From a virus: a stretch of 50,608 nt of DNA. Both the position numbers and the translations under genes were made by a program. The notes below the pieces were generated by a model. It had not been told where the DNA came from. It made no database searches and saw nothing but the letters and a program-made list of their open reading frames with translations. Every line of letters begins with the position of its first letter. The first letter of the stretch is position 1. Positions 1 through 50,608 of the stretch are shown one piece after another. The stretch covers positions 1 through 50,608 of the IMG/VR virus record IMGVR_UViG_3300048597_000651. One strand, written 5' to 3'.

Positions 1-510
1 CTGGTCGAGCGCCGGCGCCGCATCGCTGCGCATCGCCGTCGTCGCCACGCCGTTGACCGCGCTCAGCCCAATCTGCGCAGTCGGGTTGGCGAATCCGGCA
101 AACTGACCGGGCAGGTCGCTCGGCACTATGGCGCGAAACGACGGCAGGCCGGCGATCACCGGCGACGCGAGAAACAGATTCGCCGACAGCGTCGGCAGCG
201 TGTGGTGCACGCCGAGCAGGTCATGTGGAGAGGGTGCGCCGGTGGACCCGCCGCCGGTCACAACAGCACCTCCACCCGCCCCGCCGCCGGATGCCGCCCC
301 ACCCTGCACGGTGTAGGTGCCGCCGGCGTAGCGCAGGCGCACAGCCTGGCCGACCGTTGCATCAGTGAGCGCGATGCCGCTCAGCACGTCACCGCCGGCG
401 AGCTGCACGCGACATGTTTTGCCGGTCACCGCGATCACCGTGCCGAATGTGTCGCGCTCCGGCTCCGGCATCATCGCGGCGGTCGTCGTTGCCGCTGGTC
501 TCAGGCTCAT
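1..510 (-). CDS. Tail fibre / tail-tip protein, C-terminus missing (cut by window edge)
   Basis: An open frame runs from an ATG at 510 to the left edge without a stop, so at least 170 residues are present and the C-terminus lies outside the window. The start overlaps the stop of the upstream Tal-like gene as ATGA, which fixes it. The visible part has a small beta-rich start, then a long Gly/Ala/Ser-rich linker (about residues 65-95), then FRAIVPSDLP, a type of motif often seen near repeats in phage tail fibres. Its place directly after the tail-tip gene supports a fibre or baseplate-appendage role. The exact function is not recognisable. Confidence 0.75.
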   Translation of the reverse strand, partial: MSLRPAATTTAAMMPEPERDTFGTVIAVTGKTCRVQLAGGDVLSGIALTDATVGQAVRLRYAGGTYTVQGGAASGGGAGGGAVVTGGGSTGAPSPHDLLGVHHTLPTLSANLFLASPVIAGLPSFRAIVPSDLPGQFAGFANPTAQIGLSAVNGVATTAMRSDAAPALDQ

Positions 511-3500
511 GATCTAAACCCCCGAATCTGATAGGCCGATTCCCACGTGCGGTTGCCGGTTTCATCCACACTCGCGCGCGTGGATTTCGACGTGATGACG
601 TGCGCGCTCGAAGCGTGCGCGGGCGCATCGCCGCCCGGCGCATAGGCAAGCGCCAGTTTGTCTTCGGGCTGCACGTGCAGTAGCGGCACAGCCTCAATGC
701 TGTCCACGTCGGCGAACTCGCCGGCCTCTCGCATCTGCAACTGTGCATCCGCGCCGGCGGCCTGCCAGTCGATCACCGTCTCGTTGCCAATCGACGCAAA
801 TTGCACGCCGAGCGACTGCGCCAGCAGCTCATCGACATACTCGCCGGAGATGTCTGTGCCGGTGATCTCGACGTGTGCGCGCTGCACCGTGTCACTCGCG
901 CCGTCGATGTGCTTCCATGCGTTCTCGCCGAGCGTGCCGGCGTCATCACGCACCCAGAAGCGGCTGAACTCTACGCCGCCGGCAGCCGTCGAACGCGCGC
1001 GGATGTGCCGGTTCTGCTTGATCGTGTCGATGTTGCTAGCCGTGCTCGATCCCTTTTGCGCGGTGTGCTGCGCAATCTCATCGCCCAACTCCAGCACGCG
1101 GATCGTCGCGGTGTAGCTCGGCACCGTGCCGGTATAGCTCACCTGAATCGCGCCGGCGTCGTCACGTCGCCAGCTCGTCGTGCCGTCGGTCATGTCGTCC
1201 AGATGGAGCGTCCAGAACGGCTTGCGGTTGATCTCCACTACAACGCGCGGGCCACTCACAGCCACGCGCAAATCAACCAGTTGCGACGCCACTTCGCTCA
1301 GCGTGTAGTTCGGGTTTGACCCGCTCAGCGTGCCGGCCACATTCACATCGGTGTCGGGGATGGGCACGACCTTCAACCAGCGGTCGCCGCCCGCGTCAAC
1401 CGCGATGTCGGTCGACGTGGTCGCCAGCCCAATGCGGATCACGCCGGGCCGTCCTGCTGCATAGTCCGCTGCGGTCGCATATTGCTGGATCGACAGGCGA
1501 TAGTAGCCGCGAAAGAAAATATTCAGCCGGCGCTCATTGGTAATGCCGCTGCCATTGGTGTCGTTGCCAGGTATGTGCACCTGCGCATCCAGCGTGAAAT
1601 TGGCGAGGTTTGCGCGCAGCGGCAGTGATGTAGGCGATGTGCCGATTGTGCCCGACCAATTGGTCGTGGGCGTGGTGTGGTCGTTGCGAAACACGGGGTT
1701 GCGCACGCCGGCCAGCGCGCACAGCCGTCGAATCGCATCCTCCACCGGCTGAAACAGGCCGGCGTAGCGCGCCCACCTGCTCACCGTGATCTTTGACACA
1801 GCGCCGGCGCTGTCGCGCGGTGAATACAGCACCATTGCATCAGAGGCGTGCGAGTTCTTCGCCGTGTTCAACTGCGCGCGCCCGCTCACAATAGCGAGCG
1901 CGCCGGAGATCGCCTTGTCCTTGTCGGCCTGCGATGTCCCTGGGTTATCGATATCCACCATCGCGCCCTGAATGGCGTTGGGATAGGGCTTGTTGAGCGT
2001 CAGCGTCGGCTGCGTGCCGCCGGCTGCCGATGATGCGTAGATGTTGTTGGCCGCATCGTTGTTGCCGTCGCCGGCATCGCCGTCGCGCGTGACGATGTCC
2101 ACCTTCAGGCCGGCCAGCGGCGTGTTCAGGGTCGTCGCGAGCTGGTCGAACGCATCGCCTGGCAACTTGCCGCCATACGAGCGGAACTGCGTCAGCACGC
2201 TCGTCGCGCCACCCGTGCCGGCCAGCGGGGTATAGGCCGCAGGGCAATACACGCCGGTCTGATACACAGCCGTGTCGCCTGGCAGCGCGCCGCGCTTGAG
2301 ATATCCAGCCACCGCCGGCAATTCTGCGTAGCGCAGGCACTCGTCATCAATGTCGAAATATGCGCTCGCAGGCAATCCGAACTGCGACGCCGCGCCGTCG
2401 AAAAACTTGCCGCCATGCGCCACCAGCCGCCACGCGCGCGCGTTGTTTTTGTCTGGATACGTGGGATAGTCCCAGCCTTCCCATGTGCCGCCTGGGAAGT
2501 AGGTTGAGCCGGTTTTTAGCAGGTGCAAATTTGCATCGGTCTGCACCAGCCGCATCGCGATGGCCGTCGTGTCGTCGGTCACGAACGCGCCGCGATACCA
2601 GCATGGCAACGCGCGCTTGCCGGCGCGCGTTTCCGTCCACACCATGCCGCCAGTCACTGCATCCTTGCGCGCGCCGCTGGAGGCCGAGCCCGTGGTGTCG
2701 GTGCCGGCGTCGATCACATACACGGCAACACTGCGATCAACGCTTGTCGGCGCATTTATCGACGCCGGCGTCGTCGAGCGATAGTTGTAGAGCGTGATGG
2801 ATGTGCCGCCCACGGTGTTGATCGTGAACAGTTGATCCATGTGGCTGGCTTTGAGAAGACGGATTGTCATGCCGGCCTTTAGCACAGACGGGGTCGTCGC
2901 AAATCCAATGCCGTCGCTGGGGCTGCCAGGGATGCCGTTGTAGGTGCCGTTCGCGGCCAGTCGCGTGTAATCACTCAACGCCAGCGTCGAGGCGTCGGTG
3001 AGCTGCGCGGACACGTCGCCATATTCACCCTGTGCGAACCACGTCGCTGCGCCGGCCACGTCGGTCGAGAGCGCCAGCCCACACAAATCGTCGCCGGCCT
3101 GCGAACGCTTCGCCTGCCAGTCGAACAGGAACTCGCTCCACAGTTGATATTGCGCGTTGGCCGCCCACGTCGCCGCGCCGGTCACGCGCGGCTTCACAAA
3201 CACCTGCACGCGCCGGCCACTCACGCGCACGGCCACGTCATACAGGTAGCCCTTTGCGAGTGCATTCGCAGCCGAGGTGCGATATGTGCCGCTCACCGCC
3301 TGCGTGCGCAGTCCGGCGGCCAGTGGTGTCGCCCAGCCCCACAACATGTTCGCTTTGTCTTTGAATTTCCAGCCGGTGTCTTCCTTTTCGGGATCGTCTG
3401 GATCGATGCTGTTGAGTTTGAGCGCGCGCACGCGCGGACGGTCACAGGTCTCAAACGCAGTCCAAGTGTTGTAACGTGGCACCAGCACCACATTGCCGTT

Positions 3501-5246
3501 GCCGTCGTCATCGCAGCCAAACACGAAACCGAGAGCGCTCACGGCGTAGTTGTCGCCGGCGTCCATCTGCACCGTCGCCTCCATCAGCGCATCGCCGGAT
3601 TCATCACTGTCGACCAGCGCGATGAAGGACTGATTGCGGCCCGTGTAGACCAGCCCCTTCTTTGTTGGCTTCGCGCTCTGGTCATTCTCGACGAGCGATG
3701 CCGGCGGCGTGAAGTCGGGCGTTTTGACGTTGAAATCGTCGAGTGTCGCCAGCAGCGTGCGCAATACGCGTTGCCCACGCAAATCCGTTTCGGTGAGCAG
3801 GTTGTGGTCGATCAATTTTTTCTGGCCGAGATCGCGCGCGCTGATCGCGAGCGCGCCATGATCGACGCTCGTCTCGCCGGCAGCCATCGCCGTGCGTTGC
3901 AGGTCATCAATGCCATAGGCCGCATAGGACTCGGCGCTGCCGTCATAGCCGAGTTTCAGATACAGCACGCTACCGTTGCGCACATGCGCGCTGCCATCCC
4001 ACATCATCCCGCCGCCGGCGGTCGATGGATCGGCGATGCTCAGGGTGAGCTGGTCGGCGGCCTCAGCGCTCTCCTCGATCTGGATGCTCTCGATATAGTC
4101 GTCGAGCGCGTTCGCCGCAGACGATGCCGGCGCCTGTAGCTGTGTGACGAATGCGGCATAGCCCTGCCCGCCGCCGGCGTAATAGATGGTTGACGGCGAG
4201 TCATTGCGCAGGAGCAGCGCGCCGCGGCAATCGGTTTTGGTGAGGAAGCTGGATCGCTCATACAAACTCCAGTTCCAGCCGTCTGCCGACTGCAAATACA
4301 GATCGAGCGCGGCCACCTGAATGGTGCTGGACGGCGACACGCGCGTCTGACGCGTGAAGCGCGCGGTGAGAGTGAACGTGCCATTGATGCGCGTGAGGCT
4401 GCACGGCAGCAAGCCCAAGAGTGTGGCGCTGGCCGAGATCGGCGCGACCGGCACGAGCGCCGACTCGATGCCGGATTTCAAATAGAACTGCACAGCGCGG
4501 CCGGTGCTCTGGTCGTTTGCGATCACATGGATCGCGCCGGTGTCGGTGTTCGCAATCGCAGTGATGTATGAGCAGTATTTCGCGCACGTCCACCAGTCGC
4601 TATACACATCCGCGTCCAACATCGGAATCTGGATGATCGTGTTGAGCGCGACCGCAGCCGATGACGAGCCGGCGATCCAATAGAACTGAATGGTCGAGAG
4701 CTTCAGCGTGAAATCGTGCGTGCCGACGGCAACGATCACGCCGTAGTCGGTCGGACACACCGCCTCCACGCGCCGCACGCGCGTTGCATTGTTGCTGAAC
4801 GCGTCGCCGAAGACGCTGCTGTAGTTCGACAGCGCCACGCTCACGTTGTTTGTCGTGCTGCTGAGCGTGGCGCGCTTGACCTGCACGCCGGAGCCGTCCA
4901 TCGTTGCGGCGTAAAGCCGGATCGTGCCGCCTTCGTTGACGATGGCGCTGCGCATCGTCTGCACCGCCAGTGATGTCACCGTGTTGGGCAGTGCATAGTC
5001 GCCACTGCTGGCAGTGTCGAACACGCGCAGGTAGGCGTTGCCGTTGGTGTGGCGATACGTCGCATACGCAAGCGTCCCCGTGTTGCGCATGCACAACGAC
5101 TGCGCAATCTGCGTGTCGAGCGTGCCGGCGCTGCTCGATGCGAACGCGGCGAAGTGCAGCACCTCATCGCGCGCGGTGAGCACGATGGCGGGGTTTACCA
5201 GCGGCTGCTGCTGAGCGGTGAGGTTGGCGCCCGACAAACTGCGCAT
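507..5246 (-). CDS. Large tail-tip protein (Tal / baseplate-hub-like), 1579 aa
   Basis: This is the largest gene of the window. It follows tape measure and a Dit-sized gene, the usual siphovirus position of the tail-associated lysin or hub protein. The N-terminal third looks beta-rich; around residues 380-480 the protein carries segments such as IESIQIEESAEAADQLTLSI and YGIDDLQRT that resemble hub domains. The middle has LamG-like stretches (VAVRVSGRRVQVFVKPR and VDLRVAVSGPRVVVEINRKPF). The C-terminus (PLLHVQPEDKLALAYA) again looks hub-like. I see no peptidase or lysozyme motif. It probably forms the tail tip that contacts the host. It starts one base inside the previous stop (TGATG). Confidence 0.72.
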   Translation of the reverse strand: MRSLSGANLTAQQQPLVNPAIVLTARDEVLHFAAFASSSAGTLDTQIAQSLCMRNTGTLAYATYRHTNGNAYLRVFDTASSGDYALPNTVTSLAVQTMRSAIVNEGGTIRLYAATMDGSGVQVKRATLSSTTNNVSVALSNYSSVFGDAFSNNATRVRRVEAVCPTDYGVIVAVGTHDFTLKLSTIQFYWIAGSSSAAVALNTIIQIPMLDADVYSDWWTCAKYCSYITAIANTDTGAIHVIANDQSTGRAVQFYLKSGIESALVPVAPISASATLLGLLPCSLTRINGTFTLTARFTRQTRVSPSSTIQVAALDLYLQSADGWNWSLYERSSFLTKTDCRGALLLRNDSPSTIYYAGGGQGYAAFVTQLQAPASSAANALDDYIESIQIEESAEAADQLTLSIADPSTAGGGMMWDGSAHVRNGSVLYLKLGYDGSAESYAAYGIDDLQRTAMAAGETSVDHGALAISARDLGQKKLIDHNLLTETDLRGQRVLRTLLATLDDFNVKTPDFTPPASLVENDQSAKPTKKGLVYTGRNQSFIALVDSDESGDALMEATVQMDAGDNYAVSALGFVFGCDDDGNGNVVLVPRYNTWTAFETCDRPRVRALKLNSIDPDDPEKEDTGWKFKDKANMLWGWATPLAAGLRTQAVSGTYRTSAANALAKGYLYDVAVRVSGRRVQVFVKPRVTGAATWAANAQYQLWSEFLFDWQAKRSQAGDDLCGLALSTDVAGAATWFAQGEYGDVSAQLTDASTLALSDYTRLAANGTYNGIPGSPSDGIGFATTPSVLKAGMTIRLLKASHMDQLFTINTVGGTSITLYNYRSTTPASINAPTSVDRSVAVYVIDAGTDTTGSASSGARKDAVTGGMVWTETRAGKRALPCWYRGAFVTDDTTAIAMRLVQTDANLHLLKTGSTYFPGGTWEGWDYPTYPDKNNARAWRLVAHGGKFFDGAASQFGLPASAYFDIDDECLRYAELPAVAGYLKRGALPGDTAVYQTGVYCPAAYTPLAGTGGATSVLTQFRSYGGKLPGDAFDQLATTLNTPLAGLKVDIVTRDGDAGDGNNDAANNIYASSAAGGTQPTLTLNKPYPNAIQGAMVDIDNPGTSQADKDKAISGALAIVSGRAQLNTAKNSHASDAMVLYSPRDSAGAVSKITVSRWARYAGLFQPVEDAIRRLCALAGVRNPVFRNDHTTPTTNWSGTIGTSPTSLPLRANLANFTLDAQVHIPGNDTNGSGITNERRLNIFFRGYYRLSIQQYATAADYAAGRPGVIRIGLATTSTDIAVDAGGDRWLKVVPIPDTDVNVAGTLSGSNPNYTLSEVASQLVDLRVAVSGPRVVVEINRKPFWTLHLDDMTDGTTSWRRDDAGAIQVSYTGTVPSYTATIRVLELGDEIAQHTAQKGSSTASNIDTIKQNRHIRARSTAAGGVEFSRFWVRDDAGTLGENAWKHIDGASDTVQRAHVEITGTDISGEYVDELLAQSLGVQFASIGNETVIDWQAAGADAQLQMREAGEFADVDSIEAVPLLHVQPEDKLALAYAPGGDAPAHASSAHVITSKSTRASVDETGNRTWESAYQIRGFRS

Positions 5247-5635
5247 CAGCCCACCTTCCTCAAGCTGAAATCAACGGAATACCAGCCGTCTGTGCCTTCC
5301 ATCGCCGGCGCCAGTTCCGGCGTCAACACTGACACGCCATCGATCATCACGTTGCCCTGCGACACGCCCCAGATGTCGGTGAAGGCCAGTGTGCGCCCGC
5401 TCACCGTGTTGGCATCCAGCAGCGTTTTTGCCTCAGTGCGCGAGTGATAACCCGTCGCCGGCGAGTCCTGCACCAGCGCGGTGAATGTCCATACCCTTGC
5501 ACGCGCGCCGATCACGGCGTAGGTTTTTGCGCTCAGCGTGTTGCGCCCACTAGCCGGCGCGCCCGGCTCGCGCCAGGTGTTAAGCCGCACATAGAGTTTC
5601 TTTGCGCCGAGGGTGACAAACTGGTTATAGGCCAT
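5246..5635 (-). CDS. Small tail protein at the Dit position, 129 aa
   Basis: The protein begins MAYNQFVTLGAKKLYVRLN and ends GWYSVDFSLRKVG. It is short, beta-rich and free of Cys. It lies between the tape measure protein and the large tail-tip gene, where siphoviruses encode the distal tail protein that connects tube to tip. It is shorter than most Dit proteins, so a minor tail protein is an equal alternative. The stop overlaps the next start by one base, indicating translational coupling. Confidence 0.6.
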   Translation of the reverse strand: MAYNQFVTLGAKKLYVRLNTWREPGAPASGRNTLSAKTYAVIGARARVWTFTALVQDSPATGYHSRTEAKTLLDANTVSGRTLAFTDIWGVSQGNVMIDGVSVLTPELAPAMEGTDGWYSVDFSLRKVG

Positions 5636-5644
5636 CGCTGCACC

Positions 5645-7630
5645 TCACGGTTGACGGTAGTTGCGGCGCCGGTTCTGCGTCGTCGCACCCGCGCCGTTGT
5701 TGACGCTGGCACGCGCCACCGCCGCGCCGTCCACGTTGACATTGACCGTTTGCGGGGAAGACCCTTGCGCCGGCGGCGCGCCCCCCGTGTCCAGATTGCC
5801 TGGCGTGGGAAGGATTGGCTGCGAGCCGGTGCGCGGCGCATAGTTGTAAAAATCGCCGGCGAGCTGGTCGAGTCCGATCACCACCGCCTTGATCGTGACG
5901 GTCTTCTCGGTCGGCAGATTTTTCACACGATCATGCAGGTCATCCACCTGCGGCATGCCGGTGACGCTGGCGGCGATTTGCACTTGCGCCTTGCCTGGCA
6001 AATTGTCAACGCCCTGCGACAGTTGCAGCGTCTTGACTGCGCCTTCAGCAGCCGCAGACGTGAACTCGTTCAGGTCGTTGATATAGGGCTGAGCGGAGGG
6101 GCCGGCGGCTTGCAATGCGCGGGTGTAATCGATCTGTCCGTTGCGCAGCGCCAGCACCAGACCGAGCGCATCCCCCATCGAGATCGAGCCGGCGTCGAAG
6201 CCCTTCATCACACCCTGCACCGCAATCTTCATTTGCTCCTGCGCAAGCGTGGTCTGGCCAGTCGCGAGCGCGTAGGCCGACTGGAGCTTCTGCATCTTGT
6301 TCATCGGCTCCAGACTCGTACCCATCAGCCCCTGCATCTCAGATGTCTTTTGCTTCAACGCGTCTTGCGCATTGGCAACTTCCTTGACCGCTTTCGCCGC
6401 GCCACCGGCGGATCGCGTCGCTTTGTCCATCGCAGGGCTGAACTCGCTCATCATCGTCATGCCGACCTCTTTCGATGTGCCGACGACGACCTTCATCGAG
6501 TCCGTGAGCGCGCGGTTGGCGCGCTGCTGGGTGGACACGCCCTTTTGATATATGGCGTATTGAGAGGCGTACGCATTACTGAGCACCTGCTGTGTGCCCT
6601 TGATGGCGGCAGCGCTCGCCGCTGCGGCAGCGCCCTGCGCGCTGGCCAGCATGGCGATTGCCACTTCAGTGTTGGCAGCTGCGCGCAGTGCGTCCTCAGA
6701 CGCCTGCACCATCGCTGCGCCCATGACCGACGCCGCGCCAGGCACGCCGGCGAGCGCATTGACCATCGAGTCCGTCATCGACGACGAACCGCGCATCGAT
6801 TCGTTGTATGTGTCGATGGCGTCCTTGAGCTTGACCAGCTCCGCCTGCGACATCTGCGCGCCGCTGACCATTTTTGCCCAGCCATCGGCGATGGTCATCT
6901 GCGTAAACAGCACACTGACGGCGGTATTGGCCTGGGTGAGACCATCGACCAAAACGGGAATGACTTCGCCGCCGATCTTGTTTTTGAGTCCCTCCCACGA
7001 ATCGTTGAGTTGATCGAGTTGCTCGTGGAGCCGTTTGGCATCCTCAACCGTCTTCTGGCCGATGACCAGGCCGGCTTGATCCGCAGCCTGCATCATCTCC
7101 CGAATCGCTGCGCTGCCGCGATTGAGGATGGGGATCATCTCGGCGCCGCTGCGCCCGAAGGCGTCAATGGCCATTGCCGTTTTGGCCGGCCCATCGGGCA
7201 TCTTCTGAAACGCATCAGCCAGGCTCATCAACTCGCGCTCAACATTCGCGCTTGCGCCTTTAGTTTTGAAGAAGTTGTCTGCGTATTTGACCAGGCTCGT
7301 GTTGACCGCATCCGACGACACGCGCATGTCGTCCGCGGCCTGCGTGAAGCCGGAGAGAAACTGCACGGATGCGCCGGTTTTCTGTGAGAGTTTGTCATAT
7401 GCGAGCGCAGCCTGCTCCAAATCCATCGCCATGCCCACCACCGCTTTGCCGGCGGTGACGATGGCGCCGACGCCGCCGGCGACAGCGGCCAGTCCCCCGA
7501 CAAGCGCGGGCGCGGCAGCGGCGATGTCTGTCAGTCCGCTCTTGATCTGCGTCAAGCCAGACGCCACCTGTGGCGCGCCGGTCATCGTCGTTTTGACTTC
7601 GACGCCGACGGTTTTGTTTGCAATCGGCAT
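5645..7630 (-). CDS. Tail tape measure protein, 661 aa
   Basis: The sequence is Ala/Gly-rich and helical, with a hydrophobic stretch at about residues 37-68 (PALVGGLAAVAGGVGAIVTA) that could enter the host membrane. Around residue 170 it has the motif AFGRSGAEMIPILNRG, typical of tape measure proteins in siphoviruses. Downstream of it lie small tail proteins and upstream the tail chaperones, which is the conserved order. The protein sets tail length and is probably ejected with the DNA. At 661 residues it predicts a fairly short tail. Confidence 0.88.
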   Translation of the reverse strand: MPIANKTVGVEVKTTMTGAPQVASGLTQIKSGLTDIAAAAPALVGGLAAVAGGVGAIVTAGKAVVGMAMDLEQAALAYDKLSQKTGASVQFLSGFTQAADDMRVSSDAVNTSLVKYADNFFKTKGASANVERELMSLADAFQKMPDGPAKTAMAIDAFGRSGAEMIPILNRGSAAIREMMQAADQAGLVIGQKTVEDAKRLHEQLDQLNDSWEGLKNKIGGEVIPVLVDGLTQANTAVSVLFTQMTIADGWAKMVSGAQMSQAELVKLKDAIDTYNESMRGSSSMTDSMVNALAGVPGAASVMGAAMVQASEDALRAAANTEVAIAMLASAQGAAAAASAAAIKGTQQVLSNAYASQYAIYQKGVSTQQRANRALTDSMKVVVGTSKEVGMTMMSEFSPAMDKATRSAGGAAKAVKEVANAQDALKQKTSEMQGLMGTSLEPMNKMQKLQSAYALATGQTTLAQEQMKIAVQGVMKGFDAGSISMGDALGLVLALRNGQIDYTRALQAAGPSAQPYINDLNEFTSAAAEGAVKTLQLSQGVDNLPGKAQVQIAASVTGMPQVDDLHDRVKNLPTEKTVTIKAVVIGLDQLAGDFYNYAPRTGSQPILPTPGNLDTGGAPPAQGSSPQTVNVNVDGAAVARASVNNGAGATTQNRRRNYRQP

Positions 7631-7645
7631 AATTATTTTTGCCTG

Positions 7646-7852
7646 CTACATTGCACGCCTTGCCGCGAGCGCTTTCCAATCGCCCCACTCGCTCGCGTCA
7701 TCTTTTGCGTGTTTGGCTGTCGGCTCATCCTTTGACAATGCGGCACTCAACACGGCCAGATCGAAGTCGTAAGCCAACCGTTCATCCTCAATGCCAAGAA
7801 TCGCGCTGGGGCGCTGGCTATAAGTTGCCGCCACGACGTGCAGCGCCCTCAC
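7646..7852 (-). CDS. Tail assembly chaperone, downstream (T-like) part
   Basis: A GTG at 7852 opens a 68-residue frame (MRALHVVAATYSQRPS...) overlapping the stop of the upstream chaperone as GTGA. The better reading is as the C-terminal extension of that chaperone made by a -1 ribosomal frameshift at 7867-7873, giving a fusion of 198 residues in all. The YSQRPSAILGI segment fits the T domain of lambda gpGT-type chaperones. Its place just before tape measure supports a role in recruiting tail tube subunits onto the tape measure. Confidence 0.8.
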   Translation of the reverse strand: MRALHVVAATYSQRPSAILGIEDERLAYDFDLAVLSAALSKDEPTAKHAKDDASEWGDWKALAARRAM

Positions 7853-8241
7853 CTCGTCGCGATTTCTAAAAAACTCAGCAGCGTTGCAGGGCTGGTGTTC
7901 AGCCAGTTGAACACAGCCAGCAGGTCGTCGGCGTCAAATTCGGAAATCGAGATTTCGTCATCTTTCGGCGTTTGACCGGTTGGCACAACACGCGGCTCCT
8001 GAATGGCCGTGATGGCGTGAAGCCGGATCACGTCGATGTATTTCGTGATGGCGTCCTGGGGAGAGATCGACTTACGCAACAGGTCGTCGGCCTGCGCTGA
8101 TAGGCCCGTGGGGATGCTGCCGGCGCAGGCCATCTCCAATAGCGATAACCTTTTCACGCGCACACGCAAGCCGGAGGGAAGTTCTTTCCACTCACCCTCC
8201 TGCTTCTTTTTGCGCCACTCTGAAACGTTTGTTTGCGGCAT
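7849..8241 (-). CDS. Tail assembly chaperone, upstream (G-like) part
   Basis: The 130-residue acidic protein lies between the major tail protein and tape measure, the position of lambda gpG-like chaperones. It starts MPQTNVSEWRKKKQEGEWKE and is predicted mostly helical after a short beta start. Its last codons contain an in-frame slippery site, AGT TTT TTA, eight codons before the stop. Most ribosomes would make this short form and a minority the longer fused form. Confidence 0.82.
   Translation of the reverse strand: MPQTNVSEWRKKKQEGEWKELPSGLRVRVKRLSLLEMACAGSIPTGLSAQADDLLRKSISPQDAITKYIDVIRLHAITAIQEPRVVPTGQTPKDDEISISEFDADDLLAVFNWLNTSPATLLSFLEIATR
7867..7873 (-). promoter_or_regulatory. Programmed -1 ribosomal frameshift site (T TTT TTA)
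   Basis: On the minus strand the heptamer T TTT TTA sits in the zero frame of the upstream tail chaperone. A -1 slip changes the reading from TTT-TTA-GAA to TTT-TTT-AGA-AAT-CGC and continues exactly in the frame of the 7646-7852 gene, yielding a 199-codon fused frame. Frameshifting between two tail chaperone frames upstream of tape measure is a well known, conserved feature of siphoviruses. I did not assess the downstream stimulatory structure. Confidence 0.85.
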
Positions 8242-8271
8242 GGTGATTTACGCGATCTATCAGGTGGTCTA

Positions 8272-8796
8272 TCAAGTGGTCGGCAGCGTGGCCGCCGTTT
8301 CGTTCTGCGTGACCGTCCAGATACCATTACCGTCGCCCAGATCGATAGCCGTGCCTTTGCACTTTGAGATGTAGAACGAGCCGTCTTTGAACTCGCCGTC
8401 GATGCCATCGCCGTCGATTTTGCAGTTCCACAACGTCACCCACGTGTCGTCGCTGTTCGGCCCCATCGCTTTGCCGTAGACCTTGAAATACGGGAACACA
8501 TCGCCGGCCTTGCCATTCAGTGTGATCTTCTGGCTCGGCGTGGTGCCGCTGGTAACAACAGTGCGACCGGTGAGCTTGGCGTAGGCTTCGAGCGAAATGC
8601 CGCCAGACTCCAACTCCCACTCGGCGCCGTCGGAGAACGCGACGATTGCAATGCGCTTGTCATTTCCGCGCAGCGTGCCGCTCGTCGTGGTCTCTTTGAA
8701 TTTCAGCGTCATCGCCGCCGGCAAATCGACGTAGGTGCCACCCTGCACGACGCGCACCTGTCGCAGCCCGAAGGGCTTGTCTCCAAATCCAGCCAT
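8272..8796 (-). CDS. Major tail (tube) protein, 174 aa
   Basis: The protein begins MAGFGDKPFGLRQVRVVQGG and is beta-rich, with a middle region GGISLEAYAKLTGRTVVTSG resembling tube proteins of siphoviruses. Size and position, immediately before the tail chaperones and tape measure, match the major tail protein. It would stack as hexameric rings to form the tail tube. The neighbouring upstream gene is a glycosyltransferase, so this protein is one possible glycosylation substrate. Confidence 0.78.
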   Translation of the reverse strand: MAGFGDKPFGLRQVRVVQGGTYVDLPAAMTLKFKETTTSGTLRGNDKRIAIVAFSDGAEWELESGGISLEAYAKLTGRTVVTSGTTPSQKITLNGKAGDVFPYFKVYGKAMGPNSDDTWVTLWNCKIDGDGIDGEFKDGSFYISKCKGTAIDLGDGNGIWTVTQNETAATLPTT

Positions 8797-8801
8797 GTTT
8801 G

Positions 8802-9890
8802 CTATACCTCCAATGTGCCGAGTTCGCCCGCGCGCAAGGATGCGCGAAGGGCGAACTCGGGATTGATGATGTCATCCAGCGCGCGAGCCGCGTGCGCCCA
8901 CGTCATGTTTGCATGAATCCACGCGCTTGCGCCGGCGCCGAATGCGCTCGCCGCTTCGCGATGCTCAGCGCACCAGCGCAGTCGCGAGACCAGTTGGTCG
9001 ATGTCGGGTTCTGCCCAGTCGCCAATCTGGCCGGCGTCCCATGCGCCATACTCTGCCGTGCGCGTGCCAGCAACGCCGACCGGCATCGCCCACTTGTCAA
9101 TGTCAACGGCAAGTCCGCCGTAGTTCGTCGTGATGACCGGCAGACCGGTCGATGCCGCTTCGCGCGGCGGACTGCCCCAGCCTTCGCCCCGTGACGGGAA
9201 CACGTAGCAGTCGACCGCTGTCAGCCAGGCCAGTTGCGTTTCGGTGTCCATCAGGCCGCTGATGACCTTCACGTTCTCGTCGGCGAAGCGCGGTGACGCC
9301 GGCAGCTCGTCGCGGAAGTGCATCACCAGCCTCACATCGCTGCGCCGGCCAAAGGCCATGACAAAAGCGCGGTAGGTTAAATCCCAGCCCTTGCGCAGAT
9401 CGGGCGTGCCCGACCACATGAACACATACATGTCATTGCGCTGCTCATTACGCTGCGAATAACGAGAGGCGCGCGCGCTAAACGGATAGTCGCGCGCATC
9501 CACACCCCACGGCACAACGTGAATGGGGCGCGTCACGCCGTTGTCGCGGAACACCTCAGCACACCACGCGCAAGGCACAAGCAGCGTCTCTGCGCGCCGG
9601 TTGATCGCATCCGCCCAACCCGCCGGCAGCCTCGACGCCTCAAACATCGTGTAGCTCACAAGTTGGTCAGCGCTGATGCTGTCGAGCCAGTCCGGCACAC
9701 ACAACGCAACCGCCGTGCCAGGCACCGCCCACGTGCGCGATGTCTCACCGAATGCGCCGGTGTCGTCGCGCATGTCCAACGCGCGCCAACCCATCTCGCG
9801 CGCTGCGCGGCTCAGCTTGATCGTGCCGACACCGTAGCCGTCGCGCGGCATGTGGAAACCCATCAGCGTGCGCGTGTCGAGTGTGTGCAT
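8802..9890 (-). CDS. GT4-type glycosyltransferase inside the head-tail module, 362 aa
   Basis: The fold is a GT-B glycosyltransferase. The C-terminal half carries the EX7E motif of family GT4 (E236 to E244 in RGEGWGSPPREAAST), then GLPVITTNYGG, and further N-terminal VPWGVDARDYPF. The N-terminal half contains GYGVGTIKLSRAARE and VPCAWCAEVF. Length is near the usual 350-400. It sits in frame and on strand with structural genes, with gaps of only 5 and 2 bases, so it is expressed late. A likely job is to glycosylate capsid or tail proteins, as reported for some actinobacteriophages; modification of host surface sugars is the alternative. Confidence 0.88.
   Translation of the reverse strand: MHTLDTRTLMGFHMPRDGYGVGTIKLSRAAREMGWRALDMRDDTGAFGETSRTWAVPGTAVALCVPDWLDSISADQLVSYTMFEASRLPAGWADAINRRAETLLVPCAWCAEVFRDNGVTRPIHVVPWGVDARDYPFSARASRYSQRNEQRNDMYVFMWSGTPDLRKGWDLTYRAFVMAFGRRSDVRLVMHFRDELPASPRFADENVKVISGLMDTETQLAWLTAVDCYVFPSRGEGWGSPPREAASTGLPVITTNYGGLAVDIDKWAMPVGVAGTRTAEYGAWDAGQIGDWAEPDIDQLVSRLRWCAEHREAASAFGAGASAWIHANMTWAHAARALDDIINPEFALRASLRAGELGTLEV
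8818..8860. other. Strong hairpin at the 3' end of the glycosyltransferase gene
   Basis: CCGAGTTCGCCC (8818-8829) pairs perfectly with GGGCGAACTCGG (8849-8860), and the loop contains further complementary GCGC segments. The hairpin lies within the last coding bases, just upstream of the major tail protein start on the minus strand. No T-run follows. It may act on mRNA stability or on translation of the tail protein. Confidence 0.6.
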
Positions 9891-9892
9891 GG

Positions 9893-10576
9893 TTAGCCTT
9901 CACCCTCCAGCACGGTGATCGTGAACACGTTCGCCATGTAGCGCGTGCCGCCCTGGTTGGCAGTGCTGGTTTTGACCAGCGCCTGCCGCACTTCGTCTTT
10001 GGTGACATAGGCCGAATGCACCAACCCGCCGAGCGTGCGATTGCGGAAGATCAGGTCATAGAACACGCCGGTGAACTCGCGCGTGCGGCGATCCGCCTCT
10101 GCGGTCTCCTGCGCCAGCACATGGCAGGCGATGGCGTTGATGTTGTATTCGCGCGTCGTCAGCACGCCGAACGTGTCGGACGTGTTCACGCCGCCCATGT
10201 ATTCGAAGAACATGAACGGCCCCGACTCACTGAACACTGGCGGGATCGCGTCATACACCCAGCGCAGGTAGGGTTCAATGCGCACCGCCGGCGGGCCGTC
10301 GTAGCCCATGCCGGTGTCGAGCATTGTCACGTCGGCGATGCTGCCGGCGGCCACGCGTGCCGCGCCTTCAGCAGGGTATTGGCCGCCATCGAAAGCCAGT
10401 CGCACATAGTCGGCATAGCCACTGCCGCCGGCGTCCACCGTCGCGGCGGTTATCGCGCCGGACTCAACGCTGGCTGATATCTGCGCGCCGAAACCATCTG
10501 CGGTAAGCGCCTGCCGAGCAATGTCGGCCAGCGTCAGAATAACTGGGCGAATGTCGTAGCGCATGGCAGTCGTCAT
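9893..10576 (-). CDS. Neck / tail-completion protein candidate, 227 aa
   Basis: The N-terminal half contains two related beta segments, AATVDAGGSGYADYVRLAF and VTMLDTGMGYDGPPAVRI, of the GGsGY type found as decoration inserts in phage virion proteins. The C-terminal half (YNINAIACHVLAQETAEADRRTREFTGVFYDLIF) is consistent with a tail terminator or head-tail joining protein. It lies between the connector gene and the tail genes. Its ATG at 10576 overlaps the upstream stop by four bases. Confidence 0.55.
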   Translation of the reverse strand: MTTAMRYDIRPVILTLADIARQALTADGFGAQISASVESGAITAATVDAGGSGYADYVRLAFDGGQYPAEGAARVAAGSIADVTMLDTGMGYDGPPAVRIEPYLRWVYDAIPPVFSESGPFMFFEYMGGVNTSDTFGVLTTREYNINAIACHVLAQETAEADRRTREFTGVFYDLIFRNRTLGGLVHSAYVTKDEVRQALVKTSTANQGGTRYMANVFTITVLEGEG

Positions 10577-11163
10577 GGGCGCACCCGCTCGTAAGGCGAC
10601 AGCGCCTGCACGATGTCGCTTGGCGTGGCGCTGGGCACCACGATTTGCCCCACGTCGGGGAAGGCGGTCACCTCAAACGGGGCTTCGCGCTTGTGATACA
10701 TGAACGCCGTCATGCGCGCCGCGGACAGGATGATGTCGTCAGGCAGCACGGCATAGCCACCTTGATACGATAGACGCGTGAACAGCCGGCCTGTGCGCGG
10801 CGCGTTCACATTCAGAAACGTCAGCACATAGCCGGCGATGTCGAGTTGGTCGAGCGGCAGCGCCGTCCAAGTTTTTAGGTCGGTGGAATACTCCGCGCTC
10901 GTGACGAATTGGCAATAGCCCTTCGACGTGGTGACCACCAACGCGCCGTCGTCTGCGCTCACCACCTGTGGCGCGCGCCGAATCTCGCCGGTGATGGCCT
11001 CATCGTCGAATGCGCGCCGGCCACCTGGCAGCATGTGCCTGCACACGCGATCGACGCGCGCGCAGGCGCGCGGGATGCGCTCGGCAATCGCGTTGTCGTC
11101 GATTGCGCTTGCGCCCTGCTTAACCAGTTCCGTGCGTGCCTCTTCGAGCGTGCAATAATCCAC
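10573..11163 (-). CDS. Head-tail connector (gp6-like), 196 aa
   Basis: The start (MDYCTLEEARTELVKQGASAIDDNAIAERIPRA) has the helical layout of HK97 gp6 / SPP1 gp15-type connectors, and the C-terminal part ends in a helix (ILSAARMTAFMYHKREAPF). A beta-rich region sits between. It follows the major capsid gene and precedes neck proteins, which is the usual order. It would form the ring below the portal to which the tail attaches. Confidence 0.68.
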   Translation of the reverse strand: MDYCTLEEARTELVKQGASAIDDNAIAERIPRACARVDRVCRHMLPGGRRAFDDEAITGEIRRAPQVVSADDGALVVTTSKGYCQFVTSAEYSTDLKTWTALPLDQLDIAGYVLTFLNVNAPRTGRLFTRLSYQGGYAVLPDDIILSAARMTAFMYHKREAPFEVTAFPDVGQIVVPSATPSDIVQALSPYERVRP

Positions 11164-11179
11164 GTTGCGCCCCTATTTA

Positions 11180-11401
11180 TTACGCCTTCTTACTGCGCTT
11201 TGGCTTGTCGTCGGTCTCTTCGAGCGACTTCTCCGCCGGCACATCAGTCGTCTCGCTCTCGACCGGCACAAGCTCGCCGCTGTCGATGAGCGGCCGAAAC
11301 GCCGGCACGTGCTCATCGGGAATATCGACCACGCCGTCGCCGGCAAAGAATTGGGTCTCGCCGTGCGACACGCTGTTGAACTCTGTTTTGAAAATTGCCA
11401 T
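11180..11401 (-). CDS. Small virion-region protein, 73 aa
   Basis: I place the start at the ATG at 11401 (MAIFKTEFNSVSHGETQFFAG) because an in-frame upstream start would run into the hairpin region. The C-terminus is charged (ETDDKPKRSKKA). Genes of this size and composition often occur between major capsid and connector genes. Function unknown; possibly a minor head or head-completion protein. Confidence 0.6.
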   Translation of the reverse strand: MAIFKTEFNSVSHGETQFFAGDGVVDIPDEHVPAFRPLIDSGELVPVESETTDVPAEKSLEETDDKPKRSKKA

Positions 11402-11426
11402 GTGTTTAGTGTTCCGTTTGGTGCTG

Positions 11427-11467
11427 GGCCGGCTGCCCTTGCGGAAAGCTCGCAAGGGCAGCCGGCC
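11427..11467. terminator. Perfect 17-bp hairpin downstream of the major capsid gene
   Basis: GGCCGGCTGCCCTTGCG (11427-11443) pairs perfectly with 11451-11467 around the 7-base loop GAAAGCT. It lies between the stop of the major capsid gene and the next gene on the minus strand. There is no clear T-run on either side, so it may be an attenuator or an mRNA-stabilising structure that keeps capsid transcript levels high, rather than a full terminator. Confidence 0.7.
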
Positions 11468-11499
11468 ACTTGTCCGTCAATCAACCAACACGCTGCGGC

Positions 11500-13014
11500 T
11501 TACACGCCGTCGGCGATGTTCGTGATGAGGCCGATTGCCGACGGGAAATAATGTGCCAGCACGCCGTCGAAATACACACCCGACTCGTACTGTCGCTTGG
11601 TGATCGGCCAGTCGATCTGGTAGTAGTCCTGACGCAGGTGCATCTCGACCACGTTCGAGACGTTCGCCGCCGGATAGGGCAGCGTGTCCACGTGCGCCAT
11701 GATCGTGCCTGGCGCGGCATCGGGATGCAGCGCGATCTGGATCAATTGACCGCCGTTCATCGAATAGCGGTTCAGGTAGGAGCCGACCACGGAGCCGGCC
11801 ACCACGCCATTCACGCCGCTGGAGAAATCGCCGGTCATGCGCACGATGGGGCTGCCGCCGTTTTTAATCACGAGCGCGGTCATGTTCTTCACTTCCTGCG
11901 AAGACACATACAACACGTTCGGACTCAGGCGATACAAATCCCACATGCTCTTGAGCAGCGTCTCCACCTGGTCGATGGCGCCGTCGTTGTTCGACGCGGC
12001 CAGCTTCGTGCCGGTGCCGGCGGTGCCGGTTGCCAGTGCCTGCACCGTGCCCCCCTGAAAACCGATGTTGAGCAGACCGTCGAACTCATAGGCGTTCTGC
12101 GAGCGGTCGGCGGTGAACAGCGTGCTGAGCGCCTGCCCCGTGCCGGCCAGCGCAGTGAGCTTCACCGAGTTGATCGTCGTGATCGCTTCGAGCTTCTCGT
12201 TGCCGCTCGTGCCGACATACCACGCATACGCCACCGCGCCGTTGACTGCGGTCACCGACGCGCTGATCGTGCTGGTCGAGCCGGTGGTCGTGGTCGAGCC
12301 GGCGGTGGACTTCTGCGCAGTGCCAGGGTTGTAGGTGTAGGTCGTGCCGTCGGGCATCGTCACCGTTTGCACGCCTGGCACGCCGCCGACCAGGTCGGAC
12401 GCGAGCCAGCCGGCATGCGTGAGCGCGACCGCATACACGTTGTAGGTGGCCGCGGCAATCGAGCCACCGCTGGCCGCGTTGGCAACCGTCGGCGTCGGCG
12501 TGGTGCCGAGTGCGACCGCGCTGCCGTTGCCGCCGAAGATCAGCCGCTCTTCCTGGATCATGTTCGCCCACAGCAGCCGCTGCGCCATGGTTGCGCGGAT
12601 GTCCTCGAAGTTCACCGCGGCGTTGACAGCCTCGAAAGTCACGTAGTCTTCCAGACCGACTGTTTTGTAGCTCGCCAACTTGTCGGCGGTCGTCATCGCG
12701 ACCGTGCCGTTGCGCTTGCCTTCCGGCACTGCGCCGCGCAACTTGCCGGTGTTGATCGCGGTGACCACCTTCCAGCGCGTGGCAATGTCGCCGCTGCCCT
12801 TCACGCGCGGGATTTTGTTGCGCAGCGGCGTGATGACTGGAAAGAGGTTTTTGGCCGGCGTTTGCAGGTCATACCACACAAGGCCGGTCGATTGCGTGAT
12901 GGCCTTGTTCAGGATGCGCGGGTCGCCGGCCAGCGGCGAGCGCGCGGACTTCTCAAACAGCGCGATGGTGTCCTGGTTGATTTCACTCAAGCCAGAGATG
13001 TAATTACGGGTCAT
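11500..13014 (-). CDS. Major capsid protein, HK97 fold with inserted beta domain, 504 aa
   Basis: The N-terminus is an N-arm/helix (MTRNYISGLSEINQDTIALFEK). The P- and A-domain-like segments include RWKVVTAINTG, YKTVGLEDYVTFEA and, near the end, VVEMHLRQDYYQIDWPITKR. From about residue 170 to 285 lies a Thr/Ala/Gly-rich insertion containing TYNVYAVALTHAGW and VNGAVAYAWYVGTSG, which looks like an Ig- or FN3-like domain displayed on the capsid. The gene follows a protease/scaffold gene as in HK97-like phages. Length is longer than typical (about 300-400) because of the insert. Confidence 0.85.
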   Translation of the reverse strand: MTRNYISGLSEINQDTIALFEKSARSPLAGDPRILNKAITQSTGLVWYDLQTPAKNLFPVITPLRNKIPRVKGSGDIATRWKVVTAINTGKLRGAVPEGKRNGTVAMTTADKLASYKTVGLEDYVTFEAVNAAVNFEDIRATMAQRLLWANMIQEERLIFGGNGSAVALGTTPTPTVANAASGGSIAAATYNVYAVALTHAGWLASDLVGGVPGVQTVTMPDGTTYTYNPGTAQKSTAGSTTTTGSTSTISASVTAVNGAVAYAWYVGTSGNEKLEAITTINSVKLTALAGTGQALSTLFTADRSQNAYEFDGLLNIGFQGGTVQALATGTAGTGTKLAASNNDGAIDQVETLLKSMWDLYRLSPNVLYVSSQEVKNMTALVIKNGGSPIVRMTGDFSSGVNGVVAGSVVGSYLNRYSMNGGQLIQIALHPDAAPGTIMAHVDTLPYPAANVSNVVEMHLRQDYYQIDWPITKRQYESGVYFDGVLAHYFPSAIGLITNIADGV

Positions 13015-13086
13015 GTCAAATCTCCTGTGAGAATGGGAATAACGGGTTGCGATGATCGACGATCAATGGACGCCTAGCGCAGTCAG

Positions 13087-14538
13087 CTAACTCAGTCGCA
13101 TGCCGCCGGCGCGATGGGTCAGCCGGATTGCTTCCTGTGCGCGCTTCGCCATTAACGACTGGCGGACAGCAGGGTCTTTCTCTTCGTCGATCAACCGATC
13201 CAGCGACGCGATGAGCGTGTCGCTGTCATTCGCGGCCGCGCCAATGGGCAACTCACGCAGCACAGGGCCAGAGCCAGCGGGCTGTTTCTCCAGCTTTTCA
13301 ATTCGACCTTCAAACGCGCCCAGCCGGGCCGTTACCTCATCGAATCGTTTCGCCAGATCAGTGCTTGCCAGTTCGGCCTTTTGCAGCGGTTGCACAGCGG
13401 CAGTCGTGAATTCCTTGAGAATCGCCTTCACATCGTCAATCAATTCGGACTTGAACTGAGACGTGAAGTCGTTGAAATGGGCTTTGTTCATGTTGTCTTC
13501 AGCAAGCGCGGCAGTCTCAGCAGTTACCTCCGCCGGCGTCTCAGTAGAGGCCTCAGCAGGGGTCTCGGCGGGTGTCTCGGCGGGTGTCTCAGTGGACGCT
13601 TCAAGCTGCGCTTCGAGCGATTCATCCTGCGCAGCATCCACTGCCGCTGCTTGTGTGGCCGCGGCCTGCTCAGCGACTTTGTCGTTGAGCGCGCTGGTGA
13701 GCAGTTGTGCGGCGGCAGAGAGTTTTGACGCAACATCGGCGTTGCTGCCGCTCATCGTGCCGGCCAGACCGCTCACAAACGCAAGCGCGCTGGCGATGTC
13801 CTGCACGGCCATGCCGGCAGAGAAGGCCGCCCACGCCGGCTCGTCGCTCATGTCTTTTTGGAGCTTCGCAACATCCGCGTCTGCTCCTGCATCCGCGTTC
13901 GCATCCGCGTTCGCAGCGACGCACATGCCACCGAGCGCGCAGGCGCTGTCATGAATGGCTTGCACGAGATGCTGATCGCCGGCGGAATGTCGCGCGCCGG
14001 CTTTTGCAAGCTCATTCAAATCGCCGGCCAGCTTCACCAGATCGGGCGCGGGGATGACAAACGGATGTTGCTCTTCCACGCCATCGGCCTTCACCATGGT
14101 GAACGTCGCCCCGCGCATGCACGGGTTGTCAACAATGCTCACTTCGCTGGGAATGGCTTCATAGCGCATCAGGCCGTTCTCGTATTTTTGCGTGCCGTAG
14201 CGGCCACCGACACTGAAGCCGGTGTACACGCCTTCGATGACTTTCTTCCATTCGCCATCGTCGATGATCTTCGTGCCGACGATGACGCGCTTTGCCTCAT
14301 CGTCAAACCGCATGTCGATCACCTTGCCGGCGGCAACGGGTTGGTGCATGGCGCGCACATTGCCGAGCGATTTGCCGCCCGTCGCATCGCTGATCGTCTT
14401 CGACCACTCCTGAAAGCGCGGCTTGGAGAGCGCGTAATCCATGATCTCGCCGGATTTATCCGGCGCTTCCTCGGCGGCCACGCCCCACACCTCTCGGCGC
14501 TGCTCATCGACTTTCGTGATCGGAATGAATACATTCAT
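13087..14538 (-). CDS. Prohead protease (XkdF-like) fused to a scaffold-like C-terminus, 483 aa
   Basis: Residues 1 to about 150 match the XkdF-type phage serine protease layout: EVWGVAAEEAPDKSGEIMDY, then GNVRAMHQPVAAGKV (candidate catalytic His) and GVYTGFSVGGRY (candidate Ser). The middle is Ala/Asp-rich, followed by tandem ETPAETPAE-type repeats at about residues 315-345. The C-terminal 130 residues are coiled-coil-like (FDEVTARLGAFEGRIEKLEKQ), as in scaffolds. It should assemble with capsid protein and then be cleaved. The RBS GAGGAAAC precedes the ATG. Confidence 0.75.
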   Translation of the reverse strand: MNVFIPITKVDEQRREVWGVAAEEAPDKSGEIMDYALSKPRFQEWSKTISDATGGKSLGNVRAMHQPVAAGKVIDMRFDDEAKRVIVGTKIIDDGEWKKVIEGVYTGFSVGGRYGTQKYENGLMRYEAIPSEVSIVDNPCMRGATFTMVKADGVEEQHPFVIPAPDLVKLAGDLNELAKAGARHSAGDQHLVQAIHDSACALGGMCVAANADANADAGADADVAKLQKDMSDEPAWAAFSAGMAVQDIASALAFVSGLAGTMSGSNADVASKLSAAAQLLTSALNDKVAEQAAATQAAAVDAAQDESLEAQLEASTETPAETPAETPAEASTETPAEVTAETAALAEDNMNKAHFNDFTSQFKSELIDDVKAILKEFTTAAVQPLQKAELASTDLAKRFDEVTARLGAFEGRIEKLEKQPAGSGPVLRELPIGAAANDSDTLIASLDRLIDEEKDPAVRQSLMAKRAQEAIRLTHRAGGMRLS

Positions 14539-14572
14539 GTTTCCTCAACGAAATTCCCAACGGGAAAAGCAA

Positions 14573-14631
14573 AACGCGGGCGCCGAAGACTTTCGAGATT
14601 GCTCTCTACTTGGTTCTTCAGCGCCCGCGTT
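14573..14631. terminator. Long hairpin with T-rich tail, inside the late unit
   Basis: Seventeen bases (14573-14589) pair with 14615-14631 with one mismatch, around a 25-base loop. Read leftwards on the minus strand, the hairpin is followed by TTTTGCTTTTCCC, so it looks like an intrinsic terminator between the minor head gene at 14740 and the protease gene. The tail is shared with the terminator at 27271-27316. Confidence 0.65.
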
Positions 14632-14640
14632 TCAGTGATT

Positions 14641-14655
14641 AACCCCAGCGGGGTT
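14641..14655. terminator. Short hairpin AACCCC-AGC-GGGGTT
   Basis: A 6-bp perfect stem with a 3-base loop is followed on the plus strand by TTG, and lies just upstream (minus-strand sense) of the longer hairpin at 14573. The 14539-14739 stretch has no gene; it holds these two hairpins plus a TTCCC-AAC-GGGAA element. Confidence 0.45.
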
Positions 14656-14739
14656 TTGTATCTACTTTAACGCGCGGCCAGATCGACACCGCATTTGCTG
14701 ATTGAGATTCTAGCACGCTTGTTCTGTGCGTCAATATCA

Positions 14740-15150
14740 TCACAATCCCGCGAGATACGACTCAATGCTGCGCCCAATCTCGTCGGCAATTGCATCAAGG
14801 TCTTTCTCGACGACATTCGGCAACTGCCACCACCTGCCCTGATGCATCCATGCCTGCTCATCATCGCCGCCGATGACGTAGGGCGCGTAGGGAATGTTCG
14901 AGCCGATGACGCCGGTCACGCCGGCGCCGTCGGCATACACTTCTTCGGTAATCGACTGCCCCAGTTTGCCGGTGCGCACGTAGCTGGAGTTGGCCGGCGA
15001 CGCCGGATAGGGCGGCAGATGCTGATGCAGCAAATAGAAGCCGCGCTTCATGCCTGGCAGCACGGCCTGCTGAAACCGCGCCGGCGTGAAGCCCTTCGCC
15101 AGCTTGTCGATGTATTCGCGATTGGTGATCGCGACGCTGAAACCGATCAT
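14740..15150 (-). CDS. Minor head / HK97 gp10-like protein, 136 aa
   Basis: The layout (MIGFSVAITNREYIDKLAKG, then AVLPGMKRGFYLLHQHLPPYP, YVRTGKLGQSI, SNIPYAPYVIG) fits the HK97 gp10 / tail-completion fold, with the typical RTGxLxxS segment and a YAPYVxG turn. In most phages this gene lies after the capsid gene; here it precedes it. The start overlaps the upstream stop (ATGA). It probably acts at the head-tail joint. Confidence 0.65.
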   Translation of the reverse strand: MIGFSVAITNREYIDKLAKGFTPARFQQAVLPGMKRGFYLLHQHLPPYPASPANSSYVRTGKLGQSITEEVYADGAGVTGVIGSNIPYAPYVIGGDDEQAWMHQGRWWQLPNVVEKDLDAIADEIGRSIESYLAGL

Positions 15151-15488
15151 GGCCTTGGCGTGACGTAAAGAGGCACCACGCCTTCGGTGAGCATGCGATA
15201 CAGTTTCGCGATAATGAGTTTGGCGTTGTGTCCATCGGTGCCGTGATTGAATCGCTGCGCATAGAGCAAAGCGAATTCAATTTCTTTCGTTTCGCGGTCG
15301 GTCAATCCAGCACCCTGCCGCACTTCAATCACGCGCACGGACTGAGCCGCGGCGCTCCATGCACTGCGCACCTCATCGCCCAATTCACTCCACGCGGGGA
15401 TGGGGCGACCATCAAAGGTTGTGCCGCGCTTCGCCTCCGTGTAGGCATCAAATGCCATCTGTCCAAACGATCTAGTTTCTTCGCTCAT
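15147..15488 (-). CDS. Uncharacterised head-region protein, 113 aa
   Basis: I do not recognise the family. The protein is soluble and helical. Residues 1-50 (SFGQMAFDAYTEAKRGTTFDGRPIPAWSELGDEVRSAWSAAA) resemble a short domain seen in other phage proteins, followed by FALLYAQRFNHGTDGHNAKLIIAKLY, which looks like a second helical unit. It is coupled to the following gene by ATGA and follows the portal gene by about 65 bases. Confidence 0.6.
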   Translation of the reverse strand: MSEETRSFGQMAFDAYTEAKRGTTFDGRPIPAWSELGDEVRSAWSAAAQSVRVIEVRQGAGLTDRETKEIEFALLYAQRFNHGTDGHNAKLIIAKLYRMLTEGVVPLYVTPRP

Positions 15489-15553
15489 TTAACTCCTTTT
15501 AGCAACTTTCCAATTTGCCGGCACGCATCCAGCCGGGTCTGTGTTGTATTCAC

Positions 15554-18172
15554 TCATGGCACCAACCCCGTTTCTTCGTCCCACCCATCCGGCTTCTCCA
15601 GCACGGGCACCACGTAGCACCGGCAGCCTGGATGCGCGCCAGGACGCTCATATCGCTTGTCGGTCTCAGGATCGACAAAGGGTGATCCAATGGGGCGCAT
15701 CTGCCCCACGAGCCGGCCACACACCGGACACACGCCATCATCCTGCACGCTGTTCCACATGTTGCCCCACACGCCGGCGGCCTCCCACGCCAGGTGGTTG
15801 CCAGCGGCAAAAGCGTTGGTCGTCTCGCTCTGCGCAATCAAGCGCGCGCGCTTGGGGTCGTCGATGAGCGCGTTGACGCGCTGGGTAAGCGCCGGCAACG
15901 CTTCGCCGGCTTTGATCCAGTCTGCGACCGCAACGCGAATGTCTGCAACGGTCGTTGCCTGCAACTGTTTGATGAGCCTGCCGGCATTCGCGCGCGCCCA
16001 CGACTCTGCCGCCGTATTGACCAGCGACCAATCCACGCTGGCGCGCAAGCCGGCAGAGATGACACCAGGCGCATCGCCGGCCCTACCGCGCGCCTCATCC
16101 GTGCCGTGCGTGATCGAACGCAACAGCCACACAAACACCGCCGGCAGCAGGATCACGATGAAGGATTGCCAGAACGATGCGCCGGTCGACATGCTGCTCG
16201 CGGCCGGCGGAACAGGCGCAGGATCATCGGCGCGCTTTGATCGCCCCTGCGAAGCGGCCAACGCGTCAATGTAGGCGTGCCAAAGTTCGGGATTGTCAGC
16301 CGCTATCGCTTCGGCCTGCGCTTGATCTCCAGCGGCCAACGCGCCGCTGATGAGTGCCAGTTTCGCCGCCAGATCATCCGTCATGCCGTCCTCGATCTTG
16401 CGCCGCCCCGCCGTCGGATGCTGTTCACCCTTCGACAGGGTCAACGCTTTTGGGATGTCTCGTGTTCGGAATATCTTGTTGATGTCGCTGGCGTTGTTTG
16501 CCAGTGCGAGCGCGCCACGGATGCGCTTTTGCACTGATAGCGGTATCGCGCCGGCGCTCACTGCCGGCGGCTCACAGTCGGGTTTTTTTCCGTCCCACAA
16601 TCTCCGCACCGATTTCTCGCGCCAGTGATCCAGAGCGAGTTTGGTAAATGCCGGCGGCACGTCGTCTTTGGCCGTTGCACTGGCCGGCGTGTCGTCCTGC
16701 GGTGCGTCTGCACCATCCCCGCCATCATCGCCGGCAAATGGCGCGAGTTGCGCCGGTGGTGACGCAAGGGGCGAAACAGCGGGCGAAACAGCGGGCGGCG
16801 GCGGATTAAACAGATCATCGAGCAGGATCGGCGCACCGGACACGATGATGAACGGTTTGGCGTTGGCGATGGCCGGCTGACCCTCTTTCGCGCGCCACAC
16901 GTTGATGTCGATCACGCCGTTTTGAAGCTGCGTTTGCATCAGCGCTGCCGCTGCGGCTTTGTCTTCCTCCGGCCCAATATTCACGAAACGCCACACCAGC
17001 GGCAATTTGGTCTGGCGTTGCACGATGCCGGTGAAAAGGTTTTGCAGATACTGCGTCAGCGGCCCAATGCCGAAGCGGTACATGCTGTTTTCCTGCCCTT
17101 CGAGAAACCCCTTGCCGCCGAGTCCCGCGCCGGCCACCAGCCCCAGCTCGCTGGGCAGGAAACCAAACGCGTAGCAGGTCATGCGCAACATCCACTCGTC
17201 GAATGCGTTCGACGCGGCAGCATCTGGCCGGCGAAATTCATACACCGGCTGCCCGCCGCCCGGGCTGGGCAGGAACTTGATGCGGCGCAGCTTCTCGACG
17301 TTGCCGGCCAGGAGTGCATCGATGTAGTTCTGAAACGTCTCGATCTGCTCAGGCGTCCAGTCGGAAGGTAGAAACGCGAATGCCTCCGGCACGTTGGTTG
17401 TGTCCCAGTACGACGTGGCGGCGAACTGCCGGCGCAGCGCCTCATTGATGCGCAGGATCAAAAACTCAATCGGGCTTTTGCCGTAGGGGCTGGATGCGCT
17501 CGTGTTGAACGGGCGATACAGCAGGCGGTCGGCGGTGAACCACTGCCAGTTGCGCCCCTTGATGGCCTGCATGTACGCCGGCACGGGCGCGCGCGGGATG
17601 CGTCCACGCTGGTCGAGCAGCGGGCGAATCGTGCTACCGTCGATCTGCTCCACGCTCACGATTTGGCCGCCGGCGTCCTGATCGATCCACAGGCTCACCG
17701 CGTCATACACCAGCAGATCCTCGAGCACCGCGTTGCACCACGCATCGAACTCCGTCATGCCGTCAGGCTTGCGCCAGAATGCGCGCAGCGCGTCGATCTC
17801 GCCGGCGTAGTCGGTTTTGTCAGCCAGATCGCCCTTCTGGATGTCCCATTCCAGCGAGCGAATCTCGCGCTTCACCGCCTCAATCACGATGCGCACGGCG
17901 TCTGACACATCGGCGAAGTTTTTGAGTTGCGCAAACGGCATCTGCCCATACCCGCTGCGCGGCGTCATATACAGGTTGATGCCGGACTGGTAGTCGAACA
18001 CGCGTGGCTTTTCAGCGGCGTCGGCAAAGGGCGGCAGGGGAATGCCAGGGGTGAACACGCCGTTCGCGCCCCACGCGCCGGCGTAGGCTTGCGCCATCTG
18101 CGTGCCCGTCTGCGTGCCGGCGGGAGCCGCGCTCGTTGCATCGGTTGCATCGTTGATCTCGTTATTCGCCAT
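15554..18172 (-). CDS. Portal protein fused to a MuF-like head morphogenesis domain, 872 aa
   Basis: Residues 1-460 form a portal: GYGQMPFAQLKNFADVSDAV, then DAVSLWIDQDAGGQIVSVEQIDGSTIRP, YRPFNTSASSPYGKSPIEF and GKGFLEGQENSMYRFGI. A Pro/Ala-rich linker follows, then a charged helical region with a possible membrane-like stretch (FIVILLPAVFVWLLRSI). The last 100 residues are MuF-like with a zinc-type pattern: VCPVCGRLVG, then RPGAHPGCRCYVVPV. Portal and MuF are usually separate neighbours, so this is a fusion. It starts inside the terminase stop. Confidence 0.85.
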   Translation of the reverse strand: MANNEINDATDATSAAPAGTQTGTQMAQAYAGAWGANGVFTPGIPLPPFADAAEKPRVFDYQSGINLYMTPRSGYGQMPFAQLKNFADVSDAVRIVIEAVKREIRSLEWDIQKGDLADKTDYAGEIDALRAFWRKPDGMTEFDAWCNAVLEDLLVYDAVSLWIDQDAGGQIVSVEQIDGSTIRPLLDQRGRIPRAPVPAYMQAIKGRNWQWFTADRLLYRPFNTSASSPYGKSPIEFLILRINEALRRQFAATSYWDTTNVPEAFAFLPSDWTPEQIETFQNYIDALLAGNVEKLRRIKFLPSPGGGQPVYEFRRPDAAASNAFDEWMLRMTCYAFGFLPSELGLVAGAGLGGKGFLEGQENSMYRFGIGPLTQYLQNLFTGIVQRQTKLPLVWRFVNIGPEEDKAAAAALMQTQLQNGVIDINVWRAKEGQPAIANAKPFIIVSGAPILLDDLFNPPPPAVSPAVSPLASPPAQLAPFAGDDGGDGADAPQDDTPASATAKDDVPPAFTKLALDHWREKSVRRLWDGKKPDCEPPAVSAGAIPLSVQKRIRGALALANNASDINKIFRTRDIPKALTLSKGEQHPTAGRRKIEDGMTDDLAAKLALISGALAAGDQAQAEAIAADNPELWHAYIDALAASQGRSKRADDPAPVPPAASSMSTGASFWQSFIVILLPAVFVWLLRSITHGTDEARGRAGDAPGVISAGLRASVDWSLVNTAAESWARANAGRLIKQLQATTVADIRVAVADWIKAGEALPALTQRVNALIDDPKRARLIAQSETTNAFAAGNHLAWEAAGVWGNMWNSVQDDGVCPVCGRLVGQMRPIGSPFVDPETDKRYERPGAHPGCRCYVVPVLEKPDGWDEETGLVP

Positions 18173-19694
18173 GCTGTCCTCCTTGTTGCGTCTCTTCGTT
18201 CTGCATGCGCTCCATCTGCGATTGCGCGTGCTGCACCCACCCTGGCGTGCCGCTCGACATCATTGCAAACACCCCGCTGACGGCATCCACGCGATCATCG
18301 TGTGCCGCAAACGGGAATGCGCTCATCTCCTCCACCCAATCCGCGATCCATGTGTCGTCGTTGACGGTTTCCCGAACCAGCGCGAGCTTGCCCATCTCGG
18401 CGCGGTCGGCCACCGGCTGGGCGCGCGCGATTTTGTCGGTGTGCACATCCACCGCGCGCAGGGCGATGTTGACCAGTTCCTTTTCTCGCATCAGTTCCTG
18501 CACCATCGGCGCGCCGTGGGCCTTAGCCTCGACACCATGCCGCGTGTCGCGCTCGTCGAGCATCAGCTCCTTGACCATCCTGCGCGCATCGGGGCTTTCC
18601 ATTTTGCCGGCGCGACCACGTCGCAGATACAGCATGCCATCTGCGCCAAATGCCCCAGCAATCGTGGCGGTGTTGTCGGCCTGTTGTTTGAGGCTGTATG
18701 CCAGGTCGTAATAACGCACCCAGCGCAAGCCCGCCGGCGCCGCATCGACAATGCGCAGCCACGGCTTTTTGAAAATAGAGCCTTCAGCGGGGCGCGGCTT
18801 CTGTTGGTATTTTGCCAACCACGAACGTTCACTCACGCCGCGAATGGCGTTGAGTTCTGCCAGCGGCCAGCGCGCCGGCCACAACGCATCGCCGCTTTTG
18901 CGTCCAAGCGGGTCGGCGTCTTCGGCGATGGCGGGCAGTGTGACCACCTGCCATCGTTCACCTTTGCGCGTTGCATCGTTGAGCAGCCGGCCGGCGAGAT
19001 CGTCCTCATGCCATCGCTGCATCATGCAGATGATGGCGCCGCCAGGCTCTAAGCGCGGGCGGATTGTGTCGGTATACCAGGTGTAGACGCTTTCGCGCGC
19101 GGCCATGCTGTCAGCCTCCTCGGCTTTGCCGATGGGGTCGTCGATGATGATGACGCGCGCGCCCTGCCCCGTCGGCGACCCACCCACACCCACAGCGAGC
19201 ATGGCAGGGCGCGTGTGCTTGTGCAGCGTCCACCGCTGCACAGTGGCGTTGTCGTCGCTGAGTTGCGTCAGCGGGAACAGGTTCTGATATGACTCCATCT
19301 CGATCATGTTGCGGACGTTGCGGCTGAATGTGTAGGCCAGTTCGGCAGTGTGACTCGTCACCATGAACTGCTGCGACCTGTCGCGCCCCAGGCACCACGC
19401 CGGCCACAACTCGCTTGTCAACTTCGATTTGCCGTGTCTGGGCGGCGCAAAAATCATCAGGCGCTTCACATCGCCCCGTTCCACCCGCTCCAGCCATTCG
19501 GCAATGTGCGCCAGATGCGACGCCGGCTCATACGACGAATCCACCAAATGGACAAAGTCCATCAGGTGCCGGCGCGCCAGCTCGCGCTGTGCCTCCTCAC
19601 GGCGATTTCGCTCCCTTCTGTCCAGTTCCGCCCGCGCCTGCAACGATGGCACGGAGTTCGTCGTCACTGAGGTCGGCAAGCTCGCTCCAGGCAT
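18162..19694 (-). CDS. terL: Terminase large subunit
   Basis: The ATPase domain has Walker A in FAPPRHGKSKLTSE, Walker B in ARVIIIDDPIGKAEEADS, and a coupling segment GGAIICMMQRWHEDDLAGRL. The nuclease domain has YYDLAYSLK (Asp), GVEAKAHG (Glu) and FAAHDDRVDAVSGVF (Asp pair). The reading frame is open up to 19955, but that part overlaps terS and is only basic Ser/Arg-rich residues, so I place the start at ATG 19694; a GTG at 19652 or ATG at 19562 is also possible. The protein packages DNA into the prohead. It overlaps the portal start. Confidence 0.88.
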   Translation of the reverse strand: MPGASLPTSVTTNSVPSLQARAELDRRERNRREEAQRELARRHLMDFVHLVDSSYEPASHLAHIAEWLERVERGDVKRLMIFAPPRHGKSKLTSELWPAWCLGRDRSQQFMVTSHTAELAYTFSRNVRNMIEMESYQNLFPLTQLSDDNATVQRWTLHKHTRPAMLAVGVGGSPTGQGARVIIIDDPIGKAEEADSMAARESVYTWYTDTIRPRLEPGGAIICMMQRWHEDDLAGRLLNDATRKGERWQVVTLPAIAEDADPLGRKSGDALWPARWPLAELNAIRGVSERSWLAKYQQKPRPAEGSIFKKPWLRIVDAAPAGLRWVRYYDLAYSLKQQADNTATIAGAFGADGMLYLRRGRAGKMESPDARRMVKELMLDERDTRHGVEAKAHGAPMVQELMREKELVNIALRAVDVHTDKIARAQPVADRAEMGKLALVRETVNDDTWIADWVEEMSAFPFAAHDDRVDAVSGVFAMMSSGTPGWVQHAQSQMERMQNEETQQGGQHGE

Positions 19695-19974
19695 CTTCGT
19701 CGGCGCGCTCAAACCCGATGGTTTGTTTCGGCTTGCCGATGAGGTATTCGTAGATTTGCTGCCGCGCCCGCGCGCGGACTTGCCCGTCTCCCTCGGTCGT
19801 CGCGTCCTTGAGGTTGACCTCGACGACTTTGCGGAAGTCCTCTTCGTCGATGACCGCCGCGATGATCGCGAGCCGCGCGGCTTCGCGGGCTTTCGGCGCC
19901 CGCCCGCCGATGCCTTTGTGCCCTTCGACAAATTGCCCTTTTTCGTTGCGCTCACTCACATCAACCTCTGTCAT
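19597..19974 (-). CDS. terS: Terminase small subunit candidate, 125 aa
   Basis: The protein begins MTEVDVSERNEKGQFVEGHK, then a basic GGRAPKAREAARL, helices (IIAAVIDEEDFRKVVEVNLK) and a C-terminal SELADLSDDELRAIVAGAGG. This arrangement (a Gly-rich basic N-terminus and helices) and its place directly upstream of terL match small terminase or packaging-associated proteins. It would recognise the packaging site. The start follows a weak hairpin GCCAG-TTAT-CTGGC at 19980-19993. Confidence 0.65.
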   Translation of the reverse strand: MTEVDVSERNEKGQFVEGHKGIGGRAPKAREAARLAIIAAVIDEEDFRKVVEVNLKDATTEGDGQVRARARQQIYEYLIGKPKQTIGFERADEDAWSELADLSDDELRAIVAGAGGTGQKGAKSP

Positions 19975-20194
19975 CCACGCCAGTTATCTGGCAAAACTGG
20001 TCTCTACATTAAATCGTATACGTGTATACAATATTGTTGCGCCGGCCATCGGGAGGCGTTGGGCGGACGGCGGATGGTGCGTCGCAGGGCTGCCAGAAAG
20101 CTCGCCCTGTGCGCCGATGAGGCATCCGCGATACGTGTAGCGATCCTGCCGCACTGCGCTCCCGAATGGCTGTATCTCATGGCCGCATTTGCCA
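19975..20194. promoter_or_regulatory. Gene-free stretch with operator-like repeat and candidate promoter for terS
   Basis: This 220-base gap separates terS from the virion accessory genes. It holds GTATACGTGTATACAAT at 20016-20032, two self-complementary GTATAC units around GT, closely resembling the operator at 27895-27910. On the minus strand a weak promoter can be read as TTGTAT (20031-20026), 17 bases, TGTAGA (20008-20003), which would drive terS. The rest of the gap shows no gene. Confidence 0.45.
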
Positions 20195-20500
20195 CTACAC
20201 CCCCGCCGGCTGCACCACGAACACCTTGTCGCGCGATGCCATGCCGATGCCGGTCGAGAAGAATCGATACGTATATCGTCCTGGCAGCGCAACAGGCCAA
20301 TCCACGTAATATTTGCCCTGCGCGCTTTTCTGCACGATGTCTGGATATGTGTGCTCGATCACACTGCCAGCAGGCGTGCGGATGCGAAACGTGACGGTTG
20401 TCGGGTCCACCAGCGCGCCAGTCGCCGTGTCGCTAAACTCGCACGACAAGCGCACCAGATTGCCCAACTCGAATGTATTGACATCGCCTGCCATGCTCAC
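20195..20500 (-). CDS. Beta-sandwich virion accessory protein, 101 aa
   Basis: The pattern FELGNLVRLSCEFSDTATGALVDPTTVTFRIRTPAG, then QKSAQGKYYVDWPVALPGRYTYRF is a small Ig-like beta-sandwich of the kind found near phage packaging or capsid genes. It could be a decoration protein or a fibre component. Coupled to the upstream gene by ATGA. Confidence 0.62.
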   Translation of the reverse strand: MSMAGDVNTFELGNLVRLSCEFSDTATGALVDPTTVTFRIRTPAGSVIEHTYPDIVQKSAQGKYYVDWPVALPGRYTYRFFSTGIGMASRDKVFVVQPAGV

Positions 20501-20997
20501 CTCACTATTTCCTCTACGAGCATCGCGCGCGACAACGACCGCTCACCAAGCGAAAGCGCGTATGCCCGGTCTTCACTGAATGCGATGCGATATCGCTGCG
20601 TCTCACGCAGCAAAGCGAAGCTTGCACCGCCTGAAACAACCACACTGGCAACGAGCGTCTGGCTGTCCTGCGTGGCGTTCAACGCTGCCAGGATGGAGAT
20701 CGCGCCGGCGGCGCTCAGAGTGTCATCGTCCTGCGTTGCACTCAGCGCGCCGGCCACCACCACCGACACAGACGCGCTCAGTGTGTCGTCGGCTGCCGTG
20801 CTGTTTAGCGCCCCACTAACCGCAACGGCCACACTGCTGCTGAGCGTGTCGTCGCCGGCGACAGATGACAGCGCGCCGGCCACATCCACCGTCGCCGATG
20901 CAACGAGCGCGTGATCGTCCTGCGTCGCGTTGAGCGTGGCATTGATGCCACCACCCGCCGGCGCGAGCAGGTTGTTCAGGAGCAGCGTGAGCAGCAT
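20497..20997 (-). CDS. Repeat protein with ~24-residue beta repeats, 166 aa
   Basis: About five to six repeats of the form (A/S)GAL(N/S)ATQDDDTLSAS(V/A)xV occupy residues 15-120. Such repeats are frequent in phage fibre or decoration proteins next to the terminase. The start is a hydrophobic MLLTLLLNNLLAP and the end (SLGERSLSRAMLVEEIVR) is not repetitive. The repeats differ at DNA level, so they look old rather than newly duplicated. Function unknown, probably virion surface. Confidence 0.65.
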   Translation of the reverse strand: MLLTLLLNNLLAPAGGGINATLNATQDDHALVASATVDVAGALSSVAGDDTLSSSVAVAVSGALNSTAADDTLSASVSVVVAGALSATQDDDTLSAAGAISILAALNATQDSQTLVASVVVSGGASFALLRETQRYRIAFSEDRAYALSLGERSLSRAMLVEEIVR

Positions 20998-21016
20998 GGG
21001 TTACAGATCAGACAGA

Positions 21017-21415
21017 TTAGGCGTTGCCGGCATTGATCGTGAAGCCGGTCACGGTGACCGTCTGACTCACGGCGATGCTGGTGTTGTCGAGCTGCGCATC
21101 GCCCGTGCCAATGCCGCATGTGCCCTGCATGTGCGTGGTCGTGCCGGCGGTGTCCTTCAGGCGGAAATGGGCGGCGGTGCCCGCAGCCGCGCCCGTGCCC
21201 TGCCAGGTGCCCAGCTTGGTTTTGCTGCCCGATGAAGCCGCATTCATCCAGTCGCTCGGCAGCGCGATCTCGCACAGGAGCGTGCCACTGTCGGCGGCAG
21301 CGCAGTTGGCCGGCGCTGCGCCGGAGCGAATCTGGAGCTTGGGCGACGTGCCGATGGTGCTCTCCACCTGATCGAGCCGGTTGTTGCGAACCCCGACGGA
21401 ATACTGAATTGCCAT
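21017..21415 (-). CDS. Putative virion accessory protein, 132 aa
   Basis: Starts MAIQYSVGVRNNRLDQVEST and continues with IRSGAAPANCAAADSGTLL, a pattern known from phage proteins encoded beside fibre and packaging genes; the C-terminal VSQTVTVTGFTINAGNA is beta-rich. A single small gene within a row of virion surface genes. Exact function not known. Confidence 0.65.
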   Translation of the reverse strand: MAIQYSVGVRNNRLDQVESTIGTSPKLQIRSGAAPANCAAADSGTLLCEIALPSDWMNAASSGSKTKLGTWQGTGAAAGTAAHFRLKDTAGTTTHMQGTCGIGTGDAQLDNTSIAVSQTVTVTGFTINAGNA

Positions 21416-21423
21416 GTGTTACC

Positions 21424-22812
21424 TCACTTGAATAAAACGTTGACGACGATCTCGTTTGCCGCGACGGCGCCGGTGTCGTTGTCGGCGACGCCGGTCGTTA
21501 GCGCATACGCAATGCCGGTAGCAAATGCAATGCCCATGCCGCCGGTGTCCAGCACGAAGCCGGCGCCGGCAGTGTTGCCAGGAATCGGCAGCGTCAGCAC
21601 TGGCGTGTCGGTGCCGACGGTCGGCGCCGTCGCTTTGTTGTAGAGCTTCAGATAGCGCACGGCGGCGTTTGTGTTCATCGCGATGATCGTAAACACCTGG
21701 CCGGCGCTGCCCTTCGCGCTGGTGGCGTTGGTCGATGCCGCACTGATGACGCGGGAGATGCTGAGTCCGCCGGCGGTGTGCGGCGTGGGCGTGACGGCAA
21801 GGCCGCCCGATGTGTTGACCGCGGCACGCTGGCCGCGTGTGGTGGCATCCTCAATCACGCCGACCGTGGCGCGCTTCGAGTCGATGCGCGGGGCGGCAGC
21901 GTCGTTTTCGGTCAGGGCCGTGCCGGCGGTCTCGTCGAAGATGAAGCCGGCCATGTGAAGGCGCGTCGTGCCATCGGTGAACGCGGCGTTGTCTGCGATG
22001 TTGCCGAGTGTGTTGATTTGACCGGTGCTGTCGGAGGCCACCGTCACGCGCAAGGTGTTGGCGCTCGATGTGCCGTTGTTGGCGGCAGCCGTGCCGCCGG
22101 CCACCTGCGCGATGTTGACCGACTGGTTGGCGGTCAGCGCACCAATGACGTTGGAGCCGGCCGGCAGCGGCGCATCCAACCCGACGAGACCGGTCGTTTT
22201 GGTGGCGCGCAGGCTGACCACTGCGGTGCCGGTGCCGGTGACCGAACAGCGCGCGCGCACCGATGCCAGTCCGCTCATCTCGGCCTGCCACTGGCCGTTG
22301 GCGGTGGTGGTGCCGGCAGCGGTCAACACGCCGGCAAACGACAGGATCGGCAGCGCAAACCAGTTCGAACCATCAAGCGTGCCTTCGACAATCACCGTGC
22401 CCGTCCAGGTGCCGGTGATCTGCACGCCGAGCGTCGCATCGGCGTTGAGGCCGGAGAGCGTGACGGCGTTGGCCGTCGAGCTGGTAGAGAGGTTTTGCGC
22501 AGTCGTCGCGGCGTCGGCTTCGCTGCGCACGCGATCCCACGTCGCGCCGTTCCAGCCCATCAGGTGCGCGGCCACCGCCGGCGCAGTGGGGTTGGCCGTG
22601 GCGTCAGCAAGCGCGGCAGCCGCCGGCAGTTCGCTGTCGATGGGCAGCCCGTTCGATGCGTCCACATCGCGCAGAACGCCATCCGAACCAAAGCCGACCT
22701 TCACGCGCTGCGCTTTCACGTTGGTCACCCCGCCGCCGTTGAGCGTGGTGAGGTCATCTGTGGCGATGACATCGCCGCCCGAACCGGTGTTTAATGTTGT
22801 GTTATCACTCAC
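21424..22812 (-). CDS. Virion surface / fibre-like protein, 462 aa
   Basis: The N-terminus has VIATDDLTTLNGGGVTNVKAQRVKVGFG, a motif commonly found at the start of phage decoration or fibre proteins. The rest is Ala/Thr/Gly-rich beta structure, including VQITGTWTGTVIVEGTLDGSNWF, which resembles a jelly-roll or carbohydrate-binding module. No catalytic motifs. It sits between genes of similar character, so it is probably an adhesin or capsid fibre. Confidence 0.65.
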   Translation of the reverse strand: MSDNTTLNTGSGGDVIATDDLTTLNGGGVTNVKAQRVKVGFGSDGVLRDVDASNGLPIDSELPAAAALADATANPTAPAVAAHLMGWNGATWDRVRSEADAATTAQNLSTSSTANAVTLSGLNADATLGVQITGTWTGTVIVEGTLDGSNWFALPILSFAGVLTAAGTTTANGQWQAEMSGLASVRARCSVTGTGTAVVSLRATKTTGLVGLDAPLPAGSNVIGALTANQSVNIAQVAGGTAAANNGTSSANTLRVTVASDSTGQINTLGNIADNAAFTDGTTRLHMAGFIFDETAGTALTENDAAAPRIDSKRATVGVIEDATTRGQRAAVNTSGGLAVTPTPHTAGGLSISRVISAASTNATSAKGSAGQVFTIIAMNTNAAVRYLKLYNKATAPTVGTDTPVLTLPIPGNTAGAGFVLDTGGMGIAFATGIAYALTTGVADNDTGAVAANEIVVNVLFK

Positions 22813-22850
22813 CGTTTCCTCCTAAGTTGAGCGTTGACATCCTCATTCCT

Positions 22851-23549
22851 TTACCCCACACCCAATAGCGCCAGCGTTTGTTGTTTTGCAGCCCCGCCGC
22901 TGCTCGGCTCAGCGTCAAACGCCGTCACGTCGTCAATATCGACGGTGTATTGAGCCTTCTCGAAATTCGTCATATGGACGATTCCGGCGATGGCCTGATC
23001 GACATTGAGCGCGGCGACGTTGGCACTCACCGTGCCGGCGGTTGTCCAGTTCGCGCCGCCGTCGGTGGAATATTTCCACGTCACAGAGCCGGCCGTTTTG
23101 TTGTAGATGAGGCGGTGGCGATACCACGTGTTAACGGTCAGCGCCAGCGTAATGCCGCTCGCCGTCGCGCCGTTGATTGAATGGTTGTAGCAAAGCTCGA
23201 GCGTGCTGGATGCTCTAACGCCCAGCCACGCCGCGTCGTTGACGCCGGCGACGCCTAGGAATAGCACCGCCTTCGAGCCGGCGGCGTCGTAGCCGCCACT
23301 CGTCCACGACGAGAAGCGCATCTCGGCTTCCAGCACGGTGACGAGCGTTGCCGGCGTGGTGAAGTTCTGAATCCCGATTGCGTAACCGGCGGTATCGGAC
23401 GCCGAAGCCGCCGTTGCGCGCATGCCGTACGAGCCATTGCGCGCCGCGCCGGCCACGGCCGCGAGCGAATAGACGTTTGTAAACGTGCCGTTGCCCCACT
23501 GGGACAAGTCGCCCGTCTCAAACGTAATCGGCCCGGCAATTGTTGCCAT
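22851..23549 (-). CDS. LamG / concanavalin-like domain protein, 232 aa
   Basis: The N-terminus (FETGDLSQWGNGTFTNVY) and GSYGMRATAASA, TWYRHRLIYNKTAGSVTWKYSTDGGANW fit a concanavalin-A/LamG-like jelly roll that binds carbohydrate. It starts just 2 bases after the stop of the upstream gene. It is probably a fibre or adhesin domain acting on host surface sugars. Confidence 0.65.
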   Translation of the reverse strand: MATIAGPITFETGDLSQWGNGTFTNVYSLAAVAGAARNGSYGMRATAASASDTAGYAIGIQNFTTPATLVTVLEAEMRFSSWTSGGYDAAGSKAVLFLGVAGVNDAAWLGVRASSTLELCYNHSINGATASGITLALTVNTWYRHRLIYNKTAGSVTWKYSTDGGANWTTAGTVSANVAALNVDQAIAGIVHMTNFEKAQYTVDIDDVTAFDAEPSSGGAAKQQTLALLGVG

Positions 23550-24545
23550 TTAATTAGGTGCGACGACGCCGGCATTCGGGTATTCGCGCCCATCGACGCG
23601 AAACGTCAGTCGGCACACGCCGAACTGCACGCGGCAGTCACGCTCAATGCTTGCGCGCGCCTCATCGTCAAACCGGTCTGGATACAGGAACCATCCGACC
23701 GTGCGGAATGTGCCGACGCCGAAGGATTGATCGCCGGCGAAGTCGATGACGCGCCCGCAAATGATCCATTCGAGATCGACGTAACCCTCATCGGAGCGGC
23801 CATACCATGTCTCACACGCGCCATCGTTTTGCGCAAGGATGATCGGGCGCTCACCCGTGTCGGTCGTGCGAAGCGGCGGCTGCGCGGCGCATGGCTCAGC
23901 GAAACACAGTAGTCCGTCCCAGTAATGCACCTTGCCGTCGGTCGTTTTGAGCCAGAGCTGATAGTCATGGTCGCCGTGACTGCGCGCCATTGCCGTGCTC
24001 AGAATGTGCGCGATGAAATATGACTCCGCGCCGGCGTCGCTCACCCCATACGCGCCCTTGTAACCGGTGTGGGATTCGCGCACTTGCATGAAAGGTTTGT
24101 GCGCCGAGTTCAGCACCCACTGCGGCGGTGCGTCGCCATGCTCGTGGCCGGTCTCACATCCGTTGACCGTCGCGCCGTGCCATGCAGTCATGCTCTCGCC
24201 GCACTTGCCCACACTGCCCGTTGGCGGCGTGGTGGGATGTGCTTCGTGGGTCGCAGTGGGTGCGATGGTGGGTGCAACGGTGGGTTGAGGGGTTGCGGTC
24301 TGCGCGGGTTGGGTGACGTTTGCGCCGTAGTTGGCTTCGATGTAGGCGCTGAGCGCGCTCACGTCTCGAATGTCCAGCACGCCGTCGTTGTTGAAGTCGG
24401 CGCGTGGGTTGATGCTCGACTGCGCGCTCGTTTGTGCGCTCGTCTGCGCGCTCGTCGTCGTGGTCAGGATCACCGCCAGCATCAAGCCGGCGAAGATGTG
24501 TCTGCCAATGCCAATGCGTTTCCCAATGCGTTTCTGGTTCATCAT
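23550..24545 (-). CDS. Secreted protein with dockerin-like repeat, 331 aa
   Basis: A signal peptide spans about residues 1-33 (basic start, then IFAGLMLAVILTTTTSAQ). Next come TSAQ repeats and a dockerin/EF-hand-like repeat, ADFNNDGVLDIRDVSALSAYI (calcium-binding Asp/Asn spacing). A Thr/Pro-rich linker follows, and then a 200-residue domain with many Cys, His and Trp (GCETGHEHGDAPPQW, YWDGLLCFAEPCAA). I do not recognise the last domain. A signal peptide is unusual within a virion gene row. It may be secreted during infection or attach to the host surface. Confidence 0.7.
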   Translation of the reverse strand: MMNQKRIGKRIGIGRHIFAGLMLAVILTTTTSAQTSAQTSAQSSINPRADFNNDGVLDIRDVSALSAYIEANYGANVTQPAQTATPQPTVAPTIAPTATHEAHPTTPPTGSVGKCGESMTAWHGATVNGCETGHEHGDAPPQWVLNSAHKPFMQVRESHTGYKGAYGVSDAGAESYFIAHILSTAMARSHGDHDYQLWLKTTDGKVHYWDGLLCFAEPCAAQPPLRTTDTGERPIILAQNDGACETWYGRSDEGYVDLEWIICGRVIDFAGDQSFGVGTFRTVGWFLYPDRFDDEARASIERDCRVQFGVCRLTFRVDGREYPNAGVVAPN

Positions 24546-24592
24546 TCACTCCTCTTTGAGTCAATCAAGCCAAGGGCACTCGTCAAAAAACA

Positions 24593-24904
24593 CTACAGGG
24601 AGGCCATCTCGGCCTCGATGTCAATGCCGTGCTTGCGCAGGACGCGATACAGCTTCGCGTTCTCTTTGCGCCCATCGGCGTTTTCCTTGCGCAGCGACGC
24701 GATCTCATTGCGCAGCTCGTCGCGCTCGGTTTCCCACTCATCTTTCTGCTCGCGCATCTGTTTGTGCAGGCGCGTGACTTCATCTCGTAGCAGGGACATT
24801 TCGTCGCTTCGCGCCTTGTTGCGCGTGGTTATATAGGTGACAAATGCGGTCGCAATGGCAGCGATGAGCGCAGAGACTGCGGTGATGGTTGCAGGGTCAG
24901 GCAT
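24593..24904 (-). CDS. Small membrane-anchored coiled-coil protein, 103 aa
   Basis: One transmembrane helix at about residues 5-27 (ITAVSALIAAIATAFVTYIT) is followed by a long charged coiled coil with heptads (LRDEVTRLHKQMREQKDEWETERDEL). The topology is that of an inner-membrane spanin or holin accessory protein. It overlaps the next upstream holin-like gene by 8 bases, in a lysis cassette. It could alternatively be a tail or superinfection-exclusion factor. Confidence 0.65.
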   Translation of the reverse strand: MPDPATITAVSALIAAIATAFVTYITTRNKARSDEMSLLRDEVTRLHKQMREQKDEWETERDELRNEIASLRKENADGRKENAKLYRVLRKHGIDIEAEMASL

Positions 24905-25199
24905 GATGACGATCTCCCGACAGCATCAGCGCAAACAGCAGCGCGATGATGATCGGTCGCACCACCAGCACCGGCAGCGCAGCGCCACCAATGGCGCCGT
25001 CGCTCATGTCGTCATACAGCGCATAGCTGTACACCAGCATCGTCGCCGTGCTGACAGCAACCACCAGCGCGCTCTTCCATCGCACGCGCTGCTCTGCGAG
25101 CCACACGCAGCGCAGAAGCCAGGCGTGCCGCCCCAGCGCCGCGCCGGCCATCACCACGATGACCAGCGCTGTGATCTCAGAAAGCAGCACCGCATCCAT
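24897..25199 (-). CDS. Holin-like membrane protein, 100 aa
   Basis: Three hydrophobic segments are visible (LLSEITALVIVVMAGAALG, ALVVAVSTATMLVYSYAL, ALPVLVVRPIIIALLFALML) with a charged loop and short charged ends. Size and topology match class I holins. It lies between two other small membrane genes and next to a peptidase, supporting a lysis role. Which of the three membrane genes is the true holin cannot be decided from sequence. Confidence 0.65.
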   Translation of the reverse strand: MDAVLLSEITALVIVVMAGAALGRHAWLLRCVWLAEQRVRWKSALVVAVSTATMLVYSYALYDDMSDGAIGGAALPVLVVRPIIIALLFALMLSGDRHHA

Positions 25200-25204
25200 T
25201 GGCG

Positions 25205-25552
25205 TTAGCCCTGCGCGCCGTCGTCGTTGACACCATCAGCACCGACGGCGTCAGCGCCGACGCGCTTTTGCATCGCGTGATAGGCCTGCGACGTGAGCCA
25301 GCCGGCGATGGCAATCAGCGCCACTTTCACGAACGGCTCAGCAGCCACCAGCCACGCCGCCGGCACGAATGTCAGCACGGCCTGCGACAGCAGCGCCACG
25401 ACAAGCGTCAGACCCAGCACGATCCACGCCTTCGCCTGCGCTTCGAGCGCGTGGAAGCGCGCGCTCTGCTCCAGCAGCCACGACACCACGACCATCGCAA
25501 GGCCGCCGGTCGCAAGCTGTGTGAGCAGTTTGGTTGTCTCCAGTTCCGTCAA
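25205..25552 (-). CDS. Holin candidate, 115 aa (TTG start)
   Basis: The frame is open further upstream, but that part overlaps the peptidase gene. The start is best placed at TTG 25552, six bases after a strong GGAGG. The protein MTELETTKLLTQLATGGLAM... has three hydrophobic segments (GGLAMVVVSWLL, WIVLGLTLVVALLSQAVL, VKVALIAIAGWL) and an acidic tail. This topology fits a phage holin. It follows the C39-like endolysin candidate by 20 bases. Confidence 0.72.
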   Translation of the reverse strand: MTELETTKLLTQLATGGLAMVVVSWLLEQSARFHALEAQAKAWIVLGLTLVVALLSQAVLTFVPAAWLVAAEPFVKVALIAIAGWLTSQAYHAMQKRVGADAVGADGVNDDGAQG

Positions 25553-25572
25553 AATGCACCTCCGAATAAAAA

Positions 25573-26118
25573 CTATTTGTAGTAAATGGCGCGCACAAGC
25601 GCCGCCGAAAGCATCGCGCCATAGCGCGGCACGAGCGTCGTCTGGTCGCCAAACCACGGATCGTTGATGATGATCTGCTCAGCACCCGCCATGCCGAACA
25701 CGCCGACGGCCAGCACAAAATGCTGATCGATCTGGCTGTTGCGCGGATAAGGCACCATGTCCACCTCCAGAATTGCCAGCTTGCCGGCGCGCAAGTGTGC
25801 GACGAGTTGCATGATCTCGGTGCGCGGGAATGGTCGTGTGGGATATGACGCAGTGACACTCGCCAGCGCCGGCGCACCTGGCGCGAATTTCGCTGCGTCG
25901 AATGTGGCTGCGCACGCTTCGCACGCGCTACCGGCCGGCTGGAATCCGCGCGGCTTCATGCGCATGTTCAGCACGTCCGGCGTGAGACCACACAGCATCG
26001 CCATACTCGTGATGAGGCAGCCGTATACACCGATGGTGCTGTTGTTGGAGTTGCCCAGCATCTTCTTTGCCCAGCGCGCGTCGCGCTGTGAGAGAGGCTT
26101 GATGGATGTGTTACACAT
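25573..26118 (-). CDS. C39-like cysteine peptidase, endolysin candidate, 181 aa
   Basis: The start is placed at ATG 26118, behind GGAG, because the upstream gene ends at 26124. The candidate catalytic triad is Cys34 in STIGVYGCLITSM, His133 in SQIDQHFVLAVG and Asp153 in IIINDPWFG, with Gln11 possibly forming the oxyanion hole. This is the C39-type peptidase fold, used in some phages to cut peptidoglycan cross-bridges. Several Cys residues (SACEACAATF) are extra. It neighbours holin-like genes, so an endolysin is most likely. No signal peptide is seen. Confidence 0.72.
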   Translation of the reverse strand: MCNTSIKPLSQRDARWAKKMLGNSNNSTIGVYGCLITSMAMLCGLTPDVLNMRMKPRGFQPAGSACEACAATFDAAKFAPGAPALASVTASYPTRPFPRTEIMQLVAHLRAGKLAILEVDMVPYPRNSQIDQHFVLAVGVFGMAGAEQIIINDPWFGDQTTLVPRYGAMLSAALVRAIYYK

Positions 26119-26123
26119 GGCTC

Positions 26124-27257
26124 TTACGATCTCCATAGTTCGGTGAGCGTGTCGAGATAGTTCTGCACGTAGTAACCGCGCCAGCCGGCATGATTGGACA
26201 GCGTGAACAGCGTTGCGATCAGCAGCGGTGTCGCGCTGGCGCGTTGCTGTGTCATCCACCAATTCGCCCACTCGCGGAATTGATCCTGTGAATACTGCGC
26301 CCACGCGAAACCACCGGCGCCGGCTTCGACGCCATGCTCACCGCTGCAACTCACGACATTCGCGCTGAGGCCGCACTCGCGATACGCCTTCTCGTAGCGC
26401 ATCTCGAACCACTCCGGCTCGATGATGGGCGCGCCTGCCGGCGGGTGATTCAAGAAGCGCCGCCCTTTCGTGTAGAGATGGGAATCGAGCATTACCCAGT
26501 CGGGGTGATCGTTGGCAAACGCGACATAGGTGTCGCGCAACGCCTGCCGGATGTCGTCGCGCGTGAAATCGGGGCAGCCGTGCGAGAACGTACCGATGGC
26601 GCACTTCGCGGCGGGGTTGCGCTGATGGATGATCTCCGCCCATGCGCGGTCGAAGGCGAAATGTTCCTTGATCTCGTCGGGCGTGCCGTATGCGTAGGTG
26701 TCCGATTCGTTTGCACCGGTAAAGATCAGGTTGGGCGGCGCACCGCGCAAGCCCAGCAGGTCGGCCATCTGCGTCGGCGCGAGCTTCACGTTGTGATATT
26801 CGCGCACCATCACCCACCCGTCTGGATAGGCCCGCGCCAGGTTATAGGCCGCGAGCTGGTTGTTCATGATGAGCGCAGCGCGACAGCCGCGCCCGAACGC
26901 ATCCTCTGCGAGTTCGGCGCTTTGCAGCACGTTCACGCCGAGCTGGTATTTCGGGTGAACGGGGATGCGCGCCGGCTGCGGCGATGGCACAGGCTGGGGA
27001 ATAGGGGTGAGGACTGGCGTGAGATACAACTCGCTGCCGGCGCGCTCGCGCAGGTAGCACGCGCCCGAGTCGGTCGCAAGCGCGCTGGGTGCCAGCGCCA
27101 CACCGCCGGCCACCAGCGGCACGGTTGCCCACTCGCCAGCGATGCGCGCCACGTCGATGGTTGCGCCCTCTGGCGCGATGCCGAGAATGGGCGCATCCGC
27201 GCGGGGGTTGAAGCGCGCCCTCAGTCCACTTTTTGCGACTACTCGATATTTCGCCAT
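26124..27257 (-). CDS. SH3-domain protein with TIM-barrel hydrolase-like C-terminus, 377 aa
   Basis: Start taken at ATG 27257 (MAKYRVVAKSGLRARFNPRA). Residues 1-85 form a bacterial SH3-like wall-binding domain, then a Pro-rich linker (TPIPQPVPSPQPARIPV). The rest has the layout of a TIM-barrel glycoside hydrolase: QLGVNVLQSAE, FTGANESDTY, CAIGTFSHGCPDF, VMLDSHLYTKG, and CSGEHGVEAGAGG with a late Glu as candidate catalytic residue. It may cut peptidoglycan sugars and work with the C39 peptidase, or may be a tail-associated wall hydrolase. It is the first gene of the late leftward row. Confidence 0.7.
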   Translation of the reverse strand: MAKYRVVAKSGLRARFNPRADAPILGIAPEGATIDVARIAGEWATVPLVAGGVALAPSALATDSGACYLRERAGSELYLTPVLTPIPQPVPSPQPARIPVHPKYQLGVNVLQSAELAEDAFGRGCRAALIMNNQLAAYNLARAYPDGWVMVREYHNVKLAPTQMADLLGLRGAPPNLIFTGANESDTYAYGTPDEIKEHFAFDRAWAEIIHQRNPAAKCAIGTFSHGCPDFTRDDIRQALRDTYVAFANDHPDWVMLDSHLYTKGRRFLNHPPAGAPIIEPEWFEMRYEKAYRECGLSANVVSCSGEHGVEAGAGGFAWAQYSQDQFREWANWWMTQQRASATPLLIATLFTLSNHAGWRGYYVQNYLDTLTELWRS

Positions 27258-27270
27258 GTGAGAAACAGGG

Positions 27271-27316
27271 AAAAGCAAAAGCGGCGGCAACCTATCGTTG
27301 GATAGATTGCCGCCGC
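27271..27316 (-). terminator. Strong terminator for leftward transcription
   Basis: GCGGCGGCAA (27281-27290) pairs perfectly with TTGCCGCCGC (27307-27316), extended inward by TATC/GATA around a GTTG loop. Leftward of it, the minus strand reads TTTTGCTTTTCCC. It ends the small gene 27396-27644 and lies only 13 bases upstream of the SH3/TIM-barrel start, so late transcripts must either start in this gap or read through. Confidence 0.75.
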
Positions 27317-27395
27317 AATACTGCGACCGGCTATTGAGTTGATTGGATTATATGCCCGATCAGTCGCCCGATCAGTCGTGCTATCCGTCGCCCAA

Positions 27396-27644
27396 TCAAT
27401 CGCCCATGCTGCCGGCGCCAATCTCCGCCGTCATCGTCTCTGCGCCGGCACGCGGCGCGCGCCGAACGCGGCACCATTCGTGATTGATGTAGACGCCGCG
27501 CCGTTCAAACTTGCGGACGCCGGCAAGTAGATTGCGCACCAGCTCGCGCTCTTCCGGCGTCCTGGGCGTGGTGTCGGGGTCGAGCGCGCTCTGTGGCATG
27601 TTCTGCGGCTTGATCTGCGGTGTGCGCTGCGGTGTTTTCGGCAT
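27396..27644 (-). CDS. Small uncharacterised basic protein, 82 aa
   Basis: The N-terminal 25 residues are Pro/Gln/Thr-rich and probably disordered. The C-terminal half (ERELVRNLLAGVRKFERRGVYINHEWCRVRRAP) looks like a genuine folded basic domain, perhaps nucleic-acid binding. The terminator just downstream supports transcription. No clear ribosome binding site precedes the ATG. Function unknown. Confidence 0.45.
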   Translation of the reverse strand: MPKTPQRTPQIKPQNMPQSALDPDTTPRTPEERELVRNLLAGVRKFERRGVYINHEWCRVRRAPRAGAETMTAEIGAGSMGD

Positions 27645-27732
27645 TGCTGCGATATGGGCTATTGCATGAGTATCACGATGTGCCGACAGAAACGGGTTTG
27701 TCTAGCGTGCCGTGATGTGGGCTTGATGTGCC

Positions 27733-27761
27733 GGTGAATGCCGTCTGTCTCGGCATTCACC
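27733..27761. other. Perfect 11-bp hairpin in the 27645-27937 gap
   Basis: GGTGAATGCCG pairs with CGGCATTCACC around a 7-base loop. No T-run follows on either strand, so it is not a standard terminator. The surrounding gap (about 290 bases) holds no gene that I can support, only this hairpin and the promoter at 27885. Confidence 0.5.
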
Positions 27762-27884
27762 TTGGAGAGGGATGGATAAACCCGCCGCTCTGATTGTCTG
27801 CGCAGAACGATTGTTCTGCATGCGCTTTGAATAGTGTGCCGGCGGCAAATCATTGGATGATTCAAAACTCACCCCCTTCACCTC

Positions 27885-27913
27885 TTGACATACTGTATAT
27901 ACGTATATACAAT
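27885..27913 (+). promoter_or_regulatory. Strong promoter with palindromic operator GTATATACGTATATAC
   Basis: A near-consensus sigma-70 promoter reads TTGACA (27885-27890), 17 bases, TACAAT (27908-27913). Between and overlapping the two boxes lies the perfect 16-bp palindrome GTATATACGTATATAC (27895-27910), itself two copies of the self-complementary GTATATAC. A repressor bound there would block RNA polymerase directly. Transcription should begin at about 27920, 18 bases before the ATG of the next gene. Confidence 0.8.
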
Positions 27914-27937
27914 GAGTGCAATCAGGGAGAGATGGAA

Positions 27938-28624
27938 ATGACAACCACACAAACAGAATTCAATTGGGAGACCGCCGAACAGATGTCCGAACGCCTGAAT
28001 ATCTACGACAATGGTTTTTCGCGCTGGCTCGAAAATGCACAGTGCCGCGCGTGGATGCGCGATTGGGAAACCAGCAACCTGCCGGCGGTGGGCATGACCG
28101 ATGCCGAGATCGTCGCCCTATGGAACGCTGAGAGAGCGGCGCAGAAAAACATCACCGAAATAGAGTTGACCGCCACCACCCTACTGCTCCAGTCGCTGGA
28201 GAAACAGGACATCCTCAACCCCTACGTGCGTGAATGGGTGGAGGGGCTATGTTCCGCCGCTACCTACACCGTGTATGCGCCGGCAGGCACTCACACCAAC
28301 ACGGCCAGCTACGACCACACTCAGTGGTCGATGGATTTCAAGGCAGAGGTTGAACGGCAGTGGGGTTCCGACAGTTCGATGAACGACAAAACGCGAACCA
28401 ATTACCGGTATTCATTTGAGATCATGAATGATGCTGCAATCAATCTCGGTATCGAGTTGGCGGCGTATCGCCGCGATGCACGCAAGGGTGGCGAACACAC
28501 TGACCGCATCGACAACATGAGCCAAATCAGCATCACCACGTCGCTGGCTGCGAAAATCGGCGAATTCGTCCACTCGCTGAGGCGATCACTTTTCTATCGC
28601 TACATTGACCAGACATTCAATTAA
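27938..28624 (+). CDS. Uncharacterised protein under operator control, 228 aa
   Basis: I choose ATG 27938 because GGGAG lies 8 bases upstream; an ATG at 27932 would be too close. The protein is soluble and helical (TTTQTEFNWETAEQMSERLNIYD, then WMRDWETSNLPAVGMTDAEI, and a C-terminal RSLFYRYIDQTFN). I do not recognise the family and see no catalytic motif. Base composition is less GC-rich than its neighbours. It is the only gene directly behind the strong palindrome-controlled promoter, so it might be repressed in the lysogen or regulate itself. Confidence 0.7.
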   Translation: MTTTQTEFNWETAEQMSERLNIYDNGFSRWLENAQCRAWMRDWETSNLPAVGMTDAEIVALWNAERAAQKNITEIELTATTLLLQSLEKQDILNPYVREWVEGLCSAATYTVYAPAGTHTNTASYDHTQWSMDFKAEVERQWGSDSSMNDKTRTNYRYSFEIMNDAAINLGIELAAYRRDARKGGEHTDRIDNMSQISITTSLAAKIGEFVHSLRRSLFYRYIDQTFN

Positions 28625-28631
28625 GGCTATA

Positions 28632-28651
28632 GGGGGGCATTATCGCCCCCC
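28632..28651. other. GGGGGGC hairpin between genes
   Basis: GGGGGGC (28632-28638) pairs with GCCCCCC (28645-28651) around ATTATC, eight bases after the stop of the first gene of this operon. No T-run follows. It may separate expression of the first gene from the smaller ones downstream. Confidence 0.5.
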
Positions 28652-28665
28652 AATGAGCAACAAAC

Positions 28666-28851
28666 ATGAACACTCTAAACGAAATCCAGAGCGCGCGCGC
28701 AGAATGCCTGCGCTCGTTCCACGAGTGGCAGGCGTATCAGGACGATGGGCAAACAGACACACCTGGGGCAGTCCGTGCGTGGGAACGTTATCAGAATGCG
28801 TGTGCAGAATACGCGCGCCTGACAGGACTGGAGTTCAAACCGCCGCTATGA
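28666..28851 (+). CDS. Small helical protein, 61 aa
   Basis: MNTLNEIQSARAECLRSFHE... is helical and ends in LTGLEFKPPL. It is coupled to the following gene through ATGA. Not recognised; small helical proteins of this type are common in phage early operons. Confidence 0.5.
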   Translation: MNTLNEIQSARAECLRSFHEWQAYQDDGQTDTPGAVRAWERYQNACAEYARLTGLEFKPPL

Positions 28852-29063
28852 AACGCGAAGCCTTCGACGAAGACCTTCTGACGCTCATCGAGACTGGCCG
28901 CGTGGTAGCCATCCTGCGCGGCCAGCGCGTCACCCTCACCACCCCCGAAGCGATCAGGCCGCACATGCACGTGCTCAGCGTGCAAGAGGCGGCAAAGCGC
29001 CTCAATCTGCATCACCGGCCCCGCACACTGCTACAACGGTTGTGGGACTGGATTAGAGACTAA
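28848..29063 (+). CDS. Small protein, 71 aa
   Basis: Begins at the ATG overlapping the previous stop. The first half (EAFDEDLLTLIETGRVVAIL) and VTLTTPEAIRPHMHVLSVQEAAKRLN suggest a compact mixed fold with a helix-turn-helix-like stretch VQEAAKRLNLHHRPRTLLQR. It may bind DNA, but the evidence is weak. Confidence 0.5.
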   Translation: MKREAFDEDLLTLIETGRVVAILRGQRVTLTTPEAIRPHMHVLSVQEAAKRLNLHHRPRTLLQRLWDWIRD

Positions 29064-29068
29064 CAAAC

Positions 29069-29401
29069 ATGAAAACCGCACTACAAATCATCATCAGCAA
29101 ATCGCCCGCCGCCGCCAGCGACGCGGCAGACTGCCTCAAGGCGATCAGGGTGAAATCGCCGGCAGTTCAATCGAGATACGAAAACGTGGTTCGGGTTGCG
29201 TTCGGCGATCCGCAGGCCGAATTCACCACGGATGAGCGCGCCATCATTGCCGGCTATTTGACCGGCGATGATGAGGACACCGGCACAAAGCCACACTCAA
29301 TCCGATTGAGCGATGAGGACTGGCTGCGTGCAATCGAGATCGGCAACGGCAGCGCGACCGCCGGCATTCGCATGGCGTTGCACGCATACACCGGCGGGTA
29401 G
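29069..29401 (+). CDS. Putative small regulator, 110 aa
   Basis: The C-terminal part, PHSIRLSDEDWLRAIEIGNG followed by SATAGIRMAL, has the spacing of a ribbon-helix-helix or related phage regulator (a strand, then two helices with GNGSATAGI). The N-terminal 60 residues are helical. It sits in the palindrome-controlled operon and could be its repressor, although that is not shown by the sequence. Confidence 0.55.
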   Translation: MKTALQIIISKSPAAASDAADCLKAIRVKSPAVQSRYENVVRVAFGDPQAEFTTDERAIIAGYLTGDDEDTGTKPHSIRLSDEDWLRAIEIGNGSATAGIRMALHAYTGG

Positions 29402-29407
29402 CCTCGC

Positions 29408-30202
29408 ATGATCGCCAAAACTGCGCCCGTCGGCATCTGCGACCACTGCGCCGGCCCCATCCACCCCGACGAGTGGTTCACGCGCCGCGGCCCGCGCCGC
29501 TACTGCTGCATTGACTGCCGCAACACAGCGAACAGCCGCAACGGCAACCCCGTGCGCACGGCCAAGCTGCGTGAAAGCGTGGCCGCCGGCGCATGGCACA
29601 ACCCGCGCGAGCGCATGACGCCGGAGCAGATCAGCGCGGTGCAGTCGCACGCATCCCGTGCAGGCCGGCTGCGCGAAGTGCGTGAGGGGCGCTGGCGCAA
29701 CCCTGCCCTGGACGCCGCCGCGCGGGAGAAACTCAGCCGGCCACGCAAACACGCCGGCGCACTCCACATCGCCATCGAGCGCATCCGTGCCGGCGCGCAT
29801 GTCGCCGATCTGACCATCGACGAGCAGGCCGCCTATCGCGCCCACGCGCACGCGCTGCGCGAGCGTTACAAGCGCGATGAGGCGTTCATCCAATCGTTGC
29901 GCAGCCGGCGCGACATCGCCGACCTGCGCGTGTCGAAGGACGTGTTCGCCATCCGGCTCGACCTGTGGCCGGCTGGCGTGACACATGCCCTGCCGAGCTA
30001 CGATCCTGACGCGCGCCAGATCGTGATCCTGCCCGTGCCGGCGCAGCGATTGCCCCTGCAAGGGACGTATCGCGTGTCGCAGAATGGCCGGCGCATGGCC
30101 GTGCTGGCGAGCCGGCTGCTGAAGCGATTCGAGATTGCTGCCGGCGAGTGGCAGCTCGTCGCTCATGGCGCCGGCGGGCAGATGGTGTTCGAGAGGGCGT
30201 GA
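29408..30202 (+). CDS. Zinc-finger protein, 264 aa
   Basis: The N-terminus has a zinc-ribbon-like Cys set (GICDHCAGPIHPDEWFTRRG and then YCCIDCRNTANS), followed by basic Arg-rich helices (MTPEQISAVQSHASRAGRLR). The C-terminal half is beta-rich (FAIRLDLWPAGVTHALPSYD). This looks like a DNA- or RNA-binding protein, but the family is unknown to me. It is the last gene before the bidirectional terminator. Confidence 0.6.
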   Translation: MIAKTAPVGICDHCAGPIHPDEWFTRRGPRRYCCIDCRNTANSRNGNPVRTAKLRESVAAGAWHNPRERMTPEQISAVQSHASRAGRLREVREGRWRNPALDAAAREKLSRPRKHAGALHIAIERIRAGAHVADLTIDEQAAYRAHAHALRERYKRDEAFIQSLRSRRDIADLRVSKDVFAIRLDLWPAGVTHALPSYDPDARQIVILPVPAQRLPLQGTYRVSQNGRRMAVLASRLLKRFEIAAGEWQLVAHGAGGQMVFERA

Positions 30203-30237
30203 TGCGGCGCGCGATGGAGAGTGACGCCCTACCCTAG

Positions 30238-30277
30238 ACGAAACAAGCCCAGACCGGTTGGTCTGGGCTTGTTTCGT
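30238..30277. terminator. Bidirectional terminator, perfect 18-bp stem
   Basis: ACGAAACAAGCCCAGACC (30238-30255) pairs perfectly with 30260-30277 around GGTT. The arms are AT-rich outside, so T-rich ends appear in both directions (TTTCGTTTG rightwards, TTTCGTCTA leftwards). It separates the plus-strand operon ending at 30202 from the minus-strand operon ending at 30298. Confidence 0.85.
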
Positions 30278-30297
30278 TTGACCTCAAATGCGACTCG

Positions 30298-30540
30298 TCA
30301 CCCACCGACATCTTCCGGCTGTGGCAGTGCCACGAAGCGCGGCTTGCCTGCATCGTTCCACGTCACGCCGGCGCCACTGATCGTAATCACCAGCGCGCCG
30401 GCTTCCTCACTCACGGTCACGTCCGCGACGCGCGCAACGTCGCGCCACAGAATGTCACGAATCACGCTCAGCGCCATGTCGAGACTGACGTTTTTGCTGG
30501 GCGGCACGTTTGCGCCTGGACTGAGTTTCACGGTTTGCAT
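30298..30540 (-). CDS. Small uncharacterised protein, 80 aa
   Basis: Start taken at ATG 30540 (MQTVKLSPGANVPPSKNVSL). The core SLDMALSVIRDILWRDVARVADVTV is a helix then strand. It ends with PRFVALPQPEDVGG; the FVALP coding repeat also occurs in the upstream gene. It overlaps the upstream gene by 86 bases in a different frame. Function unknown. Confidence 0.5.
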   Translation of the reverse strand: MQTVKLSPGANVPPSKNVSLDMALSVIRDILWRDVARVADVTVSEEAGALVITISGAGVTWNDAGKPRFVALPQPEDVGG

Positions 30541-30856
30541 AATATTCTTCCCTCCTGTTTTCATCCGGCAAGTCCTCAAACTTGCCACCGCCGCCGGCGT
30601 ATGTTTCGCGCAGGTCGCCACTGCCACGACGCAGAATATACCGCTTGCCACGATCCATGACCTCGATGCGCCAGGCAGCCTCATCATCATCGTCTTTTGC
30701 GTTGCCACGAACGCTGCCACGAGACGGATTTTGCGTTTGTGGCAACATCAACGATTCACTGGTTTTTTCCCTGCGTGGCAGTGCCACGAACTCGCTTCGT
30801 GGCACTGCCACAGACTGCGCCGGCAACGCCGGTGGCAGCGACTCAAACGAATCGCT
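30319..30856. repeat. Cluster of TGCCACGA repeats and GTGGCA inverted repeats
   Basis: The octamer TGCCACGA occurs six times between about 30326 and 30790, together with inverted copies TCGTGGCA. One pair, GTGGCAGTGCCACGAA and its mirror around CTCGC near 30776-30812, forms a 16-bp inverted repeat; another 10-bp hairpin GTGGCAGCGA lies near 30833. On the minus strand the octamer encodes F-V-A within FVALP. The same DNA motif appears in two different reading frames and in spacers. Confidence 0.6.
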
Positions 30857-30925
30857 GCCACCGCCATTCACCACTGCCGGCGCTACGGTTTTGGGATGGA
30901 CTCCAAATCCTGTGGCACCGGCCAA
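30455..30925 (-). CDS. Uncharacterised protein with WRIEVMDRGKRYILRR domain, 156 aa
   Basis: The N-terminal half is Pro/Ser-rich and low complexity. The central segment AAWRIEVMDRGKRYILRRGS and then GGGGKFEDLPDENRREEYYANR resembles a small beta domain seen in other phage proteins. The C-terminus is very basic (RRKRAAQQKRQSRHGAERDS). Both ends overlap neighbouring genes, so the exact start is uncertain. Possibly a nucleic-acid-binding protein. Confidence 0.5.
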   Translation of the reverse strand: MAGATGFGVHPKTVAPAVVNGGGSDSFESLPPALPAQSVAVPRSEFVALPRREKTSESLMLPQTQNPSRGSVRGNAKDDDDEAAWRIEVMDRGKRYILRRGSGDLRETYAGGGGKFEDLPDENRREEYYANRETQSRRKRAAQQKRQSRHGAERDS

Positions 30926-32322
30926 CCCTGCGCCGGCGCATCGCTCACCTCACCCGTGGCATCGTATGGCGTGCCGTTCTCGCTGAGCCGCGCCGCCTCT
31001 GGTTTATGTTCGCTTGCAAGCGCCGCCGCCTTTGCATCATCAACGGTTTCAGATTTGCCACTCGCGACCAACTCGGTTTTTCGACGCGGGTCAAAAACTG
31101 ACCAGTGCGGTGTAGGCCAGTCATACACGGTGAGGTGCAGCCCGCCCCTTTTGCGCTTGTAAAGTGCCCGTTCAGGATTCGCGAATCGCTCTATCGCCCA
31201 TCCATCCCCAGCCTCTTTCACGCCCTCGTCGGCCAGCGTCGTGCCGGCGGTGAGTTGCGGCGCTGACTGTTCGCCGCGCAGTGCTTGCCGAATCTCGCCC
31301 ACGCCGGCGCGGGTGCCATTGATGCGACCGGCGATGCGCGTGGAGAGTGGGGCGGCATTCGCCGGCCTCATCACCCGCGCCGGCGCATCTGCCGGAATGT
31401 CGACCAGCGACGTGATGACGTGCGCTGCGATGGTCAGAATGAGCGACAGCCCGACTGCGCTGACATACAGCGTCGCGCCGACTTCACCCAGCGCGCTCAC
31501 GATGGGCACATCGATTTCCGCAAGCGTGGAGATGGTCTCCACGCTCACGGCAGCGAGAAACAGACCAAACGCGATGGTGGCGATGCGCCACAGCCACATG
31601 TCGAACATATCGCGCCGCTGCGTGGCACGAATGAGCATCAGGTAACTCCACAGGAAACACGACTCCAGCACGAAGCCGGCCAGTCCGGCGACGAGCGGGT
31701 TGATGTTGCGCGACAGGCCGAAATACACTGACGCCGCCGCGCTGACGGCCACGCCCACGCCTTTGGCAATGAATCCGAGGTACTTGGATGACGCTGCCGA
31801 CGCGCTGGCATAGTCGCTCTTGTCGTGTGCGGCAAGGGGCAGGGTGATTGCCGGCACCAGCGCCACGCCGGCAAGCAGCGCCGCCACCAGCCGGCCAACG
31901 CTCGTCAGGCCATCCGGCACTGTCAGCAGGCCGCCACGCAGCGCGCTGTTCAGAGCAACCAGTGCCAGCACCAGAAACGACCATGCGATCAGTACGATCG
32001 CGCCCAGCCCGCGCAGTGGCGCGTGGGTGGATGTGAGGACGATGAACAGCACGCCGACGCACACGCCAACGCTCGACAGGGTTGCCAGCGCCGCCTCGAC
32101 CAGCGTCGCGCCGAGGCGCATCTGAAACAACTCTATGACGCTGTAGGCGGCGAACGCCACCACCGCGCAAAACAGCAGCACAGCCAGCGCAAATGCCAGC
32201 GGCTTGAGAAAGCGAAAGTCGATGGGGCCGTCCTGCGTGTCGTCTGCGACCTGCGGGCCAGGGGATGCAGGTTGAGAGGGCTTCTTGTTCTTGCCCGTGA
32301 TTGCATCGAGAATCTTTCCCAT
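30883..32322 (-). CDS. Multi-spanning membrane protein, 479 aa
   Basis: Start at ATG 32322, about 8 bases after a G-rich GGGGGGAA ribosome site. Residues 1-40 are cytoplasmic and charged; then about eight hydrophobic segments run from 45 to 330 (for example LAFALAVLLFCAVVAFAAYSV and LVAALLAGVALVPAITLPLA). The last 120 residues are soluble, with ERALYKRKRGGLHLTVYDWP and TELVASGKSETVDDAKAAAL. I do not recognise the family. With the small membrane gene and lipoprotein just upstream it could form an envelope complex. Confidence 0.65.
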   Translation of the reverse strand: MGKILDAITGKNKKPSQPASPGPQVADDTQDGPIDFRFLKPLAFALAVLLFCAVVAFAAYSVIELFQMRLGATLVEAALATLSSVGVCVGVLFIVLTSTHAPLRGLGAIVLIAWSFLVLALVALNSALRGGLLTVPDGLTSVGRLVAALLAGVALVPAITLPLAAHDKSDYASASAASSKYLGFIAKGVGVAVSAAASVYFGLSRNINPLVAGLAGFVLESCFLWSYLMLIRATQRRDMFDMWLWRIATIAFGLFLAAVSVETISTLAEIDVPIVSALGEVGATLYVSAVGLSLILTIAAHVITSLVDIPADAPARVMRPANAAPLSTRIAGRINGTRAGVGEIRQALRGEQSAPQLTAGTTLADEGVKEAGDGWAIERFANPERALYKRKRGGLHLTVYDWPTPHWSVFDPRRKTELVASGKSETVDDAKAAALASEHKPEAARLSENGTPYDATGEVSDAPAQGWPVPQDLESIPKP

Positions 32323-32323
32323 G

Positions 32324-32590
32324 TCAGTTTCCCCCCTTGCGTGGCTTGTCCGAGCCGTCCATCGCTCGGATAACCTGTATCGTAAACAGGTGAATCGTCG
32401 CAACCAAAAGCGATCCCCCAACCATTGCTGCAAGCAACATGGGCGGCACGCGAAAGTCAGTGAGGAGCATGGCCGCGATCAAACCGAGCGTAATCGTTGG
32501 CAATGCGCGTGTAATGATGCTGAGCGGCCTGATTCCGGCTAGCGCAAGCGCAATCACCATGCCTGCAAAAAATGCAATCTGCTCGCTCAT
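32324..32590 (-). CDS. Small membrane protein, 88 aa
   Basis: Three hydrophobic segments (IAFFAGMVIALALAGI, ALPTITLGLIAAML, MLLAAMVGGSLLVATIHLF) with a basic C-terminus. Coupled upstream to the lipoprotein gene (ATGA) and ending one base before the start of the large membrane gene, so the three are translated together. Confidence 0.62.
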   Translation of the reverse strand: MSEQIAFFAGMVIALALAGIRPLSIITRALPTITLGLIAAMLLTDFRVPPMLLAAMVGGSLLVATIHLFTIQVIRAMDGSDKPRKGGN

Positions 32591-33117
32591 GGCTGCACCT
32601 CATGCGATGCAGCAACGGCGGTTTCCCACGCGCTAGTACAACCGATCACCATGTCAACATCGCCTGTTCTCGGCGTCGGCTGCGGTGTGCGCATGTCACA
32701 CGCAGATGCATCCGCGTAGCCTCTCACGCCATTCGTCGCGCGAATCGCCGGCGGCTGCGGCGTGACGACGATCACCTGCGTCTGCACGTCGATTACCTGT
32801 CGCGTCACCTCAACCGTCGCCGGCACAATCACCGTCGCCGGCACAATGCGCGTTGCTTCAACGATGCGTGTCACCTCCAGTATTTGCGGTTCAACGCGCG
32901 GTTCAACGGGGGCAAAGCTGGGCGTCTCCGATGGGGCAGGGGCGGGCGTCGCCGGCGACGCTTGCTGCTGAGACTGCTGCTGAGACTGCTGTGGCATGTT
33001 TGTGCCGGCCAACCTGCGCAATTCCTCATTGCCGCCGGTGCCGTCGCTGCAACCGGCCAGCACGACCGCGACGATGAGGATCATCGCCAGTCCGATCAAT
33101 CGAAATACGTTCTGCAT
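32587..33117 (-). CDS. Lipoprotein with EVTR repeats, 176 aa
   Basis: A lipoprotein signal peptide is clear: MQNVFRLIGLAMILIVAVVLAGCSDG, with lipobox LAGC at residue 22. A Gln/Ser- and Pro-rich spacer follows, then repeats (EVTRIVEATRIVPATVIVPA, VEVTRQVIDVQTQVIVVTPQ) of a kind very common in Chloroflexota lipoproteins. The C-terminus has two Cys (ASACDMRTPQ, VIGCTSAW). It would sit on the outside of the cytoplasmic membrane. It may change the host surface, for example in superinfection exclusion. Confidence 0.75.
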   Translation of the reverse strand: MQNVFRLIGLAMILIVAVVLAGCSDGTGGNEELRRLAGTNMPQQSQQQSQQQASPATPAPAPSETPSFAPVEPRVEPQILEVTRIVEATRIVPATVIVPATVEVTRQVIDVQTQVIVVTPQPPAIRATNGVRGYADASACDMRTPQPTPRTGDVDMVIGCTSAWETAVAASHEVQP

Positions 33118-33222
33118 GGTTACCTCTTTTGAATCTTGTAATCTCGTCTACAATCTCGCTCCGGCGCGAGTTGACTACCTCTCTCGCGCTGCCAGCGGTG
33201 ACAGCCGCTGGCCTTTTTGTCT

Positions 33223-33360
33223 CTACCGTCCACCTCCACCGCACCCGAAGAACCAGCGCGCAAACACGCCCAACACAAAACCGCTGCCGGCGCCGATGAA
33301 CAGCGCGCCGGCAACCATGACGCCCAGCAGGGTGCCCACATCATTCGGATTCAGTTCCAT
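33223..33360 (-). CDS. Tiny membrane protein, 45 aa
   Basis: An ATG at 33360 follows AAGGAG with six bases spacing, the best ribosome site in the area. The protein MELNPNDVGTLLGVMVAGAL... has one transmembrane helix (about residues 9-38, Gly/Ala/Phe-rich) and ends with a Cys/Gly-rich FFGCGGGGR. It is the first of four consecutive envelope genes (this, lipoprotein, 3-TM, multi-TM). Confidence 0.65.
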   Translation of the reverse strand: MELNPNDVGTLLGVMVAGALFIGAGSGFVLGVFARWFFGCGGGGR

Positions 33361-33551
33361 CGTTCACTCCTTTTTGCTTGCGCCTTTTTGCGCCGCCGGC
33401 GCTGCGTGCAATGCGTCTCGCGATATGCCGCGCCGCCGGCAGAGATCGTCTGCACGCTCCGTCCGATCACCTGGCCGAGCGCGTCTTGCAGCCGGCACCA
33501 CGCCCGCCCGCGCTCGACCCGTTCCACGATGAGGGTGAGTTGCTGTGCCAT
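33351..33551 (-). CDS. Small basic protein, 66 aa
   Basis: MAQQLTLIVERVERGRAWCRLQ... has a short beta-like start and a very basic C-terminal half (RRRRKKAQAKRSERWN). It overlaps the start of the tiny membrane gene by 10 bases and follows the wHTH gene by 3. May bind nucleic acid. Function unknown. Confidence 0.45.
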   Translation of the reverse strand: MAQQLTLIVERVERGRAWCRLQDALGQVIGRSVQTISAGGAAYRETHCTQRRRRKKAQAKRSERWN

Positions 33552-33554
33552 GCC

Positions 33555-33893
33555 TCATTCGCCCCCGCGCACTGCGTTGCGCCGCATCGCATCGCGCAAA
33601 ACCGTCGGCGCCCACGCCGGCACGAACGTCGAGTGCTTGGCCTTCGGCGTCACCACCGTCATCTCGATCAGCCGGCCCTGCTGGACGCCCCACTTGAGGG
33701 CCAGCGTGATCGTCGCCCCGCGCGTCAGCCCCGTCGCCGCCTGCAACTCGTTGTAGGTGGGCGGACGGCAATGCTCCACATACAGCCGCTCATAGGTCGC
33801 CAGCAGGTGCAGCCGGCGCGCCGTTGACTGCGTCTTCGTCGTAATCTTCCGTGCGCTTGTCGTCATCGTTGTTGCCATCGTCGTTGTCGCCAC
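33555..33893 (-). CDS. Winged-helix DNA-binding protein, about 112 aa
   Basis: The core YERLYVEHCRPPTYNELQAA and TGLTRGATITLALKWGVQQG match a winged helix like the LexA N-terminal domain. The N-terminal Thr/Met-rich stretch overlaps the upstream zinc-ribbon gene; the real start may be an internal ATG (33878 or 33866). It probably regulates the replication/membrane operon in which it lies. Confidence 0.6.
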   Translation of the reverse strand: MATTTMATTMTTSARKITTKTQSTARRLHLLATYERLYVEHCRPPTYNELQAATGLTRGATITLALKWGVQQGRLIEMTVVTPKAKHSTFVPAWAPTVLRDAMRRNAVRGGE

Positions 33894-34047
33894 CCAGCCG
33901 GATCGCCGCGACCGCCGCGCCCAACGTGCTCCACGAAACCGGTTGTGCTTGCCGCCCGTTGCGGGTGGGGGTGGAGCAGGACGGGCACCGCTTCAGCGTG
34001 CCGTTCAGGGCAATGATCCAAATTTGATCCATGCAGACATTGCACAT
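33790..34047 (-). CDS. Small zinc-ribbon protein, 85 aa
   Basis: GGAGG lies six bases before ATG 34047. The start has a Cys4 set (MCNVCMDQIWIIALNGTLKRCPSCSTP), fitting a zinc ribbon. The C-terminal half is acidic (GGDNDDGNNDDDKRTEDYDEDA) and probably disordered. The gene overlaps the wHTH gene in another frame. Confidence 0.55.
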   Translation of the reverse strand: MCNVCMDQIWIIALNGTLKRCPSCSTPTRNGRQAQPVSWSTLGAAVAAIRLGGDNDDGNNDDDKRTEDYDEDAVNGAPAAPAGDL

Positions 34048-34080
34048 CGCTCACCTCCGTGGCCGATGCGCTTTGACCTG

Positions 34081-35142
34081 CTACATCGACCGCTCCTGTG
34101 ATCGCTCCTGTTCTTCCCGCCGGCGCTTCTCCTCGCGCTCGACTGCCTCAGCCTCTTTGCGCGCCCGCTCGGATTCGGTATACACCGCCTGCGAGCGACG
34201 AAACGTTCTGCCATTTGCCATCTGCCGCTCGGCCTGTTTACGTTCGCGTTCTGCGCGCTGTTTGAGTGTGTCGTCGGCACTCTCTGCCGGTTGCGCCGGC
34301 GGCATCTCGAACAGCACCATCTGGCCGGTTTCGGCATATTCCTCAAGGATGCAGATGCCGACCGCCGTCACACTGCGCACCAGCCCGACCCGCTGCCGTG
34401 CCGCCGTTGATTCCTGCGCCCGTCGCAAATCGGCCAGAATTTCCTCTGTCCGCTCGACCGTAAAATGCTTCGCGGCCAGCGCGACAATCGCGTCACACAA
34501 CACCTGGCGCTTGCGTCCGGCGATGCCAAACTCGTAAATCACCGCCAGCACGCGCTTGCGGAAATCCGCCAGAAGCTCGAAGCGCGCCGTCCCCTCAAGA
34601 GGATTCACAAAGTTCACAAAGTTCATGCCAGCAGCAGCTTGCATGCTGCTTGCTTGATTAACTTCTGTAGTACGTACATGTACTGATTCAGAGCAGATTT
34701 CGCGTGAACTTTGTGAACTTTGTGAACTTTGTGAACTTTGAGCCACGCCTAAACATGAACTTTGTGAACTTTGTGAACTTTGTGGATTTACAAAGTTCAC
34801 AAAGTTCATGCTGTTTTGCACATCGTTTTGCGCAATGTTTCCCACGTCCGGGGCAACCGGAAGTTCACCCGTCGGGGCAACCGACATGAGCTGCGCGCCG
34901 CCTGCGCGCAACAGGTGAACCGTCGTGGCACTTTGCTTGTTTTGCTTGCGGCTGATCCAGCCGCCGGCTTCCAGTTCCTGCATCCAACGCACGACCAGCG
35001 GGTAGGCGCAACTCAGCGCCTTCGCCAGATCGGCATTTCGTGTGGTGAGCGCATCGCCACCGGCGTGCTGCCGCAGCCGGTCGTAGAAACGCTGCGCCTT
35101 CTCGCTCGGTTTCTCGCACGGTTTTGCGTTGTCGTGTGTCAA
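34081..35142 (-). CDS. Replication initiator-like protein carrying internal iterons, 353 aa
   Basis: Residues 1-80 hold a winged-helix region (FYDRLRQHAGGDALTTRNAD, LAKALSCAYPLVVRWMQELEAGGWISR). The middle (about 110-180) is an unusual linker of NFVNFVN and SQSSQSSQSS runs encoded by the iterons described separately. A second folded region follows (FELLADFRKRVLAVIYEFGI, VLCDAIVALAAKHFTVERTE), and the end is a very basic coiled coil (RERKQAERQMANGRTFRRSQ). This layout, with origin repeats inside the gene, resembles phage/plasmid initiators such as lambda O. Start is TTG 35142, with no ATG alternative near. Function is inferred. Confidence 0.6.
   Translation of the reverse strand: MTHDNAKPCEKPSEKAQRFYDRLRQHAGGDALTTRNADLAKALSCAYPLVVRWMQELEAGGWISRKQNKQSATTVHLLRAGGAQLMSVAPTGELPVAPDVGNIAQNDVQNSMNFVNFVNPQSSQSSQSSCLGVAQSSQSSQSSQSSREICSESVHVRTTEVNQASSMQAAAGMNFVNFVNPLEGTARFELLADFRKRVLAVIYEFGIAGRKRQVLCDAIVALAAKHFTVERTEEILADLRRAQESTAARQRVGLVRSVTAVGICILEEYAETGQMVLFEMPPAQPAESADDTLKQRAERERKQAERQMANGRTFRRSQAVYTESERARKEAEAVEREEKRRREEQERSQERSM
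34604..34809. repeat. Iterons: 11 copies of GTGAACTTT in two orientations (putative origin)
   Basis: Two inverted copies (TTCACAAAG) at 34604-34621, four direct copies GTGAACTTT at 34704-34739, three direct copies at 34755-34781 (the first ATGAACTTT), and two inverted copies at 34792-34809. A degenerate unit, GTGGATTTA, at 34782-34790 partly resembles a DnaA box. Between the first two groups lie the inverted repeats AGCAGC/GCTGCT and AGTAC/GTACT. The repeats code for NFV in one orientation and SQS in the other, so DNA, not protein, appears to be what is conserved. Confidence 0.85.
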
Positions 35143-35184
35143 GTCGGATCGTTGTCCGACGCCGGCACACAGGCGGACATCCTA

Positions 35185-35213
35185 TTGACACGCCCCGCAA
35201 CATGCTGTAATGT
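35185..35213 (+). promoter_or_regulatory. Promoter TTGACA-N17-TAATGT for a small RNA
   Basis: TTGACA (35185-35190), 17 bases, TAATGT (35208-35213) form a strong plus-strand promoter in a gap where both flanking genes are on the minus strand. The inverted repeat CAACAT/ATGTTG (35198-35215) overlaps the -10 box and could be an operator. The only downstream product on this strand is the short RNA ending at 35302. Confidence 0.7.
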
Positions 35214-35219
35214 TGTTGC

Positions 35220-35302
35220 GGCTGGTGTGGCATCTGTCCGCTGTGCCAGTCGTCCTACCGAACCCCAACAACCCGCCAGGTGAGAGGGGTTCGAATTTTT
35301 TT
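35220..35302 (+). ncRNA. Putative antisense RNA (~83 nt) opposite the initiator gene leader
   Basis: A transcript from about 35220 would form a first stem-loop, CTGGTGTGGC (35222-35231) with GCTGTGCCAG (35240-35249) around ATCTGTCC, and then a terminator stem CGAACCCC (35259-35266) with GGGGTTCG (35286-35293), followed by AA and seven Ts (35296-35302). Promoter, two stem-loops and terminator form a compact unit. It lies between the minus-strand gene at 35320-35688 and the initiator-like gene, so it is antisense to the initiator leader if these are co-transcribed. Such RNAs control replication initiators in many plasmids. Confidence 0.7.
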
Positions 35303-35319
35303 CCTCTAGATCGTCCTTT

Positions 35320-35688
35320 CTACGCCGGCATCAGTTCATCGATGGGCACGTAGTGCGGCTCACTTCTTCGTGCGGTGCTGCCGGCGGCCGCTTTTGGGGC
35401 CTTGCCCCGTTCGCTGCCCCGTTCGCTGCCCCGGTCGGGCAGGGGCGGCGGCTCGTTCAGGCTCAACAGCCGCGCAATCGCCAGTTGGATCAGCCGGCTG
35501 CGATCCATGCGCTGATCTGCATCCGCGATGTCCGCGTTCAGTTGCGCCAGATATTCATTCACCGCGTTATCCATCCACGCCGGCCACGAAATGCCGCGCT
35601 GCACCCGCCCAGGCGACGCCGGCGCAATCAACTGCTTCAACTCCCTCAGCACGGCCTCATTCACTGCCGCCTTGTTTGCCTCTCTCAT
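35320..35688 (-). CDS. Ribbon-helix-helix-like small regulator, 122 aa
   Basis: GGAGG precedes the ATG by 4-5 bases. The middle (ISWPAWMDNAVNEYLAQLNA, then RMDRSRLIQLAIARLLSLNE) fits a helical DNA-binding or CopG-like domain, in which SRLIQLAIARLL is the second helix. A tail rich in Glu, Arg and Ser follows (DRGSERGSERGKAPKAAA). As the first gene before the initiator, it could be the transcriptional repressor of the replication unit. Assignment to the family is tentative. Confidence 0.55.
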   Translation of the reverse strand: MREANKAAVNEAVLRELKQLIAPASPGRVQRGISWPAWMDNAVNEYLAQLNADIADADQRMDRSRLIQLAIARLLSLNEPPPLPDRGSERGSERGKAPKAAAGSTARRSEPHYVPIDELMPA

Positions 35689-35711
35689 GTAGCCTCCTAT
35701 TGACTGGAGTC

Positions 35712-35741
35712 ATATTAGCCTGACATATGACACTTTGTCAA
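35712..35741 (-). promoter_or_regulatory. Promoter for the leftward replication/membrane operon
   Basis: On the minus strand TTGACA (35741-35736), 18 bases, TAATAT (35717-35712). The spacer contains CATATG within TGTCATATGTCA, and the start region contains the inverted repeat TGACT-GG-AGTCA (35701-35712), both operator-like. The distance to the ATG of the 35320-35688 gene is about 24 bases. Confidence 0.75.
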
Positions 35742-35753
35742 GTGAAAAAAGAA

Positions 35754-35778
35754 AAACCCCGCCGGTTGGGCAGGGTTT
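35754..35778 (-). terminator. Terminator after the 35803-36492 gene
   Basis: AAACCC-C-GCC pairs with GGC-A-GGGTTT (one internal mismatch), and leftwards on the minus strand TTCTTTTTTC follows. It ends transcription of the secreted/membrane gene at 35803-36492 just before the promoter of the next unit. Confidence 0.7.
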
Positions 35779-35802
35779 CTAAAGCAAACGAGACGTGCTT
35801 TT

Positions 35803-36492
35803 CTAAAAGCCGGCGGCCTTAGCGATTTCAGCAATGAGGCGAGACACTTCATTGAAATCGCTTGTAGCGGCCTGTATCTCGGCGGGATTCATTTCGTCGA
35901 TGCCTTGTGCGTAATGAGTCGCTGCGCTGTCGAGGTGATCGGCCATCTCTTTGACCAGCCTGTCGGCTACTGCCATCTCGGGCGGCGCGGTCAACGCATG
36001 GAACTCCAATGCGTTTTGTTTCATCGTTGCCAGCTTGAGCGCCATGTTGAGCTTCCATTCGGTATTGCGCACAAGTGAAGGCGTTTTGCCGGCAAGGGAC
36101 GACAACGAGCCAAACTCAGTTAAATTTTCACCGGCGCGTTTCATGATCTCGCTGAGCGAACGTAGATATGTCTGCTTCGATGCGGTGATTGCCGAGTCAG
36201 TCGGAGTTTCGGACGGTGGCGATGTCGGCGCCATGTCTGGCTGTGCCGTTGGTTGTGCTGTTGGTTGTGCTGTTGGTACGGCGGTCGCGGTGGGCAACTC
36301 TGCCGTGGTTGACTCGACAGGCATCACATTTGCGGTCGCCGCAGGAATTGATGCAGGGGTTGGCGCAGGTTGTCTCGGTAGCAGCGCGGAGCCAATCACG
36401 CTCAGCCCACAACACGCCACAATGATGGCAACTACGCCGATTAGTATTTTCGATAACGTGCTTCGTCTGGGTTTGGAAGGTGTGGTTTGCAT
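35803..36492 (-). CDS. Membrane-anchored exported protein, 229 aa
   Basis: One transmembrane helix at about residues 14-38 (LSKILIGVVAIIVACCGLSVIGS) is followed by a Thr/Pro/Ala-rich spacer with PTAQ repeats (TAQPTAQPTAQPDM) and a helical C-terminal domain (QTYLRSLSEIMKRAGENLTE, FHALTAPPEMAVADRLVKEM). The folded part would lie outside the cell. Function unknown. It has its own terminator, as do the neighbouring genes, so it may be expressed in the lysogen as a surface factor. Confidence 0.65.
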   Translation of the reverse strand: MQTTPSKPRRSTLSKILIGVVAIIVACCGLSVIGSALLPRQPAPTPASIPAATANVMPVESTTAELPTATAVPTAQPTAQPTAQPDMAPTSPPSETPTDSAITASKQTYLRSLSEIMKRAGENLTEFGSLSSLAGKTPSLVRNTEWKLNMALKLATMKQNALEFHALTAPPEMAVADRLVKEMADHLDSAATHYAQGIDEMNPAEIQAATSDFNEVSRLIAEIAKAAGF

Positions 36493-36631
36493 GTGAACCT
36501 CGACACCGCGATGTCGGAGGACACTTCATACAGCAACAATCAGCCGGCGTAGCATCCCCGCTCGCGTTGTCTAGGGTGATAGTCGCACGTCGCGCGCGCC
36601 GGCGCATCGGCTGGAAGACTGGAAAACGAAA

Positions 36632-36656
36632 CACCCCGCCAAGAGCCGGCGGGGTG
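36632..36656 (-). terminator. Terminator downstream of the small gene at 36712
   Basis: CACCCCGCC pairs perfectly with GGCGGGGTG (9 bp) around AAGAGCC, and on the minus strand TTTCGTTTTCC follows. It ends the protease/small-gene unit. The 36493-36711 gap holds only this element and no supported gene. Confidence 0.75.
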
Positions 36657-36711
36657 CACTAAGGAGTGATGATTTGGTTTGCTTGAATGGGTTGGTGTTA
36701 CATAGGCAATA

Positions 36712-36936
36712 TTACTGCGCCTTTGCCTGCAATCTGCGACCCTTGTAATTGGACATTGGTCGACGCAATTGCGTTTCAATTTTGATAGCAGGCTCATGTG
36801 AATCGTTGCCAGTCGTTGAGGCCATAGGCCAGTATTCCCTTGCCGCGGCAGTATCGTTCTGTCCAATGACAAGTCGTGCGTCTGAAATCAAATCTGGCAA
36901 TGCAACATAGTAGGACCTTTCATGGTTGTCATTCAT
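36712..36936 (-). CDS. Small protein paired with the trypsin-like protease, 74 aa
   Basis: The gene begins 3 bases after the protease stop and shares its lower GC content. The protein MNDNHERSYYVALPDLISDA... continues with RLVIGQNDTAAAREYWPMAS and a basic end (RRPMSNYKGRRLQAKAQ). The family is unknown. It may be a substrate, inhibitor or partner of the protease, since the two form a closed unit before a terminator. Confidence 0.6.
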   Translation of the reverse strand: MNDNHERSYYVALPDLISDARLVIGQNDTAAAREYWPMASTTGNDSHEPAIKIETQLRRPMSNYKGRRLQAKAQ

Positions 36937-36939
36937 GGC

Positions 36940-37836
36940 TTAACTCACCTCGTGTTCGACATTATTATCCTTCAAGAATCCAATCAGTGTTGCGGCGTGC
37001 ACGCCCCATCCGACATGCATGAAACTGTGCGCCGTATCCCTCATTGTTCCTCCATCTTTGATCTGATAATTGAATCCCAACGGATAGTGTCTCGTCTGTG
37101 TTTGAATGCCCCAAATCCTGCCTTCTGCATCGAATATCGGGCCGCCACTTTGGCCTTTCAAACCCGGGCTAGATGTCTCGATATACGCTAGATCAAAGTC
37201 GAATTTCGGCGGCGGTATTCCCGCAGCCTCTTCGCGCAGCTTGATATTAATTATCCGCGTAAGTATGCCCTCGTTTGGGAACATTGGGAGTGGCGCCGAC
37301 AAGTTGAATGTCTCTTTTCCCTCATCGAATGTGGGTTGCACCTCACTAAATGGAAATCCAAGCCGGCACAGGCTGGTGCCATTGTCGAAATCAACAGTGG
37401 GATTCTTGATTTTGGGATATCCATGAATCATTGATGCATCAAATGGCGTCAATTGTCCCACCGCCAAGTCCATCAACGGGAAACTCCGAATGTCTACCAG
37501 TTGGCAATTGGGCAACCCGTAAAACAAAGAAAGCTTCCTCGGCGCATCTGCACCCGGGTCGGCTAACGCCATTTTGCGTCGGCGCTTGTCTTTGTCTTTT
37601 ATGCCAGCGTCAGCATCGATCTCGCTGCACTGTTGTTCATACGCATGCAGATCGCGTGAAGATCGCATCAGTTCATCGGCAGTTTTAAGAATGTGGGCGG
37701 CAGTGACAAACCATCCATCCCTGTTTATGACGACGCCAGTTCCAATGATTGAGTTGACATTTCTGTTTCGCGTCCAAATGGAAATGACGATTGGCAAAGT
37801 GAATAGGCGTGCAATTTTGTAGGCTTTGGCAAACAC
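36940..37836 (-). CDS. Trypsin-like serine protease, 298 aa
   Basis: The chymotrypsin-fold triad is visible: His48 in GWFVTAAHILK, Asp123 in FPLMDLAVGQL, and Ser230 in GLKGQSGGPIF. A preceding motif IGTGVVINRDG is typical. No clear signal peptide is seen (the first 20 residues are only weakly hydrophobic), so it probably acts inside the cell. The gene is AT-richer than its surroundings and has almost no GCCGGC sites, suggesting recent acquisition. Trypsin-like proteases occur as effectors in several bacterial anti-phage systems, so a defence role carried by the prophage is possible. An ordinary housekeeping HtrA-like protease is less likely because no PDZ domain is present. Confidence 0.8.
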   Translation of the reverse strand: MFAKAYKIARLFTLPIVISIWTRNRNVNSIIGTGVVINRDGWFVTAAHILKTADELMRSSRDLHAYEQQCSEIDADAGIKDKDKRRRKMALADPGADAPRKLSLFYGLPNCQLVDIRSFPLMDLAVGQLTPFDASMIHGYPKIKNPTVDFDNGTSLCRLGFPFSEVQPTFDEGKETFNLSAPLPMFPNEGILTRIINIKLREEAAGIPPPKFDFDLAYIETSSPGLKGQSGGPIFDAEGRIWGIQTQTRHYPLGFNYQIKDGGTMRDTAHSFMHVGWGVHAATLIGFLKDNNVEHEVS

Positions 37837-37866
37837 AGTGTCCTCAATGTGGTTAGGTTGATGTCT

Positions 37867-38235
37867 TCACCGTCCAATCCAGCACCGCACGCCGCCATGC
37901 CGGCTGCACGTCCCGCTGCCGGTCGATGTGCTCGACGAGCCGTCGTTGCAGATCGCGCCCACGCGCGTTGTGCCGGTGCTGCCCGCGCACCACGGGATGC
38001 CGCCAGGCGGGTTGGGTGGCTGAGGATTGGTCGTGGGTGCCAACGTCGGCGCCGGCGTCAATGTTGGCGCGATGGTCGGTGAGGCTGTCGGCGATGGCGT
38101 GATCGCCGGCGCATCGCGCCGCACAACGGGCAGAAAAGAAACGGGCCGCAACCCGTCGGCGCTCGCCGGCCAGGCGGCCGCCAGCGCAATGCTCATGCAC
38201 GCCAGTGCGAGCACAGCAAAAATACGTTGCTTCAT
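37867..38235 (-). CDS. Secreted Thr/Pro-rich protein with DUF3761-like end, 122 aa
   Basis: A signal peptide (KQRIFAVLALACMSIALAAAWPASA) is followed by SFLPVVRRDAPA, a Thr/Pro-rich spacer with TPSPTASPTIAPTLTP repeats, and a C-terminal TTRVGAICNDGSSSTSTGSG then TCSRHGGVRCW. The last part resembles DUF3761 (CNDGT...SGTCSxHGGV). It would be secreted or lie at the surface. A lysogenic-conversion gene is a reasonable guess. Confidence 0.68.
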   Translation of the reverse strand: MKQRIFAVLALACMSIALAAAWPASADGLRPVSFLPVVRRDAPAITPSPTASPTIAPTLTPAPTLAPTTNPQPPNPPGGIPWCAGSTGTTRVGAICNDGSSSTSTGSGTCSRHGGVRCWIGR

Positions 38236-38251
38236 GGCAATCCCCCGATTG

Positions 38252-38551
38252 TTAATCTACGAATACCCACAGCCGGCCATCGTCGCCGATCTGCCACGTG
38301 CCGCGCTGAAGCCGGCGCTCGATGCGAATCACGTCCACCAGCAGCGGCACAGCATCAAGCCGGCTTGCTTCGCTTGCCAGTTCCCTTATCAGCAGCGCGT
38401 GGCTTGCTTTGTCGAGTCGTGTGCGCGATCTGTCGAAGAATCGCCGTAACGATTCCGACAGCCTTTCTCTTTTCATTTTCGTCTTCGATATCGTTGAGGA
38501 GTTCGGCAAACAGTTTCGTTTCATCGTCGTTGCTTCGATCCTCTCCCTCAT
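38252..38551 (-). CDS. Possible short gene overlapping the repressor end
   Basis: The frame is open for 99 residues; only its C-terminal part (LIRELASEASRLDAVPLLVD, VIRIERRLQRGTWQIGDDGR) looks protein-like. The upper 200 bases overlap the repressor in another frame, so the true gene, if any, probably begins with a GTG near 38346 just after the repressor stop, giving about 32 residues. Low support. Confidence 0.3.
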   Translation of the reverse strand: MRERIEATTMKRNCLPNSSTISKTKMKRERLSESLRRFFDRSRTRLDKASHALLIRELASEASRLDAVPLLVDVIRIERRLQRGTWQIGDDGRLWVFVD

Positions 38552-38771
38552 CCATCAAACCAAATTCACGAAAGACTATCTCTGGAGACACGCTGAGCCC
38601 GCGTGCAATCCCTTTGGCAATTTTGGGGCCGACATTTCTACGACCGGCATATACGTGAGTCAGTGCAGAGCTGTTGAAATCGCCGCGCCGTGCCAACTCG
38701 GAGCGGTCAATCCCTGCCAGCCTTAGCTGCTCATCCAACCATTGAATGCCTTCTTCGGTCGTTTTTGTCAT
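38355..38771 (-). CDS. XRE-family repressor (CI-like), 138 aa
   Basis: An HTH of the XRE/Cro-CI type covers residues 15-65: LDEQLRLAGIDRSELARRGD, FNSSALTHVYAGRRNVGPKI, AKGIARGLSVSPE. The C-terminal half is charged and helical (DETKLFAELLNDIEDENEKR), without a LexA-type peptidase motif. It is transcribed away from the early genes, with the operator/promoter region between. It is the best candidate for the lysogeny repressor. Confidence 0.82.
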   Translation of the reverse strand: MTKTTEEGIQWLDEQLRLAGIDRSELARRGDFNSSALTHVYAGRRNVGPKIAKGIARGLSVSPEIVFREFGLMDEGEDRSNDDETKLFAELLNDIEDENEKRKAVGIVTAILRQIAHTTRQSKPRAADKGTGKRSKPA

Positions 38772-38782
38772 TGGTTTAGAGT

Positions 38783-38847
38783 GTAAGACTCCAGACTAAA
38801 GTAACTTGAAAATGACTGTTGACAAACCGTAAGACATGTCGTAATAT
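38783..38847 (+). promoter_or_regulatory. Early promoter and operator region
   Basis: A strong plus-strand promoter reads TTGACA (38819-38824), 17 bases, TAATAT (38842-38847). Its spacer contains the palindrome GACATGTC (38833-38840) within TAAGACATGTCGTA. The heptamer GTAAGAC occurs at 38783-38789 and again at 38829-38835. Blocking this region by the adjacent XRE repressor would silence the early genes. The rest of the gap to 38929 also contains CCTCCCGCCGG..CCGGCAGGAGG, a possible leader hairpin before the GGAGGGGAGGAG ribosome site. Confidence 0.78.
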
Positions 38848-38929
38848 GATTTTTGTCAGTAGAAAGTGACTATAGACACACCCTCCCGCCGGCGTAGGAC
38901 CCGGCAGGAGGGGAGGAGAAAAGGACAGA

Positions 38930-39550
38930 ATGACATCGCTCAATCATTTCGTTTACATCAAGACCGACCTAGCCCGGTGGACGACCGGCCACTACGACGA
39001 GAACAATTGTTGGCACCCCGAACGTGACTGCGCATCCCCCGATTACGCCGCCGCGCGCGCGGCGTGGCTCAATGGAAGCGGCGACAACCCAGGCAACGAG
39101 ATCGAATGGACAAAGCGCCGGCAGGAATCTGCGCCGGCTCAGTCGCCGGCCACCCCAAACGCCACCGCCGACACGCTCATCGTCCCCGTGTCGCCCGCCG
39201 GCATGGCGTGGTATGCCGGTCAACTCCAGCTCGCCGACAAGCGCCTTGATGACGCCCTGGCCGTCAATCAGGGGCTGGCAACCGAGAACGCCAATCTCAC
39301 GCAGGAACTGAGCGAGCTGCACGAGCTGCTCGCCGTCGCCGGCGAGACGGTTGCAAATCTTGAGCGCGCACTCGAAAGCGAGCGCGCCATCGTCAAGCTC
39401 GCGGTCAGCGCCGCCGGCATGTTCGGCATCAGCCTAAAGACGCGCCGCTACGTGCGCATCCACAACGCCATGCGCGCCCATCGCAGCGCCCGCGGCGCCC
39501 AAGCCTGCACGCAGACCAGCACGCAATCCAACGCGGCATCTGCGGCGTAG
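38930..39550 (+). CDS. First early gene, coiled-coil protein, 206 aa
   Basis: An N-terminal domain with Trp, Cys and His (LARWTTGHYDENNCWHPERD) is followed by a linker and a coiled coil (LQLADKRLDDALAVNQGLAT, LTQELSELHELLAVAG). The C-terminus is basic. I do not recognise it. Its position directly after the early promoter suggests an early regulator or host-interaction protein, although no HTH is seen. Confidence 0.65.
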   Translation: MTSLNHFVYIKTDLARWTTGHYDENNCWHPERDCASPDYAAARAAWLNGSGDNPGNEIEWTKRRQESAPAQSPATPNATADTLIVPVSPAGMAWYAGQLQLADKRLDDALAVNQGLATENANLTQELSELHELLAVAGETVANLERALESERAIVKLAVSAAGMFGISLKTRRYVRIHNAMRAHRSARGAQACTQTSTQSNAASAA

Positions 39551-39601
39551 GGCACTCCCACACTGAATCACCCAACAGGAGCACCAACAGGAGCAACAAC
39601 G

Positions 39602-40042
39602 ATGGGAGCAACCTACCGCAGGCACTGGAAGCACGGCTACACCGGCACGCCGGCATCCATCGCCTTTCACGCCATGCACGACGTGGTGCTGGTGAACCCG
39701 AATCCAGGCCTCATCACGCGCATGCACAACGCCGCCGCCGGCGTGCGCTTCGCAGCGCCCCACCAGATCGACGCGGCGCTGGCGAAACTGGCCGGCCTCG
39801 TGCAGGAGGCACACGAGGCCGGCCACATGATCGACGTGACGACCAACCGCGCCATGCTGCGCTCCAACTCCAGCAAACACTGCATCACGCTGCACGTGCG
39901 CAAGGCTGAGCAGTCGCAGGATCAAGCGAGCCGCGTGTTCATCAACCAGATGAGCCGCGCCACGCACGACGATCTGCTGCCGCGCATTCGCGGCATGTTC
40001 GTCGCCGGCGTAGTGGCTGACACGGCAGGGGAGGGGCAATAG
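39602..40042 (+). CDS. Uncharacterised early protein, 146 aa
   Basis: The protein starts MGATYRRHWKHGYTGTPASI and has a helical middle (AKLAGLVQEAHEAGHMIDVT) with several His residues and a C-terminal RATHDDLLPRIRGMFVAGVV. Not recognised. The 51-base gap upstream contains repeats of AACAGGAGCA that provide ribosome-binding sites. Confidence 0.6.
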   Translation: MGATYRRHWKHGYTGTPASIAFHAMHDVVLVNPNPGLITRMHNAAAGVRFAAPHQIDAALAKLAGLVQEAHEAGHMIDVTTNRAMLRSNSSKHCITLHVRKAEQSQDQASRVFINQMSRATHDDLLPRIRGMFVAGVVADTAGEGQ

Positions 40043-40044
40043 CG

Positions 40045-40263
40045 ATGTGGCAATTCCCCTCTGATCGACCCGACGCCGGCCAGCAGCATGTCGCCGGCAG
40101 CCAGCAGGCCGCAGACGAGCGCATCGCGCGCAACATGAAGCGCGCCGCACACAAGCGCGCGGTGTGGGTCGTCCTCACCGGCTCGCCGCTGGAGATTGTC
40201 GTCATCGTGTGCGTGTTGGCGCTGTGTGTCGCCGGCGCCGCGCATTTTCTTTCGCTGAGGTGA
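40045..40263 (+). CDS. Small single-pass membrane protein, 72 aa
   Basis: A soluble N-terminal half (SQQAADERIARNMKRAAHKR) is followed by one transmembrane helix at about residues 50-68 (LEIVVIVCVLALCVAGAAHF). It starts two bases after the previous stop. Function unknown; possibly superinfection exclusion or membrane anchoring. Confidence 0.55.
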   Translation: MWQFPSDRPDAGQQHVAGSQQAADERIARNMKRAAHKRAVWVVLTGSPLEIVVIVCVLALCVAGAAHFLSLR

Positions 40264-40267
40264 ATTT

Positions 40268-40657
40268 GTGAACACCTTGACCCTATTTAACGCATACGAG
40301 AAGGCGCAAAACGATCTGTCGAATGTGTGCGTGCTGCTTGCAGCCGTGCCGATGAGCGCGGGCGAGATTGCCAGCAATTACCAACGCGCTCGTCGGCTGG
40401 AGCGCCAGTGCAACACCCTTGCCGCCGCCATCCGCGCACGGCTCACACCGCCGCACTCGAAACAGTCGCGGGTCGCTGGCGTGTCGATCCATCCGAATGC
40501 CGTGTTTGTGCACCGCAACAACGAAGACGATTACGCGATGTATGCCGGCACCACCGCCTCACGCAAGCGGCTCTTTTGCGTGTGTGTAGACACAATGCAC
40601 CCCACGTGGAGCGGGATCGCCGGCGTGATGCGATTCGAGCGTGAGGTGAAGTCGTGA
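40268..40657 (+). CDS. Uncharacterised early protein, 129 aa (GTG start)
   Basis: The N-terminal half is helical (YEKAQNDLSNVCVLLAAVPM, YQRARRLERQCNTLAAAIRA). The second half is beta-rich (RVAGVSIHPNAVFVHRNNED, LFCVCVDTMHP). The GTG at 40268 follows the previous stop by four bases. The next gene overlaps by GTGA. Not recognised. Confidence 0.55.
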   Translation: MNTLTLFNAYEKAQNDLSNVCVLLAAVPMSAGEIASNYQRARRLERQCNTLAAAIRARLTPPHSKQSRVAGVSIHPNAVFVHRNNEDDYAMYAGTTASRKRLFCVCVDTMHPTWSGIAGVMRFEREVKS

Positions 40658-41013
40658 CCAGCATCACCGGCACACAGCTCACCTTCACCGCGCCGCTGCC
40701 GGCGCACAACGGCACGCCCACATCGCGCGCCGCCGCCGAGCGCATTGAACCCGTTGCCGGCACGCTTCGCCGGCAGGTGCTCGACTACCTGCGCGAGCAG
40801 GGCGAACACGGCGCGACCGACGAAGAGATGCAGGACGCGCTGCACATGAACCCGTCGACGCAGCGCCCGCGCCGCATCGAACTGTGCGACACGGGCTGGA
40901 TCTTGCGCACCGACGACGTGCGCAAGACGCACAGCGGGCGCGACGCCGCCGTGTATCGCGTCGCCCCGTCTGAACAGGGTGACGCGCCAGTGATCGTAGA
41001 GGTGGCGCGATGA
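40654..41013 (+). CDS. Winged-helix DNA-binding protein, 119 aa
   Basis: Residues 35-85 form a winged helix (TLRRQVLDYLREQGEHGATD, EEMQDALHMNPSTQRPRRIE, LCDTGWILRTDDVR). The rest is short beta and disordered. It has a GTG start overlapping the previous stop. It may regulate later genes or bind replication sites. Related phage proteins are often annotated as helix-turn-helix proteins of unknown role. Confidence 0.65.
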   Translation: MTSITGTQLTFTAPLPAHNGTPTSRAAAERIEPVAGTLRRQVLDYLREQGEHGATDEEMQDALHMNPSTQRPRRIELCDTGWILRTDDVRKTHSGRDAAVYRVAPSEQGDAPVIVEVAR

Positions 41014-41384
41014 GCAACACGCCAAAGACGATCTATCGCCGGCCAGAGCACGCGGGCAACCCGCCAACGAAAGCCGTCATACGCGGAGAAACATCCATGC
41101 TGACGCTTGACCCTGCGCGACTGGCGAAGGCCGGCAGCGTGTACACCGCCCCCAGGGGGTGGCACACGGTCAAGCCAGTCAGCCGCCGGCCCCTGAGCAA
41201 GGCCGCGGTGATTCTCTTCCTCTTGGGTGTGCTGGTGGTGGTGGTCGTTCTGATCGCCATCACCAGCGAGAGAAGGGCGCATGCTCAGATCATCGGCGAG
41301 CCTGTGTGCTACATCAGCGCGCCGGCATTGCCGGCCATGTCCTGCATAGAGCCGCGCGCATATTTGCCAATAGTGCAACGATGA
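41010..41384 (+). CDS. Membrane protein with YLPIVQR C-terminus, 124 aa
   Basis: One transmembrane helix around residues 63-87 (PLSKAAVILFLLGVLVVVVV) separates a soluble N-terminus from an outer tail that contains Cys and ends in IEPRAYLPIVQR. Similar YLP(I/V)xxR endings are seen in many exported proteins of Chloroflexota. It is coupled to both neighbours through ATGA overlaps. Confidence 0.6.
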   Translation: MSNTPKTIYRRPEHAGNPPTKAVIRGETSMLTLDPARLAKAGSVYTAPRGWHTVKPVSRRPLSKAAVILFLLGVLVVVVVLIAITSERRAHAQIIGEPVCYISAPALPAMSCIEPRAYLPIVQR

Positions 41385-41596
41385 AAACACAACCAAAAAC
41401 ACAAACACAAACGTGTGAGAAATGCGGCGCAACACTGCACCGCGAAGATTTGATTGAGGACGCCGACAACATGCAGCGGGTCTGGAAGTGCCGCGCATGC
41501 GGACACGACAACGGCACACCGAGTGCGCCGCGTCGCGCCGGCTCGCTCGGCGATGACAGCGAAGCGAGTCGCATCGACAGGAGCAACATCAGTTAA
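41381..41596 (+). CDS. Zinc-ribbon protein, 71 aa
   Basis: The ATG at 41381 overlaps the previous stop. Two CxxC pairs (TCEKCGATLHREDLIEDADN and VWKCRACGHDNG) form a classical zinc ribbon. The C-terminal 25 residues are Ser/Arg-rich. A small zinc-ribbon protein in an early operon is probably nucleic-acid binding or a transcription accessory factor. Confidence 0.6.
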   Translation: MKTQPKTQTQTCEKCGATLHREDLIEDADNMQRVWKCRACGHDNGTPSAPRRAGSLGDDSEASRIDRSNIS

Positions 41597-41703
41597 CAGG
41601 CGGCGGGATTCTCCTTTCCCGCTTTGGGTTGGTTTCGCTGGCGGCCGGATCATGGGGCGGCTGCCAGCGAGCCGGAATGCACAGGAACATGGGAGCACAT
41701 GAA
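41597..41703 (+). promoter_or_regulatory. Structured leader before the 41704 gene
   Basis: Two hairpins can be drawn: GCGGGA/TCCCGC around TTCTCCTT, followed by TTT, and CGCTGGC/GCCAGCG spanning about 41636-41669. The leader ends with ATGGGAGCACATGAA, whose GGGAG is the ribosome site for ATG 41704. The sequence ATGGGAGCACA recurs in the 43454-43634 gap, so the two leaders may be related. Confidence 0.4.
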
Positions 41704-42855
41704 ATGGATCAACTTCAATTTGGCGCGTTCATCGAGCAACTGACGCGCATCGCCAATGCGCTGGAAGCCGCAAAGCCGGCAGAGCCGGATGCGATCACGC
41801 TGCCCATCGGCGCATACAAAACGTTCGACTGGACGCAGATCAACTGCCGCGTGTTCGCCGACGATGATTTCGGCGTGTCGCAGGTGTTCTGCATGAATGA
41901 CGGGCGCGTCTATACGCGCCGCACCAACGACAAATTCGGCTCTGAAATCTGGTTCTCGCGCGGTGACGGCAAAGCCGCCGACGGCACCGCGCGCTACAAG
42001 CGGTTGATCGAATTCCGCGAGATCAAGGACGCTGAACCCATCGGGCGCAAGGCCGAGCAGGCGCTGAAACACGCGCCGAACGTGCAAGCACCTGAATTAA
42101 AAGCGCCTGCGCTCAACGCGCCGCGCATCGAGTTGCCGGCAGACCTGCGCAAAGACTGGCTCTACTGGCATGACGAAGCTTCGAAGTTCGGCGCCGTGCC
42201 GGCAGAACTCGGCATCTACGAAGCCGACACCATCAGCAGCGTGAAGGACAAGATCGCGCGCCTCACGGCGCTGGTCGAAGCCGGCGCGGTCGCAGATGCG
42301 CAGATACTGCTCGACAAGCTGGTCATGGCACTAGCCGACGCGAAAGAGGCCGGCGTCGATGTGCCGGCAGAGTTCTATGCGACCGCCGGCGTTCCCGCTG
42401 ATGTGATCGAGATGCGCATCGGCACGGTGAAGAACCTTATCGCCGCCCAACAGGGCGCGCAGGTGATGACGCAATCAGCGACACAATCGGCACCCGCGCA
42501 ACAGCCTATTGCAAACGTTGCTGCCCAGCAGGTCATCAACGACCTGCGCGACGCCGCCGGCAAGAGCGCCCAGCGCGTCACCACGCAGTCGCAGGACTTC
42601 GACATCATCAGCGCGCTGGAGCATGTCTGTGGCACGGAGAAGGCGCGCCAGAGGTTCACCGAGATCGTGTTTGGCGAAGCGCGCTTCGACAAGCTCAAGC
42701 CGGCGCAGCGTTGCGCGCTGCTCACCTGGCTCAGGCCGGCGCGTGTCGCGAGTGGCAAAGCTCAGCCAACCAACCCGAAGGCCGCCGCCGGCGTTGCCGC
42801 CGTGCTGACCATGCCGCAGGCAGCAGAATCCCCTGAACAGGCGGTGACGGCGTGA
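41704..42855 (+). CDS. Uncharacterised early protein, candidate DNA-metabolism gene, 383 aa
   Basis: I place the start at ATG 41704, eight bases after GGGAG. N-terminal residues 30-120 contain a beta-rich domain (RVFADDDFGVSQVFCMNDGR, FGSEIWFSRGDGKA). The middle is helical, and near the end VINDLRDAAGKSAQRVTTQS and ALEHVCGTEKARQRFTEIVF suggest another folded unit. I do not recognise it. Its place before the ASCH and RuvB-like genes makes a role in DNA replication or recombination possible. Confidence 0.6.
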   Translation: MDQLQFGAFIEQLTRIANALEAAKPAEPDAITLPIGAYKTFDWTQINCRVFADDDFGVSQVFCMNDGRVYTRRTNDKFGSEIWFSRGDGKAADGTARYKRLIEFREIKDAEPIGRKAEQALKHAPNVQAPELKAPALNAPRIELPADLRKDWLYWHDEASKFGAVPAELGIYEADTISSVKDKIARLTALVEAGAVADAQILLDKLVMALADAKEAGVDVPAEFYATAGVPADVIEMRIGTVKNLIAAQQGAQVMTQSATQSAPAQQPIANVAAQQVINDLRDAAGKSAQRVTTQSQDFDIISALEHVCGTEKARQRFTEIVFGEARFDKLKPAQRCALLTWLRPARVASGKAQPTNPKAAAGVAAVLTMPQAAESPEQAVTA

Positions 42856-43097
42856 CATCATCTCTCCGCAAGGGGCAGCGCGTCCGCCTCACGCAGATGC
42901 AGCGCGCGCGGCTCGTCGTCAACGGCACGCTCGTGTTCGACTACGACAACGCGCGCGGCAACACCGCAGTTGTCGAAGAGATCGTCGAAGGGCAGGGCGT
43001 AAAGGCCGTTGTGCGCTTCGATGCACCGAACGCCGGCGTCATGCTGGTGCCGGCGAAGTATTTGAAGCGCGTCGCGAAGCAGGAGCGTGCAACATGA
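42852..43097 (+). CDS. Small SH3/KOW-like protein, 81 aa (GTG start)
   Basis: The sequence SSLRKGQRVRLTQMQRARLV, then NTAVVEEIVEGQGVKAVVRF and VMLVPAKYLKRV is a compact beta barrel of SH3 or KOW type. The GTG overlaps the previous stop by four bases. Probably a nucleic-acid or protein-binding module. Function unknown. Confidence 0.6.
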   Translation: MTSSLRKGQRVRLTQMQRARLVVNGTLVFDYDNARGNTAVVEEIVEGQGVKAVVRFDAPNAGVMLVPAKYLKRVAKQERAT

Positions 43098-43453
43098 TGG
43101 AAGAATTTGACATCAACGGAAACACATTCCATGCGCGTATCAATCAGGAAGTCATCATCAAGTTTTCGGGCAACGTCACGGTGAAGGGGTTAACCATTGA
43201 GGCTGATGACGACTGCGACGATGAGCAGGATGTGATCGACAGCCTCAAAGAAAAACTTGGAACTCTTTTCCCAGAACTATGCCTGCCAGCCGAGAGCGAA
43301 GAAGACCCGCTCGCGCCCATCGTGCCGCGCTGGATGCGTAATCACGAGCCAGATCGCAGGCAACTACAGCAATGGAATCAGGGCGCGCCGGCACAGTCAC
43401 CAGAGTTGCGATTACGCGATCTGCCCATCGCCAACGCATTAACCCAACCATGA
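43094..43453 (+). CDS. Acidic uncharacterised protein, 119 aa
   Basis: ATGATGG overlaps the previous stop. The N-terminal beta part (FDINGNTFHARINQEVIIKF) leads to an acidic stretch (EADDDCDDEQDVIDSLKEKL) and a disordered Pro/Gln-rich end. Composition is less GC-rich than its neighbours. Not recognised. Confidence 0.55.
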   Translation: MMEEFDINGNTFHARINQEVIIKFSGNVTVKGLTIEADDDCDDEQDVIDSLKEKLGTLFPELCLPAESEEDPLAPIVPRWMRNHEPDRRQLQQWNQGAPAQSPELRLRDLPIANALTQP

Positions 43454-43595
43454 CAACTGACACAACGGAGGCGATAACGGCGCCGTAAAAGCGCCGACGC
43501 GACGCGGTGGGGCCGGCTCTGGAGACTGACGCAAGCCGTCACTGTTTTATGGGAGCACACGGTTTGATAGGTCAGCCGGCCTCATTTGTAACACG
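43454..43595 (+). other. Gene-free stretch with leader-like structure
   Basis: I see no convincing gene here. The stretch holds CGGCGC/GCGCCG and TGACG/CGTCA hairpins, the latter followed by CTGTTTTA, and the 11-mer ATGGGAGCACA also found before the 41704 gene. It may be a decayed gene or a transcript leader for the ASCH/RuvB-like genes. Confidence 0.35.
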
Positions 43596-43634
43596 ATGAA
43601 AAAGAAATCCTACATTCAGGATGGTTTGTTTTAG
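43596..43634 (+). CDS. 12-residue peptide frame, in frame with the ASCH gene across a TAG
   Basis: ATG at 43596 opens MKKKSYIQDGLF followed by TAG, and the next triplet is the ATG of the ASCH gene in the same frame. QDGLF resembles the QxxLF pentapeptide that binds the sliding clamp. It may be a leader peptide coupling translation, a tiny clamp-binding peptide, or an N-terminal extension gained by TAG read-through. Evidence is suggestive only. Confidence 0.35.
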   Translation: MKKKSYIQDGLF

Positions 43635-43976
43635 ATGGCGCGCAACATGAGCTTCATGCTTACCGCGCAGCAGGTGCTCGCCGGCACGAAGGACGTGACA
43701 CGCCGGCACGGCTGGTGGAATCTCAAGCCAGGCGACCCGCTCAATGCCGTCGAGAAGGGTATGGGGCTGAAGCGCGGGCAGAAGATCGTCAAGCTGCGCC
43801 GCATCGAAGTCGTCTCGATTCGCCACGAGCGACTGGACGCCATCACGCCGGCGGACGTGTGCCGCGAAGGATTCCCTGAAATGACGCCCTTGCAGTTCAT
43901 CGAGATGTTCTGCAAAACGCATCAGGGTTGCACGCCGGCCACCATCATCAATCGCATCGAGTTCAAATATCTATGA
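43635..43976 (+). CDS. ASCH-domain protein, 113 aa
   Basis: The motifs LTAQQVLAGTKDVTRRHGWW and GDPLNAVEKGMGLKRGQKIV, and the end TPLQFIEMFCKTHQGC with NRIEFKYL, fit the ASCH fold (a PUA-like beta barrel) common in phages. ASCH proteins bind or process modified nucleosides or RNA; the exact role of the phage forms is unclear. It overlaps the following ATPase by ATGA. Confidence 0.75.
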   Translation: MARNMSFMLTAQQVLAGTKDVTRRHGWWNLKPGDPLNAVEKGMGLKRGQKIVKLRRIEVVSIRHERLDAITPADVCREGFPEMTPLQFIEMFCKTHQGCTPATIINRIEFKYL

Positions 43977-45010
43977 ACACACCATCGACCGACATTCGCA
44001 CTCGCGTTGACGACGCCTTCGCCGGCTTCATCGGCAACACGCCGGCGGTGTATGCCATCAAGCGCAGTCTGCGCGTCGCGCTCTCGCACACTCCGGCGCG
44101 CATGGATCGCGTGTTTCTGTTTGTCGGCGGCCCGTCGCTGGGCAAGACGACGATAGCGAAGCGCACCGCAAGCGCGCTCGGCCTGCCGTTCCTCCAACTC
44201 GACGGCACAGCGATCAAAACCCGCGAGCAACTGTTCGACGCGCTTGAAGACATGCTCGTTGATGGCGGCCTGCCAACAAAGCGGGTGGGTGAGCGCAGCG
44301 GCATGCCGATGATCGAGTATCCGCCCTGCGCCATCTTTATCGACGAGATTCACACGCTGGGCGCCGGCGTCCAGAACGCGCTGCTCACCGCGCTCGAAGC
44401 GAGCGACCGCAGTGTCGTATTGAGCCGCGCCGGCGTGCGTCGTGTGGCGCTGGTCGGCAACGTGCTGTTCATGTTCGCCACCACGAAGCAGGGACTGCTC
44501 GACGATGCATTCCGCTCGCGCTGCACCGAGATTCTGTTGCAGCCATATTCGCAGTCGGAGATCGAAGAAATGGTGCGGCTGAACTACGCCGGCTTGCCGG
44601 CTGAGGCCGTGCCGCTGGTCGCTCGCGCATCGCGTCTCGTGCCGCGACGGGCGTTTATGCTCGCGCGCGATGTGTCTGAGGAGATCGCCGACACGGGCAA
44701 GCCGGTCGAAACGTGCTTCGCGCACGTCATGTATGGTCTCGGCATCGTCAGCCGCAATGGCCTGACGCATGATGATCTCGCATACCTCAACGCGCTAGTG
44801 AATGAGCGCCGGCCGCTGGGCGAGCGCGTCATCATCGCATCGCTAGAGGGCATCGAATCCGAGCGCGTGCGCGATGAGATCGAGCCGTATCTGAAGCGGC
44901 TCGGCTACATCAAGCTCGCCAAAGACGGGCGCGTCATCACACCCGACGGCCTTGATGCGCACACCCGCATCAAGGCGCGCCTGGCCGAACTGCCGCTGGG
45001 AGTGAACTGA
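43973..45010 (+). CDS. RuvB-like AAA+ ATPase, 345 aa
   Basis: Start at ATG 43973, overlapping the previous stop. Walker A is GGPSLGKTT (residues 52-60), Walker B IFIDEIH (121-127), a sensor-like FMFATTKQGLLDDA and the arginine finger region FRSRCTEILL follow. The C-terminal winged helix reads YLKRLGYIKLAKDGRVITPD, as in RuvB. These features make a Holliday-junction-type helicase motor the best guess; length is near that of RuvB (about 335-350). No ruvA or ruvC is present in the window. It may drive phage recombination or replication fork remodelling, possibly with the host RuvA. Confidence 0.8.
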   Translation: MNTPSTDIRTRVDDAFAGFIGNTPAVYAIKRSLRVALSHTPARMDRVFLFVGGPSLGKTTIAKRTASALGLPFLQLDGTAIKTREQLFDALEDMLVDGGLPTKRVGERSGMPMIEYPPCAIFIDEIHTLGAGVQNALLTALEASDRSVVLSRAGVRRVALVGNVLFMFATTKQGLLDDAFRSRCTEILLQPYSQSEIEEMVRLNYAGLPAEAVPLVARASRLVPRRAFMLARDVSEEIADTGKPVETCFAHVMYGLGIVSRNGLTHDDLAYLNALVNERRPLGERVIIASLEGIESERVRDEIEPYLKRLGYIKLAKDGRVITPDGLDAHTRIKARLAELPLGVN

Positions 45011-45011
45011 C

Positions 45012-45239
45012 ATGACCCTGCGCCGGTATCGTGACCCCAAACTGCGCCAGCGCATCCGCGATCTGCGCAGAGCGGAGAACTGCGAGCGCAAGACGCATTT
45101 CGACTCACGCAAAGACGCGCAGGCCGTGCGCGTTGACATGACGCATGGCGACAACAGCAAATTGGCGATCTACGTGTGTCCGGTGTGTGGCAAGTTCGTG
45201 CTGGGCAGTGATCGCAAGAAAAGCAGGAAGATGAAATGA
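45012..45239 (+). CDS. Small Cys-containing protein, 75 aa
   Basis: Begins one base after the previous stop. The N-terminus is very basic (LRRYRDPKLRQRIRDLRRAE), with one CxxC pair at IYVCPVCGKF. Together with Cys24 (ENCERKTHF) it could bind zinc. The family of small phage zinc proteins is likely nucleic-acid binding. Confidence 0.55.
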   Translation: MTLRRYRDPKLRQRIRDLRRAENCERKTHFDSRKDAQAVRVDMTHGDNSKLAIYVCPVCGKFVLGSDRKKSRKMK

Positions 45240-45728
45240 ACAACTTACCGATCCGTAATCGCACCAGCACGGTCGCGCCAGAGCGCACCGCTGCACGCAT
45301 TGAGGAGATGCTCGCGAAGGCCGGCGCATCCGACATTCGCAAACGCTACGAGAACAGCGAGCTGCGCGGCATCGACTTCATCATCCCGACAGAGCAGGGT
45401 GAGATGTCGTTCCGCATGCCAGTGGACACGGGGGGCCGCTTATCAGGTGCTCTATGACGAGCGACGCAAGCGCAGGCTGTCCACGACGCTAGTACAGCAG
45501 AAGTCTCTGCGCGAGCAGGCCAGGCGCACGGCGTGGAAGCTGGCGCAGGAGTGGCTGGAAATTCAACTCGCGATGGTCGCCATGCAGCAAGCCGAGATCG
45601 TGCAGGTGCTGCTGCCGTATGCCGTGCGCGGCGATCAAACGTTCTTTCAGGCGTTCAAGCGTGCCGGTTATGCCGGCCTGCTGGCCGCGCCGAAGGATGA
45701 CGCCGGCGATGTGATTGATGCGGGGTAG
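45236..45728 (+). pseudogene. Phage protein split by a G6 frameshift
   Basis: The first frame (MNNLPIRNRTSTVAPERTAA ... MPVDTGG) stops at 45457. The continuation AAYQVLYDERRKRRLSTTLV ... LLPYAVRGDQTFFQAF is in another frame up to 45728 and has no start of its own nearby. Removing one G from the six at 45430-45435 joins them as PVDTGAAYQVLY, an ordinary protein of about 163 residues resembling a widespread phage family. So this is a frameshift mutation or a base-call error at a homopolymer. The family function is unknown. Confidence 0.65.
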
Positions 45729-45732
45729 GGCG

Positions 45733-45942
45733 ATGAAAGCGCGCATTGTCTACATCAAGGTCTTTGATTGCCGGCTCTTGATTGCCGGCGCAATTGTGAT
45801 CGTGCGCCGCAGCGACGGCACGAGCCGGCGCTATGCCACCTATCCGCGCTGGCGTTTATCCACCAGTCACGCCAAGGGAATATCCAGCGCCTCCGTGGAT
45901 CGCGCGATAAAAGCCAGCGACGCCGGCCCGAGTATTGCTTAA
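45733..45942 (+). CDS. Small basic protein, 69 aa
   Basis: The ATG at 45733 follows GGGTAGGG. The protein MKARIVYIKVFDCRLLIAGA... is beta-rich at first, then basic (VRRSDGTSRRYATYPRWRLS). Just upstream of the tyrosine recombinase, it might be an excisionase-like accessory factor, but no HTH is clear. Confidence 0.5.
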   Translation: MKARIVYIKVFDCRLLIAGAIVIVRRSDGTSRRYATYPRWRLSTSHAKGISSASVDRAIKASDAGPSIA

Positions 45943-45965
45943 TTTAAGTCCAGTTAAAGGAAGTA

Positions 45966-46919
45966 ATGAGTAAAGAACTGGTTGTTTCCACCCAGAAGAC
46001 TGACTATCAGGCCGCCAATGCTTACCTGATGTCGCTCAGCATCACCGGCCGCGGCAGCATGGAGTCGTCGCTGCGATTGGTGGCGCGTGTGATGGGCGCT
46101 GAAGATTACACGCGGGTCAATTGGGCATCGCTCAACGCCGCCAACGTGCAAGCGCTGGTGTCGAAAATTCGAGAGACACCCACCGAGCGCGGCACGGCGC
46201 GCTCACCCAACAGCGTGCATACCGTCCTCAATGCGCTCAAGGGCGTCGCGAAGGCCGCTTGGCGTCGCAACACGATCAACACCGACACATGGGAGCGCAT
46301 CCGTGATCTGAAAGCGCCACGCGGTTCGCGTCTGCCGGCTGGCCGTGACATTGCGCCCATCGAGCGCGCCGTGCTCATTTCCTCAGCCGTCGAAGATGAT
46401 CGCGCCGCCGGCGTCCGCGATGCCGCGATCATAGCTATGCTGATGGCGACGGGCATGCGCCGCGCCGAGTTGGTCGCACTCGCACTAGAAGACATCGAGA
46501 TGGCGACCGGCAAGATCACCATCATCGGCAAGGGCAACAAGGAACGCACCACCTATCTGGGTGATGAGACGATGCAGGCGCTGCGCGACTGGCTCCATGT
46601 GCGCGGCATGGACGCCGGCCCGTTGTTCTGCGCGATCACGAAAGGCGGCGCATTGCAGCGCGACCGCCACATGAGTCCTACCGCGCTGCACTACATCATT
46701 CAGCGCCGCGTGGACAGCGCCGGCCTGAGCAAGATGACCGCGCATGATTTCCGGCGCACACTCGCCGGCGATCTGCTCGACGAGAACATCGACATCTCCA
46801 CCGTCGGCGAGATGCTGGGTCATTCAGACCCGAAGACGACGAAGAAATATGACCGGCGCGGCGAGCGTGCAAAGCGACGGGCGGCCACGCACGTGCATGT
46901 GCCATACAAGCGAGGTTAA
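45966..46919 (+). CDS. Tyrosine recombinase (phage integrase family), 317 aa
   Basis: AAGGAAGTA precedes the ATG. The catalytic set is visible: Arg165 in ATGMRRAELVAL, Lys189 in IIGKGNKERT, His260 and Arg263 in TAHDFRRTLAG, His286 in MLGHSDPKTT, and Tyr295 in KKYDRR. The N-terminal core-binding domain covers residues 10-115. A second, serine-type recombinase lies at the right end, so this enzyme may instead resolve dimers or concatemers, or promote another inversion or excision reaction. Confidence 0.88.
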   Translation: MSKELVVSTQKTDYQAANAYLMSLSITGRGSMESSLRLVARVMGAEDYTRVNWASLNAANVQALVSKIRETPTERGTARSPNSVHTVLNALKGVAKAAWRRNTINTDTWERIRDLKAPRGSRLPAGRDIAPIERAVLISSAVEDDRAAGVRDAAIIAMLMATGMRRAELVALALEDIEMATGKITIIGKGNKERTTYLGDETMQALRDWLHVRGMDAGPLFCAITKGGALQRDRHMSPTALHYIIQRRVDSAGLSKMTAHDFRRTLAGDLLDENIDISTVGEMLGHSDPKTTKKYDRRGERAKRRAATHVHVPYKRG

Positions 46920-46921
46920 TC

Positions 46922-47479
46922 ATGCCAATGAAAGACAACAAGATGACACAGGTAATCAGTGAGTTCTTCAAATCAATGGTTGAAGCCATGGGTGTAGACA
47001 GTTGGAATTTTGGCTTGCCGGTGATTACACGAAATATCTATGATCTTTCGTTACACAAATACATTCTCACAAAAGAGGAAGCCAAAATTGTGTATGAAAG
47101 TCATCTGGCTTTCTATGATCTTGTCGGCGAAGAATCAATCAAGCGTTACAACGAAGCAGTGTTTGCATTCCACGACGATCCCTTGCAGGCTGGATTCGAG
47201 CAGCAAAAGTTTGAAACTGGAGCATGGGTATACGTGATTGGAACACCAGAAGGCGAATACAAGATCGGCTGGTCTATCGCCCCAGAGAAACGTATTGAGC
47301 AAGTCACTGCTCCATCTCACGGCAAGAAGGAGTTGCTTCACGTGATTCGCTGTGCGAACGCTGCAAGAACCGAAAACATTCTTCATCAAACATTTCACCA
47401 CAAACGTATTGAAAGAGAATGGTTCAGATTGACTCCAGAAGATGTGGCATGGCTGAAATCCATTTCGGAGTGGCCGTAG
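46922..47479 (+). CDS. GIY-YIG-like (T5orf172/MUG113-type) nuclease, 185 aa
   Basis: Residues 95-180 match the T5orf172 form of the GIY-YIG fold: AWVYVIGTPEGEYKIGWSIA, PEKRIEQVTAPSHG, ENILHQTFHHKRIEREWFRL (catalytic Glu in TEN; EWF end motif). The N-terminal half is helical. The gene is noticeably AT-richer than its neighbours and holds no GCCGGC, so it was probably acquired from elsewhere. Such enzymes can be homing or accessory nucleases. Confidence 0.72.
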   Translation: MPMKDNKMTQVISEFFKSMVEAMGVDSWNFGLPVITRNIYDLSLHKYILTKEEAKIVYESHLAFYDLVGEESIKRYNEAVFAFHDDPLQAGFEQQKFETGAWVYVIGTPEGEYKIGWSIAPEKRIEQVTAPSHGKKELLHVIRCANAARTENILHQTFHHKRIEREWFRLTPEDVAWLKSISEWP

Positions 47480-47488
47480 GAGGTAGTA

Positions 47489-48055
47489 ATGTCGAGAGGC
47501 AAATTTGAGTATCAATGGTCACCGTTCGTGAATGCGCCGAAGCACACGATCAGCAACGAGCACCTGGTGTGCTGCACGCAAGCCGGCAACCTGCATCTGT
47601 GCCGGTTCGAGAATGAGCAGTTCGTCACGCTGGCCGGCGAGCCTATTAAGAACGTGGCCGTGTATCAAAATGACGAATCGCTGGCAAACGCGCTCAGAAT
47701 GGTTCTGTCTGATAGGTTTGCCCCGCCTCAGTTCTCTGAGCCAGCGAGTTGCGTGAAACAGACAACGCCTTCGCCGGCTTTGGCCGCGCTGTCATGGAAT
47801 GGATTCTCGACTACCCCGACTGGTGGGACGATGAGTTTAGCGAAGACATCATGCCTCTTGCCGAGAAATTCGGGCTGGCTGAACGCGTGCCATACAACCC
47901 CGAAATTCACGGCGAAGGTGTTGATGCGGGAACTGACGATGAGATTTGGTGGATTGATCGTGAGAAGTGGCCGGCGACCGACGACACGATTGCTAGACTC
48001 CACGCCGACATCGAGCGCATCACCGCAGAGCGCGATGCGTTGCAGGCGCGCCTGA
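47489..48055 (+). CDS. Uncharacterised protein, C-terminal reading uncertain
   Basis: GGAGG lies upstream. The first 85-90 residues (MSRGKFEYQWSPFVNAPKHT ... AVYQNDESLANALRMVLSDR) look genuine. From about 47749 the frame runs over the clearly real next gene and gives an unlikely Thr/Pro-rich end, so the true protein is probably shorter or joined to the next frame as SEPASELRETDNAF by a frameshift. No recognised family. Confidence 0.45.
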   Translation: MSRGKFEYQWSPFVNAPKHTISNEHLVCCTQAGNLHLCRFENEQFVTLAGEPIKNVAVYQNDESLANALRMVLSDRFAPPQFSEPASCVKQTTPSPALAALSWNGFSTTPTGGTMSLAKTSCLLPRNSGWLNACHTTPKFTAKVLMRELTMRFGGLIVRSGRRPTTRLLDSTPTSSASPQSAMRCRRA

Positions 48056-48081
48056 GCAAACTGGAGGATGACGGCAAGTGA
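47749..48081 (+). CDS. Acidic uncharacterised phage protein, 110 aa (TTG start or continuation)
   Basis: The segment AGFGRAVMEWILDYPDWWDD, EFSEDIMPLAEKFGLAERVP and DEIWWIDREKWPA is typical of a phage protein family of unknown function, followed by a coiled coil (IARLHADIERITAERDALQA). It can begin at TTG 47749 or be the second half of the preceding frame. It ends in an overlap with the HNH gene start (GTGA). Confidence 0.6.
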   Translation: MRETDNAFAGFGRAVMEWILDYPDWWDDEFSEDIMPLAEKFGLAERVPYNPEIHGEGVDAGTDDEIWWIDREKWPATDDTIARLHADIERITAERDALQARLSKLEDDGK

Positions 48082-48518
48082 ACCCCACCCTGTTTGATGA
48101 TCCGAACTCTGAATATGAGCCGAGAGTGCAAACATTCGACGAAAGATATCGTCGCTACATCAACTCGTCTCAATGGAAGAAGAAACGGCAAGAGGCTATT
48201 GCTCGCGCCGGCAATCAATGCCATGTGTGCGGCGTGTATGGCACACGCTACACAAGGCTGGAAGTTCATCACAAAACGTATGAGCGGTTCGAGCATGAAT
48301 TGCCAGACGACCTCGAAGTGGTGTGCAGCGAGTGCCATCGCGAGCAAGACCGCAAACGCGCGAAAGAGTCACAGCGCCGTGCCCGTTACGCGCTGGAGGA
48401 CGCGCAGCTAGATGGATGGGCGTCGAAAGTGTATGGGCATGATTGGCGCGAATTACACAACCCAGACATGATCGAAGAAAGGTTCTATGAGTGGCTTGAA
48501 CGCAGAGGTGATACATGA
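48078..48518 (+). CDS. HNH endonuclease, 146 aa (GTG start)
   Basis: The HNH module reads QCHVCGVYGTRYTRLEVHHKTYE (Cys pair, then HH) and LEVVCSECHREQDRKR (second Cys pair and His), a zinc-bound beta-beta-alpha metal finger. Length is normal for small phage HNH enzymes. HNH genes often act in DNA packaging, but here it lies among early genes, so a recombination or homing role is also possible. Confidence 0.82.
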   Translation: MNPTLFDDPNSEYEPRVQTFDERYRRYINSSQWKKKRQEAIARAGNQCHVCGVYGTRYTRLEVHHKTYERFEHELPDDLEVVCSECHREQDRKRAKESQRRARYALEDAQLDGWASKVYGHDWRELHNPDMIEERFYEWLERRGDT

Positions 48519-48736
48519 CCAAACTCGGCAATGACATCATCAACGCCACGCTCGGCAATGCGCAGACGCTCTTGCTCGTGCCGGCGTCATGCCGCCCCAC
48601 CCTCACGCTCACCCGCGCCGACGGCTCCACGGAGGTGCGCGAGTTGGGTGACGTGGCGCTGGTGCCGGTGATCGACATGCCGGCGGCCATTGACGACCTC
48701 ACCGAAATCAAGGAGGACAACCATGCGCGTGAGTGA
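48515..48736 (+). CDS. Small beta-rich protein, 73 aa
   Basis: ATGA overlap with the HNH gene. The sequence TLGNAQTLLLVPASCRPTLT, VRELGDVALVPVIDMPAAID has alternating hydrophobic residues of a small beta sheet. Not recognised. Confidence 0.5.
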   Translation: MTKLGNDIINATLGNAQTLLLVPASCRPTLTLTRADGSTEVRELGDVALVPVIDMPAAIDDLTEIKEDNHARE

Positions 48737-48929
48737 ACTGGTGGCGCGTTACCTTCCCACGGGGACGTTCCGCAACCCGCAAACAGCCGCAGGGGTGGTT
48801 GACAATCCGTCAAGCCTTCTACAATACGACCAGTATTTCGTCATGTTCGTCGAAGCCTTCGTGCCATGGGCATTAAACGAGTTGCAGAAGAGCAGCCCCC
48901 CACTATCAATAACGCCGGCTGGCCGTTAG
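48723..48929 (+). CDS. Small protein upstream of the serine recombinase, 68 aa
   Basis: MRVSELVARYLPTGTFRNPQ... with FVMFVEAFVPWALNELQKSS. It overlaps both the previous gene and the recombinase start, indicating coupled translation. It is too short to classify; a directionality factor is conceivable because of the position, but no helix-turn-helix is visible. Confidence 0.45.
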   Translation: MRVSELVARYLPTGTFRNPQTAAGVVDNPSSLLQYDQYFVMFVEAFVPWALNELQKSSPPLSITPAGR

Positions 48930-50608
48930 CCGGCGGCTACTACCGCAAGTCGCAGGTATTCGGCGAAGAGGATCGCGTCAGCACCGCACGTCAGCGCGAA
49001 GCGATCCTGCGCGAAGGCGAGCGCACCGGACACAACATCGAATGGTGGTGCGATGAGGAAGGCCATCGCTCAGGCCGGCACGATCACACGCGGCCAGGCT
49101 ACATGCAGTTCAAGCGCCGGCTTATTTCCGGCGCATATCGCACGGTCATCTTCTATCGTCTTGACCGCGCCAACCGCTCGATCAAAGAGACGATCTGGCT
49201 GGTCGAACACTGCCAGAAGGCCGGCGTGCGCCTCATCATCATCCGCGACGGCTTCGACTCTGCCCGTGACGGCTGGCAGGCGCGCGCGATTCGCCGGCTG
49301 TATCACGACGCGGTTGACAATCAGGGCGAAGCCGACGATGCCGCCGACCGGATGCGTGATGCGATCCGGCACGCGAAATCGAAGGGCATTCCGTGGGGCA
49401 CGACGCCGAAAGGGCTGCTGCGCGTCGGCATCGGCTCACAGGCGCGCTGGGTGAAGCGCGCAGCGCATGAGCCTCGCTCAAAACGCCAAACTGACAATAG
49501 CGCCGGCGACGTGCGCACGTGGCTGACGCTGTTTGCGACGCACTCATATCAGGCGACCGCCGACGAAGCCAACCGGCGCGGCATGCGCTGGTACGATCGC
49601 GACGGCCTGCCCACCCCGCTCACGCCTGAGCGCATCCGCCAGATCGCCGGCAACCTGCTGACCTACTGCGGCTACGTCATGCCGGCAGCCGGCCACTCTA
49701 AAGCGCGACTGGTGAAGCTGGACGGATCGGGCAGCCTGCTCGACCAATTCGCGCGCGCTTACGACGCCGTGCGCACGGATCACATCGAGCCGATTCTTGA
49801 TCCTGTGGCCGATGCACGCCTGATCGAGCGCATCATCACCAAGCGCCGCAATGCGCAGGGCGCGCTGGATGATCGTGGCCGGCGCGCAAAGAAACGCTGT
49901 GGCATCCTCACGCCGGCGCTGTTCTGGAAACGCGACGACGGCCGGCTGATAAAACTGCGGTCACACGACAACAACGGCACGCACTACTACATCACCCGCG
50001 TCAGGCCGCAGATGAGCTGGCACGCGGAAGCCGTTGAGGACATGCTGCTGGAGCAACTGCGCGGTGTGACGTTCCCGCCGGCGGCGCGCGATGCGCTGCG
50101 CCGGATCATCGCCGCGCAACACGACGACGCCAAACACGCAGAGGCGCAGACCAGTGTCACCCGCGCGCGCAACCGGCTGATTGCGATTGATGAAATGCGT
50201 GTCGAACTGAAGGCGAGACGGGCCGGCGGCGAGATCGACGCGAATCGCTACGCAGAGGACGACGCGCGCTACAGGCAAATGCAGCACGACGCCGAGTTGC
50301 AGCTCTTTCAGGCGCAGCGCGTGCTATCGAGCGCCGGCGACATAGACCAGGTGATTAAGCTGTTGAGCGATCTGGGTGAGGGCATCAGCCGGCTCACGCC
50401 GGAGATGAAGCGCCAGGCCCTGCAGGGGCTGTTCGCAAAGAAGATCATCAGCACCGCCGGCGAGATTGTGCGGCTGGAGCCTCAAGCGTGGATTGCGCAG
50501 CCCTTTGGCGAGCTGGTGTGGGCGTGGCGACATTCGCACCCCGCCCACAATGCTGGAGATATACCAAATGTGACCCCTACGGGACTCGAACCCGTGTTTA
50601 AGCCTTGA
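48866..50608 (+). CDS. Large serine recombinase (integrase), 580 aa
   Basis: The N-terminal resolvase domain has YYRKSQ (catalytic Ser29), VSTARQREAI and TVIFYRLDRANRS with the conserved Arg. A recombinase domain follows (KGIPWGTTPKGLLRVGI and PLTPERIRQIAGNLLTYCGY). Then come a region without the usual Cys zinc ribbon and a coiled coil (RNRLIAIDEMRVELKARRAG). The last residues, VTPTGLEPVFKP, are encoded by the 3' part of a tRNA gene on the other strand, so the stop lies within the attachment site. It should integrate the phage into that tRNA gene. The start (ATG 48866) overlaps the previous gene. Confidence 0.88.
   Translation: MGIKRVAEEQPPTINNAGWPLAGGYYRKSQVFGEEDRVSTARQREAILREGERTGHNIEWWCDEEGHRSGRHDHTRPGYMQFKRRLISGAYRTVIFYRLDRANRSIKETIWLVEHCQKAGVRLIIIRDGFDSARDGWQARAIRRLYHDAVDNQGEADDAADRMRDAIRHAKSKGIPWGTTPKGLLRVGIGSQARWVKRAAHEPRSKRQTDNSAGDVRTWLTLFATHSYQATADEANRRGMRWYDRDGLPTPLTPERIRQIAGNLLTYCGYVMPAAGHSKARLVKLDGSGSLLDQFARAYDAVRTDHIEPILDPVADARLIERIITKRRNAQGALDDRGRRAKKRCGILTPALFWKRDDGRLIKLRSHDNNGTHYYITRVRPQMSWHAEAVEDMLLEQLRGVTFPPAARDALRRIIAAQHDDAKHAEAQTSVTRARNRLIAIDEMRVELKARRAGGEIDANRYAEDDARYRQMQHDAELQLFQAQRVLSSAGDIDQVIKLLSDLGEGISRLTPEMKRQALQGLFAKKIISTAGEIVRLEPQAWIAQPFGELVWAWRHSHPAHNAGDIPNVTPTGLEPVFKP
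50571..50608 (-). tRNA. 3' part of a tRNA gene, presumed attachment-site core
   Basis: Read on the minus strand, ACGGG-TTCGAGT-CCCGT (50595-50579) is a T-arm with the standard TTCGA loop, followed by the acceptor strand AGGGGTC (50578-50572) and the discriminator A at 50571. CCA is not encoded. The 5' part, with the anticodon, lies beyond the right edge, so the isotype cannot be given. The overlap with the recombinase gene marks attR (or the attP core). Confidence 0.75.

Follow-up and report, generated by a model that had tools for sequence, protein, structure and literature searches.

A probable replication origin within the putative initiator gene of an uncultured phage, and its conserved 8-bp core

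Why would a single phage gene carry eleven copies of a 9-bp repeat, in both orientations? The question is raised by the window analysed here, i.e. the whole 50,608-nucleotide stretch of an IMG/VR virus record in which terminase, portal, tyrosine integrase and serine recombinase genes are present. At positions 34609-34809, eight copies of GTGAACTTT and three of the variant ATGAACTTT (the copies at 34618, 34755 and 34801) are arranged as two inverted, four direct, three direct and two inverted repeats. Number, strands and order are all as described in an earlier reading of this DNA, made from the sequence alone, and the ORF at 34081-35142 on the minus strand does contain all eleven copies, as that reading had it (Table 1). 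Of the two spacers that it gave, the one of 15 bases is exact, and the length of the other depends on the phase in which the repeat is read: 77 bases (34627-34703) in the GTGAACTTT phase, 82, the value first proposed, in the TTCACAAAG phase. The peptides attributed to the repeats, SQSSQSS and NFVNFV, are both encoded.

The number of copies is not due to chance. The 8-bp core AAAGTTCA is present 11 times in the 50,608-bp record, each time inside the array (11/11), and no second array was found in the window. With at most one mismatch allowed, the 9-mer occurs 15 times in the window, against a mean of 6.0 and a maximum of 12 in 100 dinucleotide shuffles of the whole window. Synonymous recoding of the gene yielded on average 0.9 cores with the codon usage of phage structural genes and 1.7 with its own codons (maximum 6), to be compared with the 11 observed. 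The array is probably the theta-type replication origin of the phage, placed inside the linker-coding part of its own initiator gene, and we detail below the evidence for this reading and for its rivals.

Table 1. Features of the array, of the gene that contains it and of the neighbouring genes (window coordinates).
Feature	Position	Strand	Basis or remark
Putative replication initiator gene (353 aa; start listed as TTG)	34081..35142	-	Three homologues, AlphaFold2 model, PHROG matches
N-terminal winged-helix domain, aa 14-80, putatively repeat-binding	34903..35103	-	pLDDT about 82-92 in blocks 11-80; wHTH topology
Predicted disordered linker, aa 82-183; whole array inside	34594..34899	-	pLDDT <50 over aa 82-183
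Predicted C-terminal helical domain, aa 181-272	34327..34602	-	Separate model; well conserved in four members
Repeats 1-2, inverted	34609-34617 and 34618-34626	-	Sequence
Repeats 3-6, four direct	34704..34739 (starts 34704, 34713, 34722, 34731)	+	Sequence
Repeats 7-9, three direct	34755..34781 (starts 34755, 34764, 34773)	+	Sequence
Repeats 10-11, inverted	34792..34809 (starts 34792, 34801)	-	Sequence
GTACGTAC palindrome in spacer	34670..34677		All four phages; once per record or piece searched
GCATGC palindrome in spacer	34641..34646		All four phages; longer form GCATGCATGC in G001 and G027
Low-stability stretch, candidate unwinding region	34609..34808		39% GC vs 61.5% for the window
Upstream gene, ribbon-helix-helix-like by eye only	35320..35688	-	tblastn 29-36% identity, 3/3 relatives
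Downstream small DNA-binding-like gene	33555..33893	-	tblastn matches in L051 and L053

Homologous genes were found in three other IMG/VR phages, with 35-43% protein identity over the full alignment. The 18-bp pattern GTGAACTTTGTGAACTTT led to contig L005 (G001), whose array is contained in a gene homologous to that of the window (40% identity), and profile searches then added G027 (L051) and G002 (L053). The known members are four, all from metagenomes, with no isolated phage among them. The homologous gene of all three relatives contains 11 to 14 copies of the core, so that the search for the same repeat in relatives, suggested earlier, was positive in 3/3 cases. In G001, 11 cores were counted, ten direct and exact and one inverted, mostly with a 9-bp spacing in which the spacer base varies. 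The G027 and G002 genes contain 13 and 14 cores respectively, in both orientations, often spaced by 7 bp or single. The repeats are therefore real but, with a core spacing of 9 bp in two phages and of 7 bp or single cores in the other two, the conserved unit is the 8-bp core and not the 9-mer first named. As in the window, cores are confined to this gene in the whole G001 record (11/11) and in the 11.7-kb piece of G002 (14/14), and 13 of the 15 found in the 21-kb piece of G027 belong to it.

Synonymous shuffling of the four genes (two codon models, 5,000 shuffles each) gave means of 0.3 to 1.9 cores, versus 11 to 14 observed, and for each gene the observed number was attained in 0 of 10,000 shuffles. 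G001 has cores in two reading frames (0 and 1), G027 and G002 in all of them (0, 1 and 2). Because they sit in other frames, orientations and spacings, the peptides they encode among the relatives differ (SQSS, ESSE, KVH, NFV, EFKVQSS, NELS). Three diverged relatives thus keep the number and place of AAAGTTCA while peptide, frame, orientation mix and spacing change, which supports the proposal, already present in the sequence-only reading, that selection keeps the DNA core rather than the linker peptide. The outcome that this reading held to speak against it, a linker peptide kept with its 9-mers broken by synonymous changes, is the opposite of what is seen in the three relatives. The four phages are related by descent, and are therefore not independent events; the window and G001 also have structural and early genes in common.

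The family is small in the collections searched. The window protein alone had no match in the single-sequence viral_contigs search or in the phage-collection tblastn, the G001 homologue had none in the plasmid collection (tblastn), and later scans past the three relatives added no further members. Among phages with a related terminase, the initiator homologue was found in none of 24 records and the core array in none of the 17 longer ones; many of these records are fragments, which makes this check weak. A BLAST comparison of the array with phages and plasmids was likewise negative, possibly through repeat filtering.

Arrays of the GTGAACTTT type were also seen elsewhere. In viral contigs outside the phage group, one of them (L007:5876-5986) lies near Prim-Pol/DUF3987, and three others (L009:4541-4558, L097:1739-1783, L100:1323-1367) lie near DUF5906/PriCT-2, the gene being the same in L097 and L100. 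The array at L006:1716-1741 has a P-loop ORF without Pfam match on one side and a ParA gene on the other, and L008:110-135 is similar DNA. For the arrays of L010, L098 and L099, no recognised replication genes were found nearby. Among bacteria (genome_contigs L011-L048), (GTGAACTTT)3 arrays recur in two Bacteroidales MAGs (JALFZG01 and CAMGMU01), mostly in intergenic positions; three further genomes (a Holophagaceae MAG, Sphingomonas panni and Flavobacterium sp. Root935) have one each, and some of the bacterial arrays are inverted pairs. The arrays beside primase-type genes in unrelated viral contigs could mean that AAAGTTCA recurs as an origin motif and is recognised by a host factor common to them, or by initiators that converged on it, instead of by the initiator of one phage family. 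We find this reading doubtful, and the primase-adjacent arrays are to be taken as a lead counted from few loci.

Might the array be a selfish or slippage-made tandem repeat that expanded in a tolerant, disordered linker? The identical tandem arrays of some bacteria, notably the many found, mostly between genes, in the two Bacteroidales MAGs, would fit with this explanation, as would a related array within a low-complexity ORF of the unrelated viral contig L098. However, it is weakened by the mixed orientation of the repeats, the isolated cores and the changes of period, as slippage can produce neither the two orientations, nor single cores, nor a passage from a 9- to a 7-bp period with the core kept. 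Moreover, the same arrangement and a conserved GTACGTAC spacer are shared by four phages at only 35-43% protein identity. We consider slippage extremely unlikely.

We turn to the protein itself. An AlphaFold2 model built from the four sequences (mean pLDDT 67) predicts a winged helix, a disordered linker and a helical C-terminal domain, the latter reaching a mean pLDDT of 79.6 when modelled separately. Upon comparison of the N-terminal domain with VIA-align, RepA_N initiators were among the top five rows: 4pt7_B (Z 10.0, rmsd 3.8, 77 aligned), 4pql_B (Z 10.0, rmsd 3.4, 76 aligned) and 5kbj_H (Z 8.8, rmsd 5.2, 81 aligned). They tie with other winged helices, e.g. 5trd_A (Z 10.0, rmsd 1.8, 66 aligned), and MarR, LexA, CRP and other winged helices score equally or nearly so; the RepA_N match therefore indicates the fold only, not the family. 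The C-terminal domain has no recognised relative, with no PDB match at E <= 0.001, and for this reason no DnaD-like C-terminal domain was detected.

Profile searches pointed more directly to replication. Three members match the PHROG 'replication initiation protein' phrog_270 (best 1.5e-7), and three of the four full-length proteins, the window protein being the one without match, hit the 'replication initiation O-like' phrog_391 (best 5.5e-5). Once the linker was removed, the N-terminal parts still matched phrog_270 (1.7e-5 for L051) or, weakly, phrog_4221, and only reached 0.02-0.05 with phrog_391. The best PHROG match of the window protein itself is 'transcriptional regulator'. Neither PF06970 (RepA_N) nor the lambda-O Pfam profile matched any of the four proteins at E <= 1, a threshold at which HMMER filters drop most matches above about 0.1. 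Given the absence of a Pfam match and of a recognised relative for the C-terminal domain, the protein is not filed as a member of either family. The description of the gene as 'initiator-like' thus agrees with the winged-helix prediction and with weak-to-moderate PHROG matches to replication initiators, strongest for the relatives. Initiator family and repeat are both undescribed in the libraries searched, and a literature search on the 9-mer, and on iterons in Chloroflexi phages, returned nothing relevant.

A winged helix is also the fold of MarR/LexA-type regulators, so that the repeats might be operators, the wHTH protein or a neighbour acting as the repressor of its own gene or operon. We find this very unlikely as the main function: the sites occupy the middle part of the gene and are hundreds of bases away from where it starts, they number 11 to 14 with none elsewhere in the window or in G001, and the relatives match replication-initiator PHROGs. 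Iteron initiators commonly autoregulate, and transcriptional control may well be exerted in addition to origin function.

Returning to the origin, which the earlier reading had judged probable, DNA-level conservation of the core and the initiator-like features of the protein both support it. We infer that the initiator, and not the protein of a neighbour gene, would bind the repeats, and that strand opening and the start of replication would occur here. The N-terminal winged-helix domain would bind AAAGTTCA sites on both strands, the duplex would be opened by the bound initiator together with the AT-richer array, and the C-terminal helical domain would recruit a helicase or primase. The linker peptide would accept whatever the repeats encode, the DNA being selected and the peptide following.

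The spacer and the physical properties of the DNA were also examined. The GTACGTAC palindrome is found in 4/4 phages, in the spacer that separates the last direct repeat from the terminal inverted one; its presence, given the peptide, has a P of about 0.003-0.01 per gene, and it uses rare codons (GTA, about 3.2% of Val, and CGT, about 8.7% of Arg). With a P of 0.27-0.93 given the peptide, GCATGC is nothing unusual. A hairpin formed by the inverted copies was considered and set aside, as it is not conserved: G001 has only one exact inverted core. Of the separate 200-bp stretches of the window, the array is one of the three with the lowest stability, and in the L053 piece, as in the initial 16 kb of G001, no stretch of 200 bp is less stable than the array. 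This low-stability stretch overlaps the repeats themselves instead of lying beside them, and no separate, strongly AT-rich tract was found next to them. A DnaA-box-like TTTTGCACA, one of two matches in the window, is present at 34814-34822, four bases past the last repeat; it was not found in the relatives and is treated as unproven. A GC-skew signal at 34.7 kb, which the earlier reading had looked to, did not appear, with no clear switch or inflection there; skew is uninformative at this place because gene orientation switches near 38.8 kb.

The gene neighbourhood brings in the main rival, a parC-like partition site. The array would be a centromere: the ribbon-helix-helix-like protein encoded upstream would bind it, and a ParM-type actin filament would act with it. 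parC sites typically contain short iterons, the small upstream gene (without Pfam match) is kept in 4/4 phages, and an actin-like partition protein, phrog_691, is encoded in G001 (7e-24; L049:6915-8168), within about 1.7 kb of the array, and in G027 (1e-26; G027:46380-47330). Yet some 11 kb separate the actin gene of G027 from its array, and in all four phages the array stays in the wHTH gene and not beside the actin gene. The window keeps the full array but yielded no ParM homologue, with the reservation that its record may be incomplete, while G001 and G027 do have one; this weakens the partition reading. The tyrosine and serine recombinases of the window are those expected of an integrating phage. 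Overall a parC-like role is very unlikely.

Other genes of these phages deserve mention. The ParM-type genes of G001 and G027, the latter of which also carries tyrosine and serine recombinases, suggest that persistence as a plasmid is possible for some of these phages. At the position of the small downstream gene, G001 has a gene (L049:6233-6742) with a LexA_DNA_bind match (E 1e-7). Of those window proteins that were scanned, none was recognised as a DnaB-type helicase or loader, which speaks against the origin reading. In the rightward gene block, the ORF at 43928-45010 codes for a RuvB-like AAA+ protein with a RuvB_C winged helix, possibly a helicase or helicase loader. At 41629-42855, a DdrB-like domain was detected (PF12747, E 5e-7; the L051 gene is 63% identical); DdrB is a single-strand-binding family known from Deinococcus, and in a control search among 14 genomes only Deinobacterium was positive. 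Finally, the right end of the window (50570-50608) looks like the 3' portion of a tRNA gene, with a TTCGAGTCCC arm on the minus strand. ARAGORN found no complete tRNA at this end, and the tRNA-like sequence, beside the serine recombinase, is a possible attachment site.

If the array is the origin, as we think probable, uncultured phages gain a predicted origin and an initiator family without a Pfam name. The locus also offers a natural case of DNA function dictating a peptide, in which four phages keep the motif but not its frame, orientation or spacing. Binding and origin mapping are directly testable, thanks to the restriction of the core to this array in the window and G001 and to the GTACGTAC palindrome.

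How does this arrangement compare with known systems? The iterons of lambda are longer than the present cores and near-palindromic. The origin of lambda and Stx phages lies in the middle of the coding sequence of their own initiator gene, O, with iterons, four in lambda and six in Stx, that are bound by its product, and in lambda an AT-rich tract adjoins them (PMC7466680). The window and its relatives likewise have several iterons inside the initiator gene, but these are 11 to 14 short 8-bp cores in mixed orientation, with no separate AT-rich tract, and the protein has no lambda-O Pfam match, the PHROG 'O-like' matches being restricted to relatives. In SPP1, a direct-repeat origin, oriL, lies within gene 38, which encodes the origin-binding protein; SPP1 further has an AT-rich DUE and another origin, oriR (PMC6316719). 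Repeats inside the gene of the known or putative origin-binding protein are common to both; in the window, no second array was found. For the extrachromosomal mycobacteriophages Miko and Rachaly, which encode an HTH RepA, the origin was localised no more closely than to repA or the region upstream of it (PMC7157519). A phage-coded HTH initiator with an origin suspected in or adjoining its gene is a point in common with the window, and no sequence match was found in the phage collection.

The RepA_N initiators offer a further parallel. That of plasmid pSK41 has a wHTH N-terminal domain, a central linker encoded by the ori inside the gene and a genus-specific C-terminal domain (PMC5703833), and a RepA_N initiator is also found on a phage satellite, PLE (PMC7145576). 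Like the initiators of pSK41, pTZ2162 and PLE, the window protein has a predicted wHTH N-terminal domain (Z 8.8-10.0 to 4pt7, 4pql and 5kbj, in a tie with other winged helices), and its linker would likewise be encoded by the ori. It differs from them by the absence of a PF06970 match and by a C-terminal domain without match to a solved fold at E <= 0.001, and the four Rep boxes of pSK41 are to be compared with the 11 repeats of the window array. The arrangement itself is therefore already known, from lambda and some plasmids; the initiator family and its repeat are new relative to the libraries searched.

Follow-up and report, generated by a model that had tools for sequence, protein, structure and literature searches.

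A predicted plasmid-type replicon controlled by an antisense RNA in tailed phages of uncultured bacteria

Copy control by an antisense RNA that acts on an initiator gene containing its own origin belongs to plasmid biology. In the plasmid pSK41, the ribosome site of rep is sequestered by a stem-loop whose formation RNAI induces, and the origin is located within rep, where it encodes a linker of the protein (PMC5703833). Plasmid pMV158 co-transcribes the gene for CopG with that of its initiator (PMC5717011). In phage lambda, oop runs leftward from pO and ends at a hairpin, with OOP overlapping cII by 52 bases (PMC5869508). Plasmid prophages of the Bacillus cereus group carry ParM, a ribbon-helix-helix (RHH) adaptor and an initiator (PMC8026635). 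Mycobacterial prophages that stay extrachromosomal rely either on a P1-like RepA or on an RNA-based origin (PMC7157519). Here we describe a locus that combines several of these arrangements in the IMG/VR virus record IMGVR_UViG_3300048597_000651, a linear record whose 50,608 bases are referred to below as the window. We propose that this locus works as an autonomous replicon of the theta type, under two-layer copy control, that most likely keeps the prophage as a low-copy plasmid, a reading to which we assign a probability of roughly 0.6. The model is based on gene order, conservation, repeat statistics, compensatory base changes and predicted domains.

Relatives were traced by terminase, capsid and then initiator alignments, which identified three further IMG/VR phages with the replicon unit among 2.9 million viral contigs: G003 (L139), G038 (L140) and G039 (L147). 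The best tblastn segments of their initiators are 37%, 50% and 29% identical to that of the window, respectively, the small proteins encoded upstream are 36-43% identical in a four-way alignment, and the gene order and orientation of the unit are the same in all four phages (Table 1). Conservation of the unit in these further phages raises the possibility that the virus persists in its host as a plasmid. No relatives of the initiator were found in phage or plasmid collections, the iteron 27-mer had no match among viral contigs, and Rfam yielded no match. When two iterons and GTACGTAC were combined as a search pattern, only the three known relatives were recovered from the 2.9 million viral contigs. 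On these sequence searches, the replicon group is narrow, with four phage members found here. A match between a Streptomyces plasmid and the L140 initiator was rejected, as it falls in a simple-repeat stretch. The iteron 21-mer also occurs at 46 places in genome contigs, mostly as dispersed copies in two Bacteroidales MAGs, and these were not counted as relatives. Within the two MAGs (L018, L022, L030, L039), the iteron-like 21-mer often forms inverted pairs ~223 bp apart, and we regard it as a separate dispersed element.

Table 1. Coordinates of the features discussed, in window positions.
Feature	Position	Strand	Basis and remarks
Repressor-like gene	38355-38771	-	Divides leftward arm (with replicon) from rightward early arm
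Intrinsic terminator of upstream gene, insulating the module	35752..35780	-	12-bp stem and T run; same place in 4/4 phages
Regulator-initiator operon promoter	35712..35741	-	TTGACA-18-TAATAT; consensus scan
Candidate operator, inverted repeat TGACA-n3-TGTCA	Overlaps -35 box of 35712..35741 promoter	-	TTGACANNNTGTC in 4/4 phages
Small conserved regulator gene, 122 aa	35320..35688	-	Homologs before initiator in 4/4 phages; RHH-like pattern, fold unproven
Predicted counter-transcribed RNA, about 83 nt	35220..35302	+	Stem-loop (loop CUGUCCG) and intrinsic terminator, between regulator and initiator genes
mRNA target of antisense loop, 5' half of long-range leader helix	35235..35248	-	UGGCACAGCGGACA pairs with UGUCCGC...UGUGCCG
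Antisense RNA promoter TTGACA-17-TAATGT	35185..35213 (TTGACA 35185-35190; -10 35208-35213)	+	Sequence; TTGACA in 4/4 phages
3' half of long-range leader helix	35163..35179	-	Pairs with 35235..35248
Start-site hairpin GTCGGA-caacga-TCCGAC	35143..35160	-	Directly before initiator start codon
Replication initiator gene, 353 aa	34081..35142	-	Alignment and AlphaFold model; relatives match PHROG replication initiation families
Iteron array, predicted origin	34609..34808	both orientations	11 copies of AAAGTTCA, mostly 9 bp apart
GTACGTAC palindrome in predicted origin	34670..34677	.	Once per record, 4/4 phages
Small CxxC protein gene after initiator	33790..34047	-	ORF lists; relative in G003, L139:6082-6369
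Second small winged-helix protein gene of module	33555..33893	-	Relative L140:7152-7493 matches Pfam LexA_DNA_bind, 1e-7; relatives in G038 and G039

In the AlphaFold model of the initiator, two regions are confident, a winged helix (aa 14-77) and a helical C-terminal domain (181-272). The linker between them (82-183) is disordered, and the DNA that encodes it is that of the iterons. A fold search of the PDB with the winged helix placed 4pql, 4pt7, 5kbj and 4pta among the best matches (Z 8.3-10.5), where many unrelated winged helix-turn-helix (wHTH) proteins tie with them; going by the entry titles, we take these four to be staphylococcal RepA_N plasmid initiators. The relatives match PHROG families, with phrog_270 (replication initiation) at 1.5e-7 for L140 and phrog_391 (replication initiation O-like) at 5.5e-5 for L140, 3e-4 for L147 and 0.07 for L139. 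Profile searches with the window initiator itself gave no direct match to any replication family, the O-like PHROG included, and hmmscan at E<=0.1, covering the window protein and those of two relatives, did not list Pfam RepA_N. The N-terminus of the window protein weakly matches MarR/Crp-type wHTH models, which, together with the missing direct match to a replication family, would be expected if the 353-aa protein were a DNA-binding regulator or partition adaptor and the repeats its binding array or a centromere-like site. We consider this improbable, since relatives of the protein match replication initiation families, the iteron array lies inside the gene alongside a separate helical C-terminal domain, and antisense control of a leader is typical of plasmid initiators.

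The iteron-bearing initiator of the original prediction is upheld by both the PHROG matches of the relatives and the repeat statistics. The initiator gene of the window contains 11 copies of AAAGTTCA, compared with a mean of 1.7 and a maximum of 5 in 2000 synonymous-codon permutations, and no copy was found elsewhere in the 50.6 kb. Across the four phages, the initiator genes contain 11, 11, 13 and 14 copies versus 0, 0, 2 and 1 in the remainder of each record, and the permutations average 0.8-1.9 copies with a maximum of 6. Neighboring iterons are 9 bp apart in the window and in G003 but 7 bp apart in G038 and in G039; AAAGTTCA is present on both strands in all four phages and in several reading frames in the relatives. 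Because spacing, frames and strands vary while the copies exceed the permutations, selection acts on the DNA rather than on the peptide. Just after the main array, each of the four phages has the GTACGTAC palindrome. The linker is both disordered and repetitive, as would result if low-complexity coding sequence had produced repeats that mirror a repetitive peptide (QSSQSS / NFVNFV) and hairpins that arise by chance. That explanation is very hard to sustain, given that all four phages keep the 8-mer despite differences in frame, strand and spacing, at levels above the synonymous permutations, and that the start-site hairpin described below shows compensatory changes.

A counter-transcribed RNA had been predicted without coordinates, and our analysis turns it into a strong prediction: a layout of own promoter, one stem-loop and terminator is predicted in all four phages, with diverged sequence. 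The terminator in the window consists of a stem at 35259-35293 and a seven-T run ending at 35302, and the fold z is -3.2 for the window and -5.0, -2.9 and -4.1 for the relatives. Three phages have CUGYCC as the core of the loop, and the remaining one has UGCCC. Owing to G-U pairs, the window stem folds far better on the antisense strand (-18.0 kcal/mol) than on the sense strand (-8.6 kcal/mol), which points to the plus-strand transcript as the functional RNA; G003 shows little of this asymmetry, and G038 and G039 show none. The -10 box of the antisense promoter is spanned by a perfect inverted repeat, CCGCAACA-n11-TGTTGCGG (35195-35221), and the relatives have similar repeats; it is a candidate for a third leader hairpin or an operator.

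The leader of the initiator mRNA contains two further predicted structures. A long-range helix includes the target of the antisense loop in its 5' half and comprises 14 pairs with a bulge in the window and nine uninterrupted pairs in G039. Shuffled sequences paired equally well in 3, 19, 80 and 0 cases per 500 for the window, G003, G038 and G039, respectively, such that the helix is not significant on its own in G038. An IncB-type pseudoknot was set aside for the long-range helix, which fits better because pairing extends into the stem. The 3' segment of this helix overlaps or directly precedes the start-site hairpin, which has a perfect 6-7-bp stem in all four phages and ends 0-4 nt ahead of the start codon of the initiator. 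In a manual count of the pairs, made because MAFFT left the leader hairpins unaligned, 24 of 24 cells are paired and each of the 6 common pairs shows a compensatory change. Such a hairpin arises by chance in about 1% of shuffles for each phage. A GAGG/AAGG Shine-Dalgarno-like sequence lies inside the hairpin in G038 and G039, and no clear Shine-Dalgarno sequence was found in the hairpin of the window. The simplest reading is that the leader may act as a switch, in which the long-range helix would allow the initiator to be made and a bound antisense RNA would promote the hairpin that hides the start. Such a switch matches the one described for pSK41 (PMC5703833). We consider it very probable that the segment is a replicon with antisense control. 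The original proposal of a complete plasmid-type replicon is well supported, by its anatomy and by the conservation of every element in four phages.

Upstream, the operon promoter is the only sigma-70-like site within 33.5-36.5 kb (0.6 expected) and is conserved in three relatives, and the regulated promoter originally predicted at this position proved exact. A symmetric site, TTGACA-n3-TGTC, lies over the -35 box in all four phages, where the operator of an auto-repressor such as CopG would be expected. For the small regulator, the gene itself is real and conserved, and the RHH fold originally ascribed to its product did not find support: the AlphaFold model has a pLDDT of 57, the PDB fold search contained no RHH match, Pfam RHH_1 matched one of the four members at E=1.1, and neither a PDB profile search nor a comparison with CopG gave profile support for RHH. 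The protein may be a CopG-like auto-repressor, with the ribbon-helix-helix label unproven, and we only infer the auto-repression step because that fold was backed by no search. G003 contains two extra TGACA-n3-TGTCA sites (L139 about 10499-10535) upstream of a 118-aa gene, which suggests that the regulator may control a second operon.

The left half of the window is a tailed-phage structural module; the phage structural genes that bear on a phage-plasmid assignment are present as terminase, portal and a major capsid protein, the latter recognized via related phages. No end repeats were found in the record, and no host flank was recognized in this virus contig, which had originally been described as a prophage. 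No circular record was found. In another relative, G001, a serine recombinase is followed after about 4.4 kb by the tail gene of the window's left end, and the two window ends are thereby joined, which indicates that the phage map is circular; virion DNA would show this junction as well. A few kb of the phage are absent from the window record, and the colinear relative G038 is 56.9 kb long. The rightward early arm encodes a DdrB-like protein, a RuvB/clamp-loader-like ATPase and, as originally noted, two different recombinases, one tyrosine and one large serine, which would also allow integration. Their genes lie at 45966-46919 and 48866-50608, and G001 and G038 contain both kinds too, with different proteins in G038. 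The DdrB-like protein (41629-42855) matches a Deinococcus-type family of single-strand-binding proteins (Pfam PF12747, 5e-7). Between repressor and replicon, each phage carries cargo unrelated to that of the others: a trypsin-like protease in the window (36940-37836), a 652-aa protein in G038 (L140:2201-4159) and a DNA-methyltransferase-like protein in G003 (L139:2733-4427).

We also compared partition genes among these phages. G038 and G003 encode an actin-like ParM, with Pfam ALP_N over cut-off in both and full-length matches to ParM/StbA plasmid proteins, and the G038 gene matches a PHROG partition protein (E=9e-25). In each, ParM is followed by a small gene in the manner of a ParM/ParR pair. 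Identity between the two pairs is 42% and 45%, and their map positions differ; the G003 pair follows immediately after the replicon and shares its strand. No convincing parC-like repeats were found before ParM in the relatives. Partition genes are present in two relatives and were not found in the window, where ParA, ParB and ParM had no match and the ParMR locus is empty in colinear comparison with G038. ParA/ParB HMMs matched neither the window nor the relatives, and most named control genomes match them. In the window, G003 and G038, the replicon and the repressor gene lie on one strand and the early arm on the other, which fits expression of the replicon in the lysogen. The phage-plasmid life style suggested originally therefore gains from ParM in two relatives and from a replicon on the repressor side rather than in the early operon, and loses from the lack of ParA, ParB and ParM matches in the window, from the failure to find a circular form and from two recombinases that would permit integration; on balance, we somewhat favor a plasmid-prophage life style for this virus.

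The main rival is a lytic module of the lambda type, in which an O-like initiator whose gene contains the origin, immediately preceded by an OOP-like antisense RNA, would replicate phage DNA upon infection or induction. The prophage would then be chromosomal, integrated by the serine or tyrosine recombinase. The two recombinases of the window, the matches of two relatives to 'replication initiation O-like' PHROG families and the similar lambda order of cII, oop and O with ori-lambda inside (PMC5869508, PMC6022878) are consistent with it. However, the operon is on the repressor strand in the window, G003 and G038, opposite the early arm and unlike lambda O. Furthermore, the predicted antisense RNA runs across the leader of the initiator and ends either short of the regulator gene or right at its end, unlike OOP, which shares 52 bases with cII (PMC5869508). 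The plasmid-type start-site control structures in the leader and the ParM genes of two relatives likewise argue against a lambda-type module, which we judge unlikely.

Under the plasmid-replicon model, the promoter at 35741 would transcribe the small regulator and the initiator, and the regulator would probably repress it at TGACA-n3-TGTCA over the -35 box. A constitutive antisense RNA (~35220-35302, +) would be made in proportion to copy number. When antisense RNA is lacking, the long-range leader helix would keep the start-site hairpin open and the initiator would be translated; the conserved alternative structures suggest that an antisense loop on its target would break this helix, such that the start-site hairpin folds and, where one is visible (G038, G039), would hide the Shine-Dalgarno sequence. 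The winged helix of the initiator would bind the AAAGTTCA iterons within its own gene, the C-terminal domain would presumably recruit host replication proteins, and in some relatives the ParM/ParR pair would segregate the copies. There is about an even chance that these phages constitute an undescribed plasmid-prophage group, defined by a distinct initiator family, 7- or 9-bp iterons in its own gene, a promoter repressor combined with an antisense RNA acting via a long-range helix, and exchangeable ParM/ParR. The presence of this circuit and its covarying RNA structures in tailed phages whose hosts are uncultured would tie plasmid copy control to the phage life style. Plasmid prophages without recognizable partition genes could then be tested for directly from sequence, and the replicon could become a vector for an uncultured host group.

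Among known systems, the unit resembles pSK41-type RepA_N replicons of staphylococcal multiresistance plasmids in the central position of the origin in the rep gene (PMC5703833) and in an initiator with a winged-helix N-terminus, a linker encoded by the origin and a helical C-terminus, here as predicted. Unlike that type, the window initiator has no Pfam RepA_N match, its iterons are short (7/9 bp) rather than four Rep boxes, and the unit has an extra co-transcribed regulator gene and a tailed-phage carrier. The order of promoter, small repressor gene, antisense RNA and initiator is that of pMV158 copG-RNAII-repB (PMC5703833, PMC5717011), but pMV158 is a rolling-circle plasmid with a nickase initiator, whereas the window has a predicted theta-type initiator with iterons and a small protein whose RHH fold is unproven. 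With lambda cII-oop-O-P (PMC5869508, PMC6022878), it shares a regulator, a short antisense RNA and an initiator with the origin in its gene, as well as O-like PHROG matches in relatives; OOP, however, targets the end of cII, whereas the antisense RNA of the window would target the initiator leader, and the module is on the repressor side of the genome. Like the plasmid prophages of the Bacillus cereus group and of mycobacteria, these are tailed temperate phages with an initiator, recombinases and, in two relatives, partition genes, but no similar initiator was found, and the Bacillus paper mentions no antisense control (PMC8026635). The unit in the window is a variant of known plasmid control circuits.

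Follow-up and report, generated by a model that had tools for sequence, protein, structure and literature searches.

What is encoded in the gap between the first gene and the initiator-like gene of a phage early operon, and what would its product do there? The window (the whole stretch of DNA analysed) is a 50,608-bp virus record, IMG/VR IMGVR_UViG_3300048597_000651. Judged by its terminase, portal, tape-measure, integrase and repressor-like genes the virus is a temperate tailed phage, and its terminase is only distantly related to those of known phages. A first-pass annotation had proposed that the gap yields a plus-strand RNA with its own promoter, two stem-loops and a terminator. We find these elements as follows.

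35185-35213, plus strand: small-RNA promoter, with a perfect -35 TTGACA (35185-35190), a 17-bp spacer and the -10 TAATGT (35208-35213)
35197-35219, symmetrical: dyad GCAACA-N11-TGTTGC, spanning the spacer, the -10 and the start region of the small-RNA promoter
35218-35303, plus strand: predicted small RNA of about 83-86 nt, its start deduced from the -10 and its end placed at U7
35218-35253, plus strand: 5′ hairpin of 14 pairs, 6 of the 14 being G-U, with the loop AUCUGUCC at 35232-35239
35253-35258, plus strand: single-stranded linker UCCUAC, predicted to be unpaired from 35254
35259-35302, plus strand: intrinsic terminator, with the hairpin CGAACCCC/GGGGTTCG at 35259-35293, then AA and T7 (U7) at 35296-35302

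The terminator with its U7 tract, as annotated, was confirmed from the sequence. The description of the promoter as near-consensus was too strong: the perfect -35 and the 17-bp spacing stand, but the -10 retains only three of the six consensus bases, and a generic promoter scan did not list this promoter. The dyad is a candidate operator; it occurs only once in the window, and likewise in the scanned stretches of the relatives. The 86-nt RNA (35218-35303) has a predicted fold of -36.2 kcal/mol, with a z-score of about -3.4 to -3.65 against shuffled sequences, and its 5′ hairpin is predicted at -18.0 kcal/mol on the plus strand versus -8.6 on the opposite strand. This G-U bias, the orientation of the promoter and the presence of the T-run on one side only point to a plus-strand RNA as the product of the segment. 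By a criterion of our own definition, a perfect -35 promoter with a strong terminator 40-130 nt further on, the cassette is unique in the 50.6-kb window on both strands, and 100 dinucleotide shuffles yielded no such combination. As to a shared small peptide, none of the frames that begin at a start codon within the RNA is common to the relatives; a 47-aa ATG frame (35210-35353) begins upstream of the small RNA.

Three further uncultivated phages, here designated L002, L133 and L205, carry the same cassette in the corresponding place of the operon. The RNA had been said to face two minus-strand genes, and both are present as open reading frames (34081-35142 and 35320-35688). The features surrounding the cassette are listed below.

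35712-35741, minus strand: leftward-operon promoter, TTGACA-18-TAATAT with the dyad GACA-N3-TGTC; conserved in L002 and L205
35320-35688, minus strand: gene of 122 aa that opens the leftward early operon, its product ribbon-helix-helix-like by eye
34081-35142, minus strand: initiator-like gene with a TTG start; winged helix, disordered linker and helical C-terminus in the predicted structure
34604-34808, within the initiator-like gene: 9-bp iteron array, nine copies of GTGAACTTT plus inverted copies
33555-33893, minus strand: small winged-helix-like gene downstream of the initiator, with syntenic relatives in L002, L133 and L205
38355-38771, minus strand: phage repressor-like HTH gene (PHROG transcriptional repressor, E 3e-4), with relatives in L002 and L205

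The dyad of the operon promoter lies over the -35 and has one site each in the window, L002 and L205 when the operon strand is scanned; it differs from the small-RNA promoter's dyad and is likely an early operator. When the gap separating the first gene from the initiator gene was scanned for consensus signals, no further promoter or terminator turned up on the minus strand, and for this reason the operon mRNA should run through the gap. The RNA is antisense to this intercistronic stretch, which bears out the annotated complementarity to the leader before the initiator-like gene. In the window the RNA ends 16 nt from the stop codon of the first gene and starts 75 nt from the initiator start. 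The corresponding distances are 1 and 68 nt in L002, 59 and 61 nt in L133, and 2 and about 53 nt in L205, so that the initiator start is 52-75 nt away across the four phages.

The product of the first gene could be assigned by resemblance only. The RHH_1 match of its family was weak (E 1.2, in one of three members), a fold search with the model of the 122-aa protein returned nothing significant, and no match to the cII family was found. The structural model of the initiator (m22c3bf061bf9; mean pLDDT 62.5) places a disordered stretch over the iterons, and its fold search gave a general winged-helix resemblance, with no match below E 0.001. The protein is 45% identical to the initiator of L205, which in turn matches the PHROG replication initiation/O-like families. 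The iteron array is the probable replication origin, encoding at the same time the disordered linker of the initiator; the initiator genes of L205, L133 and L002 also contain direct repeats.

The three relatives were reached by different routes. A protein search with the 122-aa gene gave L002 as the sole relative, with the same promoter and RNA in the gap behind the gene. L133 was found with a DNA pattern derived from the promoters of the window and L002. L205 was reached by a protein search with the downstream winged-helix gene, independently of the RNA, and the cassette was present in its gap. The length of the RNA is 85-87 nt in all four phages, and each of the four copies folds better than its shuffles (z -2.4 to -3.4). 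A leave-one-out covariance model trained on the window, L002 and L133 and run over 211 kb ranked the L205 copy (E 7.8e-5) first among the matches outside its training set. On this comparative evidence the cassette is real and conserved, the recurrence in three other phages being the decisive evidence.

The pattern of conservation is of note. TTGACA and a spacing of 16-17 bp are kept in all three relatives, with TATTCT (L002), TAGATT (L133) and TACAAT (L205) as the -10. The promoter dyad is present in all four phages, and the L205 version, GCAAG..CTTGC, is a paired change on both sides. The first-pass annotation had named a lack of conserved stems in relatives as grounds for abandoning the RNA; the stems persist in L002, L133 and L205. 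The terminator stems across the four phages (GAACCCC, GAACCC, CCGCTGAC and AGTCCG) are all paired, and the stem is kept in L133 and L205 despite a quite different sequence. The G-U strand bias of the 5′ hairpin recurs in L002 and L133, while the L205 hairpin has neither G-U pairs nor bias. In the four-row alignment 88% of the pairs are standard, compared to 28-47% in slid controls, and four pairs are changed on both sides, although a strong covariation signal would take more than four sequences. Invariant in all four phages are the UGYCC loop and the UCCUA linker, while the stems and the terminators diverge. As judged from this alignment, the sequence conservation of loop and linker is greater than a purely cis-acting antisense RNA needs.

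The genes on either side of the RNA have been exchanged. The four phages have three kinds of initiator (O-like, replisome-organiser and DnaD-like) and two kinds of first gene. The first genes of the window (122 aa), L002 (105 aa) and L205 (about 102 aa) encode related proteins, and that of L133 encodes an Xre protein. In L002 the initiator is a replisome organiser, with Phage_rep_org_N matched above cut-off, and the next gene weakly resembles the G39P loader, below cut-off; the L133 initiator is a DnaD-like protein, followed by a DnaC/IstB-like ATPase. As the neighbours differ in this way, the RNA element appears to be kept for itself, and its persistence beside unrelated initiators indicates that it is not tied to one particular initiator gene.

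Viral and genome collections were scanned by exact patterns or by protein, and four sequences in all were obtained. The pattern GCATCTGNCCGCTGNGC in viral contigs gave the known relative alone among the 119 stretches listed. Looser dyad patterns in viral and genome contigs returned the known copies only, the other matches being attributed to chance from their context. L125, a candidate relative of the 122-aa protein, was rejected as a 16-residue chance match. The host phylum that we sampled is a guess from secreted-protein motifs, taken from a Dehalococcoidia contig. Covariance model R1 found in 400 genomes of this phylum a single weak match, L216 (25.5 bits), which was rejected because its neighbours, argG- and atpF-like genes, mark the gap as a housekeeping one, and the initiator alignment gave in 301 genomes of the phylum weak winged-helix matches only, without the RNA. 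Two sets of promoter-like sites from the dyad scans are recorded in their own right. In two Microvirga species (genomes L174, L179, L187, L195 and L196) several near-identical sites combine a GCAAC..GTTGC dyad with a hairpin behind it (CTGACGAGGGGCGCGCTCGCGAGGCGTCAG) and perhaps represent a repeat or a multicopy small RNA. One phage, IMGVR_UViG_3300025018_001404 (L152 and L153), has two promoter-like sites with a GCAAC..GGTTGC dyad, without the remainder of the RNA.

What, then, is the function of this RNA? The segment probably encodes a phage antisense RNA that works like the OOP RNA of lambda, a reading in which we have moderate confidence. Support comes from the same cassette, operon position and constant length in four phages; from the detection by the leave-one-out model of the L205 copy, on a contig reached by way of a protein; from the stability of the folds, with G-U strand bias in three of the four; and from the gene order shared with lambda, in which oop lies between cII and O and the iterons are inside O. 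In lambda, OOP RNA causes cII mRNA to be lost in an RNase III-dependent manner, the cuts falling outside the coding sequence of cII (PMC5869508), and the promoter pO has been assigned a convergent-promoter role at the origin (PMC3985674). The first-pass annotation had called such a layout unusual in a phage. That judgement was wrong, since the layout is that of lambda cII-oop-O: lambda OOP RNA occupies exactly this position (PMC3985674, PMC5869508), and a counterpart of OOP is also annotated in prophage BTP1 (PMC7067206).

The likeness extends to several particulars. In all four phages the antisense unit lies between an early regulator gene and the initiator gene. It has its own promoter, a 5′ hairpin, a linker and a terminator, at 85-87 nt compared to 77 nt in lambda. 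The iterons are in the initiator gene, although by family search the O-like initiator is that of L205, those of L133 and L002 being of other types. The differences are equally specific. Lambda oop overlaps cII by 55 bases, whereas the RNA here stops before the upstream gene; it starts 10 nt from the initiator in lambda and 52-75 nt from it here; the upstream gene is cII in lambda and a 122-aa-type or Xre protein here; and the promoter dyad is not that of lambda. As to the LexA site of the lambda promoter, what is seen here is a dyad over the -10, whose protein may or may not be a LexA. Covariance models R1 and R2 did not report the lambda region (L208) at E values up to 10, and Rfam gave no family match in the window, the best weak match being rnk_pseudo at 14.9 bits versus a threshold of 55. 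By these searches the RNA is homologous neither to lambda OOP nor to any Rfam family. It is a probable counterpart of the classic OOP RNA by position and design.

We propose the following mechanism. The promoter at 35741 would drive the leftward operon, consisting of the 122-aa gene, the gap, and the initiator gene with the origin inside it. The convergent promoter in the gap would cross this operon to give the 83-86-nt RNA, ending just past the stop codon of the first gene. The RNA may pair with the intercistronic part of the operon mRNA, pairing being initiated at the UGYCC loop and the UCCUA linker, and a double-strand RNase would then cut the duplex, lowering mainly the first (regulatory) gene. 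Polymerase firing from the small-RNA promoter may also reduce read-through into the initiator and the origin. The difference between the small-RNA dyad and the early-promoter dyad would allow another regulator to time the RNA. Most likely, then, the RNA limits early-operon expression by duplex formation, by convergent transcription, or by both. Four observations stand against an OOP-like function: a gap of 1-59 nt separates the RNA from the upstream coding sequence, the first gene has no recognisable cII identity, the conserved loop and linker are unneeded by a purely cis-acting antisense RNA, and the -10 in the window is poor.

The first-pass annotation had compared the locus to plasmid copy control, in which the first gene would repress the operon and the RNA would chiefly block initiator synthesis, as does RNAII of pMV158. 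We regard this as unlikely. The comparison is apt in that pMV158 has the order copG-RNAII-repB, an operon in which the promoter and a small regulator gene come first, then the antisense RNA and then the initiator gene (PMC4485353), and in the ribbon-helix-helix appearance of the 122-aa protein. It fails in other respects. RNAII adjoins the translation signals of repB (PMC4485353), whereas the RNA in all four phages ends 52-75 nt before the initiator start. The ribbon-helix-helix resemblance reaches an RHH_1 E value of 1.2 in one of three family members, and L133 has an Xre protein in its place. The phage encodes an integrase, and the RNA is kept beside unrelated initiators. RNAII itself, at 48 nt, consists of one hairpin and a single-stranded 5′ tail, compared to the two hairpins of the RNA here, which lies further from the initiator start and in an integrating phage. 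A role of the linker as an anti-Shine-Dalgarno sequence at the initiator start fitted L002 and L133 by eye, but not the window, and was dropped.

It is also unlikely that the RNA is a by-product of a promoter that itself matters, by transcribing convergently close to the origin and so regulating read-through or origin activation. The same case has been made for lambda pO (PMC3985674), and the promoter and its dyad are among the best-conserved parts of the cassette. The conserved RNA length, the strand-biased hairpin, the loop, the linker and the terminator would, however, all be superfluous. A new phage RNA family that is independent of its neighbours, with the loop and linker acting on a shared host or phage RNA or protein and the antisense position being only part of its role, is likewise unlikely. 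It is improbable that the small RNA acts in trans or binds a protein, its loop and linker contacting a shared partner of phage or host origin. The invariance of loop and linker beside diverging stems and terminators would be accommodated, but no shared target was found among the gene starts of the four phages, and with only four sequences common ancestry may account for part of the invariance. The promoter dyad and several inverted repeats could also belong to a DNA element (an operator, a cruciform or a replication site) that merely resembles a gene, to which the correctly spaced promoter, the one-sided T-run and G-U pairs of use to the RNA strand alone leave hardly any probability. Other phage-encoded antisense regulators (P22 sar and sas, lambda aQ, c4 RNA) differ from the RNA here in their positions and targets (antirepressor, sieB, immunity functions).

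Returning to the OOP-like function, the literature that we found describes no such control beyond the lambdoid phages of enteric bacteria. Here an RNA unrelated in sequence occupies the same slot and is kept through exchange of both the initiator and the first gene. This suggests that temperate phages make repeated use of an antisense promoter between an early regulator and an origin-bearing initiator, and that such a promoter is not a peculiarity of lambda. The RNA family and the comparative data bear on the unsettled question for lambda pO of whether the RNA or the promoter is decisive, and other phages can be searched for the same image, a gap ahead of the initiator that holds a convergent promoter and a terminator.

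Three further genes of the window are of note. In three phages a gene adjoining the repressor encodes a small protein of one family, secreted in appearance, with a signal-like start, an SYLPIV motif and a Pro/Thr-rich spacer (window 37867-38235, minus strand; L002 7212-7610; L205 4610-4984). Beside the repressor cluster lies a trypsin-like protease gene (36940-37836, minus strand; Pfam Trypsin_2), possibly an accessory gene expressed in lysogeny. A RuvB-like ATPase gene (43928-45010, plus strand), with AAA, RuvB_N and RuvB_C above cut-off, would encode a phage-borne branch-migration motor, and the stretch that holds it is 78-83% identical to relatives.
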